DNA of 64,000 bases from Salinicola halimionae (lineage in GTDB: Bacteria; Pseudomonadota; Gammaproteobacteria; Pseudomonadales; Halomonadaceae): assembly GCF_003206065.1 (NCBI RefSeq), contig NZ_PZJQ01000005.1:650761-714760 (forward strand), given 5' to 3'. The translations under genes and the position numbers were made by a program. The notes below the pieces were generated by a model. It was not told where the DNA came from. It worked only from the letters and a program-made list of their open reading frames with translations, and did no database searches. This document shows positions 1 to 64,000 of the stretch, in pieces; the stretch's first letter is position 1; every line of letters starts with the position of its first letter.

Positions 1-36
1 CTCGCTTTGTGGAAGAATGATCCCAACGACGATTGA
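1..36 (+). CDS. C-terminal end of an upstream gene (partial)
   Basis: Frame 1 is open from the first base and reads LALWKNDPNDD before a TGA at 34-36, then rppH follows after 15 bases. The tight spacing suggests the tail of a co-transcribed gene. In Pseudomonas a HAD-family hydrolase precedes rppH (from memory), so that is a guess for the identity. Eleven residues cannot establish a family. Confidence 0.35.
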   Translation, partial: LALWKNDPNDD

Positions 37-51
37 GCTAAGGTGAACGCT

Positions 52-552
52 GTGATAGACGCCGATGGCTTTCGGCCGAACGTTGGCATCATCATTGCCA
101 ACTGTGACGGCCAGCTGCTTTGGGCGCGTCGGGCGGGTCAGGAAGCGTGGCAATTTCCGCAGGGAGGTATCAACGCTTGCGAAACACCCCATCAGGCTCT
201 CTTCCGGGAACTCGAGGAAGAAATTGGGCTGACGTCCAAGGATGTCGATGTGGTGGCCTGCACGCGAGGATGGCTACGTTACCGTCTCCCCCGGCGCATG
301 GTCCGAATGCATTCGAAACCACTCTGTATCGGCCAGAAACAGAAGTGGTTTTTACTGAAAATCCGCTGCCACGACAGTCGGGTTTGTGTCGATAGTACCC
401 CCAAGCCGGAATTCGATGGCTGGCGGTGGGTGAGTTACTGGTATCCTCTGGGACAGGTCGTCTCCTTCAAGCGCGAGGTCTATCGGCGCGCGTTGCGGGA
501 GTTGGCACCCGACTTTCATCGCCTTTCGCTGGAGGAAATGGCGAGGCTGTGA
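52..552 (+). CDS. rppH: RNA pyrophosphohydrolase RppH
   Basis: Nudix hydrolase that converts the 5' triphosphate of mRNA to a monophosphate and so opens the transcript to RNase E decay in the cytoplasm. The 166-residue product has the full Nudix box, with G38, E44 and the RELEEEIG block at 52-59. The N-terminus [12 protein letters not shown] matches the family start (MIDDDGYRPNVG in E. coli). I therefore choose the GTG at 52, preceded by AAGGTG with 6-base spacing, over the in-frame GTG at 43. It sits directly before ptsP, an arrangement common in gammaproteobacteria. Confident. Confidence 0.95.
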
Positions 553-569
553 ATTTTCGGAGGATCATC

Positions 570-590
570 CCGGTTTTGAAGACCGGTTTT
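570..590 (+). terminator. Possible weak terminator after rppH
   Basis: A short stem CCGGT/ACCGG with a 7-base loop is followed by TTTT and then an A-rich run, 20 bases after the rppH stop. The stem is only five to six pairs, so termination is probably partial and ptsP may still be read from the rppH promoter. Confidence 0.4.
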
Positions 591-641
591 AAAAAAAGGG
601 CCGGACTGAAGAGCCGCCGATGAACGCGGGCTTTGCCGCCT

Positions 642-675
642 GATCCGAACCCGATCCGTGGGCCGGGTTCGGATC
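642..675. repeat. 11-bp perfect inverted repeat upstream of ptsP
   Basis: GATCCGAACCC at 642-652 is exactly complementary to GGGTTCGGATC at 665-675, with a 12-base spacer. No T-run follows, so it is not a simple terminator. It lies 58 bases before the ptsP start and would form a stable hairpin in the ptsP leader. It could be an mRNA-stabilising or translational control element, or a protein-binding dyad. Confidence 0.5.
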
Positions 676-733
676 GGCCCGGCCACCCATTCGATGCCAT
701 CACGAGGATTTCCTCGCTCACAAGAAAAGGCTC

Positions 734-2995
734 ATGCTCGATACCCTTCGCCGCATCGTCCAGGAAGTCAACGGCGCTCGTAGTCTGGACGCCGCTCTGG
801 CCACCATGGTTCGCCGCATCCGCAAAGCGATGCGCACCGATGTCTGCTCCATCTACCTGTTCGATCGCGAGCGCGACCGGCTGGTACTGATGGACACCAT
901 TGGCCTGCGCACTCAGGCGGTGGGCGTGGTGACCCTGCGTCTCGGCGAGGGGTTGGTCGGGCTTGTCGGGCAGCGCGAGGAAGCGCTGAACCTCGAGGAC
1001 GCCCCCTCTCATCCGCAGTTCCGCTATTTCGTCGAGACCGGGGAGGAACGGTTCTCCAGCTTCCTGGGCGTGCCGATCATTCATCAGCGGCGCATGCTCG
1101 GGGTGCTGGTGGTTCAGCAGCAGGAGAAGCGCCGTTTCGACGAGGGCGACGAGGCGTTTCTGGTCACCATGGCGGCGCAGCTGGCCGGCGTGCTGGCCCA
1201 TGCGCTGGTATCCGGCACTCTCAATCGCCGCGCCCAGCCCGACGGTCAGGCAATGTTTTCCGGGGTGGCGGCATCGCCCGGAATGGCCATCGGCGAGATC
1301 GTGGTGATCGCGCCACCGGCGGATCTGGATAGCGTTCCCGATCTCATTCCGACCGATCCGGACGCTGAGGTCATACGCCTGCATGCCGCGCTGGCGCACG
1401 TCCGTGAAGACATCCGCAAGGCAGGGGCACGTCTCGCCAGCCGCATTTCCACCCAGGAGCTGGCGCTTTTCGATGTCTACCAGCAGATGCTGGGCGACGC
1501 GGCGCTGGGCAACGAGGTCGAGAAGCGCATTCGAGAAGGGCAGTGGGCGCCGGGAGCGCTTGCCGACGTGGTCCGCCGGCACACGCAGTATCTGGAGCGG
1601 GTCGACGATGGATATCTACGCGAGCGCGCCACCGATATTCGCGATTTGGGTCGGCGTGTGCTGGCACGTCTGCAGGAAGATAACGAACTGACGCCGTCGA
1701 CCTATCCGGACAACGCCATTCTGGTGGGTGACGAAATCAGTGCGGCAACTCTAGGCGAGCTACCCAGAGGGCGGCTCGCCGCACTGGTGTCGGTCCGAGG
1801 ATCCAGCAATTCGCATGTCGCCATTCTGGCGCGGGCGATGGGCATCCCCACGGTACTGGGCATGGTCGATCTGCCGCTGCCGCGAATCAACGGCGCCAAG
1901 GCGATTCTCGATGGCCACCGGGGTCGACTGTTCGTGCGGCCCGATCCTCAGTTGGCCAAGCGCTACGAACGCTTGATCAAAGAGGAGCTGGCGCTGGCAG
2001 AGGTGCTGGAGCACGAGCAACACCTGCCCAGTGAGACCTCCGATGGCCACAGCATGCCGCTGATGGTCAATACGGGGCTGGCGGTGGATGCCGTGGCACA
2101 GCTCAAGCCTCGTGTCAGCGGCGTGGGGCTGTACCGGACGGAAGTGCCGTTCATGATGAACGAGCGCTTTCCCAGCGAGCAGGAACAGACCCGGCTCTAT
2201 CATGAGCAACTGGCCAGTTTTGCGCCGCTGCCGGTGGTCATGCGTACGCTCGATATCGGCGGTGACAAGGATCTACCTTACTTCCCGATCAACGAAGCCA
2301 ATCCGTTTCTCGGCTGGCGGGGCATTCGCGTCACGCTCGATCACCCCGAAGTGCTGATGGTTCAGATGCGGGCCATGCTAATGGCGTCGCGTGATCTGGA
2401 CAATCTGCGCATCCTGCTGCCGATGATTACCAGCGTGGACGAAGTCGACTCCGCATTGCGCCTGCTGGCGCGGGCTCGTGAAGAACTCGCCGAGGATGGT
2501 ATCGAGGTCGCTTCGCCCAAGGTCGGGGTGATGATCGAAGTGCCGGCGACGCTATACCAGCTCTCGGCGCTGGCGGAACGCGTCGACTTTTTTTCGGTGG
2601 GGAGCAACGATCTGACCCAGTATCTGCTGGCGGTCGATCGTAACAACGCGCGCGTTTCCGGCCTCTACGATGCCTGTCATCCGGCGGTGCTCAACGCCTT
2701 GGGACGTCTGGCGGAAGAGAGCCGGCAACTGGGTGTGCCGGCCTCCGTCTGCGGCGAACTGGCCGGTGACCCTGCTGGAGCGCTGCTATTGATGGGTATG
2801 GGCTTCGATGCGCTGTCGATGAACGCGCCTAGCCTGCCGCGAGTGCGTGCAGCGATTCGGCGCGTAAGCATCGCAGATGCGCGCTCGCTGGTCTCGGAAA
2901 CACTCTCGCTACCCACCACGGCGGTGGTCAGGGCGCATCTGCGTCAGCGTTTGACGGACTGGCAGATCGGCCATCTGCTGCCGCCTCAGGACTGA
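734..2995 (+). CDS. ptsP: Phosphoenolpyruvate-protein phosphotransferase PtsP (EI-Ntr)
   Basis: First enzyme of the nitrogen-related phosphotransferase system. It autophosphorylates from PEP and passes phosphate to NPr and EIIA-Ntr, a regulatory rather than sugar-transport chain. The 753-residue length is typical. Domains in order: GAF sensor (about 16-160), EI N-terminal helical domain (about 175-295), swivelling phosphohistidine domain (about 320-405) with active His361 in SSNSHVAILARAMG, and the PEP-binding TIM barrel (about 420-710). Motifs LDIGGDKDLPY and SVGSNDLTQY are the expected PEP-site segments. The ATG at 734 gives a complete GAF domain. The gene ends 10 bases inside the convergent gene at 2986. 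Confidence 0.95.
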   Translation: MLDTLRRIVQEVNGARSLDAALATMVRRIRKAMRTDVCSIYLFDRERDRLVLMDTIGLRTQAVGVVTLRLGEGLVGLVGQREEALNLEDAPSHPQFRYFVETGEERFSSFLGVPIIHQRRMLGVLVVQQQEKRRFDEGDEAFLVTMAAQLAGVLAHALVSGTLNRRAQPDGQAMFSGVAASPGMAIGEIVVIAPPADLDSVPDLIPTDPDAEVIRLHAALAHVREDIRKAGARLASRISTQELALFDVYQQMLGDAALGNEVEKRIREGQWAPGALADVVRRHTQYLERVDDGYLRERATDIRDLGRRVLARLQEDNELTPSTYPDNAILVGDEISAATLGELPRGRLAALVSVRGSSNSHVAILARAMGIPTVLGMVDLPLPRINGAKAILDGHRGRLFVRPDPQLAKRYERLIKEELALAEVLEHEQHLPSETSDGHSMPLMVNTGLAVDAVAQLKPRVSGVGLYRTEVPFMMNERFPSEQEQTRLYHEQLASFAPLPVVMRTLDIGGDKDLPYFPINEANPFLGWRGIRVTLDHPEVLMVQMRAMLMASRDLDNLRILLPMITSVDEVDSALRLLARAREELAEDGIEVASPKVGVMIEVPATLYQLSALAERVDFFSVGSNDLTQYLLAVDRNNARVSGLYDACHPAVLNALGRLAEESRQLGVPASVCGELAGDPAGALLLMGMGFDALSMNAPSLPRVRAAIRRVSIADARSLVSETLSLPTTAVVRAHLRQRLTDWQIGHLLPPQD

Positions 2996-3759
2996 CCCGC
3001 CGCGCTCACCCCCAGGCGAGTAATAGGGCCCGTCGGCACGCCACCGGGACCGAATCGCTGTTCTTCCAACAGGACGCTCCTGTCCGAGACCGTGACCAGC
3101 GTCGTTGCTCGTGTCCCGTAGTCCTGGCCTTCAATAAACAGTGGTGAGAGGAAGCGCTCTCGATCTCGGCCCATGCCGGTGGCGGGTAACTCGCTGTCCG
3201 GTGCCTGGCGAGTATTGCTCATCGCCGGCCGCATCTCAGTTCTCCAGTCGGGTGCGTTCAGCGCCAATCGCATGGCATCGCGGGCATGGATGAGTTTGGG
3301 CCACGGCGTGTCCAGCTTGGCATTGGAGAGTCCATGCAAGCCGGGAGCAACGGACTCACAGCAGGTTTCATGCTGGCTGTGATGAAGCGTCCAGAGTTGG
3401 TTGCCCGACATCACCAGCAGGTTGAAACCGGCATAGCGCCGGGCGCCCCGTGAAGCCAGGGTTTCCAGCCAACGGCCCGGGTCGTCGGCTGTCAGCGCTT
3501 GATGCACCAGCTCGCCGCGACTGGGAGCGTCGGGCGGGGTCGCTGGCTGACTCTCCCGAACGTTGGTCAATGCCGCCACGCGCGAGTGCGTGGCGGCCAG
3601 CCAGCTTCCACCAGCCAGCAAGTCGCGACCGCCGATCAGTTCGGCGTTTGGCCAGCGGTGCAGTGCCTGCGTCGGTCTCGAGTAAAACTCGTCGCGATTT
3701 GCCGCGAGACGTAACGTTATCTCGGCTTCCGGTTGCCAATCGAATACGATCAAGCACAT
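2986..3759 (-). CDS. NRDE/TANGO2 family protein
   Basis: The 257-residue protein begins MCLIVFDW and carries the family-defining NRDE motif (ANRDEFYSRPT) near residue 20. It also has the conserved GGRDLLAGGSWLA segment and a C-terminal FGPGG tract. TANGO2 homologues occur from bacteria to human; an NTN-hydrolase-like fold and a link to haem or lipid handling have been proposed, but the reaction is not settled. The start has an AGGAA ribosome-binding site. It is convergent with ptsP and overlaps it by 10 bases. Confidence 0.8.
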   Translation of the reverse strand: MCLIVFDWQPEAEITLRLAANRDEFYSRPTQALHRWPNAELIGGRDLLAGGSWLAATHSRVAALTNVRESQPATPPDAPSRGELVHQALTADDPGRWLETLASRGARRYAGFNLLVMSGNQLWTLHHSQHETCCESVAPGLHGLSNAKLDTPWPKLIHARDAMRLALNAPDWRTEMRPAMSNTRQAPDSELPATGMGRDRERFLSPLFIEGQDYGTRATTLVTVSDRSVLLEEQRFGPGGVPTGPITRLGVSAAGQS

Positions 3760-3919
3760 CGAGCGGATTCCTGTCAGGGGATGGGCGGCCCGACGAGAGC
3801 GCTATCGCCATGACACGGCCTTGGCGGCAGCGTAACATAAGCGTGCTAGCGACTCGTATCCGATGCCTTGTTCTGCTCACGGAATCGCTGCTATTGAACC
3901 GCCTCTACAGGACCGCTCC

Positions 3920-4066
3920 ATGCCAGTCTTCATTCTCCCGCTCTTTGCCGCGTCGATGCTAGTCGCCTCGTGTCACGCCGATGCGAGTGACTCTGACACG
4001 AGTCATTTCGGCGCTTGTCATTTCGATGAGGGTGCGGCCGCAGAGTCGGGGAGTGTTCGATGCTGA
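3920..4066 (+). CDS. Possible small lipoprotein preceding the TauE/SafE gene
   Basis: A 48-codon frame begins MPVFILPLFAASMLVASC. This is a short hydrophobic signal with a lipobox-like VAS-C, followed by a polar, Asp/Ser/His-rich tail. AGGA sits seven bases before the ATG, and the TGA at 4064-4066 overlaps the ATG of the next gene, as in translational coupling. I know no homologue. The alternative is a chance open frame in the tauE leader. Confidence 0.3.
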   Translation: MPVFILPLFAASMLVASCHADASDSDTSHFGACHFDEGAAAESGSVRC

Positions 4067-4851
4067 CGGCGATCGTGATCTATCTGCTGGTCGGTGCCGT
4101 CGCCGGATTGCTGGCCGGGGTATTCGGGATCGGCGGCGGCATCGTCATCGTGCCCGCGCTGGTGTTTACCTTCGTGGCGCAGGGTTTCGACCCCGCGGTC
4201 GTCGCGCATCTGGCGGTAGGCACTTCTCTGGCGACGATCGTGGTTACCGGCGCCTCTTCGGCCTGGGGTCACTGGCGTCGCGGTAGCGTACGCCAGGACT
4301 GGCTGCGGTTGATGATTCCGGGGCTTCTGGTGGGTGGCATTCTTGGCGTGCTGCTCGCGTCAGCGCTGCCCGGGCATGCACTGACGCGGCTGTTTGGCAT
4401 TTTCGCGGTTTTGATGGCTTTCAAGATGCTGCTGACGCGTCCGCCCGCGACTCAGGGGCAGGTGCCGCAGCGCTGGCCGATGACGTTTGCCGGCACGGTA
4501 ATCGGGGGCGTGTCGACGCTATTCGGCGTCGGCGGTGGCGTGATGTCGGTGCCTTGGCTTTCGCGTTTCACCAGCCGTATGACGGAAGCCGTGGGAACCT
4601 CCTCGGCGATCGGCCTGCCGATCGCGTTGATCGGCACTGTGACCAACGTCGTCGTGGGCTGGGGCGAGATGACATTGCCAGCAGGTTCGACGGGCTACGT
4701 GATGTGGCCGGCTTTCCTTGGCTTGATGGTGACTAGCGTCCCGATGGCTCGAGTCGGCGTCAAATTGGCTCATGCATTGCCTGCCAGGACGCTGCGACGT
4801 ATCTTTGCCCTCCTGCTGATTGTGGTCGGGGTCAAGCTGATCATTGGCTAA
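4060..4851 (+). CDS. TauE/SafE family membrane exporter
   Basis: A 263-residue polytopic protein with about eight membrane helices and two internally similar halves. Each half starts with a glycine-rich segment: AGVFGIGGGIVIVPAL near residues 20-37 and VSTLFGVGGGVMSVPWL near 148-166, the hallmark of TauE/SafE (DUF81). Members export sulfite, sulfoacetate or related anions, but substrate cannot be read from the sequence. The ATG overlaps the stop of a possible small upstream frame. The TAA stop lies inside the left arm of a palindromic repeat element. The position before lgt matches the Pseudomonas order. Confidence 0.85.
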   Translation: MLTAIVIYLLVGAVAGLLAGVFGIGGGIVIVPALVFTFVAQGFDPAVVAHLAVGTSLATIVVTGASSAWGHWRRGSVRQDWLRLMIPGLLVGGILGVLLASALPGHALTRLFGIFAVLMAFKMLLTRPPATQGQVPQRWPMTFAGTVIGGVSTLFGVGGGVMSVPWLSRFTSRMTEAVGTSSAIGLPIALIGTVTNVVVGWGEMTLPAGSTGYVMWPAFLGLMVTSVPMARVGVKLAHALPARTLRRIFALLLIVVGVKLIIG

Positions 4852-5028
4852 GGAAACACTGCATAAATGTCTGCGCAGGCGAATCGGCTTCGTTGCGCGG
4901 TGCTGGAGCGCCAGCCCGGCCGGAATCCTCATATAACCCATATGCTCCGGTTCCTGCGCTCCGTGCGCCTTGCGACGGAGTGCCGCCCACTTCATCCTGT
5001 TCGCCGATTTATTCAGCGTTTCCCCTAA
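4849..5028. repeat. Long imperfect palindromic (MITE- or REP-like) element
   Basis: The whole tauE-lgt gap is a roughly 180-bp imperfect palindrome. The left end TAAGGAAACACTGCATAAAT mirrors the reverse complement of the right end, which reads TTAGGGGAAACGCTGAATAA. Inner arms also match: TTCGTTGCGCGGTGC against TCCGTCGCAAGGCGC, and GGAGCG in both arms, around a centre with two ATAT tetramers. No coding capacity. It fits a non-autonomous miniature transposon or a large REP/BIME-like hairpin; on RNA it would also end tauE transcription. I cannot count copies elsewhere from one window. Confidence 0.6.
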
Positions 5029-5052
5029 TTCTTTCGTACCCAAGGAGAAAGC

Positions 5053-5859
5053 ATGCTGGCTTACCCCGAGATCGATCCGGTGGCCGTGTCGTTGGGCCCG
5101 CTCAAGGTGCACTGGTACGGATTGATGTATGTCATCGGCTTCGTTGGCGCCTGGTGGTTGGGACGCCGGCGCGCCGATCGGCTGGGACTCAAACCCGACG
5201 ATATCGGTGACATGCTGTTCTACGGTGCGCTGGGCGTCGTGCTCGGCGGCCGTATCGGCTATGCGCTGTTCTACGGTTTCGATCGTTTTCTCGACAATCC
5301 GCTATGGATCTTCCAGGTCTGGGATGGCGGCATGAGCTTCCATGGTGGCCTGCTGGGCGTGCTGCTGGCGTCACTGCTGTTCGCGCGCAAGCACCATCTG
5401 GCGTTCTTCCAGCTCACGGATTTTATCGCGCCGCTGGTGCCGATCGGGCTGGGCGCCGGACGCATCGGCAATTTCATCAATCATGAACTGCCGGGTCGCG
5501 TGACGGATGTTCCCTGGGCGCTGGTCTTTCCGGGAATGGGTGGGCAGGGACGTCACCCGTCCTCGCTCTATCAGTTCTTTCTGGAAGGCATCGTGATGTT
5601 CGTAGTGCTGTGGACGGCCTCGCTGAGGCCACGCCAGCGTGGCTTTATCTCGGGGCTCTTTCTGGTCTGCTACGGCACTTTCCGTTTCATCTCGGAATTT
5701 TTCCGGCGTCCGGACCCGCAACTGGGCTTCATCGCCTTCGACTGGCTGACCATGGGTCAGCTGTTATCGCTGCCGATGATCCTTGCCGGTATCGCACTGG
5801 TCGTCTGGTCGCGGCACAATAGCGTCGATGACGCTCGCGTCCCCCAGGCCGCGAGCTAA
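5053..5859 (+). CDS. lgt: Prolipoprotein diacylglyceryl transferase
   Basis: Inner-membrane enzyme that moves diacylglycerol from phosphatidylglycerol to the lipobox cysteine of prolipoproteins, the first step of lipoprotein maturation. The 268-residue product has seven expected membrane helices and the Lgt signature GAGRIGNFINHELPGR. It also has the early motif VHWYGLMY and a conserved GGRIGYALFYGF. The ATG at 5053 follows AAGGAG at ideal spacing. It precedes thyA-folA as in many gammaproteobacteria. Confidence 0.97.
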   Translation: MLAYPEIDPVAVSLGPLKVHWYGLMYVIGFVGAWWLGRRRADRLGLKPDDIGDMLFYGALGVVLGGRIGYALFYGFDRFLDNPLWIFQVWDGGMSFHGGLLGVLLASLLFARKHHLAFFQLTDFIAPLVPIGLGAGRIGNFINHELPGRVTDVPWALVFPGMGGQGRHPSSLYQFFLEGIVMFVVLWTASLRPRQRGFISGLFLVCYGTFRFISEFFRRPDPQLGFIAFDWLTMGQLLSLPMILAGIALVVWSRHNSVDDARVPQAAS

Positions 5860-5979
5860 TTAGTCTTCCGCCCATGGCGGATGCCCGGCGCGGCTGGTGT
5901 TGCAGTCCTGCTGGGTTGGAAAAAATACTTCGACGGCTCGTCTTTTGTAGCGAGCGAGTCATTGGAAAGGAGCGTCGCC

Positions 5980-6774
5980 ATGCGGCCTTATCTCGACTTG
6001 ATGCAGCGCGTGCTCGACAGCGGCGTTGAAAAAGCCGATCGCACCGGCGTCGGCACGCTCAGCGTGTTCGGTCATCAGATGCGTTTCGATCTGCGTAACG
6101 GGTTCCCACTGGTCACCACCAAGAAACTGCATTTGCGTTCGATCATTCACGAGCTGCTGTGGTTTCTGCGTGGTGATACCAATATCGCCTATCTACGTGA
6201 GCACAATGTCTCGATCTGGGATGCATGGGCGGATGCCAATGGGGACCTGGGGCCGGTCTACGGTTATCAGTGGCGTAGCTGGCCGACCCCCGACGGTGAG
6301 CATATCGACCAGATCGCCAGGCTCGTCGAGCAGATCCGCCGTAATCCGGATTCCCGTCGACATATCGTCTCGGCCTGGAATCCCGCGCTGGTCGACGAGA
6401 TGGCGCTGCCTCCGTGCCATGCGCTGTTCCAGTTTTACGTCGCCAACGGACGCCTGTCCTGCCAGCTCTACCAGCGCAGCGCCGATATCTTTCTCGGTGT
6501 GCCGTTCAACATCGCGAGCTATGCGCTGTTGACCCATATGATTGCCCAAGTCTGTGGTCTCGAGCCAGGCGAATTCGTCCACACTTTCGGCGACGCGCAT
6601 CTCTATCTCAACCACCTCGAGCAGGCGCGCTTGCAGCTGTCACGTGAACCGTTGGCGTTGCCCTCGCTGAAGCTGAATCCGGCGATCGATGACCTGTTCG
6701 ATTTTCGCTTCGACGACATCGCCATCGAGGGATATGAGTCTCACCCCGCTATCAAGGCGCCGATTGCCGTATGA
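5980..6774 (+). CDS. thyA: Thymidylate synthase
   Basis: Makes dTMP from dUMP with methylene-tetrahydrofolate as donor of carbon and hydride. The 264-residue product equals the E. coli enzyme in length. It shows the N-terminal folate/substrate block [17 protein letters not shown], the catalytic Cys in [13 protein letters not shown], the [18 protein letters not shown] segment and the C-terminal IKAPIAV. The ATG at 5980, preceded by AAAGGAG, is the family start; a longer upstream extension has no homology. It overlaps folA by four bases (ATGA), so the two are translationally coupled. Confidence 0.98.
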
Positions 6775-7328
6775 GTGACCTGACCTCCCCATCGACACTG
6801 CAGACGCCGGTCGCCATGATTGCGGCGATGTCGCGCAATCGCGTGATTGGCGTGGGCAATCGCCTGCCGTGGTACTTGCCGGAAGATCTCAAACACTTCA
6901 AAGCCGCCACGCTGGGTAAGCCGCTGGTGATGGGGCGCAAGACATTCGAATCGATCGGCCGGCCTCTGCCGGGACGGCTCAATATCGTGATCACGCGCGA
7001 TGAGCATTATGCTCATACAAGCGATCGCGAGGGTATTCGTGTCTGTCATTCGTTGGAAGAGGCGCTGCAACTTGCCGATCATCAGGCGTTGATCGACGAC
7101 GCCGATGAGATCATGGTAATGGGCGGGGGAGAGATTTATCGGCAGGCGCTGATCGTGGCCGCGAGGCTTCACCTCACCGAGGTGGATGTCGAACTCGAGG
7201 GTGACGCTTATTTCCCCAGTTTCGAACGCGCCGAGTGGGAGGAGGTCGAGCGTGTCACGATGGCGCCGCAGCCGGGTCAGCCGGACTATGCTTTCGTCCA
7301 ATACCGTCGCGTGCTCGAGTCTGGCTGA
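6771..7328 (+). CDS. folA: Dihydrofolate reductase
   Basis: Regenerates tetrahydrofolate from the dihydrofolate released by ThyA, using NADPH. The 185-residue product contains [24 protein letters not shown], i.e. the Met20 loop and substrate site, then [15 protein letters not shown] and [12 protein letters not shown], which bind cofactor. It has about 13 extra N-terminal residues compared with E. coli FolA; an internal Met at residue 16 would give a shorter form. The start overlaps thyA by four bases. Confidence 0.95.
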
Positions 7329-7366
7329 GTCGTCGAATGGATCGTGCGCCTGAGCGGGATCGAGTG

Positions 7367-7390
7367 GCTGTCGCCAGGATAAGCGACAGC
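7367..7390 (+). other. Stem-loop in the folA-proQ gap
   Basis: GCTGTCGC and GCGACAGC form a perfect eight-base-pair stem with an eight-base loop, 39 bases after folA and 43 before the ProQ-family gene. No T-tract follows, so it is either a processing/stability hairpin or part of the next gene's leader. ProQ proteins bind such structured RNA, so self-binding is possible but unproven. Confidence 0.4.
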
Positions 7391-7432
7391 ATGTCCCGGT
7401 GTTGATTGAGAGGACTTGAGAGGAGTTGTGCC

Positions 7433-8320
7433 GTGTTGACGGATCGAACACAGGCGCTCCTGGCTGCCATAGAGCACCAGGTCGAAGCGGGTCAAGCCGC
7501 TTTGGAAGCCGAGAAAGAGCGGTGCAAGGCGTTGAAGGCCGAGAATCGAGCCCTCAAGGAGCGACTGCTTGCACTGGCGGAATTGGATCCCCTGATGGTC
7601 AAGGGGCCAGACCATAATGAAGATCCGGATGGAGGAACCCGCGCCCGAGGCTTGGGAAATCTGGCTTTTCGGCGGCCCCGACCGAAGCCGGATGGCGCCC
7701 CCGATGCACAGTCGAGCCGTCAGGCGCACGCCGTTTCTCCGTTACAGCGACTGACATCCGCCTCATCCCACGATAAGACCACCGCTGCTAGTGTGCCGCC
7801 GCAGTCTGAAAAGGACTCGGTAGACGAATCGACAAAGGCGAAGCCCGGCGATGCGGGTCAGGAGCCGGCGCTTCAGGACGAGATTGGCACCGAACCTCCG
7901 CAGAGTTCACTAGCATTCGGCGCCGAGCATGACGCGCCCTCTCCCCACACGCTGCTCGCGCAATGGTATAAGCGCTATCCCAAGGCGTTTTTCAAAGGGC
8001 ACACTCGACCACTCAAGACTGGCATTCATCTGGATCTTTGCGAGATCGAGCCTTGGCCGGAAAAACTGGTTCGCCGGGCGCTGGCCTGTTACGTGCATCT
8101 GCCTCGCTACATGAAATCGGTTCGAGAGGGCGCGCGACGTGTCGATTTAGCGGGTGAGGATTGCGAGGTCGTCACTGATGATGAGGCCAAGCACTCCAAG
8201 CGGCAGTTAGAGGCCCTGCAGAAAAAACAGAAGGTGCGTGAGACCCAGCAGCGATCGGAAAAACTGGATCGCAAGATCGGGGCGCTACTGGCCAAGCATG
8301 GTCAGCATTCACAGGAGTGA
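7433..8320 (+). CDS. ProQ/FinO-family RNA chaperone
   Basis: The 295-residue protein has three parts. An N-terminal coiled coil (about 3-50) is rich in Ala, Glu and Lys. A long low-complexity linker follows. The ProQ/FinO domain (about 175-250) contains LLAQWYKRYPKAFF, LKTGIHLDL and VHLPRYMKSVREGARRVDL, then a basic helical tail. FinO-domain proteins bind 3' stem-loops of small RNAs and mRNAs. E. coli ProQ has the domain at the N-terminus; here it is near the C-terminus, an arrangement I associate with other gammaproteobacteria. I choose the GTG at 7433, seven bases after GAGAGGAG. Confidence 0.85.
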   Translation: MLTDRTQALLAAIEHQVEAGQAALEAEKERCKALKAENRALKERLLALAELDPLMVKGPDHNEDPDGGTRARGLGNLAFRRPRPKPDGAPDAQSSRQAHAVSPLQRLTSASSHDKTTAASVPPQSEKDSVDESTKAKPGDAGQEPALQDEIGTEPPQSSLAFGAEHDAPSPHTLLAQWYKRYPKAFFKGHTRPLKTGIHLDLCEIEPWPEKLVRRALACYVHLPRYMKSVREGARRVDLAGEDCEVVTDDEAKHSKRQLEALQKKQKVRETQQRSEKLDRKIGALLAKHGQHSQE

Positions 8321-8762
8321 AGGCCGCAATGGCGGCGGACACCGATTCCAGACGGTACGACGGAGCGTTGAACTTTGGTCTTGGGTGTAAGGGGTAAGGC
8401 AGTCGGTGGCAGCGAGTTCACCTGCATTCTCTCGCCCATTCCAGATGAGCCATTTTGCTTACACGGCCCGCGCAATGGTCGCTAGAACCCGCTTTTGGGG
8501 CTTCGGGCGGTTACTCGTAGTGGCAGAGTGGTGGCAGAAAAGAGGAAATGGGCGATTCGCGTTGGCAACGAAAACAGTGTTTTTTCTTGTTGCGTTCCAC
8601 CAAGGCCCGGTATAAGGTTTGCCTTGCGAGCATTGGACAATAACAAGGCTTCAGAGTTCCGCAGCCGTCATTCGTTCGCATGACGATGCTGGTTGAAGGT
8701 GCCGAAGCCGACTGCATCTGCAGACACGATCGAACAGTAAGCTAGTTAAGGAACCTATCGCG
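8321..8762. other. Non-coding leader region before the porin
   Basis: No convincing gene. At 8565-8593 GCAAC and GTTGC flank an A-rich and a T-rich arm that can form an imperfect hairpin ending in a T-run, possibly the terminator of the ProQ-family gene. A small GCCGC/GCGGC hairpin follows the proQ stop at 8323-8336. The porin has an AAGGAA ribosome-binding site. A 69-codon open frame here has atypical composition and no recognisable features. Confidence 0.35.
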
Positions 8763-9914
8763 ATGAAAAAGACGCTCTTAGCGACTGCTATTGCTGGTGC
8801 CCTGGGCGCCTCCGCCGCTGCCCAGGCAGCGACTGTCTACAACCAGGACGGCACGCAGCTCGACATCTACGGCAACATCCAGATCGCCTATAAGTCGATC
8901 GAGACTGGTAACTATGGTGGCCCCGACGGCCGAATCACTGGTTCTTCAGCTAAAGACGAAGTGTTCGACAACGGCTCGACCATCGGCTTCTCTGGCCAGC
9001 ACATCATCAATCCGGGTCTGACTGGTTACTTCAAGGCCGAGTTCGAGCACCGGGCCGATGAAGAAAAAATCGGTAATGGTCTTGGCAACGGCGACCAGTC
9101 TTACCTGGGCCTGAAAGGCAACTTCGGTGATGCTCGCCTGGGTTCTTGGGACCCGTTGATCGATGACTGGGTTCAGGATCCGATTTCCAATAACGAGTAT
9201 TTCGATAACACCGATTCGACTCGTGACCTAGGCGGCCTCTATGGCTTCAACAACGCCGAGCGTGTCGATCGTGAAGGCGACAAGTTTCAGTACATGTCTC
9301 CGGTCTGGGCTGGCCTGCAGTTTGCCATCGGTACTCAGTACAAGGGTGATGCTGAGAACGACTACGACGTTGACGGGTACACCAACAATAACGGCTCCAA
9401 CGCTTCCTTCTTCGGTGGTCTGAAGTATGCCGTTGGCGCGTTCTCGGTTGCCGCGGTGTATGACGACCTGAACAACTACAAGCTGCAGAACGACGCCACC
9501 GGTGAATACTCTGAAGCCAAGGCTTACGGTCTGACCGCTCAGTACACGATTAATACACTGCGCCTGGCGGCCAAGGTCGAAGACACCGACATGGACTACA
9601 ACGGCGATAGCGGCGACATCATGCGTTACGCAGTTGCAGCACGTTACGGTTACGCCCTGTCCGATAGCTTCGCTGGCGATATTTACGGTTCCTACCAGTA
9701 CGTCGATGCCGATACAGAAGTTGCAGCGGCCACCAACCGTGGTGCGATCAACTCTGACGGTGACTACGCTGGCGATGACTCCTTCAATGAATTCATCCTC
9801 GGCGCGACTTACAACATCTCGCCGGCGATGTACACGTTCGTTGAAGGTGCAATGTACGGTCGTACCCATGATACCGGTGATGGCGTCGCGGTAGGTGCTG
9901 TCTACAGCTTCTAA
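8763..9914 (+). CDS. General outer-membrane porin
   Basis: A 383-residue Gram-negative porin (OmpC/OmpF/PhoE-like). The signal peptide MKKTLLATAIAGALGASAAAQA precedes the mature start ATVYNQDGTQLDIYGNIQ. The first beta strand is followed by alternating strands with Tyr/Phe girdles (for example LRLAAKVEDTDMDY, AARYGYALSD). It ends in the outer-membrane insertion signal AVGAVYSF with a terminal Phe. Loops are strongly acidic (Asp/Glu/Asn), as usual for halophile surface proteins. It stands alone with its own terminator, consistent with an abundant transcript. Substrate preference cannot be inferred. Confidence 0.9.
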   Translation: MKKTLLATAIAGALGASAAAQAATVYNQDGTQLDIYGNIQIAYKSIETGNYGGPDGRITGSSAKDEVFDNGSTIGFSGQHIINPGLTGYFKAEFEHRADEEKIGNGLGNGDQSYLGLKGNFGDARLGSWDPLIDDWVQDPISNNEYFDNTDSTRDLGGLYGFNNAERVDREGDKFQYMSPVWAGLQFAIGTQYKGDAENDYDVDGYTNNNGSNASFFGGLKYAVGAFSVAAVYDDLNNYKLQNDATGEYSEAKAYGLTAQYTINTLRLAAKVEDTDMDYNGDSGDIMRYAVAARYGYALSDSFAGDIYGSYQYVDADTEVAAATNRGAINSDGDYAGDDSFNEFILGATYNISPAMYTFVEGAMYGRTHDTGDGVAVGAVYSF

Positions 9915-9953
9915 GCTGATTCCGATGTGAGCGGCTTGCCGCTCACTCGAGCG

Positions 9954-9983
9954 AAGCCGGCCCCTTTTGGGGTCGGCTTTTTT
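9954..9983 (+). terminator. Rho-independent terminator of the porin gene
   Basis: AAGCCGGCCCC, loop TTTT and GGGGTCGGCTT form an eleven-pair stem with one mismatch-tolerant position, followed by a run of T. A further small repeat, GAGCGGC/GCCGCTC, lies just upstream at 9929-9944. Confidence 0.9.
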
Positions 9984-10137
9984 ATACGTAAAATAGACCA
10001 TCGTCGCCAAGACGAACTCCCCTTGTCTCATCCATAAGCTGTCCTCCTCTCTTTCTTCTCTCTTTTCGACTGCCGATTTGTCGTTTACGGCTCGCCTTGG
10101 TCTAGGTGTCATTGTCGTGACAGGCTGGTAATCTTCT

Positions 10138-10155
10138 ATTGAGCGAGCGTTCAAT
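10138..10155. promoter_or_regulatory. Candidate TetR-type operator upstream of the ABC importer
   Basis: ATTGAGCGAGCGTTCAAT is an 18-bp near-perfect dyad: ATTGA/TCAAT outer arms and a CG-rich centre with one mismatched pair. It resembles BetI-type operators (ATTGAACG-TTCAAT class), from memory. It lies about 150 bases before the binding-protein gene. No TetR gene is in the window, so the regulator would act in trans. Confidence 0.4.
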
Positions 10156-10303
10156 AACCATCGATGGGCAAGTCATATCCGTAACGCCGATCATCAATGG
10201 GGAACGTCACGCTGTCGTAACAGGTCTGTCGTATAACAACACTTTCCGCCGATCGGGATATGTCAATCCAGACGGGGAATCGACAAACAACAGGAGACCT
10301 TCG

Positions 10304-11416
10304 ATGACCTTTTCCCGTCGTCGTTTCTTGCAGGGCGCTGCGGCCGTTGGTGCTGCCGCTTCGGTACCGTTTTATATCAATCGCGCCTGGGCGCAGGACC
10401 AGACATTACGGATCTACGCCTGGGCGGGTTATTTCAGCGATGAAATGCTCTCGGATTTTACTGCCAAGACCGGAATCAAGGCGACCTTCACTCCCTATGG
10501 TACCAACGACGAGCTGATGAATTCGCTGCGAGCCACCGATGGTTCTGGCTTCGATGTCATCATGCCCACCGTGGATCGGGTGCCCGGCTACCTCGATTAT
10601 CAACTGATTCAGCCGTTGGATACGTCGCGGATTCATTGGGATGGTTGTCTGGAAACGGCGATGAAGGGCTCGGAAACCGGTGGCGTCATCGACGACAAGC
10701 GTTATTTTGCGCCCTCCGATTGGGGTACCGAGGCCATCGCCTACAACACTCGCTATACGGATATCGACCGTTCCCAACTGAGCTACGCCGATCTCTGGGA
10801 TCCCGATATCGGCGCCGGGGTCACGGTACGTGCCCATTCCGCGCTGGTGGGTATCGGGCTATGGCTGGAGGCGCAGGGAAAACTGCCGCAACCCTTGCTG
10901 GAGTCGTTCAAGACGGAGGAGGCCATGCGTGCCAACTTCGACATCATCCTGGCCGAGGCGCTCAAGCACAAGGACATGGTCATCCAGTTCTGGTCGACCG
11001 AGAACGAGGCGCAGGGGGCTTTCCGCACCAATGGCGCGTTGATCGGACAGACCTGGGACAGCACCGCATTTCGGCTGCAGAGCGAGGACGAGCCGATCGC
11101 TTTCGGCGCACCCAAGGAAGGTGCACTGGCCTGGATGGAAGGCTTCGTGATTCCGCAGAATGCGCGTAACGTCGATGCGGTTTACGAACTGATCAACTGG
11201 TACTACACCCCGGAAGCCGGAGCGATGTTCGTCAAGTCCACCGGCTACAATTCCACCGCCGTCGGCGCGGAAGATCTGTTGCCGGAGGCGAGTCGGCAGT
11301 TCTTCAAGAATTCCTACACCCAGCAGGACCTGGACAATCTGTGGTGGTGGCCGGTGCAGGACCCATGGTACGTCGCGCTGCGTAACGAATATCAGGATCG
11401 TTATCTGTCGGCATGA
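10304..11416 (+). CDS. Polyamine-type ABC transporter substrate-binding protein (Tat-exported)
   Basis: A 370-residue periplasmic binding protein of the spermidine/putrescine (PotD/PotF) class. The start ATG has AGGAGA six bases upstream. Its N-terminus carries a twin-arginine signal, SRRRFLQG, then a hydrophobic stretch and AWAQ, so it should be exported folded. The mature part begins LRIYAWAGYFSDEML, similar to the first strand of PotD-like proteins, with WGTEAIAYNT in the hinge region. Polyamine is the default ligand, but this family also takes up other cations, so substrate is inference. First gene of a four-gene importer. Confidence 0.88.
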   Translation: MTFSRRRFLQGAAAVGAAASVPFYINRAWAQDQTLRIYAWAGYFSDEMLSDFTAKTGIKATFTPYGTNDELMNSLRATDGSGFDVIMPTVDRVPGYLDYQLIQPLDTSRIHWDGCLETAMKGSETGGVIDDKRYFAPSDWGTEAIAYNTRYTDIDRSQLSYADLWDPDIGAGVTVRAHSALVGIGLWLEAQGKLPQPLLESFKTEEAMRANFDIILAEALKHKDMVIQFWSTENEAQGAFRTNGALIGQTWDSTAFRLQSEDEPIAFGAPKEGALAWMEGFVIPQNARNVDAVYELINWYYTPEAGAMFVKSTGYNSTAVGAEDLLPEASRQFFKNSYTQQDLDNLWWWPVQDPWYVALRNEYQDRYLSA

Positions 11417-11438
11417 TCGCCGCTCTCGTCAAACGATG

Positions 11439-11465
11439 CCCCGTGTTAGATGACACGGGGTTTTT
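11439..11465 (+). terminator. Terminator between binding-protein and ATPase genes
   Basis: CCCCGTGT and ACACGGGG form a perfect eight-pair stem with a six-base loop followed by TTTTT. Its place inside the importer operon would leave the binding protein in excess over the membrane components, a common design, if read-through is partial. Confidence 0.85.
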
Positions 11466-11543
11466 CCGAGAGCCAGTAGATATTCGGCAAACAGGTGCTC
11501 GGCATAAAGGTCTTGGGCACCGACATCAGTCAAAGAGGGCGTC

Positions 11544-12680
11544 ATGGACGGTCGCGTATCCTTGAGCCAGGTCGCCATGCGATTTGGCGATTTCACGGCG
11601 ATTCAGCCGACCTCTCTGGAAATCGAATCCGGTGAGTTCTTCAGCTTTCTCGGGCCCTCGGGCTGTGGAAAGACCACGTTGCTGAACATGATCAGTGGAT
11701 TTCTGACGCCCAGCGAAGGCAGCGTTGCCATCGGCGGCACCGATATGACTCGGGTACCGGTCAACCGCCGGCCCACGGCAATGATCTTCCAGAATCTAGC
11801 GCTTTTTCCGCTGATGAGCGTCTACCAGAACATCGAGTTCGGACTCGAGGTGCGAGGTATCGATCGGCAAAAGCGTCGGCGTAGAGCGGATGAACTGCTC
11901 GAACTGGTGGCGTTGGGCGGCAGTGGCGACAAGCCGGTTGCCGAACTCTCCGGCGGCCAGAAACAGCGAATCGCGATCGCGCGTGCCCTGGCCGTGGAGC
12001 CGCGGGTGCTGCTGCTGGACGAGCCGTTGTCGGCGCTCGATCTCAAGTTGCGCCAACATATGCGTACCGAGCTCAAGGCGATTCAGCGCAAGACCGGCAT
12101 TACCTTCATCTATATCACGCACGATCAAGGCGAAGCGCTGACCATGTCCGATCGGGTCGCCGTGATGTCGGAAGGGCGAATACAGCAGGTTGCCGATCCA
12201 ATGACCCTGTATCGTCATCCGCAAACCGATTTCGTGGCCAACTTCGTGGGCGAGAATAATCGCTTCCCGGGTCGTGTCATGGCGATAGAGGGTGATGAAG
12301 TGACACTGGATGCCGGCCTGTCGGCACCGTTGCGCGGTCACTCCATGACGCCGCTCGAGCCGGGCGACTCGGCGACGCTCTATATTCGCCCGGAGCAGTG
12401 GCGTTTGGGGGCTGCCGATGATCGGTGCCTGCCGCTGGCCGGGGTGATTCAGACCGAGCATTTCGAAGGAGCCTGGCTAACCCTGGAAGTCGAACTGAAT
12501 CAGGGACCGATGATTCGCGCGCAAGTGCCCCAAATGGCGGCCGGTGCGGATACCCAGGTTCCACTTCGCGTTGGCAGTGCCTGTCGTCTGGGCTACTCGT
12601 CCCGTCAGGCGGTCGTCCTGGCGGGTGCGGTGCACGAGCCGACGAGCGAGGAGGTCGTCGATGTGGCAGCAACTGCGTAG
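11544..12680 (+). CDS. ABC transporter ATP-binding protein (PotA-like)
   Basis: The 378-residue ATPase of the polyamine-type importer. Walker A GPSGCGKT is at residues 37-44. The Q-loop is in MIFQNLALFPLMS, the signature is LSGGQKQRIAIARAL, Walker B is VLLLDEPLSALD and the H-loop is in THDQGEAL. A C-terminal TOBE domain (about 285-360) is typical of PotA/MalK-type subunits. AGAGGG precedes the ATG. Its last 20 bases overlap the next gene, whose start lies inside this reading frame, suggesting coupled translation. Confidence 0.92.
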   Translation: MDGRVSLSQVAMRFGDFTAIQPTSLEIESGEFFSFLGPSGCGKTTLLNMISGFLTPSEGSVAIGGTDMTRVPVNRRPTAMIFQNLALFPLMSVYQNIEFGLEVRGIDRQKRRRRADELLELVALGGSGDKPVAELSGGQKQRIAIARALAVEPRVLLLDEPLSALDLKLRQHMRTELKAIQRKTGITFIYITHDQGEALTMSDRVAVMSEGRIQQVADPMTLYRHPQTDFVANFVGENNRFPGRVMAIEGDEVTLDAGLSAPLRGHSMTPLEPGDSATLYIRPEQWRLGAADDRCLPLAGVIQTEHFEGAWLTLEVELNQGPMIRAQVPQMAAGADTQVPLRVGSACRLGYSSRQAVVLAGAVHEPTSEEVVDVAATA

Positions 12681-13548
12681 ACGCTTCGGCGGTCCGCTGG
12701 CCGTGGCCATCGTTTCACTGATGGGGATCTGGCTGATCGCCATGGTGCTGCTGCCACAGTGGCAGATGATCGATTATTCTTTTCATCCGTCGCTGTTGCC
12801 GGCCGAGCGCGGCGGAGTGAAGGATGTCTGGACGCTGGCCAATTATGCCACTTTCTTCGACAACGACATCCATCTCGCCATTTTCTTCAAGACGATCTGG
12901 TCGAGCGTTCTCGTCACCGCGCTGACCCTGCTCGTCAGCTACCCATTGGCCTACTATCTGGCCAAGGTCGCCACGCCCGGCCAGGCTGCGCTGTGTCTGC
13001 TGCTGTTGATCATCCCGTTCTGGATCAACGAAATTCTGCGGACTTTCGCCTGGTACATCATCTTTGCCTTCCGCGGACCGCTCAACGAGTTGTTGCTCGC
13101 GCTGGGCTGGATCGATCGGCCCATTCGCTTTCTCAATGGCGATACCGGCGTGCTGGTGGGCATGGTCTACGCCTATATCCTGTTCATGGTGTTTCCGCTC
13201 TACAACGCCATCGAGAGTCTCGATACCAATCAAATCCGGGCCGCGCGGGATCTTGGGGCAGGCTGGGGTCGCACTCATCGGCGCATCGTCATTCCTCACG
13301 CCAAGCCGGGCATCGCGACGGGCTGCATCATGACCTTCATGCTGGCGGCGGGCAGCTACGCGGTTCCGGCGTTACTGGGTTCTCCGGGCAGTCGCTGGTT
13401 CACGCAGATCATCTATAACTGGTTTTTCGAAGGGGGCGACTGGAATCAGGGCGCGGCTTACGCCTTTCTGCTGCTGGTTCTTTGCATCGCCTTCGTCAGT
13501 ATCATCATGCGGGTTTTCAAGGTCGGTCTCGGCGACATCGCTAAATAG
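12661..13548 (+). CDS. ABC transporter permease (PotB/PotH-like)
   Basis: A 295-residue membrane permease with six predicted helices. The EAA motif region, ARDLGAGWGRTHRRIVIPHAKPG, docks on the ATPase. I choose the ATG at 12661, with AGGAGG six bases upstream, giving MWQQLRRRFGG before the first helix. Upstream codons in this frame overlap the ATPase and lack membrane character. It forms the channel with the next gene's product. Confidence 0.9.
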   Translation: MWQQLRRRFGGPLAVAIVSLMGIWLIAMVLLPQWQMIDYSFHPSLLPAERGGVKDVWTLANYATFFDNDIHLAIFFKTIWSSVLVTALTLLVSYPLAYYLAKVATPGQAALCLLLLIIPFWINEILRTFAWYIIFAFRGPLNELLLALGWIDRPIRFLNGDTGVLVGMVYAYILFMVFPLYNAIESLDTNQIRAARDLGAGWGRTHRRIVIPHAKPGIATGCIMTFMLAAGSYAVPALLGSPGSRWFTQIIYNWFFEGGDWNQGAAYAFLLLVLCIAFVSIIMRVFKVGLGDIAK

Positions 13549-13574
13549 ACCATGCCAAACAGGAACAGCGCTTC

Positions 13575-14375
13575 ATGAGTTCTTCGCGATTCTTCTCCTG
13601 GGCGCTCAAGGCCTATCTGCTGGTGTTCTTCGTCTATCTGTTCCTGCCGCTGGTGATCATGGCGGCTGCCACGTTCAATGAGAGCCGCTTTCCCACCATC
13701 ACGCCCTGGACCGGCACCACGCTACAGTGGTTTTCGGCGCTATGGGCCGACGGTGGCATGTGGAATTCACTGATCAACAGCCTGATGGTGGCGGTCGGTG
13801 TGCTATGCCTGGCATTACCGATCGGCATCGCCAGCGCGCTTTTCCTGACCACGGTCGACGGCCGAGGGAAATCCTTCATCTATGCTCTGATTCTGTCGCC
13901 GCTGCTGACGCCGGGCGTGATCATCGGCATCTCGACGCTGATCTTCTGGCGCGGCTGGGGCTTGAATGGAGGGATTGCGCTGACCGTCATTGCACAGAGT
14001 GCGTTTATCGCCGCGTACGTCATGCTGATGGTAACGGCACGGCTGCAGCGCTTTGATCGCACGCTGGAGCAGGCGGCGCTCGACCTCGGCGCCAGTCAGT
14101 GGCAGGTTTTTCAGCGAGTGTTGTTGCCTTACCTCAAGCCCGCGATTCTGTCGGCGGCGGTGCTGGCATTCCTGCAATCGCTGGAGAACTACAACACCAC
14201 CCTGTTCGTGGCGGGCTACGACACCACGCTGACGATCTACATCGCCTCGAAGGTGCGCACGGGTCTGACGCCGGCGGTCAATGCACTGGCTTTGCTGATG
14301 ATCCTGTTCACGGTCGGACTGGCAATGATCTACGAGTTCAAGCGACGGCGCGAAGCTGCCAGGCGTCTAGGCTGA
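13575..14375 (+). CDS. ABC transporter permease (PotC/PotI-like)
   Basis: The second permease, 266 residues and six helices, with EAA region ALDLGASQWQVFQRVLLPYLKP. Starts 26 bases after the first permease with AGGAA upstream. Completes the substrate-binding, ATPase and two-permease set. The C-terminus is a basic tail (FKRRREAARRLG). It is convergent with plsB with only 39 bases between, and no T-rich terminator is visible there. Confidence 0.9.
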   Translation: MSSSRFFSWALKAYLLVFFVYLFLPLVIMAAATFNESRFPTITPWTGTTLQWFSALWADGGMWNSLINSLMVAVGVLCLALPIGIASALFLTTVDGRGKSFIYALILSPLLTPGVIIGISTLIFWRGWGLNGGIALTVIAQSAFIAAYVMLMVTARLQRFDRTLEQAALDLGASQWQVFQRVLLPYLKPAILSAAVLAFLQSLENYNTTLFVAGYDTTLTIYIASKVRTGLTPAVNALALLMILFTVGLAMIYEFKRRREAARRLG

Positions 14376-14414
14376 CATCGTTCGCGCCCGGCCAAACGCT
14401 TGCTGAAAAGCCAT

Positions 14415-16835
14415 TTACTGACGCGTCAGTCTGACCAGGCGGTGTCGAAGCTCCGGATCGAACAGTGCTCGACTACGGTTCTGTAAGCGCGGTAAGGCGT
14501 CGTCGTAGAGGAGTCGTTCATCGACGATGCGCAGCCAGCCTTGCTGTTCAAGGGTGTCCATCAGACCGCTGAAGAGCCGCTTGTCGAAAAACTCCGGCGC
14601 GTTGAGTCCGGACAACAGTGTCAATCGCTCGGCCAACTGGCGACTATGCTCTTCCAAACCTTCCCGCGTGAGTTCGCCGCTGGAGTAGCGCAACAGAGAG
14701 GCCAGCAGCAGATAAGCGCGTTCCAGCGTGGGCTGCACCGGCTGCCCCAGCAGTCTCAGATGCTCGCTCGACTCCAGATGCCCGGGTTGCCGACGCCAGC
14801 CGTTGTCGGTGGCATGAAGAAGCCCTTCCTGTTCGAGTACCGACAGGGTCGACGCCAGGCGCTGACGGGGATCGGTCGGTGGCGCGAAGTAGAGTTCGTG
14901 CGTCAGCAAGGGCCAGGCCGGGGACAATAGCGTATCGAGATCATCGAGGGAGAAGGCGGCGTTATTGCGGAACGCGAACGCTACCAGCCCGAGATGCATG
15001 AACAGATGCAACACGTTATTACGATACCAGGTGAGTAGCGTTGCCTGCTCTGGCCGTGCGGTGATCAATTCGCCCAACGCCTGTGGCTGGCGGTTCACGA
15101 AGCCGAGAGCCACTACGTGATCGATCCAATCCGCGGGGTCTCCGCTCGGTAGCTGGCAGCGTTGGCTGCCGGGCAAATTGCGCTGCAGTCTCACCAGCAG
15201 ACCGATATGGTGTGCCAGCAGATCGGATTCGATGGTGTGGTGCGGCGTGGCCAATAGCGTCATGGCCACGAGCGAAACGGCATTCAGACTGGCGGCGTCG
15301 TTGATGCGTCGAGCCAGCGTTTCCCCCAGCAGCGGGACGGCGCGATTCAGCCACTCGGGGCGTGTCGAGACGACGTCCTGTTGCCATTCCGGAACCGTTT
15401 GATTCAGGAATCCTGCCAGCGACAGCGGTTCCCCCACACTGACCGTCACGCGGCCGTGGGGCTCGCGCAGGTGCTTGAGCACGCGCAGCAGGTCGAGGGG
15501 CGACTCCTTCTTCTTCGTGCCACCGCGGAGCTCGCGGAGATAGCTGTTGCTCTCCAGCACGCGTTCGTAGCCCACGTAAACCGGCACGAAGGCGACATCC
15601 CGAATCGCGTCTCGGGCGAACGAGCGTAGTGTCATCGCCAGCATGCCAGGGCGGGGTGAGAGCATTCGCCCAGTGCGTGAACGGCCGCCTTCGATGAAAT
15701 ACTCCACCGGGTGGCCGCGGGCGATCAGACGGTGCAGGTACTCGTTGAAAACGGTGGCGTAGAGACGATTGTCCTTGAAGCTGCGACGCAGGAAGAAGGC
15801 CCCGCCGCGGCGCATTAGCGCGCCGATCACCGGCATGTCGAGATTGCGTCCGGCGGCAATGTGCGGCGGCATCAAGCCTTCCCGATAGAGCACATAGGAG
15901 AGCAGCAGGTAATCGATATGACTGCGATGACAAGGGACGTAGATGAGCGTGCGTTCGCCGGCGATAGCCTTGACCGTGTCGAGCCCGTATACGTCCACGC
16001 CTTCGTAGAGCCGGTTCCACAGACGTTTGAGCAGCTCATAGAAAAAACGCAGAACCGGATAGGACATGTTGGAGGCAATTTCGCGGGCATAGCGTTCGGC
16101 GCGGCGGCGCTCCCTTGCTGGCGTGGTGCGATTGAACTGCGCAGCCTCTAGCACCGCTTCACGCACCGGTCGACTGTCGACCACGCCTCGCATCAGCGTG
16201 CGATGGTGGGAGATATCCGGACCCAGCACGCGCGCTCGAATGCGCCGGAAGTGAACCCGTAGCACCCGCGCGACCTTGCGTTGCGTCAAGGTGACGGCAG
16301 GATCATCGATCAAGGGTCGCAGCCGGATCGGCTCGCCGAAGTGTGCTTCCAGATGGCGTCCGTTGACGCCCACCGACAGCAGCCGGCGCAGACGTCCGCT
16401 CCAGGCCCAGTCGTCGGCCGCCAGCATCTTCCAGAAACCGAAGTCCTTGCCTGGGGCACGACTCCAGAACACGCTGACCGGCACCAACTGCGCATCCAGC
16501 GAGGGATCGGCCTCGAGCGCATCCAGCAGTTGTTGCAGGTGAGACGAATGCTGCCCCTTGACCCCGCGTCGACTCTTACGCAGCTGCGGCAGCGCAAAGC
16601 ATGCAGGCAGCTCGCTATGACCGAAAAGGTGCCGGGCACGGGCATCGGGGAGATCGAGATCGTGACTCAAGCGTTCGACGGCGATCTCGTCGGTCAACGA
16701 CGGCCGGGCGATGACGTAGAGCGTAGGAAGCGCGTCATCGAGGCGAAATGGCTCGGGTTCGACCAGGCGAAAGGCAAGCCAGCGATCGAGCACACGACTG
16801 ACGAGGCGATGCCATAGTCGGGAAGGTTCAATCAT
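14415..16835 (-). CDS. plsB: Glycerol-3-phosphate 1-O-acyltransferase
   Basis: Membrane-bound enzyme that acylates glycerol-3-phosphate to lysophosphatidate, the first step of phospholipid synthesis. The 806-residue length equals E. coli PlsB. The acyltransferase HX4D motif is PCHRSHIDYLL with His303. It is followed by the expected glycerol-3-phosphate-binding blocks FFLRRSF and FIEGGRSRTGR and by PVYVGYERV. No Shine-Dalgarno sequence is visible before the ATG. The start codon sits inside a 20-bp-period repeat array that enters the first eight codons. Confidence 0.96.
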   Translation of the reverse strand: MIEPSRLWHRLVSRVLDRWLAFRLVEPEPFRLDDALPTLYVIARPSLTDEIAVERLSHDLDLPDARARHLFGHSELPACFALPQLRKSRRGVKGQHSSHLQQLLDALEADPSLDAQLVPVSVFWSRAPGKDFGFWKMLAADDWAWSGRLRRLLSVGVNGRHLEAHFGEPIRLRPLIDDPAVTLTQRKVARVLRVHFRRIRARVLGPDISHHRTLMRGVVDSRPVREAVLEAAQFNRTTPARERRRAERYAREIASNMSYPVLRFFYELLKRLWNRLYEGVDVYGLDTVKAIAGERTLIYVPCHRSHIDYLLLSYVLYREGLMPPHIAAGRNLDMPVIGALMRRGGAFFLRRSFKDNRLYATVFNEYLHRLIARGHPVEYFIEGGRSRTGRMLSPRPGMLAMTLRSFARDAIRDVAFVPVYVGYERVLESNSYLRELRGGTKKKESPLDLLRVLKHLREPHGRVTVSVGEPLSLAGFLNQTVPEWQQDVVSTRPEWLNRAVPLLGETLARRINDAASLNAVSLVAMTLLATPHHTIESDLLAHHIGLLVRLQRNLPGSQRCQLPSGDPADWIDHVVALGFVNRQPQALGELITARPEQATLLTWYRNNVLHLFMHLGLVAFAFRNNAAFSLDDLDTLLSPAWPLLTHELYFAPPTDPRQRLASTLSVLEQEGLLHATDNGWRRQPGHLESSEHLRLLGQPVQPTLERAYLLLASLLRYSSGELTREGLEEHSRQLAERLTLLSGLNAPEFFDKRLFSGLMDTLEQQGWLRIVDERLLYDDALPRLQNRSRALFDPELRHRLVRLTRQ

Positions 16836-16910
16836 AGTCGTCGAAATTTGATCACTGTCGGCGAAATTTAATCACGGTCGTCGAAGTCCGATCCCGATCA
16901 TCGAAACCCC
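16811..16910. repeat. Five tandem units of exactly 20 bp across the plsB start
   Basis: Units start at 16811, 16831, 16851, 16871 and 16891. The best-conserved reads ATCATAGTCGTCGAAATTTG; others diverge, but the TCG-x-CGAA core is kept in units 2 to 5. The first unit is plsB coding sequence and the second contains the plsB ATG. Twenty bases is two helical turns, so bound proteins would align on one DNA face. The array also replaces the usual ribosome-binding site. Confidence 0.7.
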
Positions 16911-17068
16911 ATGCGCTTGGGCATCGATGCGGTTGTTCCCCGCGAGTGCCCGAGTATAGCCAACTCACTGCCTGACAGCGACGCCACCCGCAGCGTCCGA
17001 CTCCGACAGGCTTTCCTTGGGACTGCAAACGTGCGTCAATCGGGAGCGATCAAGGAGGCAGGCGGTTC

Positions 17069-18196
17069 ATGCAAGCGACATGGAAGGATGGCAACCGGTT
17101 CGAGCTATTGCCGGAAGGCAAGCGGTTCTGGCCGGCGATGCGCGAGGCCATCGACGGTGCACAACAGTATCTGTGGATCGAACTCTATCTAATGGAGTCA
17201 GGCGATCTGGCCGAACGCTTCATTGGCGTGCTGGCAGCAGCAGCGTCGCGCGGGGTCGAAGTCAAACTGATGCTCGATGGCGTGGGCAGCATGGGGCTGT
17301 CGGGCAGCGATCGACAGCGACTGCGAGACGGCGGGGTCGAACTGCGGTTTTTCAATCCACTGTCGGTGACGCGACTGGGCGGCAATCTGATGCGTGATCA
17401 CCGCAAGCTCGTCGTCGTCGACGGCATCACGGCCTTTACCGGCGGCTTCGGCATCGTCGATGAGTTCGTCGAGGCCTGGTATGAAGTCGCGGTGCGCGTT
17501 CAGGGCCCCGTGGTCGAGGACTGGATGCGACTGTTCGGTCAGGTCTGGGACTCGCCACTGACTCGAGGGGGAGGGATGAGAACGCGATTGTCGCGGGCGT
17601 TGCCCGACCACCACTCGACCGCCGAGACATCGGCCGGTGGTATGCGCGGCAGAGCGATCTGGGGACGGGGGCATCGTTATCAGGCCATTCGAGTATCGCT
17701 GCAAGGCCGCATCAACACGGCGGATCGCAGGCTATGGCTGTGCACGCCTTACTTCGTGCCGACGTTGAGCCTGCGTCGGGCACTGGCTCGCGCCGCACGC
17801 CGCGGCATCGATGTGCGTCTACTACTGGCGGGCGGTCATCATGATCACCCCGGGGTTCGATATGCCGGACAGCGGTTCTACAACCGGTTGCTCAAGGCCG
17901 GCGTCAAGATCTACGAGTTCCAGCCGACGTTCATTCATGCCAAGTTCAGTGTCGTCGATGACTGGGTGTCATTGGGTTCATGCAACTTCGATCACTGGAG
18001 TCTGCAGTGGAATCTCGAGGCCAACCAGGAGATTGATGACCCCAGCTTCGCCGCCGAGGTCGCCCAGCTTTTCGAGCGAAATTTCGCTGCCAGCCAGCGC
18101 ATCGATGCCGCCAGCTGGGCCCAACGCGCCTGGTGGCAGCGTGCGCGCGAGTGGCTGTTCGGCACGCTCAATGCCTGGGTGACGCGCCTCAAGTAG
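17069..18196 (+). CDS. Cardiolipin synthase, ClsB-like phospholipase D family
   Basis: A 375-residue protein with two HKD (PLD) motifs: HRKLVVVDG with His111, Lys113 and Asp118, and HAKFSVVDD with His290, Lys292 and Asp297. It lacks the N-terminal membrane hairpin of ClsA and matches ClsB in size. ClsB-type enzymes make cardiolipin from phosphatidylglycerol or with phosphatidylethanolamine. Divergent from plsB, so the gap at 16836-17068 controls two phospholipid genes. Ribosome-binding site AAGGAGGCAGG lies close upstream. ClsC is a less likely alternative. Confidence 0.85.
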   Translation: MQATWKDGNRFELLPEGKRFWPAMREAIDGAQQYLWIELYLMESGDLAERFIGVLAAAASRGVEVKLMLDGVGSMGLSGSDRQRLRDGGVELRFFNPLSVTRLGGNLMRDHRKLVVVDGITAFTGGFGIVDEFVEAWYEVAVRVQGPVVEDWMRLFGQVWDSPLTRGGGMRTRLSRALPDHHSTAETSAGGMRGRAIWGRGHRYQAIRVSLQGRINTADRRLWLCTPYFVPTLSLRRALARAARRGIDVRLLLAGGHHDHPGVRYAGQRFYNRLLKAGVKIYEFQPTFIHAKFSVVDDWVSLGSCNFDHWSLQWNLEANQEIDDPSFAAEVAQLFERNFAASQRIDAASWAQRAWWQRAREWLFGTLNAWVTRLK

Positions 18197-18220
18197 CGCC
18201 ATTAGTTGTCGTCGAGATAT

Positions 18221-18919
18221 CTAGCGCTTGCGACCCCGTTGCTGACCCGATGTTGCCTTCCTGGAGCCCGGCTTGCCGTTGCCCTTGTGCTTTCCCTTGC
18301 CCTGGGACGGCTCCGGCGGGACCCGAAAGTGCAGGTAAAGATCCAGAGTCAATTCCGGAAGCTGGCCCGCCAGGGCGACAAACTGGCTATCCTCGGCGAT
18401 CATCTCTACAATTTCCGGCTCTTCGTCGAACAGCCCCGACAGCGCCATGAAGGGAAGTAGCAGGGCGGCAACATGGGTTTCGTCCTGGGAGAACCAGGCC
18501 GCTTCGTCGAGGAAGACGCATTGCATGAAGCCGGCACACCAGTCCTCGATGGCCGCGGCCATGTCACCGCTTTCATCGAGTTCGTTGTCGAAAGGCAGCT
18601 CGACCCAGTTGCCGCGTTCCAGAATGCTGGCAGCGTTGGTCTTGAGAGTTTCCAGCAGACCCAGAATCTCTTCACGCTCGGCGACACCGTCGAAAGGCGG
18701 TTCACCCTCGAACAGTTCGGCGACCCATTGCTCCGAGCTGATTTCCCGTGGAGAGACCGCTAGTGCGACTAGATAACCATGAGCGCCAATCACGTCCGGC
18801 GCGTCTTCACCGAGGCGCTCGGAGGTCAGGTAGTCATCGAGACGCGCCAGCGCTTCGTCGGCCAGTGGTGGCTGACTTTCGATCGCGTCATCCGGTCGTT
18901 CGGACAAGAGTTCAGACAT
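18221..18919 (-). CDS. UPF0149 (YecA/YgfB) family protein
   Basis: The 232-residue product begins MSELLSERP; the ATG follows GGAGAG. The body has the UPF0149 pattern: DDYLTSERLGEDAPDVIGAHGYLVALAVSP and EDWCAGFMQCVFL. The C-terminus is an unusual Gly/Lys/Arg-rich tail (GKGKHKGNGKPGSRK onward) that should bind nucleic acid or another anion. It has no SEC-C zinc motif like that at the end of E. coli YecA. Function is unknown. Convergent with the clsB-like gene. Confidence 0.75.
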   Translation of the reverse strand: MSELLSERPDDAIESQPPLADEALARLDDYLTSERLGEDAPDVIGAHGYLVALAVSPREISSEQWVAELFEGEPPFDGVAEREEILGLLETLKTNAASILERGNWVELPFDNELDESGDMAAAIEDWCAGFMQCVFLDEAAWFSQDETHVAALLLPFMALSGLFDEEPEIVEMIAEDSQFVALAGQLPELTLDLYLHFRVPPEPSQGKGKHKGNGKPGSRKATSGQQRGRKR

Positions 18920-19054
18920 GCGGCTCTCCGGATGGCAAAGATGAGTTCGTGGCCAGTTTGAATTCTTGGCCAGTTTGAATTGGTGACTAGCTCGGATTGT
19001 GACACAGGTCAGTGGGCTAGACGCCCGGTGACGGTATCGGCATTCTATCATCCC

Positions 19055-19630
19055 ATGACCGATCTGCGTTCCTCCCCCTTATCCCCCGTGCTTGGCCAGA
19101 GCGACGCTCAGGCGCTTGAGGCACTTGACGAAACGGCCCTCGAAAGTCTGCTCCTGAAGCGGGCCGAGGCCGCCTGGCAATTGGCACAGGACGTGCATCC
19201 TGATTTACCTCGGCCGAAGGTGTGGTTCGATCTGCGCGGTCGTAGTGCCGGGCAGGCGCATTACCAACGCGGCGGGCTGCGCTTCAACTGGACCCTGCTG
19301 CGAGAGAATCGTCAGGCTTTCATGGACGAGATCGTGCCCCATGAAATGGCCCATTGGTTGGTCTTCCACCTTGAGGGCGGGGCTCGGGCTCGACCCCATG
19401 GACGCGAGTGGCAAACGGTGATGCGAAAGCTCTATGGGCTGAAGCCGATCGTCACGCACCGCTTCGACGTCGCACGCGCCAGCCCCACTCCCTATCTTTA
19501 TCGCTGCCGCTGCGAGACGCTGCACCGGTTTACCGGACGGCGCCATTCTCAGGCCATGAAAGGATCCCGATATCGTTGCCGTTACTGCCGGGCGACCTTG
19601 ACGTTTGCCTATCGCGAAATATCCGAATAA
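19055..19630 (+). CDS. SprT-like zinc metalloprotease
   Basis: A 191-residue protein with the metalloprotease motif HEMAH at 96-100. A C-terminal zinc ribbon follows, with CRC in YLYRCRCETLH and CRYC in YRCRYCRATL. This is the SprT family, related to the protease core of Spartan; bacterial SprT roles are poorly defined. The ATG at 19055 is chosen because upstream codons add only a non-conserved arginine- and cysteine-containing stretch. No strong ribosome-binding site is visible. Divergent from the UPF0149 gene. Confidence 0.85.
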   Translation: MTDLRSSPLSPVLGQSDAQALEALDETALESLLLKRAEAAWQLAQDVHPDLPRPKVWFDLRGRSAGQAHYQRGGLRFNWTLLRENRQAFMDEIVPHEMAHWLVFHLEGGARARPHGREWQTVMRKLYGLKPIVTHRFDVARASPTPYLYRCRCETLHRFTGRRHSQAMKGSRYRCRYCRATLTFAYREISE

Positions 19631-19710
19631 CGTCCAATGACGCTTCGGGCGCGCGATCTGTCGATCATCGAGAACGTCGCTATCGATATCGTGGATCTCC
19701 GTGCGAACTG

Positions 19711-19750
19711 CCTTTGTCCTCGATTACTCAGGATCGAGTTGAGACGAAGG
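19711..19750 (+). other. Stem-loop in the sprT-acs gap
   Basis: CCTTTGTC-CTCGAT, an eight-base loop, then ATCGAG-TTGA-GACGAAGG form a two-part stem: six perfect inner pairs and an outer eight-base arm that includes one G-T-type pair. No T-run follows. It could end the sprT message or lie in the acs leader. The rest of the 270-base gap shows nothing I can name. Confidence 0.4.
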
Positions 19751-19900
19751 TCTAATAGGGGGTGTCGGGGGCCGTCGTTATATGCTGACCGACTGCAGTC
19801 GCAGGCCTATCGCATTGAGTCAGCTAGGCTTTCACGAACCGACGAATCATCGCCGACCGAATAGCGACGACCCGAATACGTCTTACAGGGAGACTGGAGC

Positions 19901-21853
19901 ATGAGCGAACAGCAGCGCGTATATCCCGTCGATGAACGCCTGGCAGCCAATGCCTGGATCGATCGCGATCGGTACGAGACGCTCTATCGCCAGTCCGTCG
20001 AAGACCCCGAAAACTTCTGGCGCGAACAGGCCGAGAGTCTGAGCTGGAGCAAGAAGCCAGCGACCATCAAGAACACGTCGTTCGCCTCCCGCAATGTCGA
20101 TATTCGCTGGTTCGAGGATGGCGAACTCAACGTTGCCCATAACTGTCTTGATCGTCATCTGGCCACACGGGGTGACCAGCCCGCTATCATCTGGGAAGGC
20201 GACGATCCCGATGATCACAAGATCATCACTTACCGCGAGTTGCACCAGCGGGTATCGCAACTTGCCAACGGTCTCAAATCCCTGGGGGTCGGTAAGGGAG
20301 ATACGGTAACGCTTTATATGCCGATGGTGCCGGAAGCGGCCATGGCAATGCTTGCCTGCGCGCGTATCGGCGCGGTGCACTCGGTCGTGTTCGGCGGGTT
20401 TTCCCCGGATGCGCTGGCCGGGCGTATCGTCGACTCGCAGTCTCGCGTCGTGATCACTGCCGATGAATCGGTTCGTGGTGGCAAGCAGGTGCCGCTCAAG
20501 GACAACGTCGATGCCGCGTTGACCCGAGAAGGCACCGACGTGGTTGAAACCGTGCTGGTGGTCAAACGCACCGGCGGCAGTATCGAATGGCACGAAGGCC
20601 GCGACCGATGGTTCGACGATGTGGTCGATGCGCAGTCCATCGATTGCCCCGCCGAGACCATGAACGCCGAGGATCCGTTGTTCATTCTTTACACCTCGGG
20701 CTCGACGGGCATGCCCAAAGGGTTGAAACACACATCCGGCGGGTATCTTCTTTACGCTGCCCTGACGCATCGCACGGTTTTCGATTATCACGATGGCGAA
20801 GTCTACTGGTGTGCTGCCGATGTGGGCTGGATTACCGGTCACAGCTACATCGTCTATGGCCCCTTGGCCAATGGCGCCACCACGCTGATGTTCGAAGGGG
20901 TGCCGACCTATCCGACCCATGGGCGCATTGGCCAGATCATCGACAAGCACGATGTCGCCATCCTCTACACCTCGCCCACGGCTATCCGCTCGCTGATGGC
21001 CCATGGCGAGCACATCATGGACGACAGCCAACGCTCGTCGTTGCGAATTCTTGGCTCCGTCGGTGAGCCCATCAATCCCGAGGCCTGGGACTGGTTCCAT
21101 CGGGTCGTTGGCAATTCGCGGTGCCCGATCGTGGACACTTGGTGGCAGACCGAAACCGGCGGACACATGATCACGCCGCTACCCGGGGCAACGGCGCTGA
21201 AGCCGGGTTGTGCGACTCAGCCCTTCTTTGGCGTGCAGCCGGCGCTACTCGACAATGACGGCAAGCCATTGGACGGCGCTAACGAAGGTAACCTGGTGAT
21301 TCTCGACTCCTGGCCCGGGCAGGCGCGCTCGATCTGGAACAATCACGAACGCTTCGTCCAGACCTACTTTTCGACTTACGAAGGGGTCTACTTTACTGGC
21401 GACGGTTGCCGGCGCGATGCCGACGGCGATTACTGGATTACCGGACGCATCGATGATGTCCTGAATGTCTCCGGGCATCGCATGGGTACGGCCGAGATCG
21501 AGTCCTCGCTGGTGGCGCATCAATCCGTAGCCGAAGCGGCCGTCGTGGGTTATCCGCATGACATTAAAGGGCAGGGCATTTACGTCTATGTGACCCTCAA
21601 TGACGATGTCGAATCCAGCGACGAGTTGAAGCAGGAACTCAAGCAATGGGTGCGCAAGGATATCGGTCCGATTGCCACGCCCGATGTGATTCAATGGGCG
21701 CCGGGGCTACCGAAGACCCGCTCGGGTAAAATCATGCGGCGCATTCTGCGCAAGATCGCCGCCGACGAGTGTGATGGTCTGGGTGACACGTCGACGCTGG
21801 CCGACCCCGGCGTTGTCGAAGATCTGATAGAGAACCGCCATTTGCGTCCTTGA
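19901..21853 (+). CDS. acs: Acetyl-CoA synthetase
   Basis: Activates acetate to acetyl-CoA with ATP and CoA through an acetyl-AMP intermediate. The 650-residue length is typical. Core motifs: P-loop-like [11 protein letters not shown], the adenylate motif [28 protein letters not shown], and the C-terminal [11 protein letters not shown] with Lys610, the lysine that is acetylated to switch off the enzyme in other bacteria. The ATG has GGGAGA upstream. The next gene is a regulator of the family known to control acs. Confidence 0.97.
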
Positions 21854-21916
21854 ATCAACGTTTCCGGTGCCCTGAATCCCATCAGTGGCCTAGAGCGGCG
21901 TAACAACTATATGACT

Positions 21917-21940
21917 GGTTAATGTAAATTATCATTAACC
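21917..21940. promoter_or_regulatory. Dyad operator upstream of the structured RNA element
   Basis: GGTTAATG at 21917-21924 and CATTAACC at 21933-21940 are perfect inverted halves with an eight-base AT spacer. A GATTAT -10-like hexamer follows at 21955-21960, so a bound factor would overlap the -35 position. A related half-site CGTTAACC occurs at 22175-22182, nearer erdR. The binding protein is unknown. Confidence 0.45.
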
Positions 21941-21961
21941 TTATTTTGACCGATGATTATC

Positions 21962-22060
21962 GTTCGGCCGTCTTGAAAGAGGCTTTCCTCCCGGTACTTT
22001 TTCGTGCCGCTCCAAAGGGAGGGAAGCACGCCAGCTTTCCGGGACGACCGAACTTTTTTT
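21962..22060 (+). ncRNA. Structured RNA element with alternative pairings, ended by a T7 tract
   Basis: The outer arm GTTCGGCCGTC (21962-21972) pairs with GACGACCGAAC (22043-22053, 10 of 11) and is followed at once by seven T. Inside it GCTTTCCTCCC (21982-21992) pairs over all 11 positions, one G-T, with GGGAGGGAAGC (22017-22027). A stacked GGTAC/GTGCC hairpin lies at 21993-22008. The GGGAAGC strand (22021-22027) can pair instead with a second GCTTTCC at 22034-22040. It may be a small RNA, the acs terminator, or a regulated leader of erdR. Confidence 0.55.
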
Positions 22061-22263
22061 ATGCTTAATCGGACTTTTTGTAGCTCCCAGTGCGGGTTTA
22101 TCCGTCAATTTTTACTGGATTTACGTACCGTTGACTTGAGGCTTGGGATTCCATGATCGCATGGGGTAACATGCCGTTAACCATTAGTTGAAGTAACTTA
22201 TCTGAATGGCGATAGTGGACCGACTAACTCGTCATCTATTCCGATAGCGCCGGAGGAGAATCA

Positions 22264-22929
22264 ATGGCTTTTGCCCAGAAATTCATCGTAGCTGATGACC
22301 ACCCACTCTTCCGGGCGGCCCTCAATCAGGCGCTGCGACAAGTCTCGCCACAAGCGGAGATCGTCGAGGCGGACAGCATGGAGGCAACGACGGAGGTCGT
22401 GACCCGACATCCCGATGCTGACTTGATTCTGCTCGATCTTCACATGCCGGGTGCTCACGGTTTCTCCGGACTGATCCAGCTCCGAGGGCAGATGCCGGAC
22501 ATCCCGGTGACCGTGGTGTCCGGAAGCGAAGAAGTCGATGTCGTTCGTCGTGCCATCGATTACGGCGCGTCGGGCTTCATCCCCAAGTCCGCTTCGCTGG
22601 ATACTATCGCCGAAGCGATCGGTGAGGTGCTCAAAGGGGAAGTCTGGCTGCCGCAATATCTTGCCGATGCCATGGGTGAGGGTAGTCCGGAGGATGCCCG
22701 TTTCGCGGAAGCGATCGCCTCGCTAACGCCACAGCAGTTTCGGGTCCTCAACATGTTGACGGAAGGACTGCTCAACAAGCAGATCGCCTACGAACTCAAC
22801 GTGTCGGAAGCGACAATCAAGGCCCACGTCACGGCCATACTGCGCAAGTTGGGGGTTCATTCCCGTACACAGGCGGTTATTGCCGCGCAGAAGTTGGAGA
22901 TCGAACCGCCCAAGGTGACCAACGACTGA
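22264..22929 (+). CDS. LuxR-family response regulator, ErdR/CrbR-like
   Basis: A 221-residue two-domain regulator. The receiver (about 7-125) has the acidic pair in VADDHP, the phosphorylatable Asp in LILLDLHMPG, and the conserved Ser/Lys positions. A LuxR helix-turn-helix (about 150-210) follows, with LTPQQFRVLNMLTEGLLNKQIA. The start has GGAGGA. The family includes P. aeruginosa ErdR and Vibrio/Pseudomonas CrbR, which activate acs in response to a CrbS/MxtR sensor. Adjacency to acs supports that role. No sensor kinase is encoded in the window. Confidence 0.85.
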   Translation: MAFAQKFIVADDHPLFRAALNQALRQVSPQAEIVEADSMEATTEVVTRHPDADLILLDLHMPGAHGFSGLIQLRGQMPDIPVTVVSGSEEVDVVRRAIDYGASGFIPKSASLDTIAEAIGEVLKGEVWLPQYLADAMGEGSPEDARFAEAIASLTPQQFRVLNMLTEGLLNKQIAYELNVSEATIKAHVTAILRKLGVHSRTQAVIAAQKLEIEPPKVTND

Positions 22930-22953
22930 TCGTGCCGGAAGTCCGGGTATCGG

Positions 22954-22990
22954 GAGCCGCCGTTTCTTATCGTAGAACCGGCGGCTCTTT
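22954..22990. terminator. Terminator between erdR-like gene and convergent membrane gene
   Basis: GAGCCGCCG and CGGCGGCTC form a perfect nine-pair stem with a 16-base loop, followed by CTTT on the + strand. It lies between two convergent genes; the T-tract is short. Confidence 0.65.
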
Positions 22991-23001
22991 ACGTTGGGTC
23001 G

Positions 23002-23709
23002 TCAAGGCGCAGATGTGTCGTTGCTGGCCCTCCGGTCCAAGGCCGAGCTTGCTTTCTCTGGGCCCGCCTCGATCGCCCTGGCGCGGCTGATTCGCCGCGC
23101 CATCAGCAGCAGTTCGAGGCTGGCGAACAGCAACAGGCTATATCCGGTCAGTTCGGTGATCTCTTCCGCCGCGTCCTTGATGACCCGCAAGTACTGTTCG
23201 CCCATCAGTGCATGCCACAGTTCGCTTCGTCCATAGAGGCGGGAAAAGACGTACGTGACAAGAAAACCGGCCGCGAAAAGCCCGAATCCCAGGCTGTTGG
23301 ACACCTGAGCGAATTCTTCCAAAAATTGGCGACGGGCTCGAATCACCGCCGCCAGAGTCGGTAGCGCGATCATTGCGACCAGACATTCCCAAGCACCATC
23401 GAAAATACCACTGTCCAGCCAGAGATCGTTTTCGCGCACGAGTGACATGGCGTAGAAGGCGCCCAGTAGAAGACTTACGGTGCGCAGTACCTTGAAACGC
23501 TGGCGGATGATCAACATCGAGGTGGTGCAAAGAAGCAGCAAGATCGACTGAGTGATTTCCGTCAACGACGTTTCACTAAAATTGGGCGCGCCGATGTGTT
23601 TGGCGTCGACCGCCAGTATTAGTTGCATGAGACCCGCCAGAAGCAGGGTATAGATGACGGCTCGAAGAGAGACCGATCGGAAGGTCAAAGGAATGAGGGA
23701 AAAGGGCAT
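23002..23709 (-). CDS. Membrane protein of unknown function
   Basis: The 235-residue product has about six hydrophobic segments, near 15-35, 50-68, 75-90, 105-122, 138-158 and 185-203. Charged motifs lie in or near them: RENDLWLDSG before segment 4 and GEQYLRVIKDAAEEITELTGY before segment 6. The C-terminus is cytoplasmic-looking and polar. AGGAAA precedes the ATG. I do not recognise the family. The buried-acid pattern could mean a ligand- or metal-binding membrane site, but that is speculation. Confidence 0.6.
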   Translation of the reverse strand: MPFSLIPLTFRSVSLRAVIYTLLLAGLMQLILAVDAKHIGAPNFSETSLTEITQSILLLLCTTSMLIIRQRFKVLRTVSLLLGAFYAMSLVRENDLWLDSGIFDGAWECLVAMIALPTLAAVIRARRQFLEEFAQVSNSLGFGLFAAGFLVTYVFSRLYGRSELWHALMGEQYLRVIKDAAEEITELTGYSLLLFASLELLLMARRISRARAIEAGPEKASSALDRRASNDTSAP

Positions 23710-23805
23710 GATTTTTCCTGCCGGCGATTGATAGCCGGCTAAGATTATCAGCCTTAAGAATCTTAAGAAACGCTGTTTTGGTTATTTTTTAAGATAACCT
23801 TAATT

Positions 23806-24264
23806 TTATGGGGCTATTCCGACTCGGAGCTCAGCAGCTTCGATGCCTGCAATGGCTGCGCGTTCGTCGTTGACGGAGCTGTCGCCGCTGACACCGACCG
23901 CGCCGATTACCTGATCCTGTTCGTCCAGGATCAGCACGCCGCCGGCGACGGGAATGAATTCACCCCCGGAAGCTGAGGCAACCGCCGACAGAAAGGCAGG
24001 GCGCTCCTGGTTGCGCTCACCGATCGTCCCACTGGAGACCCCGTAGCCCAAGGCGGCCTTCGCTTTCCCGTGCGCCACCGCCAACCGCATCACGGCGCAG
24101 CCATCTGCTCTGTCGCTGCTGATGGGGCATCCGCTGGTATCCATGACAGTGACGGTGAGAGGGTTTAGCTCGTGCGTCTCCGCATGAGCCAGCGCCGCAT
24201 CGATAATGGTTCGGGCCTGTTTCAGCGATAGAGTCCGGTGAGTCAGATAGACATTTTGAGCCAT
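23806..24264 (-). CDS. HbpS/GlcG-family (DUF336) protein
   Basis: A 152-residue protein with the HbpS/GlcG pattern: LSLKQARTIIDAALAHA, AVAHGKAKAALGYG, FIPVAGGVLILDEQDQVIGAVGVSG and the final DERAAIAGIEA. Family members include a haem-binding protein and GlcG of glycolate operons; most are small accessory proteins of catabolic clusters. No signal peptide is seen from the chosen ATG, which follows AAGGAA. It is divergent from the GntR gene, and its promoter region carries one half of the palindrome found before the TRAP operon. Confidence 0.8.
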   Translation of the reverse strand: MAQNVYLTHRTLSLKQARTIIDAALAHAETHELNPLTVTVMDTSGCPISSDRADGCAVMRLAVAHGKAKAALGYGVSSGTIGERNQERPAFLSAVASASGGEFIPVAGGVLILDEQDQVIGAVGVSGDSSVNDERAAIAGIEAAELRVGIAP

Positions 24265-24289
24265 GGTCGTATTCCTTGAGTTATTTTTG

Positions 24290-24303
24290 TATTCATAATT
24301 CAT
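24290..24303. promoter_or_regulatory. Candidate GntR site in the hbpS-like/gntR divergent promoter
   Basis: TATTCATAATTCAT at 24290-24303 matches 12 of 13 bases of the right arm of the perfect palindrome at 25376-25397. It lies 26 bases upstream of the HbpS-like start and 65 upstream of the GntR start, the expected place for autoregulation. Confidence 0.55.
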
Positions 24304-24367
24304 TTTGGGTGGCGTCATCCATGCGCCATTGGGAGAATGGCAACATCGAAACGGTTATGAGTGTCCC

Positions 24368-25042
24368 ATGATCAAGATCCAACAGAACACCCTTTACGGT
24401 GAAGCGGCTGCCCGCATCCGAGACATGATCAATGAGGGCAGTCTGCTCCCGGGCATCCGTATCCCGGAAAAGCGGCTATGCGAGCAGTTCGGTATTTCCC
24501 GGACACCATTGCGGGAGGCTCTCAAGGTGTTGGCATTCGAGGGGATGGTCGAGCTCCTGCCAAACCGAGGCGCCCGCGTCGTGCGTTTGACGCGTCAGAT
24601 GCTGGAGGAGACCTACAATGTGATGGGGGCGCTGGAAGGTCTGTCCGGCGAGCTGGCATGCCGTTATATCACCGAAAATGAGGTGGCCGACATTCAGGCG
24701 CTCCATTATCAGATGGTGGCGCACTACAAGCGTGGAGAGAGCCAGCCGTACTTCGAGCTAAATCAGCGTATTCATGATGCGATCATGCTTGCCGCTCGCA
24801 ACGACACGCTGCGGGAGACCTACAGCAGTCTGAACTATCGCATTCAGCGGGTGCGCTACTCCACTCACATGATCGACGAGTACTGGGATCAGGCCGTTGC
24901 CGATCATGAGGCGATGATCGAGTGTCTGCTGGTTCGCGATGGAGAACGTTTGGGCGCCATTCTGCGCGAGCACTTGCGACACAAACTCGTCGTCGCCGCG
25001 GCGAGTGGCGTGATCGACGACGAGCAGAGCGCCGCCGTCTGA
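24368..25042 (+). CDS. GntR-family regulator with FCD domain
   Basis: A 224-residue FadR-subfamily regulator. The winged helix (about 5-75) contains EKRLCEQFGISRTPLREALKVLAFEGMVELLPNRG, split across the recognition helix and wing. An all-helical FCD ligand domain (about 85-210) follows, with the metal/ligand pattern ending in H-E and HLRHKL. Such proteins usually sense the substrate acid of the neighbouring pathway. The ATG at 24368 lacks a clear ribosome-binding site, but upstream codons are not conserved-looking. It is placed to control the divergent HbpS-like gene and the downstream TRAP operon. Confidence 0.88.
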   Translation: MIKIQQNTLYGEAAARIRDMINEGSLLPGIRIPEKRLCEQFGISRTPLREALKVLAFEGMVELLPNRGARVVRLTRQMLEETYNVMGALEGLSGELACRYITENEVADIQALHYQMVAHYKRGESQPYFELNQRIHDAIMLAARNDTLRETYSSLNYRIQRVRYSTHMIDEYWDQAVADHEAMIECLLVRDGERLGAILREHLRHKLVVAAASGVIDDEQSAAV

Positions 25043-25260
25043 GATTGGCGGTTGACTTTCCCGGGTTCGGTGGTTTTGCCTGAGGCTCGTGTTCTTTCCC
25101 ATACAGACCCCATACCGTTCCCGGCACGAATCCCTGCAAATCCGGCTCATGATGACATCACTGGGTATCACGCACCGGTTCGGCGTGCTCTAGCCTCCCC
25201 TGATCTGACATCGAGCCAGTCGAGCGAGCACGATGGCGCGGGGCATCCGCCGAAATTTAA

Positions 25261-25272
25261 AATGAATTCATT
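25261..25272. promoter_or_regulatory. Candidate GntR operator 1 upstream of the TRAP operon
   Basis: AATGAATTCATT is a perfect 12-bp palindrome sharing the ATGAATTCAT core of the larger palindrome 115 bases downstream. Two operators at this distance would allow looping. Confidence 0.5.
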
Positions 25273-25375
25273 GTGTTGCTACGATTCAGTCCCTCCTGAT
25301 CGCGATAAATAACTAATTCTAAAAGTATAGTGTTGAGACTTTACGCCAATAGACAAATGTTGGATTGGTTTCAAT

Positions 25376-25397
25376 TGAATTATGAATTCATAATTCA
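25376..25397. promoter_or_regulatory. Candidate GntR operator 2: 22-bp perfect palindrome
   Basis: Each arm reads TGAATTATGAA to the centre at 25386/25387, giving 22 perfectly symmetric bases. It lies 123 bases before the TRAP binding-protein start, within an AT-rich tract that contrasts with the GC-rich surroundings. The rest of the 477-base gap 25043-25519 shows no gene; a GGAAGGA ribosome-binding site precedes the next start. Confidence 0.6.
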
Positions 25398-25519
25398 CTG
25401 GCAGAATCCCAGCGTGCTCGCACTGCGGGGTATCGACCGGGGCGTCGCGATAGTCCCACTGATCTTGCCCGGTCCATCGTTCAGGCGAGCCAATATAAAA
25501 AGACGGAAGGACGCCAGTG

Positions 25520-26500
25520 ATGAAAAATCTCAAAGCAGGCCTGTTGGCGCTCGCGCTAATGGCCGGTGCCAACTACGCCAGTGCTCAGGAAGTCCAGGTC
25601 AAGTTTGCGCATGTCGGGGAGCCGGGGTCGCTGTTCGCCAATGTTTCCGAGGAGTTCGCCAAACGCGCCAACGAGAAGCTCGCTGGCGAAGCCAAGGTGA
25701 TCGTCTACGGTTCGAGTCAGCTGGGCGGTGATTCTGAGCTGCTAAAGAAGCTGAAGTTGGGCACGGTCGATCTGGCACTACCCTCGACCGTCATGAGTAG
25801 CGTCGCACCCCAGTTCGCCCTGTTCGAAATGCCGTATCTCATTGCCGATCGCGACCATATGGCGAAGGTACGCGACGAGGTCGTGCGCCCGCAGCTCTAT
25901 CCGGTGGCCGAGAGCCGGGGTTACCACATCATTGGCGTGTGGGAGAACGGCTTCCGTCAGATCACCAACAACGAGCGGCCTATCAACAAGCCGGCCGACC
26001 TTTCCGGCATCAAGCTGCGTGTTCCCAAAGGCGTCTGGCGGGTCGAGATGTTCAAGAGCTACGGCGCGAATCCGTCGCCGATGGCGCTATCCGAAGTGTT
26101 CGTCGCACTGCAGACAGGGGCGATGGACGGCCAGGAAAATCCGCTGGTTCAGACCTACGCCTCGCGCCTGCAGGAAGTGCAGAAATACCTTTCGCTATCT
26201 GGCCATATCTATACCCCGGCTTACGTTACCGCTGGCATGAGCTGGAACCGGCTGCCCCAGCACGTGCGCGACGTGCTAAAGCAAACCGCCGAGGAAATGG
26301 AGCCCTATGCGCTCGAGCAGGGTGCGAAGCTCGATGAAGAGACGCTCGCCAAGATGCGCGAGGCCGGTCTGGAGATCAACGAGGTCGATCGCCAAGCTTT
26401 TATCGATGCCTCCAAACCGGTCTACGACAAGTTCATCAAGGACGTCGAGGGCGGCCAGGAAATGCTCGACAAGGTGCGTGAACTGCAACCTGCCAGTTAA
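25520..26500 (+). CDS. TRAP transporter substrate-binding protein (DctP family)
   Basis: A 326-residue periplasmic protein. A Sec signal, MKNLKAGLLALALMAGANYASAQ, precedes the mature start EVQVKFAHVGEPGSLF. The DctP core includes LPSTVMSSVAPQFALFEMPYL, ENGFRQITNNERPI, and LSGIKLRVPK with the Arg that normally salt-bridges the substrate carboxylate. It should deliver a C4-type or other organic acid to the DctQM complex. I start at the ATG 25520, immediately after an in-frame GTG. Downstream enzymes suggest the acid is activated to a CoA ester after uptake. Confidence 0.92.
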   Translation: MKNLKAGLLALALMAGANYASAQEVQVKFAHVGEPGSLFANVSEEFAKRANEKLAGEAKVIVYGSSQLGGDSELLKKLKLGTVDLALPSTVMSSVAPQFALFEMPYLIADRDHMAKVRDEVVRPQLYPVAESRGYHIIGVWENGFRQITNNERPINKPADLSGIKLRVPKGVWRVEMFKSYGANPSPMALSEVFVALQTGAMDGQENPLVQTYASRLQEVQKYLSLSGHIYTPAYVTAGMSWNRLPQHVRDVLKQTAEEMEPYALEQGAKLDEETLAKMREAGLEINEVDRQAFIDASKPVYDKFIKDVEGGQEMLDKVRELQPAS

Positions 26501-26563
26501 CTCGCGCGCCCGATCGCGGCCGTTAATCTGGACGCGGTCGGGCTGCGGACGAAGGAGCCGCCT

Positions 26564-27151
26564 GTGAAAACTCTGAATACCCTACGCGATGGCTTCAGTC
26601 GCCTGCTCGAGATCATCGTGGTCATCAACATGCTGATGCTGGCGGGGATCGTCATCGTCGGTTTCCTTTCGCGTCTGGTGGGGTCGCCCTTTGCCTGGTA
26701 CGACGAGGCAGCCTCGATCAGTCTAGCCTGGCTGACCTATTACGGTGCTGCGCTGGCCGCCGCCAAAGGCGCTCACATTGCCTGTCCGAGCATCGTCAAC
26801 GCGTTTCCGCCACAGGTGCGTCTGCCCATTGCCATGCTGGGCGAGGCGCTGACGATCGCGTTCTTCGTGTTGCTGGCAATAACTGGCTGGCAAGTCGTCG
26901 ATATTCTCGCGGGCTCGACCATGATCAGTCTCACCAGCGTCTCGCTGCAGTTCACGCAGTCGGCGCTTCCGATTGCCTCTGTGCTGTTCATCATTGCGGA
27001 GCTGCTGCGACTACCCGAGATCATTCGACAGGCACGCGGCGAGGGTTTCGTCGACCATGAGCTGGAGGAGATCGGGCTGAGTCCCAACATGGCCAGCCAG
27101 AATGATACCGGAACTAATGTAAGGCCTAACGCAGGGAGCACGGGTCGATGA
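26564..27151 (+). CDS. TRAP transporter small permease (DctQ family)
   Basis: A 195-residue protein with four membrane helices. The characteristic WYDEAASISLAWLTYYGAALA segment and the AHIACPS region identify DctQ. The GTG start follows GAAGGAG. The last four bases overlap the large-permease start (ATGA), so the pair is translationally coupled. The C-terminal 30 residues are polar and cytoplasmic-looking. Confidence 0.9.
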   Translation: MKTLNTLRDGFSRLLEIIVVINMLMLAGIVIVGFLSRLVGSPFAWYDEAASISLAWLTYYGAALAAAKGAHIACPSIVNAFPPQVRLPIAMLGEALTIAFFVLLAITGWQVVDILAGSTMISLTSVSLQFTQSALPIASVLFIIAELLRLPEIIRQARGEGFVDHELEEIGLSPNMASQNDTGTNVRPNAGSTGR

Positions 27152-28434
27152 TTCTTACACTGATGTTCGTCGGGCTGCTGCTGCTGATCGTGCTCAACGT
27201 ACCGATCGCCATCGCCCTTGGCTTGGTCGGCGCCGTTGCTGTCTACTCGAGCTATGGTGTCTACGCGCTACCCAATATCGGGCTTACGATGTTCGAGGGT
27301 GCGACCAACTTTCCGCTGATCGCCATACCGCTGTTCATCCTGGCCGGGGCAATCATGAATGCCTCCAGCATCTCGCGGCGCTTGATCGACTTCGCTTCCT
27401 CGCTGGTCGGTTTCGTCAAGGGTGGGCTGGCGATGGTAACGATCGGCTCCTCGATCTTTTTTGCCGAGATTTCAGGCTCTGCCGTGGCCGGCGTCTCTGC
27501 GCTGGGCAGCCTGTTGATTCCGGCGATGAAAAGCCGTGGCTATTCCAAGGAATTCGCCGCAGCGATCTCGTCATCCGCCGCCAGCCTGGCGATCATCCTG
27601 CCGCCTTCGATCCCGATGATTCTGTATGCGGTGATGTCGGGAGAGTCGGTGGTCAAGATGTTCGTCGCCGGTATCTTCCCGGGTCTGCTGGGCGCCCTGG
27701 GGCTTGCCATCGCCTGTTATTTTCTGGCGCGCAAGCACAACTTCCCCGCCGAGGGTCGCTTTCAGGCGAGCCGGGTCTGGAAATCCTTCAAGGAGGCGAT
27801 CTGGGCGCTTCTGATTCCGGTGATCATTCTCGGCGGCATTTTCGGCGGCGTCGTCACCGCTACCGAAGGCGCGGCGCTGGCTGTCGTGGTCGCGATCTTC
27901 ATCAGTGCGGTCATCTACCGGGAATTCACGCTGAAGACACTGTGGAAGTCGTGCCTGGATGCCGGTATCCAGACCGCCGTGGTGATGTTGCTGGTCGCGA
28001 GCTCCGCGCTGGTCGGGCTCTATCTCACCGAGTCCCAGCTACCGCAGCAACTGGCCAATTCGATCAGTGGCCTGACCGACAACAAGTACGTCATCCTCGC
28101 GCTACTCAACGTCATCTTTCTGATTCTCGGCGTTTTTCTGCACTCGGCGGCGGCGATCATTCTGGTGGTGCCGATTGTGCTGCCGTTGATCATCCAGGTG
28201 GGCATCGATCCGCTGCACTTTGGTCTGATCGTCACGCTCAATCTGGCGATCGGTCAGCAGACCCCTCCGGTCGCCAGCGTCCTGATCGCATCATGCTCCA
28301 TCGCCAAGGCGGATATCTGGCGCACCTCGAAAACCAACCTGTGGTTCCTGGGTGTGCTGTTCATCATTTTGATCTTCAACACCTATGTGCCCGATTTTGC
28401 ACTGCTGCTGGTACATCTGATTTATGGCAGTTAA
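27148..28434 (+). CDS. TRAP transporter large permease (DctM family)
   Basis: The 428-residue sodium-coupled translocator. About 12 to 13 membrane segments include the DctM motifs IPLFILAGAIMNAS, EISGSAVAGVSALGSLLIPAMKSRGYSKEFAAAISSSAA (read in two parts) and IILPPSIPMILYAVMSGES. The late GLIVTLNLAIGQQTPPVA block is also typical. Together with DctP and DctQ it makes a complete tripartite importer. It is followed 55 bases later by the crotonase gene in the same direction. Confidence 0.93.
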   Translation: MILTLMFVGLLLLIVLNVPIAIALGLVGAVAVYSSYGVYALPNIGLTMFEGATNFPLIAIPLFILAGAIMNASSISRRLIDFASSLVGFVKGGLAMVTIGSSIFFAEISGSAVAGVSALGSLLIPAMKSRGYSKEFAAAISSSAASLAIILPPSIPMILYAVMSGESVVKMFVAGIFPGLLGALGLAIACYFLARKHNFPAEGRFQASRVWKSFKEAIWALLIPVIILGGIFGGVVTATEGAALAVVVAIFISAVIYREFTLKTLWKSCLDAGIQTAVVMLLVASSALVGLYLTESQLPQQLANSISGLTDNKYVILALLNVIFLILGVFLHSAAAIILVVPIVLPLIIQVGIDPLHFGLIVTLNLAIGQQTPPVASVLIASCSIAKADIWRTSKTNLWFLGVLFIILIFNTYVPDFALLLVHLIYGS

Positions 28435-28489
28435 GACGCGTTAGTTGATATTCCACGCCGACCAGGCGCCAATCGAGAGAACCGACACC

Positions 28490-29278
28490 ATGCTTCAGGA
28501 TGACGAGATCCGTTGTTACCAGGAGGGCGCGATCGGCTGGATCCGTTTCAACCGGCCCGAGGCCCGCAACGCCATGACCTGGCATATGTATGACACCATG
28601 TCCCAGGCTTGCCAGCGATTCGACGAGAACCAGGAGATCCAGCTGATCGCCTTCCGTGGCGAGGGTACGGAGGCTTTCGTCGCGGGTACCGATATCAAGC
28701 AGTTTGCTGCCTTTACCGCCCCCCGTGATGGTATCGACTATGAGCGCCGAATCGATGCCGTGATCGGTGGGATCGAACGCTTGACGACGCCGACGGTGGC
28801 GCTGATCGACGGCTACTGTGTTGGCGGTGGTGCGGCCATCGCGATGGCCTGCGACTTCCGCTACGCCAATAGCGCTTTCAAGTTCGGGATTCCCATCGCC
28901 AGGACGGTGGGCAACTGCATGTCCATTACCAATATCTCTCGGCTGGTCGATCTGCTCGGTATCGCGCGGTCCAAGCGCGTGCTGATGCTGGCGAAGACGA
29001 TCGAGATCGACGAGGCATTGGCGGTCGGGCTGGTCGATGTCGTCGTCGACAGCGGGTCACTCGACGAGGCCGCCGAAGCGCTCGCGGAAAAGCTGTCGGG
29101 CCATGCGCCGTTGACGATGCGGGCAACGAAGGCCTGCATCAATCGGATTCTGGATCAACGGCGCCCCGATCCTGAAGCCAGCGATGATTTGATCGCGCTT
29201 TGCTACACCAGTGAAGATTTTCAGGGTGCCGTCAGACGATTCGTCGACAAGACGCCTTATACCTGGCAGGGCCGCTAG
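28490..29278 (+). CDS. Crotonase-superfamily protein lacking both canonical glutamates
   Basis: A 262-residue enoyl-CoA hydratase/isomerase-fold protein. The oxyanion-hole strands are AFVAGTDIKQF and GYCVGGGAAIAMACD. At the positions of the two catalytic glutamates of rat hydratase (Glu144, Glu164) it has Ala116 (GGAAIAM) and Ile136 (FGIPIART). Ordinary water addition is therefore unlikely, and another crotonase chemistry is possible (decarboxylation, isomerisation, hydrolysis or C-C cleavage). The ATG follows GAGAGAACC. It lies between the TRAP importer and a CoA-transferase. Confidence 0.85.
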   Translation: MLQDDEIRCYQEGAIGWIRFNRPEARNAMTWHMYDTMSQACQRFDENQEIQLIAFRGEGTEAFVAGTDIKQFAAFTAPRDGIDYERRIDAVIGGIERLTTPTVALIDGYCVGGGAAIAMACDFRYANSAFKFGIPIARTVGNCMSITNISRLVDLLGIARSKRVLMLAKTIEIDEALAVGLVDVVVDSGSLDEAAEALAEKLSGHAPLTMRATKACINRILDQRRPDPEASDDLIALCYTSEDFQGAVRRFVDKTPYTWQGR

Positions 29279-29450
29279 ACCCGAACGATTTAGCGTCGTT
29301 CCCACCAGGCTGACGTGAACGCCACTCGCCGCTTGTCAGCACGACATGGCATCGCGCGCCCGCGACGGGGTGTGCGAGATGGGGTACGCGCGTCATTCGT
29401 CAGCTCCGTTTACGTTATTCGCCATTTCAAGGTTGGCAGGGAGAATCGCC

Positions 29451-30638
29451 ATGTTACCGCTGGAAGGCATGAAGGTACTCGACATCTCGCAGATCATGGC
29501 GGGCCCGTACTGCACCATGGTGCTGGGGGACATGGGTGCGGACGTGATCAAGGTCGAAAAAACCAATGGCGGCGATGACAGTCGCCAGATGGGGCCCTAC
29601 ATCAACGACGAGTCCACCTGCTTCGCGCAGATCAATCGCAACAAGCGCAGTATCTCGCTCAATCTCAAGGAATCCGACGGCCTGGAGATCTTCTATCAGT
29701 TGGCGCGAGAAGTGGATGTCGTTGTAGAGAACTATCGGCCCGGGGTGACCCAGTCGCTGAAGATCGACTACGAGACCTTAAAGGGCATCAATCCCGGGTT
29801 GGTCTACTGTTCGATATCCGGGTACGGCCAGACGGGACCGTATCGGCGCAAGGGTGGATTCGATCTGGTCGCCCAGGGCATGACCGGGCTGATGTCGATG
29901 ACCGGCGAGCCCGGCCGGCGGCCGTTGAAGACCGGTGTTGCGGTTTACGATATCGGCGCAGGAATCACCGCGATCTACTCGATACTGGCGGCATACATTC
30001 ACAAGCAGAAAACGGGCGAGGGTCAGCTTGTCGATGTGGCGATCGCTGAGTGCGGCCTGCCCTGGTTTACCTGGGAGGCTGCGGCGTATTTCGCCGAGGG
30101 GCGCGTCCCGCAGCCCACCGGTTGGCGGCATCGTGTTTCCGCGCCGTATCAGGCGGTCAAGGTTCGCGACGGCTTCATCATGCTGGGGTGTGCCAATCAA
30201 CGCACCTGGGAGCGATTCTGCAATGACGTGCTGGCACGCCCTGATCTGACTCAGGACCCTCGCTTCGTCACCAATAGCGACCGAGGGCACAACGTCGATG
30301 CGCTGGAGGCCTTGCTGGAAACGTTGATGAGCACGACGGACATGCAGGAGTGGCTGACCCGGTGCGACGAAGCCGGCGTGCCAGCCGGGCCGATCAACGA
30401 TTTTGCCCAGGCGATGGATGACCCGCACTACCGGGAACGGGGCATGGTTCAGGAGCTCGACCATCCGGTGATCGGGCGGATGCAGACCATCGGTTTTGCC
30501 AGCAAGCTTTCGGCAACGCCGCCCCAGATTCGACGGGCGGCACCGGTATTCGCTCAACATACCGAAGAGGTATTGGCGACGCTCGGCATCGAGGGCGATC
30601 GCCTGGCAGCCCTGCGCGAACGAGGAGTCATTCGCTAG
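29451..30638 (+). CDS. Class III (CaiB/BaiF) CoA-transferase
   Basis: A 395-residue family III transferase, which moves CoA between carboxylic acids through an aspartyl-CoA thioester. The N-terminal MLPLEGMKVLDISQIMAGPYC is classic, split around the Rossmann strand. Asp138 in RKGGFDLVAQGMTGLM aligns with the catalytic Asp. The ATG at 29451 follows GGGAG; upstream codons in the same frame are not conserved. It should activate the acid brought in by the TRAP system. CaiB-type crotonobetaine and formyl-CoA transferases are relatives; the substrate is unknown. Confidence 0.9.
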   Translation: MLPLEGMKVLDISQIMAGPYCTMVLGDMGADVIKVEKTNGGDDSRQMGPYINDESTCFAQINRNKRSISLNLKESDGLEIFYQLAREVDVVVENYRPGVTQSLKIDYETLKGINPGLVYCSISGYGQTGPYRRKGGFDLVAQGMTGLMSMTGEPGRRPLKTGVAVYDIGAGITAIYSILAAYIHKQKTGEGQLVDVAIAECGLPWFTWEAAAYFAEGRVPQPTGWRHRVSAPYQAVKVRDGFIMLGCANQRTWERFCNDVLARPDLTQDPRFVTNSDRGHNVDALEALLETLMSTTDMQEWLTRCDEAGVPAGPINDFAQAMDDPHYRERGMVQELDHPVIGRMQTIGFASKLSATPPQIRRAAPVFAQHTEEVLATLGIEGDRLAALRERGVIR

Positions 30639-30639
30639 C

Positions 30640-31587
30640 TCAGTCAGCATTTCCGACTGGCGCGGCGATTTCCTGCGACCGTCGCGCCTCCTCTTCCAGC
30701 CAATCGTGAACCGCCTGTACCCGACGATCGTCCAGCGCTCCCTGCTGGTAAACCAGCCCATAGCGTTTACCGGTCGCTACCGAACCAGCGAACGGCGCAA
30801 TCAGGCGTCCGCTGGCCAGTTCATCGCCGATCAGGGTTCTTCGGGCAATCGCTACGCCCATGCCAGCGATGGCTGCCTCTACCGTCAGCTGGTTGCGATT
30901 GAAGGTATAACCCCGGCGCACGTTGACCCGCTCGCCACCGATCGCGTGCAGATAATGCTCCCATTCGGCGTAGTCGTGGCTGCCGCGCCAGGCCGTCACG
31001 TCGTGAAGCAGCGGGTAGTAACCCAGCGCCTCGGGATGGGTGAGCGGGGGGCGACGTCTAAGCAGCTGCGGCGAGCAGACGGCGAAGATCTTTTCATCGA
31101 TCAACGGCGTGGTCTGAAGGCCGGGATAGTGGCCGTCATTGAGATCGATGGCCAGTTCGTAGCCGCCATCGAGCAGCGACAGATTGCTGTCCTCGGCGCT
31201 GATATGCAGATCGATATCGGGGAAGCGTGCCTGCAGGCGCGGCAATCTCGGCATCAGCCATTTGGCCAGGAACGACGGCAGGCAACGCAGCCTCAGCACC
31301 CCGCTCATGACACCGCCGCGCAGGCGGTCGACCTCCAGTCCGACGGCGTCATAAGCTTGGGAGACGACTCGCGCCAGCCGCTCTCCCTCCTCGGTCAGCG
31401 CCAGCTGGCGCGGCAGACGTCTGAACAGGCGAAACCCCAGGCGGTCTTCGAGCTGTTTGATCTGTTGGCTGACCGCGCCGGTGGTGACATGAAGTTCTTC
31501 TGCTGCCCGGGTGAACGAAAGGTGGCGGGCGCTGATGGCGAAGACTTTCAGCCAGGCGTGGGTCTGGGCGTTGAGTGATTGAATCAT
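30640..31587 (-). CDS. LysR-family regulator (GcvA-like)
   Basis: A 315-residue LysR protein. The helix-turn-helix near 15-65 has LSFTRAAEELHVTTGAVSQQIKQLEDRLGFRLF, the GcvA/AmpR-like form. The effector-binding domain spans about 95-300. It is divergent from the L-serine deaminase gene across 141 bases and probably controls it, much as DsdC controls D-serine deaminase in E. coli. Convergent with the CoA-transferase, so control of the preceding cluster is less likely. Confidence 0.85.
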   Translation of the reverse strand: MIQSLNAQTHAWLKVFAISARHLSFTRAAEELHVTTGAVSQQIKQLEDRLGFRLFRRLPRQLALTEEGERLARVVSQAYDAVGLEVDRLRGGVMSGVLRLRCLPSFLAKWLMPRLPRLQARFPDIDLHISAEDSNLSLLDGGYELAIDLNDGHYPGLQTTPLIDEKIFAVCSPQLLRRRPPLTHPEALGYYPLLHDVTAWRGSHDYAEWEHYLHAIGGERVNVRRGYTFNRNQLTVEAAIAGMGVAIARRTLIGDELASGRLIAPFAGSVATGKRYGLVYQQGALDDRRVQAVHDWLEEEARRSQEIAAPVGNAD

Positions 31588-31728
31588 GATTTAGCCAAGC
31601 TATAGGATTCGGCAGTTTTTATCGATTGTGTCTGCAATATACGGCGAGCACACTGAAGTCAAACTATATCGTGCGCCTGTTCCGAGAGCGACGATTCATG
31701 GCGTGGGACCGACATCAGAGGTGGCCGT

Positions 31729-33117
31729 ATGACTTTCAGTGTTTTCGATCTGTTCAAGATCGGTATCGGGCCTTCCAGCTCGCATACGGTCGGGCCGATG
31801 CAGGCGGCTCATGACTTCGTAGGAACGCTGCGTCAGCGCGAACTGCTGACGGCCGTCACGCGAGTCTCGGTCACCCTTTACGGGTCGTTGTCTGCCACGG
31901 GCCGTGGACACAATACGGACAGCGCCGTGTTGGGAGGTCTCATGGGAGAGCGCCCGCTCAGCGTCGACCCGGACGATCTGGCGCTCAGGCTGAGCGCGTT
32001 GTCGCGTGACGGTGATCTCAAGCTCGCGGGGGTTCACAGTGTCGCGTTCGATGCGACACGGGATATCGAGTGGTGCGACGAGATTCTCGACTATCACACC
32101 AATGCGTTGAAGCTGAGCGCCCAGGACTCGCACGGGATCGTTTACGCCAATACTTACTATTCGATCGGCGGTGGTTTCGTCGTCGATGCCGAGCAGGCCG
32201 ATCAAGCGTCCCGCAGCGATGCGCTAACTCCCGCGGTAACGCTGCCTTATCCGTTCAAAAATGCCGTTGAGCTGCTGAATATCTGCCGTCGCGAGGGGCT
32301 CTCCATCAGCGATGTGATGCTGGCCAACGAGCGGGTCTGGCGCAGCGAATCGGACATTCGCGATGGCCTGTGGCGAATCTGGTTGGCGATGAAGGCATGC
32401 GTCGACAGTGGCCTGGACCAGCAGGGCGTCCTGCCGGGAGGCCTCAATGTGAGGCGTCGAGCGCCCGCGCTACATCGTCGCCTGATCGCGCTGGAAGGCG
32501 AAAAGAGTCTGATCGCGAGCACCTTCTCGGCGATGGACTGGGTCAATCTGTTCGCGCTGGCCGTCAACGAAGAGAACGCCGCCGGGCGTCGTATGGTTAC
32601 CGCGCCGACTAACGGGGCGGCAGGGATTGTGCCGGCAGTATTGCACTACTACATGAAGTTTCAGCCGGGCGCTTGTGAAAAGGACGTGGTGCGATTTCTG
32701 CTGACCGCCGGCGCGATCGGTATTCTTTGCAAGACCAATGCGTCGATATCCGGCGCCGAGGTCGGTTGCCAGGGCGAGGTCGGCTCGGCTTGTGCCATGG
32801 CTGCCGCCGGCCTGGCGGAGCTGATGGGCGGGACGCCGGCTCAGGTCGAAAATGCTGCCGAAATCGGGCTAGAACACAATCTGGGGCTGACCTGCGATCC
32901 CATTGCCGGGCTGGTTCAGGTGCCCTGTATCGAACGCAATGCCATCGCTTCGGTCAAGGCGATCAATGCGGCACAGATGGCGCTTTGCGGCGACGGCGAG
33001 CATTTCGTCTCTCTCGACAAGGTCATTCGAACCATGCGCGACACCGGGCGTGACATGCAGGATAAATACAAGGAAACCTCTCGAGGCGGGTTGGCCGTCA
33101 ATACGATCGAGTGCTGA
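31729..33117 (+). CDS. sdaA: L-serine ammonia-lyase, iron-sulfur dependent
   Basis: Deaminates L-serine to pyruvate with a labile [4Fe-4S] cluster. The 462-residue single-chain form starts [24 protein letters not shown], the family signature. Cluster cysteines appear in [19 protein letters not shown] and in [19 protein letters not shown]. The C-terminal [22 protein letters not shown] is also conserved. Divergent LysR gene upstream is its likely regulator. Serine catabolism links to the glyoxylate/serine aminotransferase at 41183. Confidence 0.95.
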
Positions 33118-33229
33118 GCGCCGTAAACCCTTAACCACGATAACGACAATCATGGCCGGCTGTGTCAGTATCGATTTTCTTGATGAAAGTGTGATGCGGT
33201 CGCTAAAAGTACGGATAAGGGCAGGGATA

Positions 33230-33964
33230 ATGAGCCAAGGCAGTTGCATTGTCTGTCATTTCAAACACTACGGTGAGTTGTCCAAGAATGATGAGGCCCT
33301 GTTGGCCGATCTCGAGCAAAGTCCGACTGCGGTCGAGACGGATCAGATCCTGTGGCAGGAAGGTGATCCCGCACGGGAGTTCTGTACCCTCAGCAAAGGT
33401 TGGGCCTACTCCTTTCGCCATATGGAAGATGGTTCCAGGCAGATTCTGGAAATCTATCTACCTGGCGACATCATCGGTCTCAGAGAATTCGCCTTCAAGG
33501 AACGTCTTACCGGCGTTGCCATGCTGGAAGATGGCGTTGTCTGCCACTTCCCACATCGGCGGTTGATCAACGTTTTTCGCGAATCGTTGACGCTGTCGAC
33601 GATCTTTTTCGCCATCTCGTCTCATCAGCAGGCATTGCTGACCGAACGCCTGGTCAATCTGGCGCGGCGCAGCGCGCGTCAACGTCTGGCCCATCTGATT
33701 TACGAGATGTATGTACGGCTGGATCGCACCAAGGCGCGCCAAGGTAACAGCATCCGTCTGCCGCTATCCCAGCAGCATCTGGGCGATGCGCTGGGGCTGT
33801 CGTCTGTTCATGTCAGCCGCACGCTGACCGCGTTCCGCGAGGAGGGGTTGTTGCTTCGTTCGCGTCAACGCGTCGAATTGCCTGATCCCGAGGCGCTGGC
33901 TCGCGAAGCGGAGTTCGGCGATGCCTATCTCAACGACGGTATCGATCACTTCTTCAATCACTGA
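33230..33964 (+). CDS. Crp/Fnr-family regulator
   Basis: A 244-residue protein with a cyclic-nucleotide-fold sensor (about 25-145) and a C-terminal winged helix, [30 protein letters not shown]. Near the N-terminus it has only Cys6 and Cys9 (SCIVCHF), not the four-cysteine pattern that binds the FNR cluster, so oxygen sensing by that mechanism is doubtful. AGGGCAGGG precedes the ATG at 33230. Its last 11 bases overlap the convergent LysR gene. Target genes are unknown. Confidence 0.85.
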
Positions 33965-34871
33965 TGCTGTGCTGTTCCGTGTTTCTCGCCGGGGTGATCA
34001 TCCCCGGCAAGTGTGACGACAGAAAATCGACCAGCAGACGGATTTTGGAAGAGAGCTGGCGGTGACGCGGATAAACCGCCCACACTGCGGTGTCAGTGAA
34101 CTGGTAACGATCGAGTACGGCTATCAGGTCGCCCTGACCCATGGATGTCTCGACGTAATAGTCCGGCAGCTGAGCCAGCCCGATCCCCTTGCAGGCGGCA
34201 TCCAGCAGTGCCAGCCCAGAATTTCCCCGCCAATTGCCTGACACTCGAACCTCTCGCCGTTGCCCGTCGACGCGAAACAGCCAGCTGTTTCGTGAGCCGA
34301 TCAGACAATTGTGATGGGCAAGCTCGGACAGAGTGTGCGGCGTCGGCAGTCGCTGAAAGTAGTCGGGGGAGCCCACCACGTACTCGCGGCGTTGACACAG
34401 ACGCCGGGCCAGCAAGCTCGAATCCTTGAGCACGCCCATTCGAATCGCGATATCGAACCCTTCGTCGATCAGCTCGACCGTGCGGTTGGTGAAGTGCAGA
34501 CGCACGTCGAGTTGCGGGTAGCGGCAGTGAAATTCGTTGACCAGCGGGGCGATGTAGCGCTCGCCAAAGGTTGTCGCACAGCTGATGGCAAGTCGCCCCT
34601 GGGGTTGGGACTGTAGCTCGTTGAGCGCGGCCTCCGCCTCTCCGAAACCATCGAGCAGCGACCGGCAATGTTCATAATAGATGGCGCCGCCGTCGGTCAG
34701 GCGAATCTGGCGCGTCGTTCGATAAAGCAACGGCGTTCCCAGCGTCTGTTCCAGCTGACTGACCAGCCGGCTGACGTGGGAGTTGGACACCTTCAGCGAC
34801 TGAGCCGCGCGCGAAAAAGTACCCAGACGCACCACGGCAACGAACGCTTCTATGCCCTCCCAGCGATTCAT
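33954..34871 (-). CDS. LysR-family regulator of the formaldehyde-detoxification region
   Basis: The 305-residue LysR protein starts [23 protein letters not shown], with HTH residues [23 protein letters not shown] precedes the ATG. It stands divergent to frmA with a 196-base gap that contains a small dyad, a setting typical of a regulator and its target. From memory, LysR proteins beside glutathione-dependent formaldehyde dehydrogenase are frequent in Pseudomonas-like bacteria. An effector has not been deduced. Confidence 0.87.
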
Positions 34872-34908
34872 GGCGATTCCTTGAGCATGATGGATCGGGC
34901 ACTGATGA

Positions 34909-36177
<1,269 letters not shown>

Positions 36178-36183
36178 TACGCG

Positions 36184-36319
36184 CCCGAAGCCGTGCGAAG
36201 AGCATTTGATAACACGTGCCCGAAGCTGCGCGAATGGCTCTTGACCGCGTCCGAAGCCGCGCGACGAGCATTTGATTATCGTGCCTCAATTTATAGGCGC
36301 CCGAAGCCGCGCGAAAAGC
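36184..36319. repeat. Four-copy 20-bp repeat between frmA and fghA
   Basis: Copies start at 36184, 36219, 36250 and 36300, with consensus CCCGAAGCCGCGCGAAGAGC. Copies 1 and 3 are also followed by ATTTGATAA/ATTTGATTA. Spacings are 35, 31 and 50 bases, too irregular and too few for a CRISPR array. The copies start seven bases after the frmA stop, so they may be RNA-level repeats in the frmA-fghA message or a family of intergenic repeats. Confidence 0.65.
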
Positions 36320-36396
36320 CACGACCCACGCCAGCTCTGGGCGCTGTTGAGTGAAGCTCCGTTTTCGGGGGCGCATAAAGAGTCAAGGAGACAACC

Positions 36397-37254
36397 ATGT
36401 CGATGAGCGAACAGCTGGAACTGGTCTCGGCCACCAAGAGTTTCGGTGGTTGGGTCAAGCGCTACCAGCATTACTCCCGGGCGTTGGATTGCGACATGGT
36501 TTTCGCGATCTATCTGCCGCCCCAGGCCGAAGAGGGTCGAGTGCCGCTGATGTGGTGGCTGTCGGGCCTGACCTGCAACGACGAGAACTTCATGCAGAAG
36601 GCGGGCGCACAGAAGACGGCGGCCGAGCTGGGTGTTGCTATCGTCTGCCCGGACACCAGCCCGCGAGGCCTGGATCTGCCCGGCGAGCACGACAGCTACG
36701 ACTTCGGCTCTGGTGCCGGTTTTTACCTCAACGCCAAGCGCGAGCCTTGGTCGAAGCATTATCGGATGTACGACTATGTCACCGAGGAGTTGCCCTCGGT
36801 GGTGCGGTTGCACTTCCCGGTCAACGGCCGCGAGTCGATCAGCGGCCACTCCATGGGAGGCCACGGCGCACTAGTGCTGGCCCTGCGCCAGCCGGGCCGT
36901 TATTCGGCGGTCTCGGCGTTCGCGCCGATCGTCAACCCGACCCAGGTTCCCTGGGGGCAGAAGGCGTTCGAGAACTATCTGGGTGACGATGTCGGCCTGC
37001 GTACGCAGTACGATGCCTGTGAACTGGTCGCCAAGGGGTCGTCGCGCCAGCCGCTGTTCATCGATCAGGGCGAAGCGGACAACTTCCTGGAAGAACAGCT
37101 CAAGCCGGAGCGGTTGGAAGCGGTATGTGAAGAACACGATCACCCGTTGACCCTGCGCCGTCACCCCGGCTATGACCATAGCTATTTCTTCGTCGCCAGC
37201 TTCATCGACGAGCATCTGCGCTATCACGCCGATAGGCTGTACGCCAAGCGCTGA
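36397..37254 (+). CDS. fghA: S-formylglutathione hydrolase
   Basis: A 285-residue alpha/beta hydrolase of the esterase D family that hydrolyses S-formylglutathione to formate and glutathione. The nucleophile is Ser152 in GHSMGGHGAL. LSGLTCNDENFMQKAGAQ and DTSPRGLDLPGE are the family signatures, and HPGYDHSYFF carries the catalytic His. AAGGAG precedes the ATG. It works directly downstream of frmA. No formate dehydrogenase is encoded in the window. Confidence 0.95.
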   Translation: MSMSEQLELVSATKSFGGWVKRYQHYSRALDCDMVFAIYLPPQAEEGRVPLMWWLSGLTCNDENFMQKAGAQKTAAELGVAIVCPDTSPRGLDLPGEHDSYDFGSGAGFYLNAKREPWSKHYRMYDYVTEELPSVVRLHFPVNGRESISGHSMGGHGALVLALRQPGRYSAVSAFAPIVNPTQVPWGQKAFENYLGDDVGLRTQYDACELVAKGSSRQPLFIDQGEADNFLEEQLKPERLEAVCEEHDHPLTLRRHPGYDHSYFFVASFIDEHLRYHADRLYAKR

Positions 37255-37323
37255 GCGGTGCCAGTCGCGATATCGGTCGAGCCTTGGCCTGCGCTCGACT
37301 GGATGGCCAACTGGGACTGAATC

Positions 37324-37353
37324 GACCCGCCTGATGGATCTGTTAGGCGGGTC
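37324..37353. terminator. Hairpin after fghA
   Basis: GACCCGCCT and AGGCGGGTC form a perfect nine-pair stem with a 12-base loop. No T-run follows on the + strand, so it may be a stability hairpin or a Rho-assisted terminator. The rest of the 295-base gap to the next gene is unremarkable. Confidence 0.45.
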
Positions 37354-37549
37354 AATCGTATCCGCCATTTGAAATCGACGAGAACGATGGTCGGTACTGG
37401 CTCGCGACTCGTTCTAATCCTTCTATCGCCTGTCTATCGTCAATGGCGGATAATGCGCAGTTTTCGTCGCTTCAAGTCAAATCATTGCGTCCCAACTCGT
37501 CAGAGTAGAAGAGGAGTTCTATTCGATAACAAATCAAGGGAGACGCTTC

Positions 37550-38491
37550 ATGGGTCATTCGAACGTAAAACGCCACATCCTTGCCGCGGCGTTGCCATTG
37601 ACACTTCTCGCTGCCGGATCGGCGCAGGCGGATCTCGATACCGTCCGCTTTGGCGTGCCGCCATGGCCAGGCGTGACGGTGAAGTCGGAAGTGGCTTCGC
37701 AGATTCTAGAGGCCATGGGCTACCAGACTCAGCAGAACGAACTGGCGGTGGGCGTGATTCTCAACGGGGTGGCCAACGATGATCTGGACGTGTATCTGGG
37801 CGGTTGGTATCCGATCGAACAGGAGATGATCGATCCACTGGTTGCCGACGACAAGGTGGCCAAGGTCGCCAAGAACATCAGCAACGCCAACTCGGGGCTG
37901 GTCGTGCCCGAATACGTGCATGAGGCGGGTGTGGACAGCGTTGCCGACCTCGAGCGCTACAAGGATCGTTTCGATGGCGAGATCCAGGGTATCGAAGCCG
38001 GTACCGGCATCAATGACGCGATCCTCGCCGCGATCGACGAGGATGCAGCGGGGCTGGGCGACTGGCACCTGCGGGAAAGTTCGACTGCCGCCATGCTGGC
38101 CTATGCCGATCAGAAGATCAGCGACAAGCAGTGGGTGACGTTCGTGGGCTGGGAACCTCACTGGATGAACGTCAGCTACGATCTCTACTATCTCGAGGAC
38201 TCCGACGACAGTGGCGTGGCGCAGATCGAGAGTACCGTGTGGACGGTGGTGCCGGCGGACCTGGAGGCAGAGGACGCCAATCTCTATCGCTTCCTGTCAC
38301 AGTACCAGGTTGCTATCGAGGACCAGAACGATTGGGTCTACGAGTACAGCCATGAAGAGCGCTCCGCCGATGACGTCGCGCAGGAATGGATCCGCGATCA
38401 CTACGATACCGTTGCCCAGTGGCTGGACGGCGTGACCACCAAGGACGGTGAGCCGGCAATCGACGCCGTCAAGGCGCAGCTGGATAGCTGA
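37550..38491 (+). CDS. Glycine betaine/choline-type ABC substrate-binding protein (orphan)
   Basis: A 313-residue OpuAC-family binding protein. The Sec signal MGHSNVKRHILAAALPLTLL ends near AQA-DLD. The mature part contains VRFGVPPWPGVTVKSEVAS, LDVYLGGWYPIEQEM and WVTFVGWEPHWMN, whose tryptophans form the aromatic box for quaternary ammonium in this family. It resembles ChoX/ProX-type proteins. GGGAGA precedes the ATG. No ATPase or permease gene adjoins, so it must serve a transporter encoded elsewhere. Ligand (betaine, choline, carnitine) is not resolved. Confidence 0.88.
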   Translation: MGHSNVKRHILAAALPLTLLAAGSAQADLDTVRFGVPPWPGVTVKSEVASQILEAMGYQTQQNELAVGVILNGVANDDLDVYLGGWYPIEQEMIDPLVADDKVAKVAKNISNANSGLVVPEYVHEAGVDSVADLERYKDRFDGEIQGIEAGTGINDAILAAIDEDAAGLGDWHLRESSTAAMLAYADQKISDKQWVTFVGWEPHWMNVSYDLYYLEDSDDSGVAQIESTVWTVVPADLEAEDANLYRFLSQYQVAIEDQNDWVYEYSHEERSADDVAQEWIRDHYDTVAQWLDGVTTKDGEPAIDAVKAQLDS

Positions 38492-38537
38492 AGACAGATC
38501 GTCTGGGAATAAGGTAGATCGAACGCGTTGGCCCGAT

Positions 38538-39362
38538 CTATGGGTCGCCGTCAAGCCGCCGCTCGACCGCCTTGCAGAAGTCCTGCCAGGCGATTTGCAT
38601 TGCCGGCAGCTCCGCGTGACCGTGAAGTGAGGCATGCACCATATCGGGCGCGCAACGATAGCCTACCGCGGCCCCTGCCCGACGCCAGGATTCGATAACC
38701 TGTTCCAGGGGACGAGTCAGCGGATCGCGCTCTGCGGACAGCGCCTCGATGTTCAGGGTCGGGGGCTGAGCGGCCGGCACGTCGGGTACCTGCGGTGCGG
38801 CCATCGTCCACAGCGACAGAATATCTGCGCGCGATAGCAGCGGGGCATCCTCGCCCAGGTTATCGAGCGTCGGCGTTCCCACTACGGGATAGATCAAGCC
38901 GAGCAGTCCCTTCCATTCACTGGTGTGGGCGACATCGATCGCCAGCCGTCCTCCGGCGCTGTCACCCACTACCGCAGAGGGGGCGAGCACATCGACCACG
39001 GCACGGCAATCGTCCAGCGCCTCGGCATAGCTCACTTCGGGTAGCCGTCGGTAATCGACGCTGATCACTTCACGCTGCAATCGTTCCGCCAGGTTCGCGG
39101 TGATACCGTGGTGGCTGTCGACCGAGCCCAGGTTCCAGCCGCCTCCGTGCAGGTAGACCACGCTGCCTGCGATGGATCGAGCGGGGTGGAAGCGGCGCAC
39201 ATTGATACCGGCCAGGCATTCGTCGACGACCTGCATGCCGAACGGATCGGCGATCCGTCGCCGCGCATGCAGCGTCTCGTACGCCCGGCGGCGCGCCGGC
39301 AATGATTGATCGCCTCCGTCGTCGCTCGGGTTGAATTCGCGTATGAAGTCCTGGATATGCAT
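38538..39362 (-). CDS. Alpha/beta hydrolase, HSL-type esterase
   Basis: The 274-residue product has the hormone-sensitive-lipase signature. HGGGW (oxyanion hole) lies in SVVYLHGGGWNLGS, the nucleophile in VVGDSAGGRLA, Asp in ALSAERDPLTRP and His in DMVHASLHG. It should hydrolyse short-chain esters in the cytoplasm. I choose the ATG at 39362, preceded by AGGAAG; upstream codons are not typical. It faces the betaine-type binding protein gene convergently. Physiological substrate is unknown. Confidence 0.82.
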   Translation of the reverse strand: MHIQDFIREFNPSDDGGDQSLPARRRAYETLHARRRIADPFGMQVVDECLAGINVRRFHPARSIAGSVVYLHGGGWNLGSVDSHHGITANLAERLQREVISVDYRRLPEVSYAEALDDCRAVVDVLAPSAVVGDSAGGRLAIDVAHTSEWKGLLGLIYPVVGTPTLDNLGEDAPLLSRADILSLWTMAAPQVPDVPAAQPPTLNIEALSAERDPLTRPLEQVIESWRRAGAAVGYRCAPDMVHASLHGHAELPAMQIAWQDFCKAVERRLDGDP

Positions 39363-39487
39363 GGGTCTTCCTGATCGATAGGTCATGTCGATGATTTTCC
39401 GTAGCGAAGAGGATCGGCGAATTGAGCCCATGTCGACAAGCCCTTGTTATACTAGGCTCCCATTCATTCGACCATGAGCTCTCGTCC

Positions 39488-40195
39488 ATGCCTTCCGGTT
39501 GGCCGCGCACGTTCCTTCGCTACTTGCTGATCGCCATGGGCGCCTTCGTCGGCCTGTCGGTACTCTTCGTGCTGATTTTTCGCTTCGTGCCGGTATTTGG
39601 CTCGATGGTGATGGTCGAGCGCAAGGTCAGCTCATGGTTCCACGGCGATAATCTGGCCATCGAACAGCAATGGGAGCCTTGGTCCAGACTCTCCGACAAC
39701 GCCAAGGTCGCGGTGATGGCGGGGGAGGACCAACGCTTTCCGGATCATTGGGGCTTCGATGTGGCGCAGATCAAGCGCTCGCTCACCAAGTGGTCCGACG
39801 GAGGCGACTTGCGCGGGGCAAGCACGCTGAGCCAACAGACGGCGCGCAATCTGTTCCTGTGGACGGGGCGCAGCTGGATTCGCAAGGGTCTGGAAGCATG
39901 GTTCACGTTGCTGCTCGAAGCCCTGTGGCCCAAACAGCGCATTCTCGAGGTCTATCTCAATATCGCCGAATGGGACACCGGCGTGTTCGGACTGGAGGCC
40001 GCGGCGCAGCATTATTTCGGTACGTCTGCGGCCAATCTCAGTATCTCGCAAGCCAGTCGGCTCGCCGCGATTCTGCCCAACCCGCGAGGCTGGAGCGCTT
40101 CCCAGCCTTCCGCGCACGTTCAGCAGCGTGCGACCTGGATTCAACGCCAGATGCGTCAACTCGGTGGTGCCGACTTCCTGCAACGGCTCGAGTGA
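39488..40195 (+). CDS. mtgA: Monofunctional biosynthetic peptidoglycan transglycosylase
   Basis: A 235-residue GT51 enzyme that polymerises lipid II into glycan strands. One N-terminal membrane helix (about 10-32) anchors it. Catalytic Glu80 lies in MAGEDQRFPDHWGFD. The GT51 motifs GASTLSQQTARNLFL, RKGLEAWFTLLLE and ILEVYLNIAEW follow. There is no transpeptidase domain. The ATG at 39488 has no strong ribosome-binding site. Convergent with the GntR gene. Confidence 0.95.
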   Translation: MPSGWPRTFLRYLLIAMGAFVGLSVLFVLIFRFVPVFGSMVMVERKVSSWFHGDNLAIEQQWEPWSRLSDNAKVAVMAGEDQRFPDHWGFDVAQIKRSLTKWSDGGDLRGASTLSQQTARNLFLWTGRSWIRKGLEAWFTLLLEALWPKQRILEVYLNIAEWDTGVFGLEAAAQHYFGTSAANLSISQASRLAAILPNPRGWSASQPSAHVQQRATWIQRQMRQLGGADFLQRLE

Positions 40196-40209
40196 TCGCG
40201 TCACGCCGT

Positions 40210-40914
40210 TCATTCCTCCTGCCGTGCGGCCAGTACCGCATCGCGCTTCTCCAGCAGATGGCGTTCCATCAGCGCGCCAAGCTCTGGCCCATTGCGGGCT
40301 TCCAGCGCGTTCAACATGTCGCGGTGTTCTTCCACGGCCTTTCGCCACTTGCCTTCCGATCGATTGGAGGAGAGTCGCAGCGGATGTAGACGCCGATTGA
40401 GCGATAGATAGGTCTGACGCAAGGCCTCGTTGCGCGCGGCGCGATTGATCAGGTCGTGAATGCGTTGGTTGGCGCGGTAATAAGCCGGAAGGTCCTGGCG
40501 CTGCCAATGGCTCAGCATCGTCTCGTGGGTGTCGCGAACATCGGCCAGCTCATCCTCGGTCATGCGCTGACACGCCAGTTCCCCAGAAAAACGTTCCAGC
40601 GCGCTCATCAACTCGAAAGTGTCGCTTATCTCCTGGTGCGTCATTCGAGTCACGGTGGCCCCGTAGTTGGGGGAGATCGTGACCAGTTTTTCGGCGGCCA
40701 GCACGCGCAGCGCCTCCCGCAGGGGCGTGCGTGAGACTTCCAGCCGATCGGCCAGTTCGCGCTCGTTGATGCGCTCACCGGGCTTGAGTTCGCCCTCCGT
40801 GATCAGAACATGGAGACGCTCCACGATCCTGTCGTGCAGGGCGGCGCGCTGAATGCGAAGGGGGCGCTCGGTATTGTCGATCGCCGCATCATCGGTGATT
40901 TGCATGCATTGCAC
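40210..40914 (-). CDS. GntR-family regulator with FCD domain
   Basis: A 234-residue FadR-type regulator. The winged helix has LADRLEVSRTPLREALRVLAAEKLV. An FCD domain (about 95-220) is similar in layout to the GntR at 24368 (both keep E-RFSGELACQ/LSGELACR and H-D patterns), so the two are paralogues. It is divergent from the aminotransferase/hydroxyacid-dehydrogenase operon and is its obvious candidate regulator. A second in-frame ATG lies three codons downstream. Confidence 0.87.
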   Translation of the reverse strand: MQCMQITDDAAIDNTERPLRIQRAALHDRIVERLHVLITEGELKPGERINERELADRLEVSRTPLREALRVLAAEKLVTISPNYGATVTRMTHQEISDTFELMSALERFSGELACQRMTEDELADVRDTHETMLSHWQRQDLPAYYRANQRIHDLINRAARNEALRQTYLSLNRRLHPLRLSSNRSEGKWRKAVEEHRDMLNALEARNGPELGALMERHLLEKRDAVLAARQEE

Positions 40915-41140
40915 CTTATTCTGGCTGCTGTTTTTTCTATCGCAGGATCTCGAGGCTGGCTACGCCCCATTTGCCAACAGGATAGCTCAGGAGAGGCCTC
41001 CAGAACTCTTTCAAGAGTCTCATGTTCGTTGTCTTGCGACTTATGTCGTGGTTTGTCGGCGGTCAATTATTCGGCATATTGCGTAATGAATGCAAAAAAC
41101 CACATGAGTGCCAAAACGACGTGAGGCGGTCCTTTGCGTT

Positions 41141-41164
41141 ACTTCTGGCTTCACTTCTGGCTTC
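41141..41164 (+). repeat. Tandem 12-bp repeat in the aminotransferase leader
   Basis: ACTTCTGGCTTC occurs twice in direct succession and a degraded third copy (ACCTCTGGAGAT) follows, containing the ribosome-binding site of the next gene. The array is in the leader just before the start codon. Confidence 0.5.
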
Positions 41165-41182
41165 ACCTCTGGAGATGCCGTC

Positions 41183-42439
41183 ATGTTGAACCTCGACCAA
41201 CATCCTTCCGGCCGACATTTTCTGCAGATTCCTGGACCGTCACCGGTGCCGGATCGCATTTTACGGGCCATGAGTCTACCCACCATCGATCATCGCGGCC
41301 CGGAGTTCGGCGAGCTGGGCCTGAAAGTCCTCGAGGGTATCCAGAAGATTTTCAAGACCGAACATCCAGTTATCGTCTATCCCGCTTCGGGGACGGGGGC
41401 ATGGGAGGCGGCACTTTCCAACACTTTGAGCCCCGGTGATTCGGTGTTGATGTTCGAGACCGGGCATTTCGCCACGCTATGGAAGCAGATGGCGCTGCGT
41501 CTCAAGATCGAGCCGGAATTCCTGGCGCTGCCGGCGTCGCAGAACTGGCGATACGGGGTGCAGCCGAAGCTGATCGAAGAACGCCTGCGTGAAGATCGCG
41601 AGCATCGGATCAAGGCGGTATGCGTGGTCCACAACGAAACGTCCACCGGCGTCACCAGCGATATCGCCGCCGTGCGGCGGGCCATCGATGCTGCCGATCA
41701 CCCGGCGCTGCTGCTGGTCGACACCATCTCGGGACTGGCGAGTGCCGACTATCGTCACGACGAGTGGGGCGTCGACGTGACCGTTTCCGGCTCGCAGAAA
41801 GGGCTGATGCTGCCGCCCGGGATCAGTTTCAACGCGCTGTCGCCCAAGGCCATCGAGGCAAGCCGACGCTCGACGATGCCCAAGAGCTTCTGGGCCTGGG
41901 ACGAAATTCTCGCGACCAACGCCAACGGTTACTGGCCCTACACGCCGAACACCAACTTGCTTTACGGTCTCAACGAGGCGCTGGACATGTTGCTGGAAGA
42001 GGGGTTGGACCAGGTGTTTGCCCGCCACGAGCGTTGGGGGGAAGGTGTGCGACGGGCGGTCAACGCCTGGGGGCTGGAGATCCAGTGCCAGGAGCCTGCG
42101 CTCTATTCACCGGTGCTGACGGGCGTGGTAACGCCTGAAGGCATCGATGCCGACGAGGTACGCCGCACTATCTATGACCGCTTCGATCTGTCGCTGGGGA
42201 CAGGGCTCGGCAAGGCCAAGGGCCGGATGTTCCGCATCGGGCATCTCGGCGACTGCAATGACCTGACGTTGATCGCCACGCTCGGCGGCTGTGAAGCGGG
42301 TCTCAAGCTCTGCGGGGTCGAGCTGTTCGGCAGTGGTCTGGAGGCCGCTCTGGATTTCTTTGCCGACAATCCGGCTCCGGGTACGCCGGCGGCTCGCAAA
42401 TTGGCAAATCGCCAACACGCCGACATGGTCCGTGGCTAA
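41183..42439 (+). CDS. Alanine/serine-glyoxylate aminotransferase family protein
   Basis: A 418-residue class V PLP enzyme. Its start is RHFLQIPGPSPVPDRILRAM. The internal-aldimine Lys206 is in VSGSQKGLMLPPG, the exact form seen in AGT/SGT enzymes, and DTISGLASADYRHDEWGVD supplies the PLP-ring Asp. It should convert glyoxylate to glycine using serine or alanine as donor. GGAGA is seven bases before the ATG. The neighbouring FAD/Fe-S dehydrogenase could supply glyoxylate from glycolate. Confidence 0.9.
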   Translation: MLNLDQHPSGRHFLQIPGPSPVPDRILRAMSLPTIDHRGPEFGELGLKVLEGIQKIFKTEHPVIVYPASGTGAWEAALSNTLSPGDSVLMFETGHFATLWKQMALRLKIEPEFLALPASQNWRYGVQPKLIEERLREDREHRIKAVCVVHNETSTGVTSDIAAVRRAIDAADHPALLLVDTISGLASADYRHDEWGVDVTVSGSQKGLMLPPGISFNALSPKAIEASRRSTMPKSFWAWDEILATNANGYWPYTPNTNLLYGLNEALDMLLEEGLDQVFARHERWGEGVRRAVNAWGLEIQCQEPALYSPVLTGVVTPEGIDADEVRRTIYDRFDLSLGTGLGKAKGRMFRIGHLGDCNDLTLIATLGGCEAGLKLCGVELFGSGLEAALDFFADNPAPGTPAARKLANRQHADMVRG

Positions 42440-42451
42440 CAGGAGATCGCC

Positions 42452-45400
42452 ATGAGCGTGATGCCGAAAAGCCCGGTCGCGAGACGGCCCAGACAATCCG
42501 CCATGAGCGAATTCGAGAGTCGGCTGCGTGGTGAGATCAAGGGCGAGGTGGCGTTCGATGCCGGATCGAGAGGGCGTTATGCCACCGACGCCTCGATCTA
42601 TCAGATCATGCCGCTGGGTGTCGTGGTGCCGAGAGACCAGCAGGACCTGACCATCGCCTTGGATATTGCGCGGGATCTCGGTGCGCCGGTGCTGCCGCGA
42701 GGCGGTGGTACCAGCCAGTGCGGGCAGACGGTCAACGAGGCATTGGTGATCGACACCAGCCGCTGGTTGACCGGCATCGGCGATCTCGATCTCGAGGCGC
42801 GCACCGTTACGGTCGAGCCCGGCGTGGTGCTCGACCATCTCAACGCCTGGCTCAAGCCTCACGGGCTCTGGTTTCCGGTCGATGTCTCCACCTCGGCGCA
42901 GTGCACGCTCGGTGGCATGGCCGGCAACAACTCCTGCGGCTCGCGTTCGATCCGCTACGGCAACATGGTTCATAACGTGCTGGGTCTCGAGGCAACGCTG
43001 GCGGACGGTCGATCGGCAAGTTTCGGCTTTTTCGACGAGATGGCACCCGGTTCCACGCCGGCGGCGCTTGCGGAGGCCGTGTCGGCCATTATCCAGCGCG
43101 AGGCGTTGGCGATTCGCGAGCACTACCCGCAAGTGCTGCGCCGGGTCGGCGGTTACAATCTGGACCTTTTCGATTGCCGCAATCCGATTCCCTATGACGC
43201 CGAAGGGCGTGCAAATCTCGCCCACCTGCTGATCGGCTCGGAGGGCACGCTGGCCTTCACCCGCCGGCTCACGCTGAAGCTCTCGCCGTTGCCGATCCAT
43301 AAAGTGCTCGGTGTGGTCAATTTCCCGACCTTCTATCAAGCGATGGACCTGGCCCAGCATATCGTCGAGCTGGGGCCCGCCGCGGTGGAACTGGTCGATC
43401 GCACCATGATCGAGCTGGCACTGGAAAACCCGGCATTCCGACCGACGGTGGAAAAGTCGCTGATCGGCCGCCCGGACGCGTTGCTGCTGGTGGAATTCGC
43501 CGGTGAAGATAGGAATTCGCAACGCCGACAACTGAAAGCGCTCGAGACGTTGATGGCTGATCTGGGGCTGCCGGGCAGCGTCGTCGGGCTGGAGTCCGGG
43601 GCCGAGCAGTCGGCGCTGTGGAACGTGCGCAAGGCCGGGCTCAACATCATGATGAGCATGAAGGGCGACGGCAAACCGGTCTCGTTCATCGAGGACTGCG
43701 CCGTGCCGCTGGAACACTTGGCCGAGTACACCGAGCAGTTGACCGAGGTCTTTCATCGCCACGGCACCGAGGGCACCTGGTACGCCCATGCCAGTGTCGG
43801 CACGCTGCACGTGCGCCCGATTCTCGACATGCGCCGCGGCGGTGCCGCCAAGATGCGCGCCATCGCCGAGGAGGCGTCCGCCCTGGTCCGCCGCTACAAA
43901 GGGGCCTACTCGGGAGAGCACGGCGATGGCATCTGCCGTGGCGAATGGGTCGCTTGGCAGTTCGGCGCCGAACTCAACGCCGCCTTTGGCGAGATCAAGC
44001 GGCTGTTCGATCCGGACAATCGCTTCAATCCCAACAAGATCGTCGATACGCCAAAAATGGACGACGCCCGGCTATTCCGCTTCCCCAGCGACCATCAGAT
44101 CATTCCGGTGGCGACCGAGCTCGACTGGTCGGCCTGGAACGTGACCCGCGACCCGCTGAGTGGCGATCTGGGCCAACCCGGTAGCGGTGGCGACCCGGCC
44201 CACGGGCTCGCCAAGGCAGTGGAGATGTGCAACAACAACGGCCACTGTCGCAAGTTCGACGCGGGCACCATGTGTCCCAGCTATCGGATCAGCCGCGACG
44301 AGCGTCACCTGACTCGGGGGCGCGCCAATACGCTGCGGCTGGTGCTGTCGGGCAAGATCGGGGATCACGGCCTGGCCAGCGACGAAGTCGCCGAGACGCT
44401 GGACCTCTGCGTCTCCTGCAAAGGCTGCAAACGTGACTGTCCGACCGGCGTCGATATGGCCAAGTTCAAGATCGAGGCACGTGCGGCGCGTGTGAAGAAG
44501 CACGGTCTCGGCTGGCGCGAAAAACTGGTGTCGGAGCTGCCGCGCTACGCGCCCCGAATGCGTCATGTGTGCAAGCTTGCCGCGCGTCTCGAAGGTGTCT
44601 CGTGGCTGGGCGGACGCGCCAAGCGCTGGCTGGGTTTTGCCGAGGCACGTTCGTTGCCGGTCTTCAGCGGCGACTATCTACGAAACACACGGGGCGAGAC
44701 GGGGACCCGACCATCGGATCCAGCGCTGTTTCCCGCCGGCGAAGTGCTGCTGTTCGTCGACACCTTCAACAATTACTTCGAGGCCGATAACGCCAATGCC
44801 GCACGACGTGTGCTGGAGGCCGCCGGTTATCGGGTCCATTTCAACGTGCGCGAGGGCGAACGACCGCTTTGCTGCGGCAGAACCTATCTCGCTGCCGGGC
44901 GCGTCGATCGGGCCCGACAGGAAGCGCGCCGCACACTGGAAGCGCTGATGCCGTTCGTGACCCGCGGCGTCAAGATCGTCGGGCTCGAACCCTCGTGTCT
45001 GCTCACGTTGCGCGACGAGTTTCTGCACTACGATTTTGGTGACGAGGCTATACGGTTGGCGGAAGCCGCCATGCTGTTCGAGGAGTTCCTGGTGGCGGAA
45101 AGGCAGGCCGGGCGACTGAACCTGGCACTCAAGCCGCTGACGGTTTCTCGAGCCAAGGTCCACGGCCACTGTCATCAGAAAGCCTTCGATGCCTTCACCC
45201 CCGTGATGAGCGTACTGAACTGGATCCCCGAGCTCGATGTCGAGGCGATCGTTTCGTCCTGCTGCGGGATGGCCGGGAGTTTCGGTTACGAAGCGGAGCA
45301 TATCGAAGCGTCTCTGCAGATGGCCGAGTTGTCTCTGCTGCCGGCGGTCCGCACTGCCGGCGAGGACGCCTGGATCGTGGCCGACGGCACCAGTTGCCGA

Positions 45401-45475
45401 CATCAGATCCTCGACGGGGCCGGACGGGAAGCATTGCACGTGGCGAAAGTCCTGGAGGCCGCGCTCGTCTCGTAG
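42452..45475 (+). CDS. FAD-binding/Fe-S 2-hydroxyacid dehydrogenase, YdiJ-like fusion
   Basis: A 1007-residue single chain. The FAD-binding PCMH domain (about 45-270) has VLPRGGGTSQCGQTVN and GGMAGNNSCGSRSIRYGN. The FAD-oxidase C-terminal domain (about 280-560) ends in AYSGEHGDG and FDPDNRFNPNK. Ferredoxin-like clusters (about 590-680) include CVSCKGCKRDCPTG. Two CCG-type domains follow (CCGRTY near 810 and CCGMAGSFG near 935). The layout matches E. coli YdiJ, a D-2-hydroxyglutarate dehydrogenase, and fused glycolate/D-lactate dehydrogenases. AGGAGA precedes the ATG, 13 bases after the aminotransferase, so glycolate or a similar acid is plausible. Confidence 0.88.
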   Translation: MSVMPKSPVARRPRQSAMSEFESRLRGEIKGEVAFDAGSRGRYATDASIYQIMPLGVVVPRDQQDLTIALDIARDLGAPVLPRGGGTSQCGQTVNEALVIDTSRWLTGIGDLDLEARTVTVEPGVVLDHLNAWLKPHGLWFPVDVSTSAQCTLGGMAGNNSCGSRSIRYGNMVHNVLGLEATLADGRSASFGFFDEMAPGSTPAALAEAVSAIIQREALAIREHYPQVLRRVGGYNLDLFDCRNPIPYDAEGRANLAHLLIGSEGTLAFTRRLTLKLSPLPIHKVLGVVNFPTFYQAMDLAQHIVELGPAAVELVDRTMIELALENPAFRPTVEKSLIGRPDALLLVEFAGEDRNSQRRQLKALETLMADLGLPGSVVGLESGAEQSALWNVRKAGLNIMMSMKGDGKPVSFIEDCAVPLEHLAEYTEQLTEVFHRHGTEGTWYAHASVGTLHVRPILDMRRGGAAKMRAIAEEASALVRRYKGAYSGEHGDGICRGEWVAWQFGAELNAAFGEIKRLFDPDNRFNPNKIVDTPKMDDARLFRFPSDHQIIPVATELDWSAWNVTRDPLSGDLGQPGSGGDPAHGLAKAVEMCNNNGHCRKFDAGTMCPSYRISRDERHLTRGRANTLRLVLSGKIGDHGLASDEVAETLDLCVSCKGCKRDCPTGVDMAKFKIEARAARVKKHGLGWREKLVSELPRYAPRMRHVCKLAARLEGVSWLGGRAKRWLGFAEARSLPVFSGDYLRNTRGETGTRPSDPALFPAGEVLLFVDTFNNYFEADNANAARRVLEAAGYRVHFNVREGERPLCCGRTYLAAGRVDRARQEARRTLEALMPFVTRGVKIVGLEPSCLLTLRDEFLHYDFGDEAIRLAEAAMLFEEFLVAERQAGRLNLALKPLTVSRAKVHGHCHQKAFDAFTPVMSVLNWIPELDVEAIVSSCCGMAGSFGYEAEHIEASLQMAELSLLPAVRTAGEDAWIVADGTSCRHQILDGAGREALHVAKVLEAALVS

Positions 45476-45556
45476 GTCTTCAACTTTTCAGCTGCAAGGC
45501 GCTGTGCAGGTCCGATGGTAGTTTTTGCCGGTAAAAGAGGGGATTAACACTTCCCG

Positions 45557-45589
45557 AGGCCTGACGAAAAATTTCGCCAGGCCTTTTTT
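45557..45589 (+). terminator. Terminator of the aminotransferase-dehydrogenase operon
   Basis: AGGCCTG and CAGGCCT form a perfect seven-pair stem, with an inner CGAAA/TTTCG extension, followed by six T. It lies 82 bases after the dehydrogenase stop. Confidence 0.88.
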
Positions 45590-45750
45590 GTTGGTAGCAA
45601 CCCACTGTCCTGGAATGGAATTTCGCCGAGGTGCTGACTAACCTTTGAATTGTGACCACCCAACCGTGCGTTGTCGCGACGGCTGGCCATCCGCGTCATC
45701 CCGTCGATATCGCTCGTCATAACAATCACAGCTCAAAAGCGAACGGACTC

Positions 45751-47310
45751 ATGGAAGACCTACAATTCTGGGATTTTGCCGTCATCGCGGCCTACTTCGT
45801 GATCGTCACTTTTATTGGCTACAAGACTGCGCGAGGCAAGACGACGCCGGAAGAGCTGTTTCTAGCCGGCCGCTCCCTGGGCCCGATGGCGATCGGCTTC
45901 TCGCTGTTCGCTTCCAATATTTCCTCGGATACGCTGATCGGCTTGCCCGGAGCGGCATACCAGCACGGGATCTCGGCAGCCAACTACGAATGGATGGCGG
46001 GCGTGGTGCTGATGTTCACGGCGATCTTCGTGCTGCCGGTGCTGATGCGAGCCCGGGTCACCACCATGCCGGAACTGATGGAACGGCGCTTCGACTCGCG
46101 ACTGCGCAAGTACCTGTCGGTCATCACGCTATTTCTGTCGATCATTCTGGATACCGCTGGCACGCTCTACGCCGGTGGCCTGATCGTGACCACGTTCATC
46201 CCCGGCACCAATCTGTGGGAAGTCTGTGCGCTGTTGGCGTTGTTCACCAGTATCTACACTGCCTTCGGCGGGCTGCGTGCGGTGGTCTACACGGACGTGA
46301 TGCAGGCTTGCGTGCTGATCGGTGGGTCGGCGGCGATGACCTGGATCATCTTCGGACATTTCGATCATAGCTGGGCCAACGTCAAGGAGGCGGTCAGCCC
46401 GGAAAGGCTATCGCTGATTCGACCGTTGGACGACCCCAGCGTACCGTGGTTGGGATTGATCACCGGGGTACCGATCGTCGGTTTCTACTACTGGTCGATG
46501 AATCAGTACGTGGTTCAGCGCCTGCTGGGGGCGCGCAACATTCAAGCGGCGGGGCGGGCGTCGGTATTCGCCGCGGCCCTGAAGCTGCTGCCGATCTTCA
46601 TCATGACCATTCCCGGAGCGATGGTGATACCTCTATTGCCGGGGCTCGACCATCCCGATCAGGTCTATCCGAAAATGGTTCAGGAGTTCACGCCTACCGG
46701 GCTCACGGGCCTGATTCTGGCGGGCCTGATCGCGGCGCTGATGTCGACGCTCTCCTCGACGCTGAACTCCTCGGCGACGTTGCTGACGCTCGACTTCATC
46801 AAACCAGCCAGGCCCGATCTCACGGACGCTCAGTTAGCCAAGTGGGGGCGAATCTGCACTTTCATCCTGGCCGCCATCGCTGCACTCTGGGGGCCGATGA
46901 TCCAGTATTTTTCCGGGCTCTGGGCGTATCTGCAGCAGGTATTCGCCTTCGTGGCATCACCGTTGGTGGCGACTTTCCTGATGGGGTTGTGGGTCAGGTC
47001 GCTGGGTCCGTCCGCGGCGCTTCGCGGTCTGGCCTGCGGCCATATTCTCAGCGCGGTACTGTTCATACTGGTGGAAACAGGCGTGCTTCCGATTCACTTC
47101 ACCATCATCGGCGGCATTCTGTTCGCGGCGACGGCGCTGTTTACCGTGTTCTGGAAGCGCTGGCTCGGCGTCAGCGACCGGCCGGCCGGTGAAGATGCAA
47201 GGATCGCGGTCATCGCGAAAGAAGGATTGGAGCGGGTGCCGCGCGATGTCATGATCGGCATCGCCATCGTCTCGGTGCTCACCGCCATCATCGTCTATCT
47301 ACTGCGCTGA
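45751..47310 (+). CDS. Sodium/solute symporter, SGLT-like (SSS family)
   Basis: A 519-residue membrane protein with about 14 helices. Its N-terminal half resembles Vibrio SGLT: LFLAGRSLGPMAIGFSLFASNISSDTLIG, split by the unwound helix, and YEWMAGVVL. The SSS signature GLILAGLIAALMSTLSSTLNS is present. It should import a sugar with sodium, sensible for a halophile. The ATG at 45751 is the first that keeps the first helix intact; upstream codons are not hydrophobic. The next gene encodes a pentose/hexose 1-dehydrogenase, which suggests arabinose or galactose as substrate. Confidence 0.88.
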   Translation: MEDLQFWDFAVIAAYFVIVTFIGYKTARGKTTPEELFLAGRSLGPMAIGFSLFASNISSDTLIGLPGAAYQHGISAANYEWMAGVVLMFTAIFVLPVLMRARVTTMPELMERRFDSRLRKYLSVITLFLSIILDTAGTLYAGGLIVTTFIPGTNLWEVCALLALFTSIYTAFGGLRAVVYTDVMQACVLIGGSAAMTWIIFGHFDHSWANVKEAVSPERLSLIRPLDDPSVPWLGLITGVPIVGFYYWSMNQYVVQRLLGARNIQAAGRASVFAAALKLLPIFIMTIPGAMVIPLLPGLDHPDQVYPKMVQEFTPTGLTGLILAGLIAALMSTLSSTLNSSATLLTLDFIKPARPDLTDAQLAKWGRICTFILAAIAALWGPMIQYFSGLWAYLQQVFAFVASPLVATFLMGLWVRSLGPSAALRGLACGHILSAVLFILVETGVLPIHFTIIGGILFAATALFTVFWKRWLGVSDRPAGEDARIAVIAKEGLERVPRDVMIGIAIVSVLTAIIVYLLR

Positions 47311-47340
47311 GCACGCCGTCGGGGCCTCTTCTCATTTCAG

Positions 47341-47367
47341 GCCGCTTTGTCTTCCGGAGCGGCTTTT
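47341..47367 (+). terminator. Possible terminator after the symporter gene
   Basis: GCCGCT and AGCGGC flank an 11-base loop and are followed by TTTTG. The stem is short. It lies between the symporter and the sugar dehydrogenase, so the two may be expressed at different levels. Confidence 0.5.
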
Positions 47368-47399
47368 GATTTCAAGGCTTTTAATTACAAGGACCTTTC

Positions 47400-48329
47400 A
47401 TGGACACCCTTCGTCTCGCGATCGTGGGCTACGGCAAGATCGCTCGCGATCAGCATCATCCGGCCATCGATAACGATGCCGGCTATCAGCTGACTGCCGT
47501 CGCCAGTCGTAATGCTTCCGTTCCCGGGGTGGCGAATTTCGAAAGCCTCGAAGCTCTGCTCGATCAGCGCCCCGAGATCGATGCGGTCTCGCTGTGCACC
47601 CCCGCCGGCGTGCGCACGGCGCAGGCTCGGCTGGCCATGGCGCACGGTAAGCATGTGATGCTCGAAAAACCGCCCGGCGCGACGCTGGCCGAGATCGAGA
47701 CGCTGCGCGAGGAGGCGGAACGCCACGGCGTCACGCTGTTTGCTTCCTGGCACTCCCGGCATGCCCACGGTGTAGCGGGGGCAAAACGTTGGCTGGCAGA
47801 GCGTCAGATTCGCCGTGTCGACATCGAGTGGAAGGAAGACGTGCGGGTCTGGCACCCAGGGCAGGCGTGGATCTGGCAGCCGGGCGGCATGGGCGTGTTC
47901 GATCCGGGTATCAACGCGCTATCGATCGCCACCGCGATTCTGCCGCGTCCTTTCCACCTGACCGATGCCCAATTGCAGGTCCCTGGCAACTGCCAGACGC
48001 CGATCGCGGCATCGCTGGATTTCGTCGATGGCGACGAAGTCCCGATCCACGCCGAGTTCGACTTTCGCCAGCAGGGCACGCCGCCGATCTGGGAAATTCA
48101 TGTCGAGACGGATGCCGGACGCCTGACGCTGGAAGCAGGCGGCAGACGACTGCTGATCGACGGCGAGTTGCAGGAAGAAGGCCCCGATGCGGAGTACGCC
48201 GGGCTTTACGAACGCTTCGCCACGTTGATCGCCGAAGGCCGTTGTGACGTCGATGTCAGTCCATTCCGACATGTCGCCGATGCGCTGATGCTGGGCTATC
48301 GGCATACGGTGGAGGATTTCGTGGAGTAG
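47400..48329 (+). CDS. L-arabinose/D-galactose 1-dehydrogenase (Gfo/Idh/MocA family)
   Basis: A 309-residue NAD(P) oxidoreductase. The Rossmann start is LRLAIVGYGKIARDQHHPAID and the catalytic Lys is in HVMLEKPPGATL. The block HPGQAWIWQPGGMGVFDPG closely matches, from memory, Azospirillum L-arabinose 1-dehydrogenase; Pseudomonas galactose dehydrogenase is the next relative. The reaction gives the sugar lactone, the first step of the non-phosphorylating pathway. The lactonase and dehydratases are not in the window. No strong ribosome-binding site beyond AAGGA. Confidence 0.88.
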   Translation: MDTLRLAIVGYGKIARDQHHPAIDNDAGYQLTAVASRNASVPGVANFESLEALLDQRPEIDAVSLCTPAGVRTAQARLAMAHGKHVMLEKPPGATLAEIETLREEAERHGVTLFASWHSRHAHGVAGAKRWLAERQIRRVDIEWKEDVRVWHPGQAWIWQPGGMGVFDPGINALSIATAILPRPFHLTDAQLQVPGNCQTPIAASLDFVDGDEVPIHAEFDFRQQGTPPIWEIHVETDAGRLTLEAGGRRLLIDGELQEEGPDAEYAGLYERFATLIAEGRCDVDVSPFRHVADALMLGYRHTVEDFVE

Positions 48330-48346
48330 TCCGAAAGCGACGAGTG

Positions 48347-48371
48347 AAAAGCCAGCGGCGCTGGCTTTTTC
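48347..48371. terminator. Bidirectional terminator between sugar dehydrogenase and TRAP genes
   Basis: AAAAGCCAGC, loop GGC, then GCTGGCTTTTT make a ten-pair stem with T on both strands. It separates the convergent dehydrogenase and large-permease genes. Confidence 0.88.
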
Positions 48372-48379
48372 TTACGAGC

Positions 48380-49681
48380 CTAGCGGTTCATCGCCTGCGG
48401 CAGATACAGCACGATATCCGGGAACGCCCGCATCAGCACGATCGCAAACAGCATCAGCAGGAAGAACGGCAGCGTGGCCCTGGCAATGGTGAAGATGTTC
48501 TTGCCGGTGAGCCCCTGGATCACGAACAGGTTGAACCCCACCGGAGGCGTGATCTGCGAGATTTCCACCACGATCACCAGATAGATGCCGAACCAGATCG
48601 GGTCGATGCCGGCGGCGTTGATCAGCGGCATGATGATCGAGGTCACCAGCAGAATCAGCGAGATTCCGTCGAGAAAACACCCGAGCACCAGCAGGAACAG
48701 CGTCAGCATCACCAGCAGCACGTTGGGTGACAGTCCCATGGCGGCGATGGCGCTGGCCAGCTGCGTCGGCAGTTGGGTGAAGCTCATGGCCGACGACAGG
48801 AACGAGGCGCCGGCGATGATGAACGCGATCATGCACGAGGTCCGCAGTCCGGCGAACATCGATTCCAGGAAGATCGACTTGTCGAAGTGGCCGTTACAGC
48901 GCGCGATCACCATCGACAGCACCACGCCCACCGCGGCGGCCTCGGTCGGTGAGGCGACGCCACCATAGATACTGCCGAGAATACCGCCGATCAGCACCAG
49001 CAGCGGGATCAGACGCCAGCTGTTTTTGACCTTGGCGAGAAACGGCATCGGCGTCTCGGCATCACCTGCGCCGCCATTCTTGCCGGCGGTCAGCGACCAG
49101 ACCACCAGATAGATCATGAACAGCGCGAGCAGCAGCAGGCCAGGCCCGATTCCTGCCATGAACAGGCGTGAGATCGACTGCTCGGTGACCACGCCATAGA
49201 CGATCATCATGATCGACGGCGGGATCAGCAGGCCCAGCGTGGAGGCGCTGGCCAGCGTGCCGATCGCCAGTGTCTCGCTGTAGCCGCGACGCTCGAGTTC
49301 CGGCAGCGTCATCTTGCCGACGGTGGCACAGGTCGCGGCGGAGGAACCGCAGACTGCCGCGAACAGCCCGCTGCCGATGATATTGGAGTGCAGCAGCCGG
49401 CCCGGGATGCGATTGAGCCAGGGTGACAGCGCCCGGAACATGTTATCGGCGAGCCCGGAGCGGAACAGGATTTCGCCCATCCACACGAACATCGGCAGGG
49501 CGGTCAGATCCCAGCCGTAGCTGGCGCCCCAGAAATCGGAGGCAAGAATGGGGCCGACCTCGAAGCTCGAGAAGCCGGTCAGCGCGATCCAGCCGGTGCC
49601 GAGCAGGGCGAAGGCGATCCAGACGCCGCCGCCGAGCAGGATCGCGAGGGTAAAGATCGTTGCAAGACTGAGCGTGAGCAC
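48380..49681 (-). CDS. TRAP transporter large permease (DctM family)
   Basis: A 433-residue sodium-coupled translocator with about 12 helices. Motifs: ALPMFVWMGEILFRSG, AAVCGSSAATCATVGKMTLPELERRGY, LGLLIPPSIMMIVYGVVTEQS and the late EISQITPPVGFNLFV. The GTG start has GAGGAT upstream. It is the last gene of the operon dctP-dctQ-dctM on this strand and ends at the shared terminator. Confidence 0.93.
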   Translation of the reverse strand: MLTLSLATIFTLAILLGGGVWIAFALLGTGWIALTGFSSFEVGPILASDFWGASYGWDLTALPMFVWMGEILFRSGLADNMFRALSPWLNRIPGRLLHSNIIGSGLFAAVCGSSAATCATVGKMTLPELERRGYSETLAIGTLASASTLGLLIPPSIMMIVYGVVTEQSISRLFMAGIGPGLLLLALFMIYLVVWSLTAGKNGGAGDAETPMPFLAKVKNSWRLIPLLVLIGGILGSIYGGVASPTEAAAVGVVLSMVIARCNGHFDKSIFLESMFAGLRTSCMIAFIIAGASFLSSAMSFTQLPTQLASAIAAMGLSPNVLLVMLTLFLLVLGCFLDGISLILLVTSIIMPLINAAGIDPIWFGIYLVIVVEISQITPPVGFNLFVIQGLTGKNIFTIARATLPFFLLMLFAIVLMRAFPDIVLYLPQAMNR

Positions 49682-49723
49682 GAGTCGAATCCTCAGGTCG
49701 CGAGTTATTGTTGGAGCGAAGCG

Positions 49724-50305
49724 TTACTCGCCGCCGAAGTTGTCGTTGTCGCCAAAGCCGTCGTTTTCGCCGGGGGCCACGTAGCGCGAGGGCGCCGTTA
49801 CCGCCTGGCGTAGCGTGGTCAAAAGCGCTTCCAGAATGGCCAGACACAGCAGCGTCAGTCCGACGACCAGAACGGTTTGCGGAATCCATAGGGGAATCGC
49901 CATCAGCCCGGAGGAGACATCGCCGTAATCGAGGCTCTCCTGAATCAGACCGACCACTTCCCAGCTCAGCAACGCGCTGAGCGCCAGGGCGATCGCCAGG
50001 CACACCACTTCGCACCAGGCTCTGGCCGCTGCCGGCAATCGAGCGATGACCAGCGTGACGCGAATATGGGCGTAGTGGGTAAAGGTATAAGCGAGACTCA
50101 AAAAGGTAGCCCCGACCAACAGATAGGAGGCGATTTCCGACACACCGCTGATTTCGTAGCCGAGACGACTGGCGCCAACCAGCACCAGCACCGCATCGAG
50201 GCAGCGCAGCAGCACCTGAAACGTGACCATGGCACAGATCGCGAGCATGCAGGCGGCGGCGCCCCAGGCGCCCAGCCGGTAGAGCGGGTCGAGTTTGAAC
50301 GTCAT
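49724..50305 (-). CDS. TRAP transporter small permease (DctQ family)
   Basis: A 193-residue, four-helix protein of the larger DctQ type. ISGVSEIASYLLVGATFLSLAYTFTHYAHIRVTLV, read as two helices, carries the conserved acidic and HIRV positions. The C-terminus is Asn/Asp/Gly-rich (GENDGFGDNDNFGGE), probably a cytoplasmic tail. The ribosome-binding site is weak (GTGAG). A strong hairpin precedes it, so expression is probably lower than that of the binding protein. Confidence 0.87.
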   Translation of the reverse strand: MTFKLDPLYRLGAWGAAACMLAICAMVTFQVLLRCLDAVLVLVGASRLGYEISGVSEIASYLLVGATFLSLAYTFTHYAHIRVTLVIARLPAAARAWCEVVCLAIALALSALLSWEVVGLIQESLDYGDVSSGLMAIPLWIPQTVLVVGLTLLCLAILEALLTTLRQAVTAPSRYVAPGENDGFGDNDNFGGE

Positions 50306-50343
50306 AAAGACTCACCGGATGTGAGTGAAGGGAGTCCGAAAGC

Positions 50344-50373
50344 CGAATGGCCCGCAGCAGGGCGGGCCATTCG
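50344..50373 (-). other. Strong intercistronic hairpin between dctP and dctQ
   Basis: CGAATGGCCCGC and GCGGGCCATTCG form a perfect 12-pair stem with a six-base loop, eight bases downstream of the dctP stop on the minus strand. No T-run follows, so it should protect the 3' end of a processed dctP message rather than stop transcription. Confidence 0.7.
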
Positions 50374-50380
50374 AACGGTG

Positions 50381-51379
50381 TTACTGGCTTTGCTGGGACT
50401 GAAGCTTGCGATAGCGGTCGACCAGCTGCTTGGCCTGATCGCCGGCACGAGCCTGCCAATCCTCGAACAGCTGTTGACCGGCAGCTTGCAGCTGCTTCTT
50501 GAGCGCATCGCTCGGCTCGCTCACGGCAACATCGTGGGATTCGAGGGTCTTGGTGCTCTCCGCGCCGTCTTCCTTGCTCATCTGCCACCCGCGCTGTTCG
50601 GCCTTGGCCGCGGCATCGAGAACCGACTTCTGCGTGGCGTCATCGAGGCGGTCAAAAGCGCGTTTGTTGACGAAGACGATGTTCTTCGGCAGCCACAGGT
50701 TGGCATCGCTGTAGTTCGATACGTAATCCCACGCAGACATCGACTTGCCGGTGGAAACCGAAGTGATCATGGCGTCGACGCGCCCGGTGCTGAATGCGGT
50801 GGGGATATCGGCTTCTTCGGTCTGGGTCGGAATGCCGCCCAGATTCTCGACGAAGCGCTGGGTATTGATGTTAGGAGCACGAACTCGCAGGCCCTCGAAC
50901 TGGGAAGCATCGGTCAGTTCGAAGTCGGTATAGATGCCCTGTGCAGGCCAAGGCACGGCGTAAAGCGGCATCAACCCTTCCTTGGCGAAGAGCTCGGTGA
51001 TGATCGGCTTGGAGGCCTGCCACAGATCGTAGGCATCGGCATAGCTACCGGCCAGGCCGGGCAGCGTATCGACTTCGTAGATCGGCGATTCGTTGGAGAG
51101 CGTGGAGAGAAATATCTCGCCCGCCTGAACGGTACCACGACGTACGGAAGGCTTGATTTCAGCGTGGCTGATCAGCGAGCCACCGCTGTGAACCGTGATG
51201 GTCAACTCGCCGTCCGTCGCTTCGGTCACGTCCTTGGCGAACTGCTTGGTGTTCTGGGTGTGGAAACTGGCATCGCCGTAGGGAGAGGCGAGATTCCACT
51301 GGTCGGCGAGAGCCGACGTGGCGACGGTGAGCGAACCCGCCATGGCGATCGTCAACAGGGGGAGATGGGATATGCGCAT
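50381..51379 (-). CDS. TRAP transporter substrate-binding protein (DctP family)
   Basis: A 332-residue periplasmic protein. The Sec signal MRISHLPLLTIAMAGSLTVA ends near ALA-DQW. The mature part starts WNLASPYGDASFHTQNTKQFA. The region FEGLRVRAPNINTQRFVENLGG holds the conserved carboxylate-binding Arg. IPTAFSTGRVDAMITS is the usual subdomain link. I start at the ATG 51379, preceded by GGAATCC. A LysR gene in the same orientation lies upstream, with pxpABC divergent beyond it, which hints at 5-oxoproline or a related acid as substrate. Confidence 0.9.
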   Translation of the reverse strand: MRISHLPLLTIAMAGSLTVATSALADQWNLASPYGDASFHTQNTKQFAKDVTEATDGELTITVHSGGSLISHAEIKPSVRRGTVQAGEIFLSTLSNESPIYEVDTLPGLAGSYADAYDLWQASKPIITELFAKEGLMPLYAVPWPAQGIYTDFELTDASQFEGLRVRAPNINTQRFVENLGGIPTQTEEADIPTAFSTGRVDAMITSVSTGKSMSAWDYVSNYSDANLWLPKNIVFVNKRAFDRLDDATQKSVLDAAAKAEQRGWQMSKEDGAESTKTLESHDVAVSEPSDALKKQLQAAGQQLFEDWQARAGDQAKQLVDRYRKLQSQQSQ

Positions 51380-51499
51380 CGTGGGATTCCGTTTGTTATT
51401 GAGAGGGTCGTCATGCACGCCACTTGTTATTGAAAGAGGACGTGATCGAGAAACTGGACTTCTGCATTCTTCAAGTTGGCCGGCGATGGCGTCAAATCG

Positions 51500-52456
51500 T
51501 TAATTCTTATCTGAACTATCGGGCCAGACTTTCACTTCCCGCTGGGGCTCGTCATCGGCATGGTCTTTGGCATAGCTGGCGGCACAATCCTGAGCGAGCT
51601 GAGTGACACCACGACAGAAGTTCGGATAGCTGCTGGTTCGCCAGATCGCGTCGTAGTACATCGCCGGCAGGGGTGTGGGCAGCGTTAGCCGCAGCAGTTC
51701 ACCGCGCTGGCATGCATCCGACACCGTGGAAACGGGTAGCGAACCGACGCCAACGCCGTCGATGGTCATGCGGGCGATGGTCATCAACGTCGTGGCGCAG
51801 TGGATCTTGGGATCATCGATACCCTGTTCGGCCAGGTAATTCACGAGTTCGCCATAGGGGCGAGCCAGCTTGCTGAAGGAGACGAAGGGAAGGCCGGACA
51901 GCGCGGTCGTGCCGCCGTGATGCAACCGCTCGGCGTGCTGCGGTGATACGAACAGGCCCATCTCGTAGGTGGCCAGCGGTAGTTGCGTCACCGACAACCC
52001 CGGCGCGACGCCATCCATGGCGAAGATCATGTCGAGATCGTTGTCCGCCAGGCGCTGCTGGAGGAACGGCGAAATATCCACCGTCAGCTCGATGGTGAGC
52101 TGCGGGTGCCGTTCGGCCAACCGGGTCAGGAAAGTGCTGAACCAGCTGTGAGCGATGGTTTCGATGACGCCGAGCCGTAGCGTGCCGGAAAAATCTTCCT
52201 GGTTCTGGAATAGCTGCAGCGCCTCCTCCCGATTGTCGAGCAGGCGTTCGGCATGAGCATAGAATTCCCGGCCGCGCAGCGTCGGCTGCACCGGTCGCGC
52301 GCTGCGGTCGAGCAGCGACTCTCCGACCACGGCTTCCAGCCGGGTGATGCGATCCGAGATCGACGGCTGGGTCAGGTGCAGTCGCGCTGCCACCTTGCGA
52401 AACGAGCCCAGCCTGACGACCCAGACGAAGGCTTCGAGCTCCTTGAAATCGAACAT
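51500..52456 (-). CDS. LysR-family regulator between TRAP and pxpABC genes
   Basis: A 318-residue LysR protein starting [37 protein letters not shown], read across helix 1 and the HTH. The effector domain spans about 90-295. The gene points toward the TRAP operon and is divergent from pxpA across 290 bases, so it can govern one or both units. The polar tail [20 protein letters not shown] is not part of the usual fold. Confidence 0.87.
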
Positions 52457-52746
52457 CTCGGGTTCTCGCTATGCAGTCGACAGGGGATAGACGATTCTTC
52501 GGCGCGGCGACGTGGACGTCAACTCTTCAGAGAGTGCCGGCTGGCGTCAAGGTCCGCAGAATGAAAGATTGCGCCGATACTGCGCATCGCGAAAAACGAT
52601 TGGACCCGGGTGCTGGCGGTTTCTTAAAGTGCGGTAAGCCTTGTTCCACGGCAACTATTTACGCCACCTTTTCCACAGCACTGTTTTACAGCAGCGTCTT
52701 ACAACACTTTCCTGCAATACTCCCTACAACAATACGAGGTAATGCG
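52457..52746. other. LysR-pxpA divergent control region with quasi-repeats
   Basis: The 100 bases before pxpA carry a rough 12-15-base periodic pattern: TTACGCCACC, TCCACAGCACTG, TTACAGCAGCG, TTACAACAC, TGCAATAC, TACAACAATAC. It is unusual beside the GC-rich surroundings and may be a multi-site operator or an unstructured C/A-rich leader. A GAGGT ribosome-binding site precedes pxpA. No other feature seen. Confidence 0.35.
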
Positions 52747-53499
52747 ATGCGCGTGCCCCTGCTCAACTGTGACATGGGTGAGAGTTTCGGCAACTGGGTG
52801 CTGGGTCTCGACGATCAGGCGATGCCTTTCGTCGACTGTGCCAATATCGCCTGCGGCTTTCACGCCTCCGACCCCGATGTCATGCGCAAGACTGTGGCGA
52901 TGGCGGCGTCTCACGACGTCAAGATCGGAGCCCATCCGGGCTATCCGGACCTGATGGGGTTCGGCCGCCGTTCGATGGCCTGCTCGCCGCAGGAAGTCGA
53001 AAACTTGATGCTCTACCAGATCGGCGCGCTGGAAGCCTTCTGTCGCGCCGAGGGCACGCGGATTCAGTACGTCAAACCGCACGGCGCGCTCTACAACGAC
53101 ATGGCCAGCGATTTCGATCTGCTGCGCGCGGCGATGAAGGCCGTTGTCAGCTATGACCGCAATCTGCCGCTGCTGGTGATGTCGACCGCCAATCCCGAAC
53201 CGGTGCGCGAACTCGCTCTGGAGATGGGCGTGACGTTATGGTTCGAGACCTTCGCCGACCGCGCCTACGACGCCAGCGGGCATCTGGTATCGCGGCGTCT
53301 GCCGGGGGCCGTGCATCATGAGCGCGGTGCCATCGTCGCTCAGGCCGTGACGCTGGCCAGGGGCGAGCCGCTGACCGCAAGCGATGGCAGCAAGCTCCAT
53401 CTGCCGGCGGATACGCTTTGCGTCCACGGTGACAATGCCGAATCCGTCGCTGCGGTCAAAGCCATTCGCGAAGCGTTTCAGCAGTTGGTCGACGCATGA
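52747..53499 (+). CDS. pxpA: 5-oxoprolinase subunit A (LamB/YcsF family)
   Basis: The 250-residue product has the YcsF pattern: [12 protein letters not shown] at the start, [36 protein letters not shown] and [15 protein letters not shown]. PxpA with PxpB and PxpC hydrolyses 5-oxoproline to glutamate using ATP in the cytoplasm. The ATG at 52747 follows GAGGT. Its stop overlaps the pxpB start by four bases. Confidence 0.94.
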
Positions 53500-54239
53500 G
53501 CCGACGCATGAACTTATCGCCTTCCCCCGTGCTTTCGAACTCTTTTCGAATGGAAACGGTCGGCATGGACGCGTTAATGGTCAGGCTGTTCGATGCCATC
53601 GATGAGGCGCACATGCCGTGGATTCTGGCCGCCGACAAGGCGCTACGCGAACGTCTCGGCGAGGCGTTGATCGATCTGGTGCCGTCCTATACCACGCTGC
53701 TGGTGCATTACGACGTCGAGACCCTGTCTCAGATCGAGGCCAGCCGCCTGATTCGGGAAGCTCTGCAGAATCTGCAGCCGGCTTCCACCGCGGCAGGGCG
53801 TGAGCATCGTATTCCGGTGTGGTATGACGACAGTGTCGGCCCCGAGCTCTCCCGCATTGCCGAACGACGAAATGTCGACACCGACGAGATCGTGCGTCGC
53901 CACAGCGGCCGCGACTACTGCGCTTTTGCATTGGGGTTCTCACCTGGTTACGCCTTCATGGGCATGATCGAAGAAGCGTTGGCGACGCCGCGGTTAAAGA
54001 CGCCGCGTCAGAAAGTGGCCGCGGGCAGCGTGGGCATCGCCGAACGTCAGACGGCGATCTACTCGATGCGATCGCCGGGTGGCTGGAACATTCTCGGCCG
54101 CACCGCCGTCAAGCTTTTCGATCGCGAGCGCGACGAAATCAGTCTGTTCCGACCCGGCGACCGCGTGCGGTTCGAGCCCATCAGCCGTGAGGCGTTCATC
54201 GAACAGGGCGGCGACACCACGCCGCTGGAGGAGCGCTGA
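53496..54239 (+). CDS. pxpB: 5-oxoprolinase subunit B (KipI-like)
   Basis: A 247-residue protein with the carboxyltransferase-1/KipI domain: [49 protein letters not shown] and [26 protein letters not shown], read in parts. The first ATG gives about 25 extra residues; Met25 (53568) could be a second start. It overlaps pxpA by four and pxpC by one base, so the three are translated together. Confidence 0.92.
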
Positions 54240-55204
54240 TGGCGACATCAAAAGACATGCAGACAGCGCAGCAGACGACACGAGCCACCAGCGGTTCCCT
54301 TGTCGTCGAGCGCACGGGGCCGCTGGCCCTGATCCAGGACGCCGGCCGCTTCGGTGTCCGTCACCTCGGAGTCGCGCAGGGCGGCGCATTGGATTGGATT
54401 TCGCTGGGGTGGGCCAACTGGATGTTGGGCAACGCCCCTGGCGCTGCGGGCATCGAGATTGCCATTGGCGGTCTGGTGCTGAAAGCCGAACGAACGCTTC
54501 GACTTGCCATTGCGGGCGCCGATCTGGGTGCCACGCGGGATGGCGAGCCGCTGGCGACCAATGGCAGTTTCATGCTCGAGCAGGGCCAGGTTCTCGCTTT
54601 CGACCAGCCCAAAGCCGGCCTGCGCGCTTATCTGGCTTTGCCGGGTGGGATCGGTGCCGAACCGTTCATGGGTAGCCTGTCGACGGTCGCCCGCGAACAA
54701 TTGGGCGGTCTCGACGGTTTTGGCAGCGCGCTTCAGATCGGTGATCGTCTGGTCGCCGCCAAGGCATCGTCGGAGACTCGGGACATGCCGTCCGTAGCGG
54801 CCATGCCGCAAGATGAGGCCGTACTCGAATTGGTCACCGGCGCGCAGATCGCGCACTTCGATGGCGCCAGTCTGTTCGCCGCGTTCAACCAGGCATGGCA
54901 AGTGGATAGCCGCGCCGATCGCATGGGCGTGCGGCTGACCGGCCCGGAACTGCGTTGTCAGATGGGAGGCATGGTGTCGGAGGGGATTCCGCTCGGTGCC
55001 GTTCAGGTCCCGCCGGACGGGCAGCCGATCATTCTGCTTAACGATCGTCAGACGATCGGCGGTTATCCACGCCTGGGCGCATTGTCGCCTATCGCCTGTG
55101 CGCGTCTGGGACAGTGCGCCCCCGGAACGACGATCAGGCTCTCGCCAGTGACACCTCACCAGGCACGCACGCGTTATCGGCACCAGCTCGCCCTTTGGCA
55201 ATAG
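54239..55204 (+). CDS. pxpC: 5-oxoprolinase subunit C (KipA-like)
   Basis: A 321-residue carboxyltransferase-2/KipA domain protein. The start GSLVVERTGPLALIQDAGRFGVRHLGVAQGGALD, in two parts, is the family signature, with GMVSEGIPLGAVQVPPDGQPI later. It pairs with PxpB to form the ATP-dependent ring-opening complex. It is the last gene of the pxp operon; no T-rich terminator is visible in the 105 bases before the convergent DUF4174 gene. Confidence 0.92.
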   Translation: MATSKDMQTAQQTTRATSGSLVVERTGPLALIQDAGRFGVRHLGVAQGGALDWISLGWANWMLGNAPGAAGIEIAIGGLVLKAERTLRLAIAGADLGATRDGEPLATNGSFMLEQGQVLAFDQPKAGLRAYLALPGGIGAEPFMGSLSTVAREQLGGLDGFGSALQIGDRLVAAKASSETRDMPSVAAMPQDEAVLELVTGAQIAHFDGASLFAAFNQAWQVDSRADRMGVRLTGPELRCQMGGMVSEGIPLGAVQVPPDGQPIILLNDRQTIGGYPRLGALSPIACARLGQCAPGTTIRLSPVTPHQARTRYRHQLALWQ

Positions 55205-55309
55205 CGCGGAATCGGCATCGGGCGAGGACGCACCAAGCCGCGCATCGAGGAATCCGGCCACGACAAGTGCTCGCTGCGGCGGGCGCTTGCCGATCAGTCA
55301 GACCACCGG

Positions 55310-55783
55310 TCAGTCATTGCCGGCCTGACGCATCGGCATGCTGTCGATCGTGCTGTAGATGTCCTGCAACTCGACATCACCCTGCTGCTGCACTTTCTTG
55401 CCGCCATCCTTGCCAACCAGAATCGTCGTGACGCCCTGGTCCGGGCTGACTCCCAACGCCTCCAGCAGGGCCTGCGTCTCGTAGGGCGTCATCGGCTGGC
55501 CGTGACGAGTGCCGCTGTTGCCTTCGACCGTATAGAGGAGCATGTCACGGTCGGTGAACTGGTCCTGGGTCTCGTCGAGCTGCTGGCGCAGATGTCGGTA
55601 GGCCGGTTGCTCGGCGTCCGGCGTTACCAGGATCAGCGGGCGGAAGTTCCATTTGTCGGTGATCAGCGGATTGGCGGGATTCTTGCCGTCGTTTGACTGG
55701 GTCTGGGCACTTGCCGCGAACATGGCGCTCGTCACGAAAAGAGTGCCTGCCACCAGTGCACCGTTCCTCAACCAACGTTTCAT
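55310..55783 (-). CDS. DUF4174-domain secreted protein
   Basis: A 157-residue protein with a Sec signal (MKRWLRNGALVAGTLFVTSA to about residue 26). The DUF4174 core follows: NPLITDKWNFRPLILVTPD, then QLDETQDQFTDRDMLLYTVEG and TTILVGKDGGKK. The fold is thioredoxin-like, but no CxxC is present, so it is not a redox protein. GGAG precedes the ATG. The periplasmic role is unknown. Confidence 0.78.
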   Translation of the reverse strand: MKRWLRNGALVAGTLFVTSAMFAASAQTQSNDGKNPANPLITDKWNFRPLILVTPDAEQPAYRHLRQQLDETQDQFTDRDMLLYTVEGNSGTRHGQPMTPYETQALLEALGVSPDQGVTTILVGKDGGKKVQQQGDVELQDIYSTIDSMPMRQAGND

Positions 55784-55887
55784 GGGCGTCTCCGGAGTGT
55801 CGTTTAGGCGTACTGTAGACCTTGTGACTCGTGAAGGGGAGAGGTGTTCATGCTGAGTCGGCAGTCGAAGAGTGGCGATACCAGGAG

Positions 55888-55919
55888 TGAAAATAAAATA
55901 TCATTATTGAAAATTAATT
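55888..55919. promoter_or_regulatory. AT-rich direct repeats upstream of the RpiR gene
   Basis: TGAAAATAAAAT at 55888-55899 and TGAAAATTAATT at 55908-55919 agree at 10 of 12 positions and are offset by exactly 20 bases. They lie 56 bases before the RpiR start. Autoregulation by that protein is a reasonable reading. Confidence 0.4.
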
Positions 55920-55975
55920 TGCTATTAGTGTGGCAAAAGGAATAATCTTACTCATTCGAAGCAGAGGGATAGCTC

Positions 55976-56893
55976 ATGGCCGATCACGAAGGTTTCGATA
56001 TGCCTCCGACATCGATTGCCGCCCTGCAGGCGCTGGCGATCGCCGCGCGGCGAGGAGAGGCGCAGGCACCCAGGCTGACACCCGGTGGACTCAAGCTGCT
56101 GGAACAACTGCTGGCGGCACCGGAGTCAGCGGCGACGCTCAGCATTTCGGCGCTGGCAGAGCAGCATGGCATCAATGCCTCCAGCTTGACTCGTCTGGCG
56201 CATGCCCTGGGGCTGCCTGGATTCAAGGCGTTTCAGGCACTGTTCCGCGCCGATGCCACCAATGGTGCTTTCTACTCGACCCGCGCAGAGCGCTTGCTCG
56301 ATCTCGGCCAGATTCCCAAGGATGGCCAGCATCCGGTCCAGCAGCAGGCGCTATGGCAGGAGGAAATGGGCAATCTTTCCCGGACCGCCGAAGGTCTTGA
56401 CGAGACAATGCTGGCGAGTGCCGCTCGCGCGCTGATCGACGCACGCCGAGTTCATGTCGTCGGCCAGCGTGCCTGCTTCGCGGGGGCCCAATATCTCTCC
56501 TATTACCTGAGTTATCTGCGTAGTGACGTGCGCCTGATCGACTCGCTGGGCGGCATCAATCTCGAAGCGGTGCGGGAACTGGGGGAGGGCGACCTGGTGG
56601 TGGGCATCAGCTATCGACCCGAGACCCGTGTCAGCGTCGACTATTGCCGGCAGGCGCTCGAGCAGGGAGCCCAGCTGCTCGCGTTGACCAATCATGCTTC
56701 GGCACGGCTGGCCATGATGACCGAGATGACGTTGCTGGCGTCCGCCGAAGGCCCGTTCTTCTTCAATCCCATGAGCAGCCTGTTCGTGGTGATCGAGATG
56801 CTGCTGTCCCATATGGCCCATGAAATGGGCGGTGACGCAGTGTCTTCGATCCGCCGTCGTGAAGCCTTGATCGCTCGCTGGCAGATCGAGTGA
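55976..56893 (+). CDS. MurR/RpiR-family regulator
   Basis: A 305-residue protein with an N-terminal HTH_6 domain (SISALAEQHGINASSLTRLAHALGLPGFKAFQ) and a SIS sugar-phosphate-binding domain (about 135-265). The latter has ARRVHVVGQRACFAGAQYLSYYL and DLVVGISYRPETRVSVD. RpiR proteins sense phosphosugars or, in several operons, amino-acid-derived ligands. It is followed 59 bases downstream by an aminotransferase, likely its target. AGAGGG lies before the ATG. Confidence 0.87.
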   Translation: MADHEGFDMPPTSIAALQALAIAARRGEAQAPRLTPGGLKLLEQLLAAPESAATLSISALAEQHGINASSLTRLAHALGLPGFKAFQALFRADATNGAFYSTRAERLLDLGQIPKDGQHPVQQQALWQEEMGNLSRTAEGLDETMLASAARALIDARRVHVVGQRACFAGAQYLSYYLSYLRSDVRLIDSLGGINLEAVRELGEGDLVVGISYRPETRVSVDYCRQALEQGAQLLALTNHASARLAMMTEMTLLASAEGPFFFNPMSSLFVVIEMLLSHMAHEMGGDAVSSIRRREALIARWQIE

Positions 56894-56952
56894 TCGATCT
56901 GCTCTGAGACACTTTTGCCATACCCTTTCGCCACATCAGGAGATATTCCGTC

Positions 56953-58248
56953 ATGACCGCTCGCCAAGGGCTCGCCGCCGCCCTGTTGAATCGCGACTAC
57001 CTGGATGACACCAATGCCACGCCGGCATCTGACACCCTATTGATCAACGAGCAGTCACGATGGCTGGAATCTCGCGGTGAAAGAGTCATCAAGTTCGGTT
57101 TCGGCCAATCGCCGTTTCCGGTTTACGGGCATGCGGTCAAGGCATTGGCCGATCACGCCGATCACAAGGCCTATTTACCCGTGCAGGGCCTGCCCGCGCT
57201 GCGAGAGCGAGTAGCCGCTTTCCATGGCGAACTGGATGACGTCACCTGGAGTGCCTCGCGGACATTGATCGGACCCGGCAGTAAACTGCTGTTGTTTGCC
57301 CTGATCAAGGCGCTACCGGCCGCAGAAATCCTGATCCCTGCGCCGGCCTGGGTTTCCTATGCGCCGCAGGCGCGTCTGGCGGGACAGACGGCGATCAAGC
57401 TGGCGGCAAATTTCGAGACGCGCTGGCAGATCACGCCCGAGCAGCTGGAGACGCATTGCCGGGAAGGTGGCGACCGTACGCGGTTGTTGATACTCAACGC
57501 GCCCGGAAATCCTACCGGGCTATCGCCGGACGTCGATACGCAGCTGGCACTGGCGGAGGTGGCGCGGCGCCATGGCGTAATCGTGCTGGCCGACGAAATC
57601 TACGGGCCGCTGACGCACGAGGACGCTCACCGGGCTTTTGCGCGCGACTATCCCGAGGGGACGGTGACGACCAGCGGGCTGTCGAAATGGTGTGGCGCTG
57701 GCGGGTGGCGGCTGGGCGTGATGCATGTACCCGAAGCACTGGGAGACGAGATATTCGCGCGTCTTCTGGGTATCGCCTCGGAGACCTGGTCGAGCGTTGC
57801 CAGCCCCGTTCAGGAAGCGGCTTGCGTTGCTTATCGGATCACGCCCGAGTTGACCGAGTATCTCGACCGTCAGCGAGCCTGGCTGAGCTTGATCGGCCAC
57901 TGGTGTGCAACCCAGCTTCACGCGGCGGATATCCGCGTCCATCTCCCCGATGGTGGCTTCTACCTGTTCCCCGATTTCGAAGCGCATCGAGCAACGCTGG
58001 CCGAGCGCGGTATCACGACCAGCGCCGAGCTGACTGCAAGGTTGCTGGCGGAGACCGGTGTCGCGTTACTGCCGGGGAGTGCATTCGGTTGCGATCCTGC
58101 TCAGCTCACGGCTCGCCTGGCCTACGTCGACTTCGAGGGTGAGACGCTGCTGATGCATCCGCCACAGCGGTATGATCAGCCAATGGCACTGCCGGTGCTG
58201 GAACGAGTGCGTCTCGGCATACGGTCGATCATCGAGTGGCTGGAATGA
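56953..58248 (+). CDS. Class I/II PLP-dependent aminotransferase
   Basis: A 431-residue fold-type I enzyme. PLP-lysine Lys245 is in TTSGLSKWCGAGGWRLG. Ring contacts are in LNAPGNPTGLS and VLADEIYGPLTHE. The substrate-binding Arg region is in AYVDFEGE. The SKW-x-GAGGWR variant and the N-terminal LNRDYLDDTNATP differ from textbook aspartate aminotransferase, so substrate is uncertain; a methionine-, aromatic- or taurine-type donor cannot be excluded. AGGAGA precedes the ATG. Confidence 0.87.
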   Translation: MTARQGLAAALLNRDYLDDTNATPASDTLLINEQSRWLESRGERVIKFGFGQSPFPVYGHAVKALADHADHKAYLPVQGLPALRERVAAFHGELDDVTWSASRTLIGPGSKLLLFALIKALPAAEILIPAPAWVSYAPQARLAGQTAIKLAANFETRWQITPEQLETHCREGGDRTRLLILNAPGNPTGLSPDVDTQLALAEVARRHGVIVLADEIYGPLTHEDAHRAFARDYPEGTVTTSGLSKWCGAGGWRLGVMHVPEALGDEIFARLLGIASETWSSVASPVQEAACVAYRITPELTEYLDRQRAWLSLIGHWCATQLHAADIRVHLPDGGFYLFPDFEAHRATLAERGITTSAELTARLLAETGVALLPGSAFGCDPAQLTARLAYVDFEGETLLMHPPQRYDQPMALPVLERVRLGIRSIIEWLE

Positions 58249-58401
58249 GCTTTTCTCCGACAATTTTCCGAACGCTCTTTGATTGTGCGGCTTTCTTACG
58301 GCAACATTAAATTGCCTGACGACACATTTCTTGGGGAACTCACCACGTCATGTGGCATCACAGATAGGCACACGCATAAACGAGAACTTTTGGAGGTCTT
58401 C

Positions 58402-58791
58402 ATGCAAAGGATCACTGCAATCATCGCGGCAGCTCTGATGACAACAGGTATGGCTAGCACCGCGGCCATGGCACAGGACAACGCGAACAGTGCTCCGCAG
58501 TCCCAGTCTCAGGCACCTGCCAAGAATTTCTCTGACGAGGAACTGCAGCAGTTCGCCGACGCTTCTCAGGAAATCGCTTCGATTTCCCAGAATTATACCG
58601 AGAAGCTGCAAAATGCATCCGATGAAGGCGATCAGCAGAAGATTCGCCAGAAAGCCAACGACGAGATGGTCGAGGCAGTCAATGATAGCGGGATGGATGT
58701 CGAAAAATTCAATTCCATCGGCCAAGCTATTCAGCAGGATCCTCAGCTGATGCAGCGTGTGAAGGGTATGGTGCAACAGCCCCAGCAGTAA
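58402..58791 (+). CDS. DUF4168-domain secreted protein
   Basis: A 129-residue Sec-exported protein: MQRITAIIAAALMTTGMAST leads to a cut near AMA-QDN. The body is a Gln/Asp-rich helical DUF4168 domain, with FSDEELQQFADASQEIASIS and FNSIGQAIQQDPQLMQRV. The start has GGAGG. Function is unknown. It faces a PRC-barrel gene and shares its terminator. Confidence 0.82.
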   Translation: MQRITAIIAAALMTTGMASTAAMAQDNANSAPQSQSQAPAKNFSDEELQQFADASQEIASISQNYTEKLQNASDEGDQQKIRQKANDEMVEAVNDSGMDVEKFNSIGQAIQQDPQLMQRVKGMVQQPQQ

Positions 58792-58857
58792 AAGCGCCTC
58801 AGTGGCGGCCTTGGACGTTTGATGTTGTAGTTTACAGTGCCAAGGATCGTTCATATA

Positions 58858-58890
58858 AAAAACCGCCGACATCGAGTCGGCGGTTTTTTT
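58858..58890. terminator. Bidirectional terminator between DUF4168 and PRC-barrel genes
   Basis: AAAACCGCCGAC, loop ATCGA, then GTCGGCGGTTTT and further T make a perfect 12-pair stem with A/T flanks, serving both convergent genes. Confidence 0.93.
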
Positions 58891-58917
58891 GTGCCAGTGC
58901 TGGAGTTCGTTACGTGA

Positions 58918-59460
58918 TCAATTGTTGTCGATCGCATCGCTGGCATCGTTCAGCAGGTTGGATGTTGCAGTCTTGGTATCGTGCCAAGCGCTGGAAGCCC
59001 CTTGCTTGGTGTTTTCCCACGCATCGGCGGCCTGCTGTCTGGCCTGGTTCCACCAGTCGTTATCATACTCGGGCTGCTGCTTCAGCTCGTCCTTGTCCAG
59101 GTCGAGCACGATGCGATATTCGATGTCATCGAGGTCGTCGTCGTGTTGGGTTTCAACCGTAAAATCGCCTTTCTTGACGACGAAATCCTTGTCACCCATG
59201 TCGAGAATGCCACCCGCTTCGACAACCAGCGCCTGGACGCTCATGTCTTCGCCTAGCAGGATGTCTTCGACATCACCGATGTCTTCGTCCTTTTGGCTGG
59301 AGAGGTATACGTCTGCGTCCATCAGTTCATCGGCGGAGTAGAGACCTTGACGGCTCTGCGAATCCTGATCGTCCTGAGCCATAGCGGCCTGAGACATCAT
59401 TACGCTGCTGGCTGCCAGCGTGGCCACGCCGAGTGTCTGCTTCCATGACAGGTTTTGCAT
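58918..59460 (-). CDS. Secreted PRC-barrel domain protein
   Basis: A 180-residue protein with a Sec signal ending near AMA-QDD. A PRC-barrel-like domain (about 40-115) has YSADELMDADVYLSSQKDEDIGDVEDILLGE and VQALVVEAGGILDMGDKDFVV, read in segments. An Ala/Trp-rich helical tail (WWNQARQQAADAWENTKQGA) completes it. It is highly acidic, as for a halophile periplasm. GGAG precedes the ATG. Role unknown; possibly linked to envelope stress, by analogy only. Confidence 0.83.
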   Translation of the reverse strand: MQNLSWKQTLGVATLAASSVMMSQAAMAQDDQDSQSRQGLYSADELMDADVYLSSQKDEDIGDVEDILLGEDMSVQALVVEAGGILDMGDKDFVVKKGDFTVETQHDDDLDDIEYRIVLDLDKDELKQQPEYDNDWWNQARQQAADAWENTKQGASSAWHDTKTATSNLLNDASDAIDNN

Positions 59461-59581
59461 CAAAATCTCCTTGCCTTGCGGCTTTTTTGCTTACAACTCA
59501 CTGTAATCCTGTAAATTTCTAGAGATTACACTTTGTAATATAGTTGTTCGATTCACTTTTGCAAGCCGTGGCAACGAGCCG

Positions 59582-60457
59582 CTACAGCATGAAGGCCAGT
59601 TCCAGCGGCAGATAGATGAAGGCCAGAAGGGTCGAACAGAAGACCAGGCTGGCGACGTATTCGGGTTCACGGCGTGAGCGCTGGGCGAAGAGATAGTTGT
59701 AGACGGCAACCGGCATGCTCATCTGAAGTGCCACCGCGCTGGCAGCTACCGAGGGCAAGCCGAGCCAGGATGCGATGCCGAAGGAAAGGCCCAATGCAAT
59801 GGGCACGCGGCACAGGGTGAACAGAAAGCCGGATGAGAGGTTGTGCGCCTGCATGCTGGCGAGAGAAACGCCCAGGGTGATCAGCATCAAAGGGATCGTC
59901 AGGCCCGACAGCAGGTGAACGGTATTGCCAAGCCACATCGGTAGATGAGTACCGGTCAGCATCAGCGTCAACGCGATGAAGATACTATATAGCGTGGGAT
60001 TGCGTACCAGCGCCTTCCAGGGATTGCCGCGCGTGGCCATCATCATGCCGACCGTGAACTGAATCAGCGCGTTGGCGACCCAGGCCGCCATGGCGTAAGT
60101 GAAGCCGATATGACCAAATGCGTAGAGCGACACGGGGAGGCCCATGTTGCCGGCATTGGGATACATCATCGGTGAGATGATGACCTGCCAGGGCTTGCCC
60201 AGCAGTCTGGCGACGCCGAAGCTCGCCAGCGCCATCCCGGCGAGTACCAGAAACGTGGTGGCGAGCGTACGGCCGAAGATGTCCGGGTCGACCTCGGCGT
60301 TGGCCAGGGAAGCCAACACCAGTGCCGGGGTACCGATATTGAACACCAGTTTGGTGACGAATTCGGTGGGATAGCTGAATCCCAGGCGAATCCAGCCAAA
60401 CCCGATGCTTGCACCAACCAGCACCGGGGCCATGACCGCGAACAGTTGAGCAAGCAT
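59582..60457 (-). CDS. AEC family transporter (auxin efflux carrier type)
   Basis: A 291-residue membrane protein with about ten helices in two five-helix repeats. The family's conserved Asn/Pro kinks appear in FNIGTPALVLASLA and MMYPNAGNMGLPVSLYAFG. AEC members move small organic acids or amino acids, but substrate is not predictable. AAGGAC precedes the ATG. It is not obviously co-transcribed with its neighbours. Confidence 0.88.
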   Translation of the reverse strand: MLAQLFAVMAPVLVGASIGFGWIRLGFSYPTEFVTKLVFNIGTPALVLASLANAEVDPDIFGRTLATTFLVLAGMALASFGVARLLGKPWQVIISPMMYPNAGNMGLPVSLYAFGHIGFTYAMAAWVANALIQFTVGMMMATRGNPWKALVRNPTLYSIFIALTLMLTGTHLPMWLGNTVHLLSGLTIPLMLITLGVSLASMQAHNLSSGFLFTLCRVPIALGLSFGIASWLGLPSVAASAVALQMSMPVAVYNYLFAQRSRREPEYVASLVFCSTLLAFIYLPLELAFML

Positions 60458-60568
60458 CCAGCGTCCTTGGAAATGATTACGACAAAAGTGGGAAGCTATA
60501 TTGTCGTCAATCCATCAGCAGGCTGGCAATGCGAGATTGTCGATCCTGTTCACCGAGCCGGGCATCGA

Positions 60569-61588
60569 TCAGGTCATTTCCACCACGATACGGCCATGGT
60601 GATTGGCGCAGGTTTCCAGATAGCGATGCGCTTCGATGATCTCCTCGAATGGGAAGCGATAGTCGATTTGCGGTTTGAGTTCGCCGACGCGCGTCATTCG
60701 ATCGACGTCGGCGATGGCCCGGTCCAGCGCCTCGCGATTCTGGGGAATTCCCAGTTCCGGCTTGCCGCTGAAGTTGGAAAGGCAATGCACATGGAACTGG
60801 ATGTTCTTACGAAAGGCCGCCTGAGCCGGGAACGTGGTCTGGTTTCCCCCCATCAGACCGTAGAGAATCAGTCGTCCGCGAGTCGCCAGCACATCGCCCA
60901 GCAGGTTCATCTGCGGGCCGCCAAGGGCGTCGAGCACCACATCGACGCCATGGTGATCGGTGAGCTTGTCGATCCGGGATACCAGGTCCTGACTTTCGGT
61001 ATGGATGACCGCAGCGGCCCCCAGCGACTTCAGGTAATCGACCGCCGATGCGTGCGGCGTCGCGGCGATGACGCGGGCACCCAGCGCTCGGGCAATCTGT
61101 ACGGCGTACGGGCCGCCGATGTGGCAGGCGCCTGTGATCAGCACCGTTTCGCCGGGCTGAAGATCGGCGACCTCGCGAAAGCCGAGCCAACTGATCAACG
61201 ACGAGACGTAGTGAACGCTAGCTTCGGCAGGCGTCAGGCAGGTCGGGTAGGCGATCAGCGCTTCGGCCGGCAGCAGCACGCGCTCGGCGTGTGCCCTATA
61301 CTGGTTGGGGTCGAACGCGGGGATCGAAGCGACCCGGTCGCCCAGCGAAAAGGCGGTCACTCCTGCGCCAACGGCGACCACCGTACCGGCCATTTCGGTG
61401 CCCGAGCCGGCCGGCAGCTTGGCTTCGGTGGGTGCCATGTTGCGGCGCCACATGATGTCGTACCAGTTGACGCCGAGCGCTTCCGCCTCGACCAGCACTT
61501 CCCCTGCGGCGGGTTGTGGGTCGTCGCGCTCGATGATTTCCAGTACGTCGGCATCGCCGAAACGCTGAAATTGTATTGCACGTGACAT
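60569..61588 (-). CDS. Zinc-independent NADPH:quinone-type oxidoreductase (MDR superfamily)
   Basis: A 339-residue medium-chain dehydrogenase. GVNWYDIMWRRN and TEMAGTVVAVGAGVTAFSLGDRV mark the catalytic domain. GETVLITGACHIGGPYAVQIARALGA, with the cofactor glycine loop, and HHGVDVVLDALGG mark the Rossmann domain. The zinc-ligand cysteines of alcohol dehydrogenases are absent. GAGGT precedes the chosen ATG at 61588. Divergent from a LysR gene that probably regulates it in response to a quinone or aldehyde. Confidence 0.87.
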   Translation of the reverse strand: MSRAIQFQRFGDADVLEIIERDDPQPAAGEVLVEAEALGVNWYDIMWRRNMAPTEAKLPAGSGTEMAGTVVAVGAGVTAFSLGDRVASIPAFDPNQYRAHAERVLLPAEALIAYPTCLTPAEASVHYVSSLISWLGFREVADLQPGETVLITGACHIGGPYAVQIARALGARVIAATPHASAVDYLKSLGAAAVIHTESQDLVSRIDKLTDHHGVDVVLDALGGPQMNLLGDVLATRGRLILYGLMGGNQTTFPAQAAFRKNIQFHVHCLSNFSGKPELGIPQNREALDRAIADVDRMTRVGELKPQIDYRFPFEEIIEAHRYLETCANHHGRIVVEMT

Positions 61589-61659
61589 TGTGCACCTCAA
61601 TGTATCCAGGGCTTGCCCCTGACTCTATCGACGATGACCGGTAAACACTATGCTCGGGG

Positions 61660-61687
61660 ATCGATAGTGGTTATAACGCTTATCGAT
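61660..61687. promoter_or_regulatory. Two-tier palindrome between the MDR and LysR genes
   Basis: ATCGATA at 61660-61666 and TATCGAT at 61681-61687 surround an inner perfect palindrome GTTATAAC at 61670-61677, all on one symmetry axis. This fits a LysR recognition site in a divergent promoter. Confidence 0.6.
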
Positions 61688-61769
61688 ACGGCGCCTGCGA
61701 AGACGGTCGTGGTCGTCAGGTTCTGGAAGGGGCGAGTGAGCGTTGCCACTCGCTGAAGGGAGGGCATGC

Positions 61770-62681
61770 ATGAATCGTAGTGACCTGCGTGGGGTGGATT
61801 TCAAACTGCTGGTCGTGTTCGAGACCCTGATGCAGGAACGCAGCGTCTCGCGCGCCGCGGAGCGGCTGTTCATCGGTCAGCCCGCGACCAGTGCGGCATT
61901 GGCGAGGCTCAGGGATGTCTTCGGCGACCCGTTGCTGGTGCGTACCGGGCGCCAGATGGTCCCGACCGCCCGTGCGCAGCAGATCTATGAACAGCTGCAA
62001 CCCGCCCTCGATGCCATTTCCAACGTCCTCAGCCGGACCAGTGACTTCGATCCGGCGACCAGCGACGCCGTGTTTCGAGTCGGCTTCACCGACGATATCG
62101 AGTTTGCCTTGCTGCCGGCGCTGCTCAAGCGGCTGCGTACCGAAGCGCCGGGTATCGTGCTGGTCGTCCGGCGCGCCGACTTCCACTTGATGCCGCAACT
62201 GCTCAACACCGGTGAAGTCACCGTGGCCGCCGGCTATGCGCGGGAGTTGCCGGCCAATGCGAAGCAGAAGATTCTGCGTCACAGTCGCGGCAAGGTGTTG
62301 CGGGCGGATAGTCGCCCCGGGGCGTTGACGCTGGACGAATACTGCAAGCGGCCGCATGCCTTGGTATCGTTCGACGGCAATCTCGACGGCTACGTCGATG
62401 AACTGCTGGCCGAGCAAGGGCGCAAGCGGCGGATCGTGCTTGCCGTGCCCCAGTTCAACAGCCTGGCCTCGCTGCTACGGGACACCGACATGGTCGCCAC
62501 GGTGCCGGACTACGCCGCAGACGTTCTGGCTTCCCAGGGCGGGTTGCGGGTAGACGAGATGCCGCTGGAGCGGGCGCCGTCGCCGCTGAGCATGGTGTGG
62601 CAGAGCGTCTATGACAACGACCCCGCCGAACGTTGGCTGCGCTCGCGAATCCAGATGATGTTTTCCGATAGCGAGGAGTGA
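61770..62681 (+). CDS. LysR-family regulator (NodD/LeuO-like)
   Basis: A 303-residue LysR protein. Its opening, LRGVDFKLLVVFETLMQERSVSRAAERL, and the wing GDPLLVRTGRQMVPT are of the NodD/PcpR/LeuO subgroup. GGGAGGG precedes the ATG. The effector domain runs about 95-300. Divergent from the MDR oxidoreductase with a symmetric operator in between. Confidence 0.88.
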   Translation: MNRSDLRGVDFKLLVVFETLMQERSVSRAAERLFIGQPATSAALARLRDVFGDPLLVRTGRQMVPTARAQQIYEQLQPALDAISNVLSRTSDFDPATSDAVFRVGFTDDIEFALLPALLKRLRTEAPGIVLVVRRADFHLMPQLLNTGEVTVAAGYARELPANAKQKILRHSRGKVLRADSRPGALTLDEYCKRPHALVSFDGNLDGYVDELLAEQGRKRRIVLAVPQFNSLASLLRDTDMVATVPDYAADVLASQGGLRVDEMPLERAPSPLSMVWQSVYDNDPAERWLRSRIQMMFSDSEE

Positions 62682-62918
62682 TCGCCTGACGGGGTCGAGA
62701 CAGGACACTCAGACAGAGCACGAACGTCGACGCGGCTTGACTTCGTCAGTGAAGATCAGAATCATTCGCGCCTGCGGTCTGCCGTCGACCACTCGGCGCC
62801 GCCTCTCTCGCTCGATGCCTGACAAGCGCTTCCGACCTCGCTTCCGCCGCGAAATTCAGCGTGAGGAGAGTCGTTTTCGCTGCCACGAGTGAGCTCAATC
62901 GCTGGCTACGGAATCCGA

Positions 62919-64000
62919 ATGGAACTACTGAGCGTCGTCTTTCGCCATTATCGCTGGCCGTTCATCGGCGTCATGCTGCTCAGCCTGCTGAGTGCGGCGC
63001 TGGGGATCGGCGTCATCGCCTTCATCAACCACTACCTGATCGTGACTGAAACGGGCGGCGGTGAAATCAGTGCCATGACCGCGCTGGTGCCGTTTATCGC
63101 TCTGGTGGCGTTGTTGCTGGCAGTCACGCTCGGTTCCCAACTGGCGCTGACCACGTTGGGCCACCACTTCGTCTACCAGCTGCGCGGTCGGTTGATCAAA
63201 CGCATTCTCGACACCGATATCGAACGTCTCGAGCAACTCGGTAGCGCGCATCTGCTGTCGTGTCTCTCCAGCGATATACGCAATGTGACCATCGCCTTCG
63301 TGCGTCTGCCGGAACTCGTTCAGGGGGTCGTGATCACGTTGGCTTCCGTGGCATATCTATTCTGGCTCTCGCCGCCGCTGCTGATGGTGACGGCGATCTG
63401 GATCGCCGTCACCATGCTGATCGGCTGGTGGCTGGTATCCAAGGTCTATCACCACATTCGAATTACCCGTGCCACCGATAGCCGGCTCTACCAGGATTAC
63501 GAGACGATTCTCCACGGACGCAAGGAGCTGGCGCTCAATCGGGATCGCGCCCGGCACCTGCTGGAAGAGGTCTACGACGCCGACGCGCGAACCTATCGTG
63601 ATCACATCATTCGCGCTGATACCTATCATCTGAGCGCGGGCAACTGGACCAACATCATGATGTTGGGGGCCATCGGCGTGGTGTTCTTTCTGGCCAACGG
63701 TCTGGGCTGGTCGAATACGGCGGTGGCGGCGACGTTTTCGCTGACGCTGCTGTTTCTGCGTTCACCTCTGATCCAGGCCGTCGGCGCGACGCCCACGCTG
63801 ATCACCGCCCAGGTCTCGTTCGACAAGCTGAGGGAGCTGTCGCTAGCCGAATATCAGGCCGATTTCGATCTGGTCGAGACTCATAGTGAATGGCAGACGC
63901 TCGAGATGCGCGACATTACCTATCGCTACCCGGCCAAGGCCGGGCGCGAAGGATTTCCCGTCGGGCCGCTCAATCTGCGTCTGGAGCGCGGCGAGCAGGT
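62919..64000 (+). CDS. YojI-like ABC exporter, transmembrane part (partial, cut by window end)
   Basis: A 360-codon open fragment. [20 protein letters not shown], the IDRR-like [28 protein letters not shown] region and [20 protein letters not shown] align closely with E. coli YojI, an inner-membrane exporter implicated in microcin J25 efflux; SyrD/PvdE cyclic-peptide exporters are related. Six membrane helices are present. The window ends just before Walker A. The start is inferred from the homologous N-terminus; the ribosome-binding site is weak (GGAA). The 237 bases upstream (62682-62918) show no gene. Confidence 0.85.

Follow-up and report, generated by a model that had tools for sequence, protein, structure and literature searches.

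Sponge RNAs such as SroC counteract small RNAs (sRNAs) by base pairing. In Caulobacter, the sponge CrfA has been described together with the sibling sRNAs SisA-D in a paper that also names 3'ETS-leuZ and QrrX as sponges (PMC12559287). GlnZ comes from the 3' UTR of the nitrogen-assimilation gene glnA (PMC9731577), and SdhX, an sRNA from the 3' end of a TCA operon, represses ackA on acetate (PMC6393394). The ACTU motif is required for activation by CrbR (ErdR) (PMC5715377).

Here, we describe a locus that shares features with these systems. In the window, by which we mean the whole 64-kb stretch of DNA analysed, the gap between acs and an erdR-like gene contains a real and conserved element (the acs-erdR RNA, Table 1). 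Its conserved stretch complements an sRNA-like element encoded elsewhere in the genome, a relationship that lies beyond the reach of a reader of the window alone. We consider it probable, with some reserve, that this RNA, lying 3'-terminal in the acs transcription unit, pairs with a family-wide sRNA, most likely as its sponge. In this proposed action, counteracting an sRNA by base pairing, it is comparable to SroC, 3'ETS-leuZ and QrrX. As with CrfA and SisA-D (PMC12559287), a single RNA would, judged by its sequence, block a conserved interaction site common to sibling sRNAs, and a carbon-nutrition signal would stand behind it; CrfA, however, is alphaproteobacterial, whereas here the anti-seed lies at the acs 3' end, a copy of the sRNA lies in the amt 3' UTR, and the pair is predicted from sequence. 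The sRNA-like element resembles GlnZ (PMC9731577) in having a conserved seed inside a 3' UTR that belongs to a gene of nitrogen assimilation and in a putative carbon/nitrogen link, but differs in its host gene (amt), in its bacterial family and seed, and in having further copies elsewhere in many genera. Like SdhX, the acs-erdR RNA would be derived from a 3' end and touch acetate metabolism; whereas SdhX pairs with mRNAs (PMC6393394), the predicted partner of the acs-erdR RNA is another sRNA.

Table 1. Features of the acs-erdR locus and of the sRNA-like element; positions are those of the window unless a locus or contig is given.
Feature	Position	Strand	Evidence or remark
ACTU-like (CrbR/ErdR-type) motif GACGAAGGTC upstream of acs	19743..19752	+	short pattern, weak evidence
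acs, acetate--CoA ligase, 650 aa	19901..21853	+	ORF; NCBIfam TIGR02188, 1004.8 bits (cut-off 724.95)
structured RNA, proposed sponge, about 99 nt, with its own terminator-like end	21962..22060	+	fold, BLASTN, alignment, covariance model
outer stem, 5' arm and 3' arm	21962..21972, 22043..22053	+	10/11 pairs; 3 helix pairs changed on both sides (12 rows)
anti-seed GGGAAGCACGCCAGCT	22021..22036	+	strongest duplex site on either strand of the 64 kb
ACGCCA	22028..22033	+	left unpaired by either alternative fold of the window sequence; complements UGGCGU of the sRNA-like element
T-tract after outer stem, 7 T	22054..22060	+	probable intrinsic terminator, for either the acs transcript or the RNA
promoter-like TTGGGA-N18-TAACAT of erdR	22143..22172	+	hyperconserved; between RNA and erdR
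erdR (crbR)-like response regulator, 221 aa	22264..22929	+	best NCBIfam match NF041830 ErdR, 267.8 bits, under the cut-off of 390
sRNA-like element in amt 3' UTR	L199:1596-1679; own genome G000:C4:514007-514089	- (L199)	also rows of alignment A2

The region 21955-22070 folds with a minimum free energy (MFE) of -45.7 kcal/mol (z -3.85), a value that none of 200 dinucleotide shuffles equalled. Together with its conservation in Salinicola, this comparison bears out the structured RNA with a terminator-like end that an earlier sequence-only reading had proposed, and that reading had also placed the parts exactly, from the outer stem and the seven-T tract to the two GCTTTCC segments (21982-21988 and 22034-22040) and the GGGAAGC strand (22021-22027) that can pair with either. 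The mutually exclusive pairing exists, as RNAalifold and single-sequence folding pick different partners: RNAalifold pairs GGGAAGC with the 3' GCTTTCC, leaving ACGCCA in a hairpin loop, while in single-sequence ensembles the 5' side is dominant in 10 of the 12 Salinicola rows and the 3' partner in the remaining two (G055, G116). According to the same kind of ensemble prediction, the unpaired state prevails at every one of the six ACGCCA positions in 9 of 12 species; the motif is mostly paired in G107 and G027 and mixed in G043. The remark that the element matches no recognised RNA family holds for Rfam 15, which has no match in the 64-kb window at gathering scores, and a permissive scan of 21850-22270 returned one chance-level match only (E 4.8). 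A multicopy REP-like repeat was considered and rejected: elsewhere in the genome there are just 15- to 22-base matches, with E up to 10.

BLASTN located the RNA in 12 of 18 Salinicola genomes, in each case between acs and erdR, and a covariance model built from these 12 copies recovered the same genomes with E 2.7e-28 or better, the best E in the other six being 0.33. An additional 27-nt BLASTN match (G105) was discarded, its locus having neither acs nor erdR. On the 12-row alignment (A1), 95.3% of cells are paired under the MFE structure, and four pairs (six cells) show changes on both sides, compared to none or one such pair in slid structures. Compensatory changes in the stems across relatives, which the sequence-only reading had named as its own check, were thus found to some extent. 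The covariation score was reached by 0/500 shuffles, the pair count by 2/500 and the number of further pair types by 310/500, shuffle tests on related sequences being supportive only. In all 12 rows the stem is followed by six or more T. The best-conserved stretch of the RNA is GGGAAGCACGCCAGCU, and 21 of the 24 columns around the anti-seed motif are invariant in the genus. On inspection by eye, the gaps of four genus members lacking the RNA (L030-L033) show a different structured element that ends in a T-tract and comes after a distinct acs terminator; it bears no evident likeness to the RNA described here.

Judged by its anatomy, the amt-linked element is an sRNA family, comprising a covarying 5' hairpin, a 16-nt core and a terminator. 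Its host gene in the own genome encodes an ammonium transporter (TIGR03644), and the amt 3' UTR contains a 31-nt run invariant in 18/18 Salinicola. The marks of a 3'-UTR-derived sRNA are present, namely a conserved core, an intrinsic terminator after the stop codon and a structure under selection. A pattern search of 151 family genomes detected the exact 17-mer GAGCTGGCGTGCTCCCC in many genera and frequently in two copies per genome, among the matches listed, and at the loci read true copies continue after the core with a GC hairpin and then a T-tract. The genomic context of nine loci, taken from mechanical ORFs, put two copies after amt and seven elsewhere. At one locus (L219), the amt ORF enters the sRNA core, its stop codon being the TGA within GTGAGC.

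Pattern matches without a terminator (L231-L236, L252) were excluded from the 43 copies collected, of which 23, chosen for variety and with L267 dropped, were aligned (A2). In these 23 copies, selected by a pattern tolerating one mismatch, the 16-nt GTGAGCTGGCGTGCTC is invariant; all six pairs of the 5' hairpin have changed on both sides, with 0/500 shuffles as good on all five measures. In 29/43 copies the MFE fold makes UGGCGU the loop of a hairpin. The covariance model R2 matches 112 of the 151 family genomes, its training sequences among them, in 16 of 24 genera, with at least two matches in 53 of the 112 and one match in each of the 18 Salinicola. A further 40 R2 matches, chosen by score and mostly weak, all have a T-tract after the core, which is exact in 32; four variants differ at the first base only and four elsewhere (one at four places). 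Across the order (293 genomes), a core with no more than one mismatch is found in 10/12 family members and 7/281 others; by eye, all seven matches outside the family, as well as the family match in G050 (L252), are without a following hairpin and T-tract. A permissive Rfam scan of the amt locus (L199) gave nothing at the gathering threshold, and searches of the open-access literature on Halomonadaceae sRNAs showed, in titles and the starts of abstracts, no prior description. This candidate family-wide sRNA, whose 16-nt core is nearly invariant and which also has copies away from amt in many genera, is apparently undescribed.

We also searched five genomes for ribosome-binding sites facing the core, obtaining 89 matches versus 17 with the reversed pattern, a control that is without the SD-ATG context. 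Thirty candidate-target loci were read, including one HPF gene (TIGR00741), with whose ribosome-binding site the core could pair (L326, G000:C5:234247); a second candidate target is the ribosome-binding site of a short ORF recurring in three genomes (L321, G000:C4:718139).

The two RNAs are complementary in their most conserved parts. Within the own genome, GGRAGCRCGCCAGCT with at most one mismatch occurs at eight places, six of them inside open frames of more than 300 codons; the other two are the acs-erdR RNA, where the site overlaps no frame of 100 codons, and, in complementary orientation, the amt 3' UTR, where the one overlapping frame, of 229 codons, runs antisense to amt. AGCACGCCAGCT (22025-22036) is an exact 12-nt complement to the core of the amt element, so that, as in a sponge, the conserved pairing region of the sRNA is complemented over 12 contiguous nucleotides, and GGG at 22021-22023 lengthens this past one mismatch by three more pairs, to 15 of 16. 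The window site gives the best duplex of the 64 kb (-39.3 versus -35.4 for the next), and per species 0-5 of 200 shuffled partner RNAs did as well. The energies of this latter comparison leave intramolecular folding out of account and count in the GC-rich terminator and the U-tail. Two positions facing the core vary within Salinicola, A to G in 6/12 and C to T in 1/12, and both retain pairing by G-U. Outside the genus, the variants GTACGCCAG and GCATGCCAG likewise retain pairing, and an edge pair is broken by ACACGCCAG (L057/L059) and GCACGCCAC (L061).

The complementarity extends to other genera. We counted gaps of less than 600 nt at loci with acs upstream (141 of 169 loci, 108 of them distinct; L108 is without erdR in its stretch). 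At least 10 nt of exact core complement occur on the sense strand of 14 of the 108 distinct gaps, where shuffles predict 0.12, and on the antisense strand of none; exact GCACGCCAG is likewise found in 14 sense, 0 antisense and 0 reversed. These gaps are phylogenetically related and the counts are not independent, yet they spread over several genera. A looser pattern tolerating all G-U pairs is not discriminating (37 sense, 24 reversed, 2 antisense). Although BLASTN with the Salinicola RNA does not match the gaps of other genera, several of them hold GCACGCCAGC or a near form, namely those of Chromohalobacter, Onishia, Modicisalibacter, another Halomonadaceae genome and two Halomonas, and by eye the motif sits there in the acs 3' UTR, before the presumed acs terminator. 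The hairpin around it has 0-4 consecutive pairs in 11 other-genus rows versus 7 in four Salinicola rows, so it is the sequence, not the stem, that is conserved. Covariance model R1, run on 21 loci (other genera, RNA-less genus members and two other own-genome loci), gave five matches, the best at E 0.058 (L075) and three of them plain terminators; homology at the other-genus loci therefore rests on the motif and its place.

Taken over the 89 family-sample gaps read, the motif follows acs in 23 genomes, a count that omits L087, whose one-mismatch match is close to the start of erdR, and five loci with no acs upstream; 23/23 also have an R2 match, the base rate being 112/151. The sRNA occurs without an acs anti-seed in 6/18 Salinicola and in many other family genomes, so the partner is not obligatory. 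An extended anti-seed pattern retrieved, in each of eight genomes, the amt complement plus scattered one-mismatch matches.

A sense-strand scan upstream of the acs-erdR RNA found no promoter-like site. The pattern [TG]AC-N4-GTC, which we derived from the ACTU examples in PMC5715377, occurs twice in 19601-19910 (at 19743 and 19791) and is absent from the acs-erdR gap in 18/18 Salinicola genomes, both being weak evidence given the shortness of the pattern. An AT-rich terminator-like hairpin lies between acs and the RNA (21917-21940), the scan giving two such sites where 0.9 were expected. The simplest source of the RNA would be the acs transcript. Roughly 40-50 nt upstream of the RNA lies the conserved block AACTATATGACTAGTTAAT (21904-21923), a possible promoter or regulator site that in several relatives forms an AACTA-N6-TAGTT inverted repeat and in the window copy is slightly different.

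The sequence-only reading had offered the architecture as that of an attenuator or riboswitch, perhaps coupling acetate activation to erdR expression, or of a stand-alone small RNA. The latter option agrees with the structure, the terminator-like end and the compensatory changes. A switch controlling erdR would account for the two alternative pairings and for the same terminator-like end, but TTGGGA-N18-TAACAT, very probably the promoter of erdR to judge from its sequence and place, lies downstream of the RNA, and the pattern recurs in 18/18 genus gaps and 94/108 distinct family gaps. With the predicted promoter 3' of it, the RNA falls outside the leader of the predicted principal erdR transcript, and not between promoter and regulated gene as a riboswitch does, so transcripts made from that promoter could not be attenuated by it; the suggested coupling through an RNA switch loses its footing with this arrangement. 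Furthermore, the two alternative helices are not both conserved, as the 3' GCTTTCC is invariant in 12/12 rows whereas the 5' copy deviates in three (G055, G087, G116). The predicted unpaired state of ACGCCA in 9 of 12 species also speaks against a switch, as does the retention of erdR in the 6/18 relatives without the RNA, and we regard an attenuator or riboswitch of erdR as scarcely credible.

The remaining explanations turn on what the complementarity is for. The acs 3' UTR could itself be the regulatory target, with the sRNA changing, when nitrogen is limiting, the stability or the 3'-end processing of acs mRNA. This explanation draws on the same complementarity data as a sponge, from which sequence alone cannot separate it, on the position of the other-genus motif ahead of the presumed acs terminator, and on the fact that no promoter of its own was recognised for the RNA in a gap without an ACTU-like motif. 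The site is, however, distant from the acs start codon, and the compact, separately closed structure with a terminator in Salinicola resembles a stable RNA more than a mere site; we therefore hold acs as a target to be unlikely, though deserving some weight. It is somewhat less plausible that the element is an ordinary acs terminator or a free-standing sRNA in which the likeness to the core is unused for pairing and the ACGCCA hairpin has a protein or other mRNAs as its binding partners. The strong fold with its T-tract, the placement of ACGCCA in a hairpin loop by RNAalifold and the small enrichment of the G-U-tolerant pattern over its reversed control would all fit, but the exact anti-sequence recurs, on the sense strand only, in other-genus gaps that BLASTN did not match, and there the hairpin stem is poorly kept. 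A double-stranded DNA site for a common regulator at both loci, suggested by the inverted repeat GAGC-N6-GCTC, would be free of orientation; the core, by contrast, keeps a constant orientation to the terminator in the sRNA loci read and the opposite one in acs gaps, both loci are at transcript ends rather than promoters, and the 5' hairpin of the sRNA covaries as RNA, leaving such a site very improbable.

Under the sponge reading that we prefer, transcription of acs, possibly activated by ErdR/CrbR on acetate, would enter the RNA and stop at the T-tract. The RNA, either free or as the acs 3' UTR, would then contact the sRNA through an ACGCCA predicted to be unpaired in most species and the UGGCGU of the sRNA, and this loop contact could zip into a duplex of about 12-16 bp that hides the sRNA or lowers its stability. 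Strong expression of acs would thus lift the control of the sRNA over its targets, and acetate use would be coupled to nitrogen-linked regulation. From the sequences we infer the existence of the transcript, the pairing, a dependence on Hfq, the direction of regulation and the physiological effect. Whether the full picture applies, in which undescribed Halomonadaceae sibling sRNAs, one of them from the amt mRNA, are disarmed through a loop contact by the acs-end RNA in Salinicola and several other genera, forming a 3'-end-to-3'-end circuit that balances acetate use against nitrogen assimilation, is in our estimate evenly poised. An apparently undescribed sRNA family thereby gains a predicted partner at base-pair resolution and, if the proposal is true, carbon (acetate) and nitrogen (ammonium) regulation would be linked by RNA in these bacteria.
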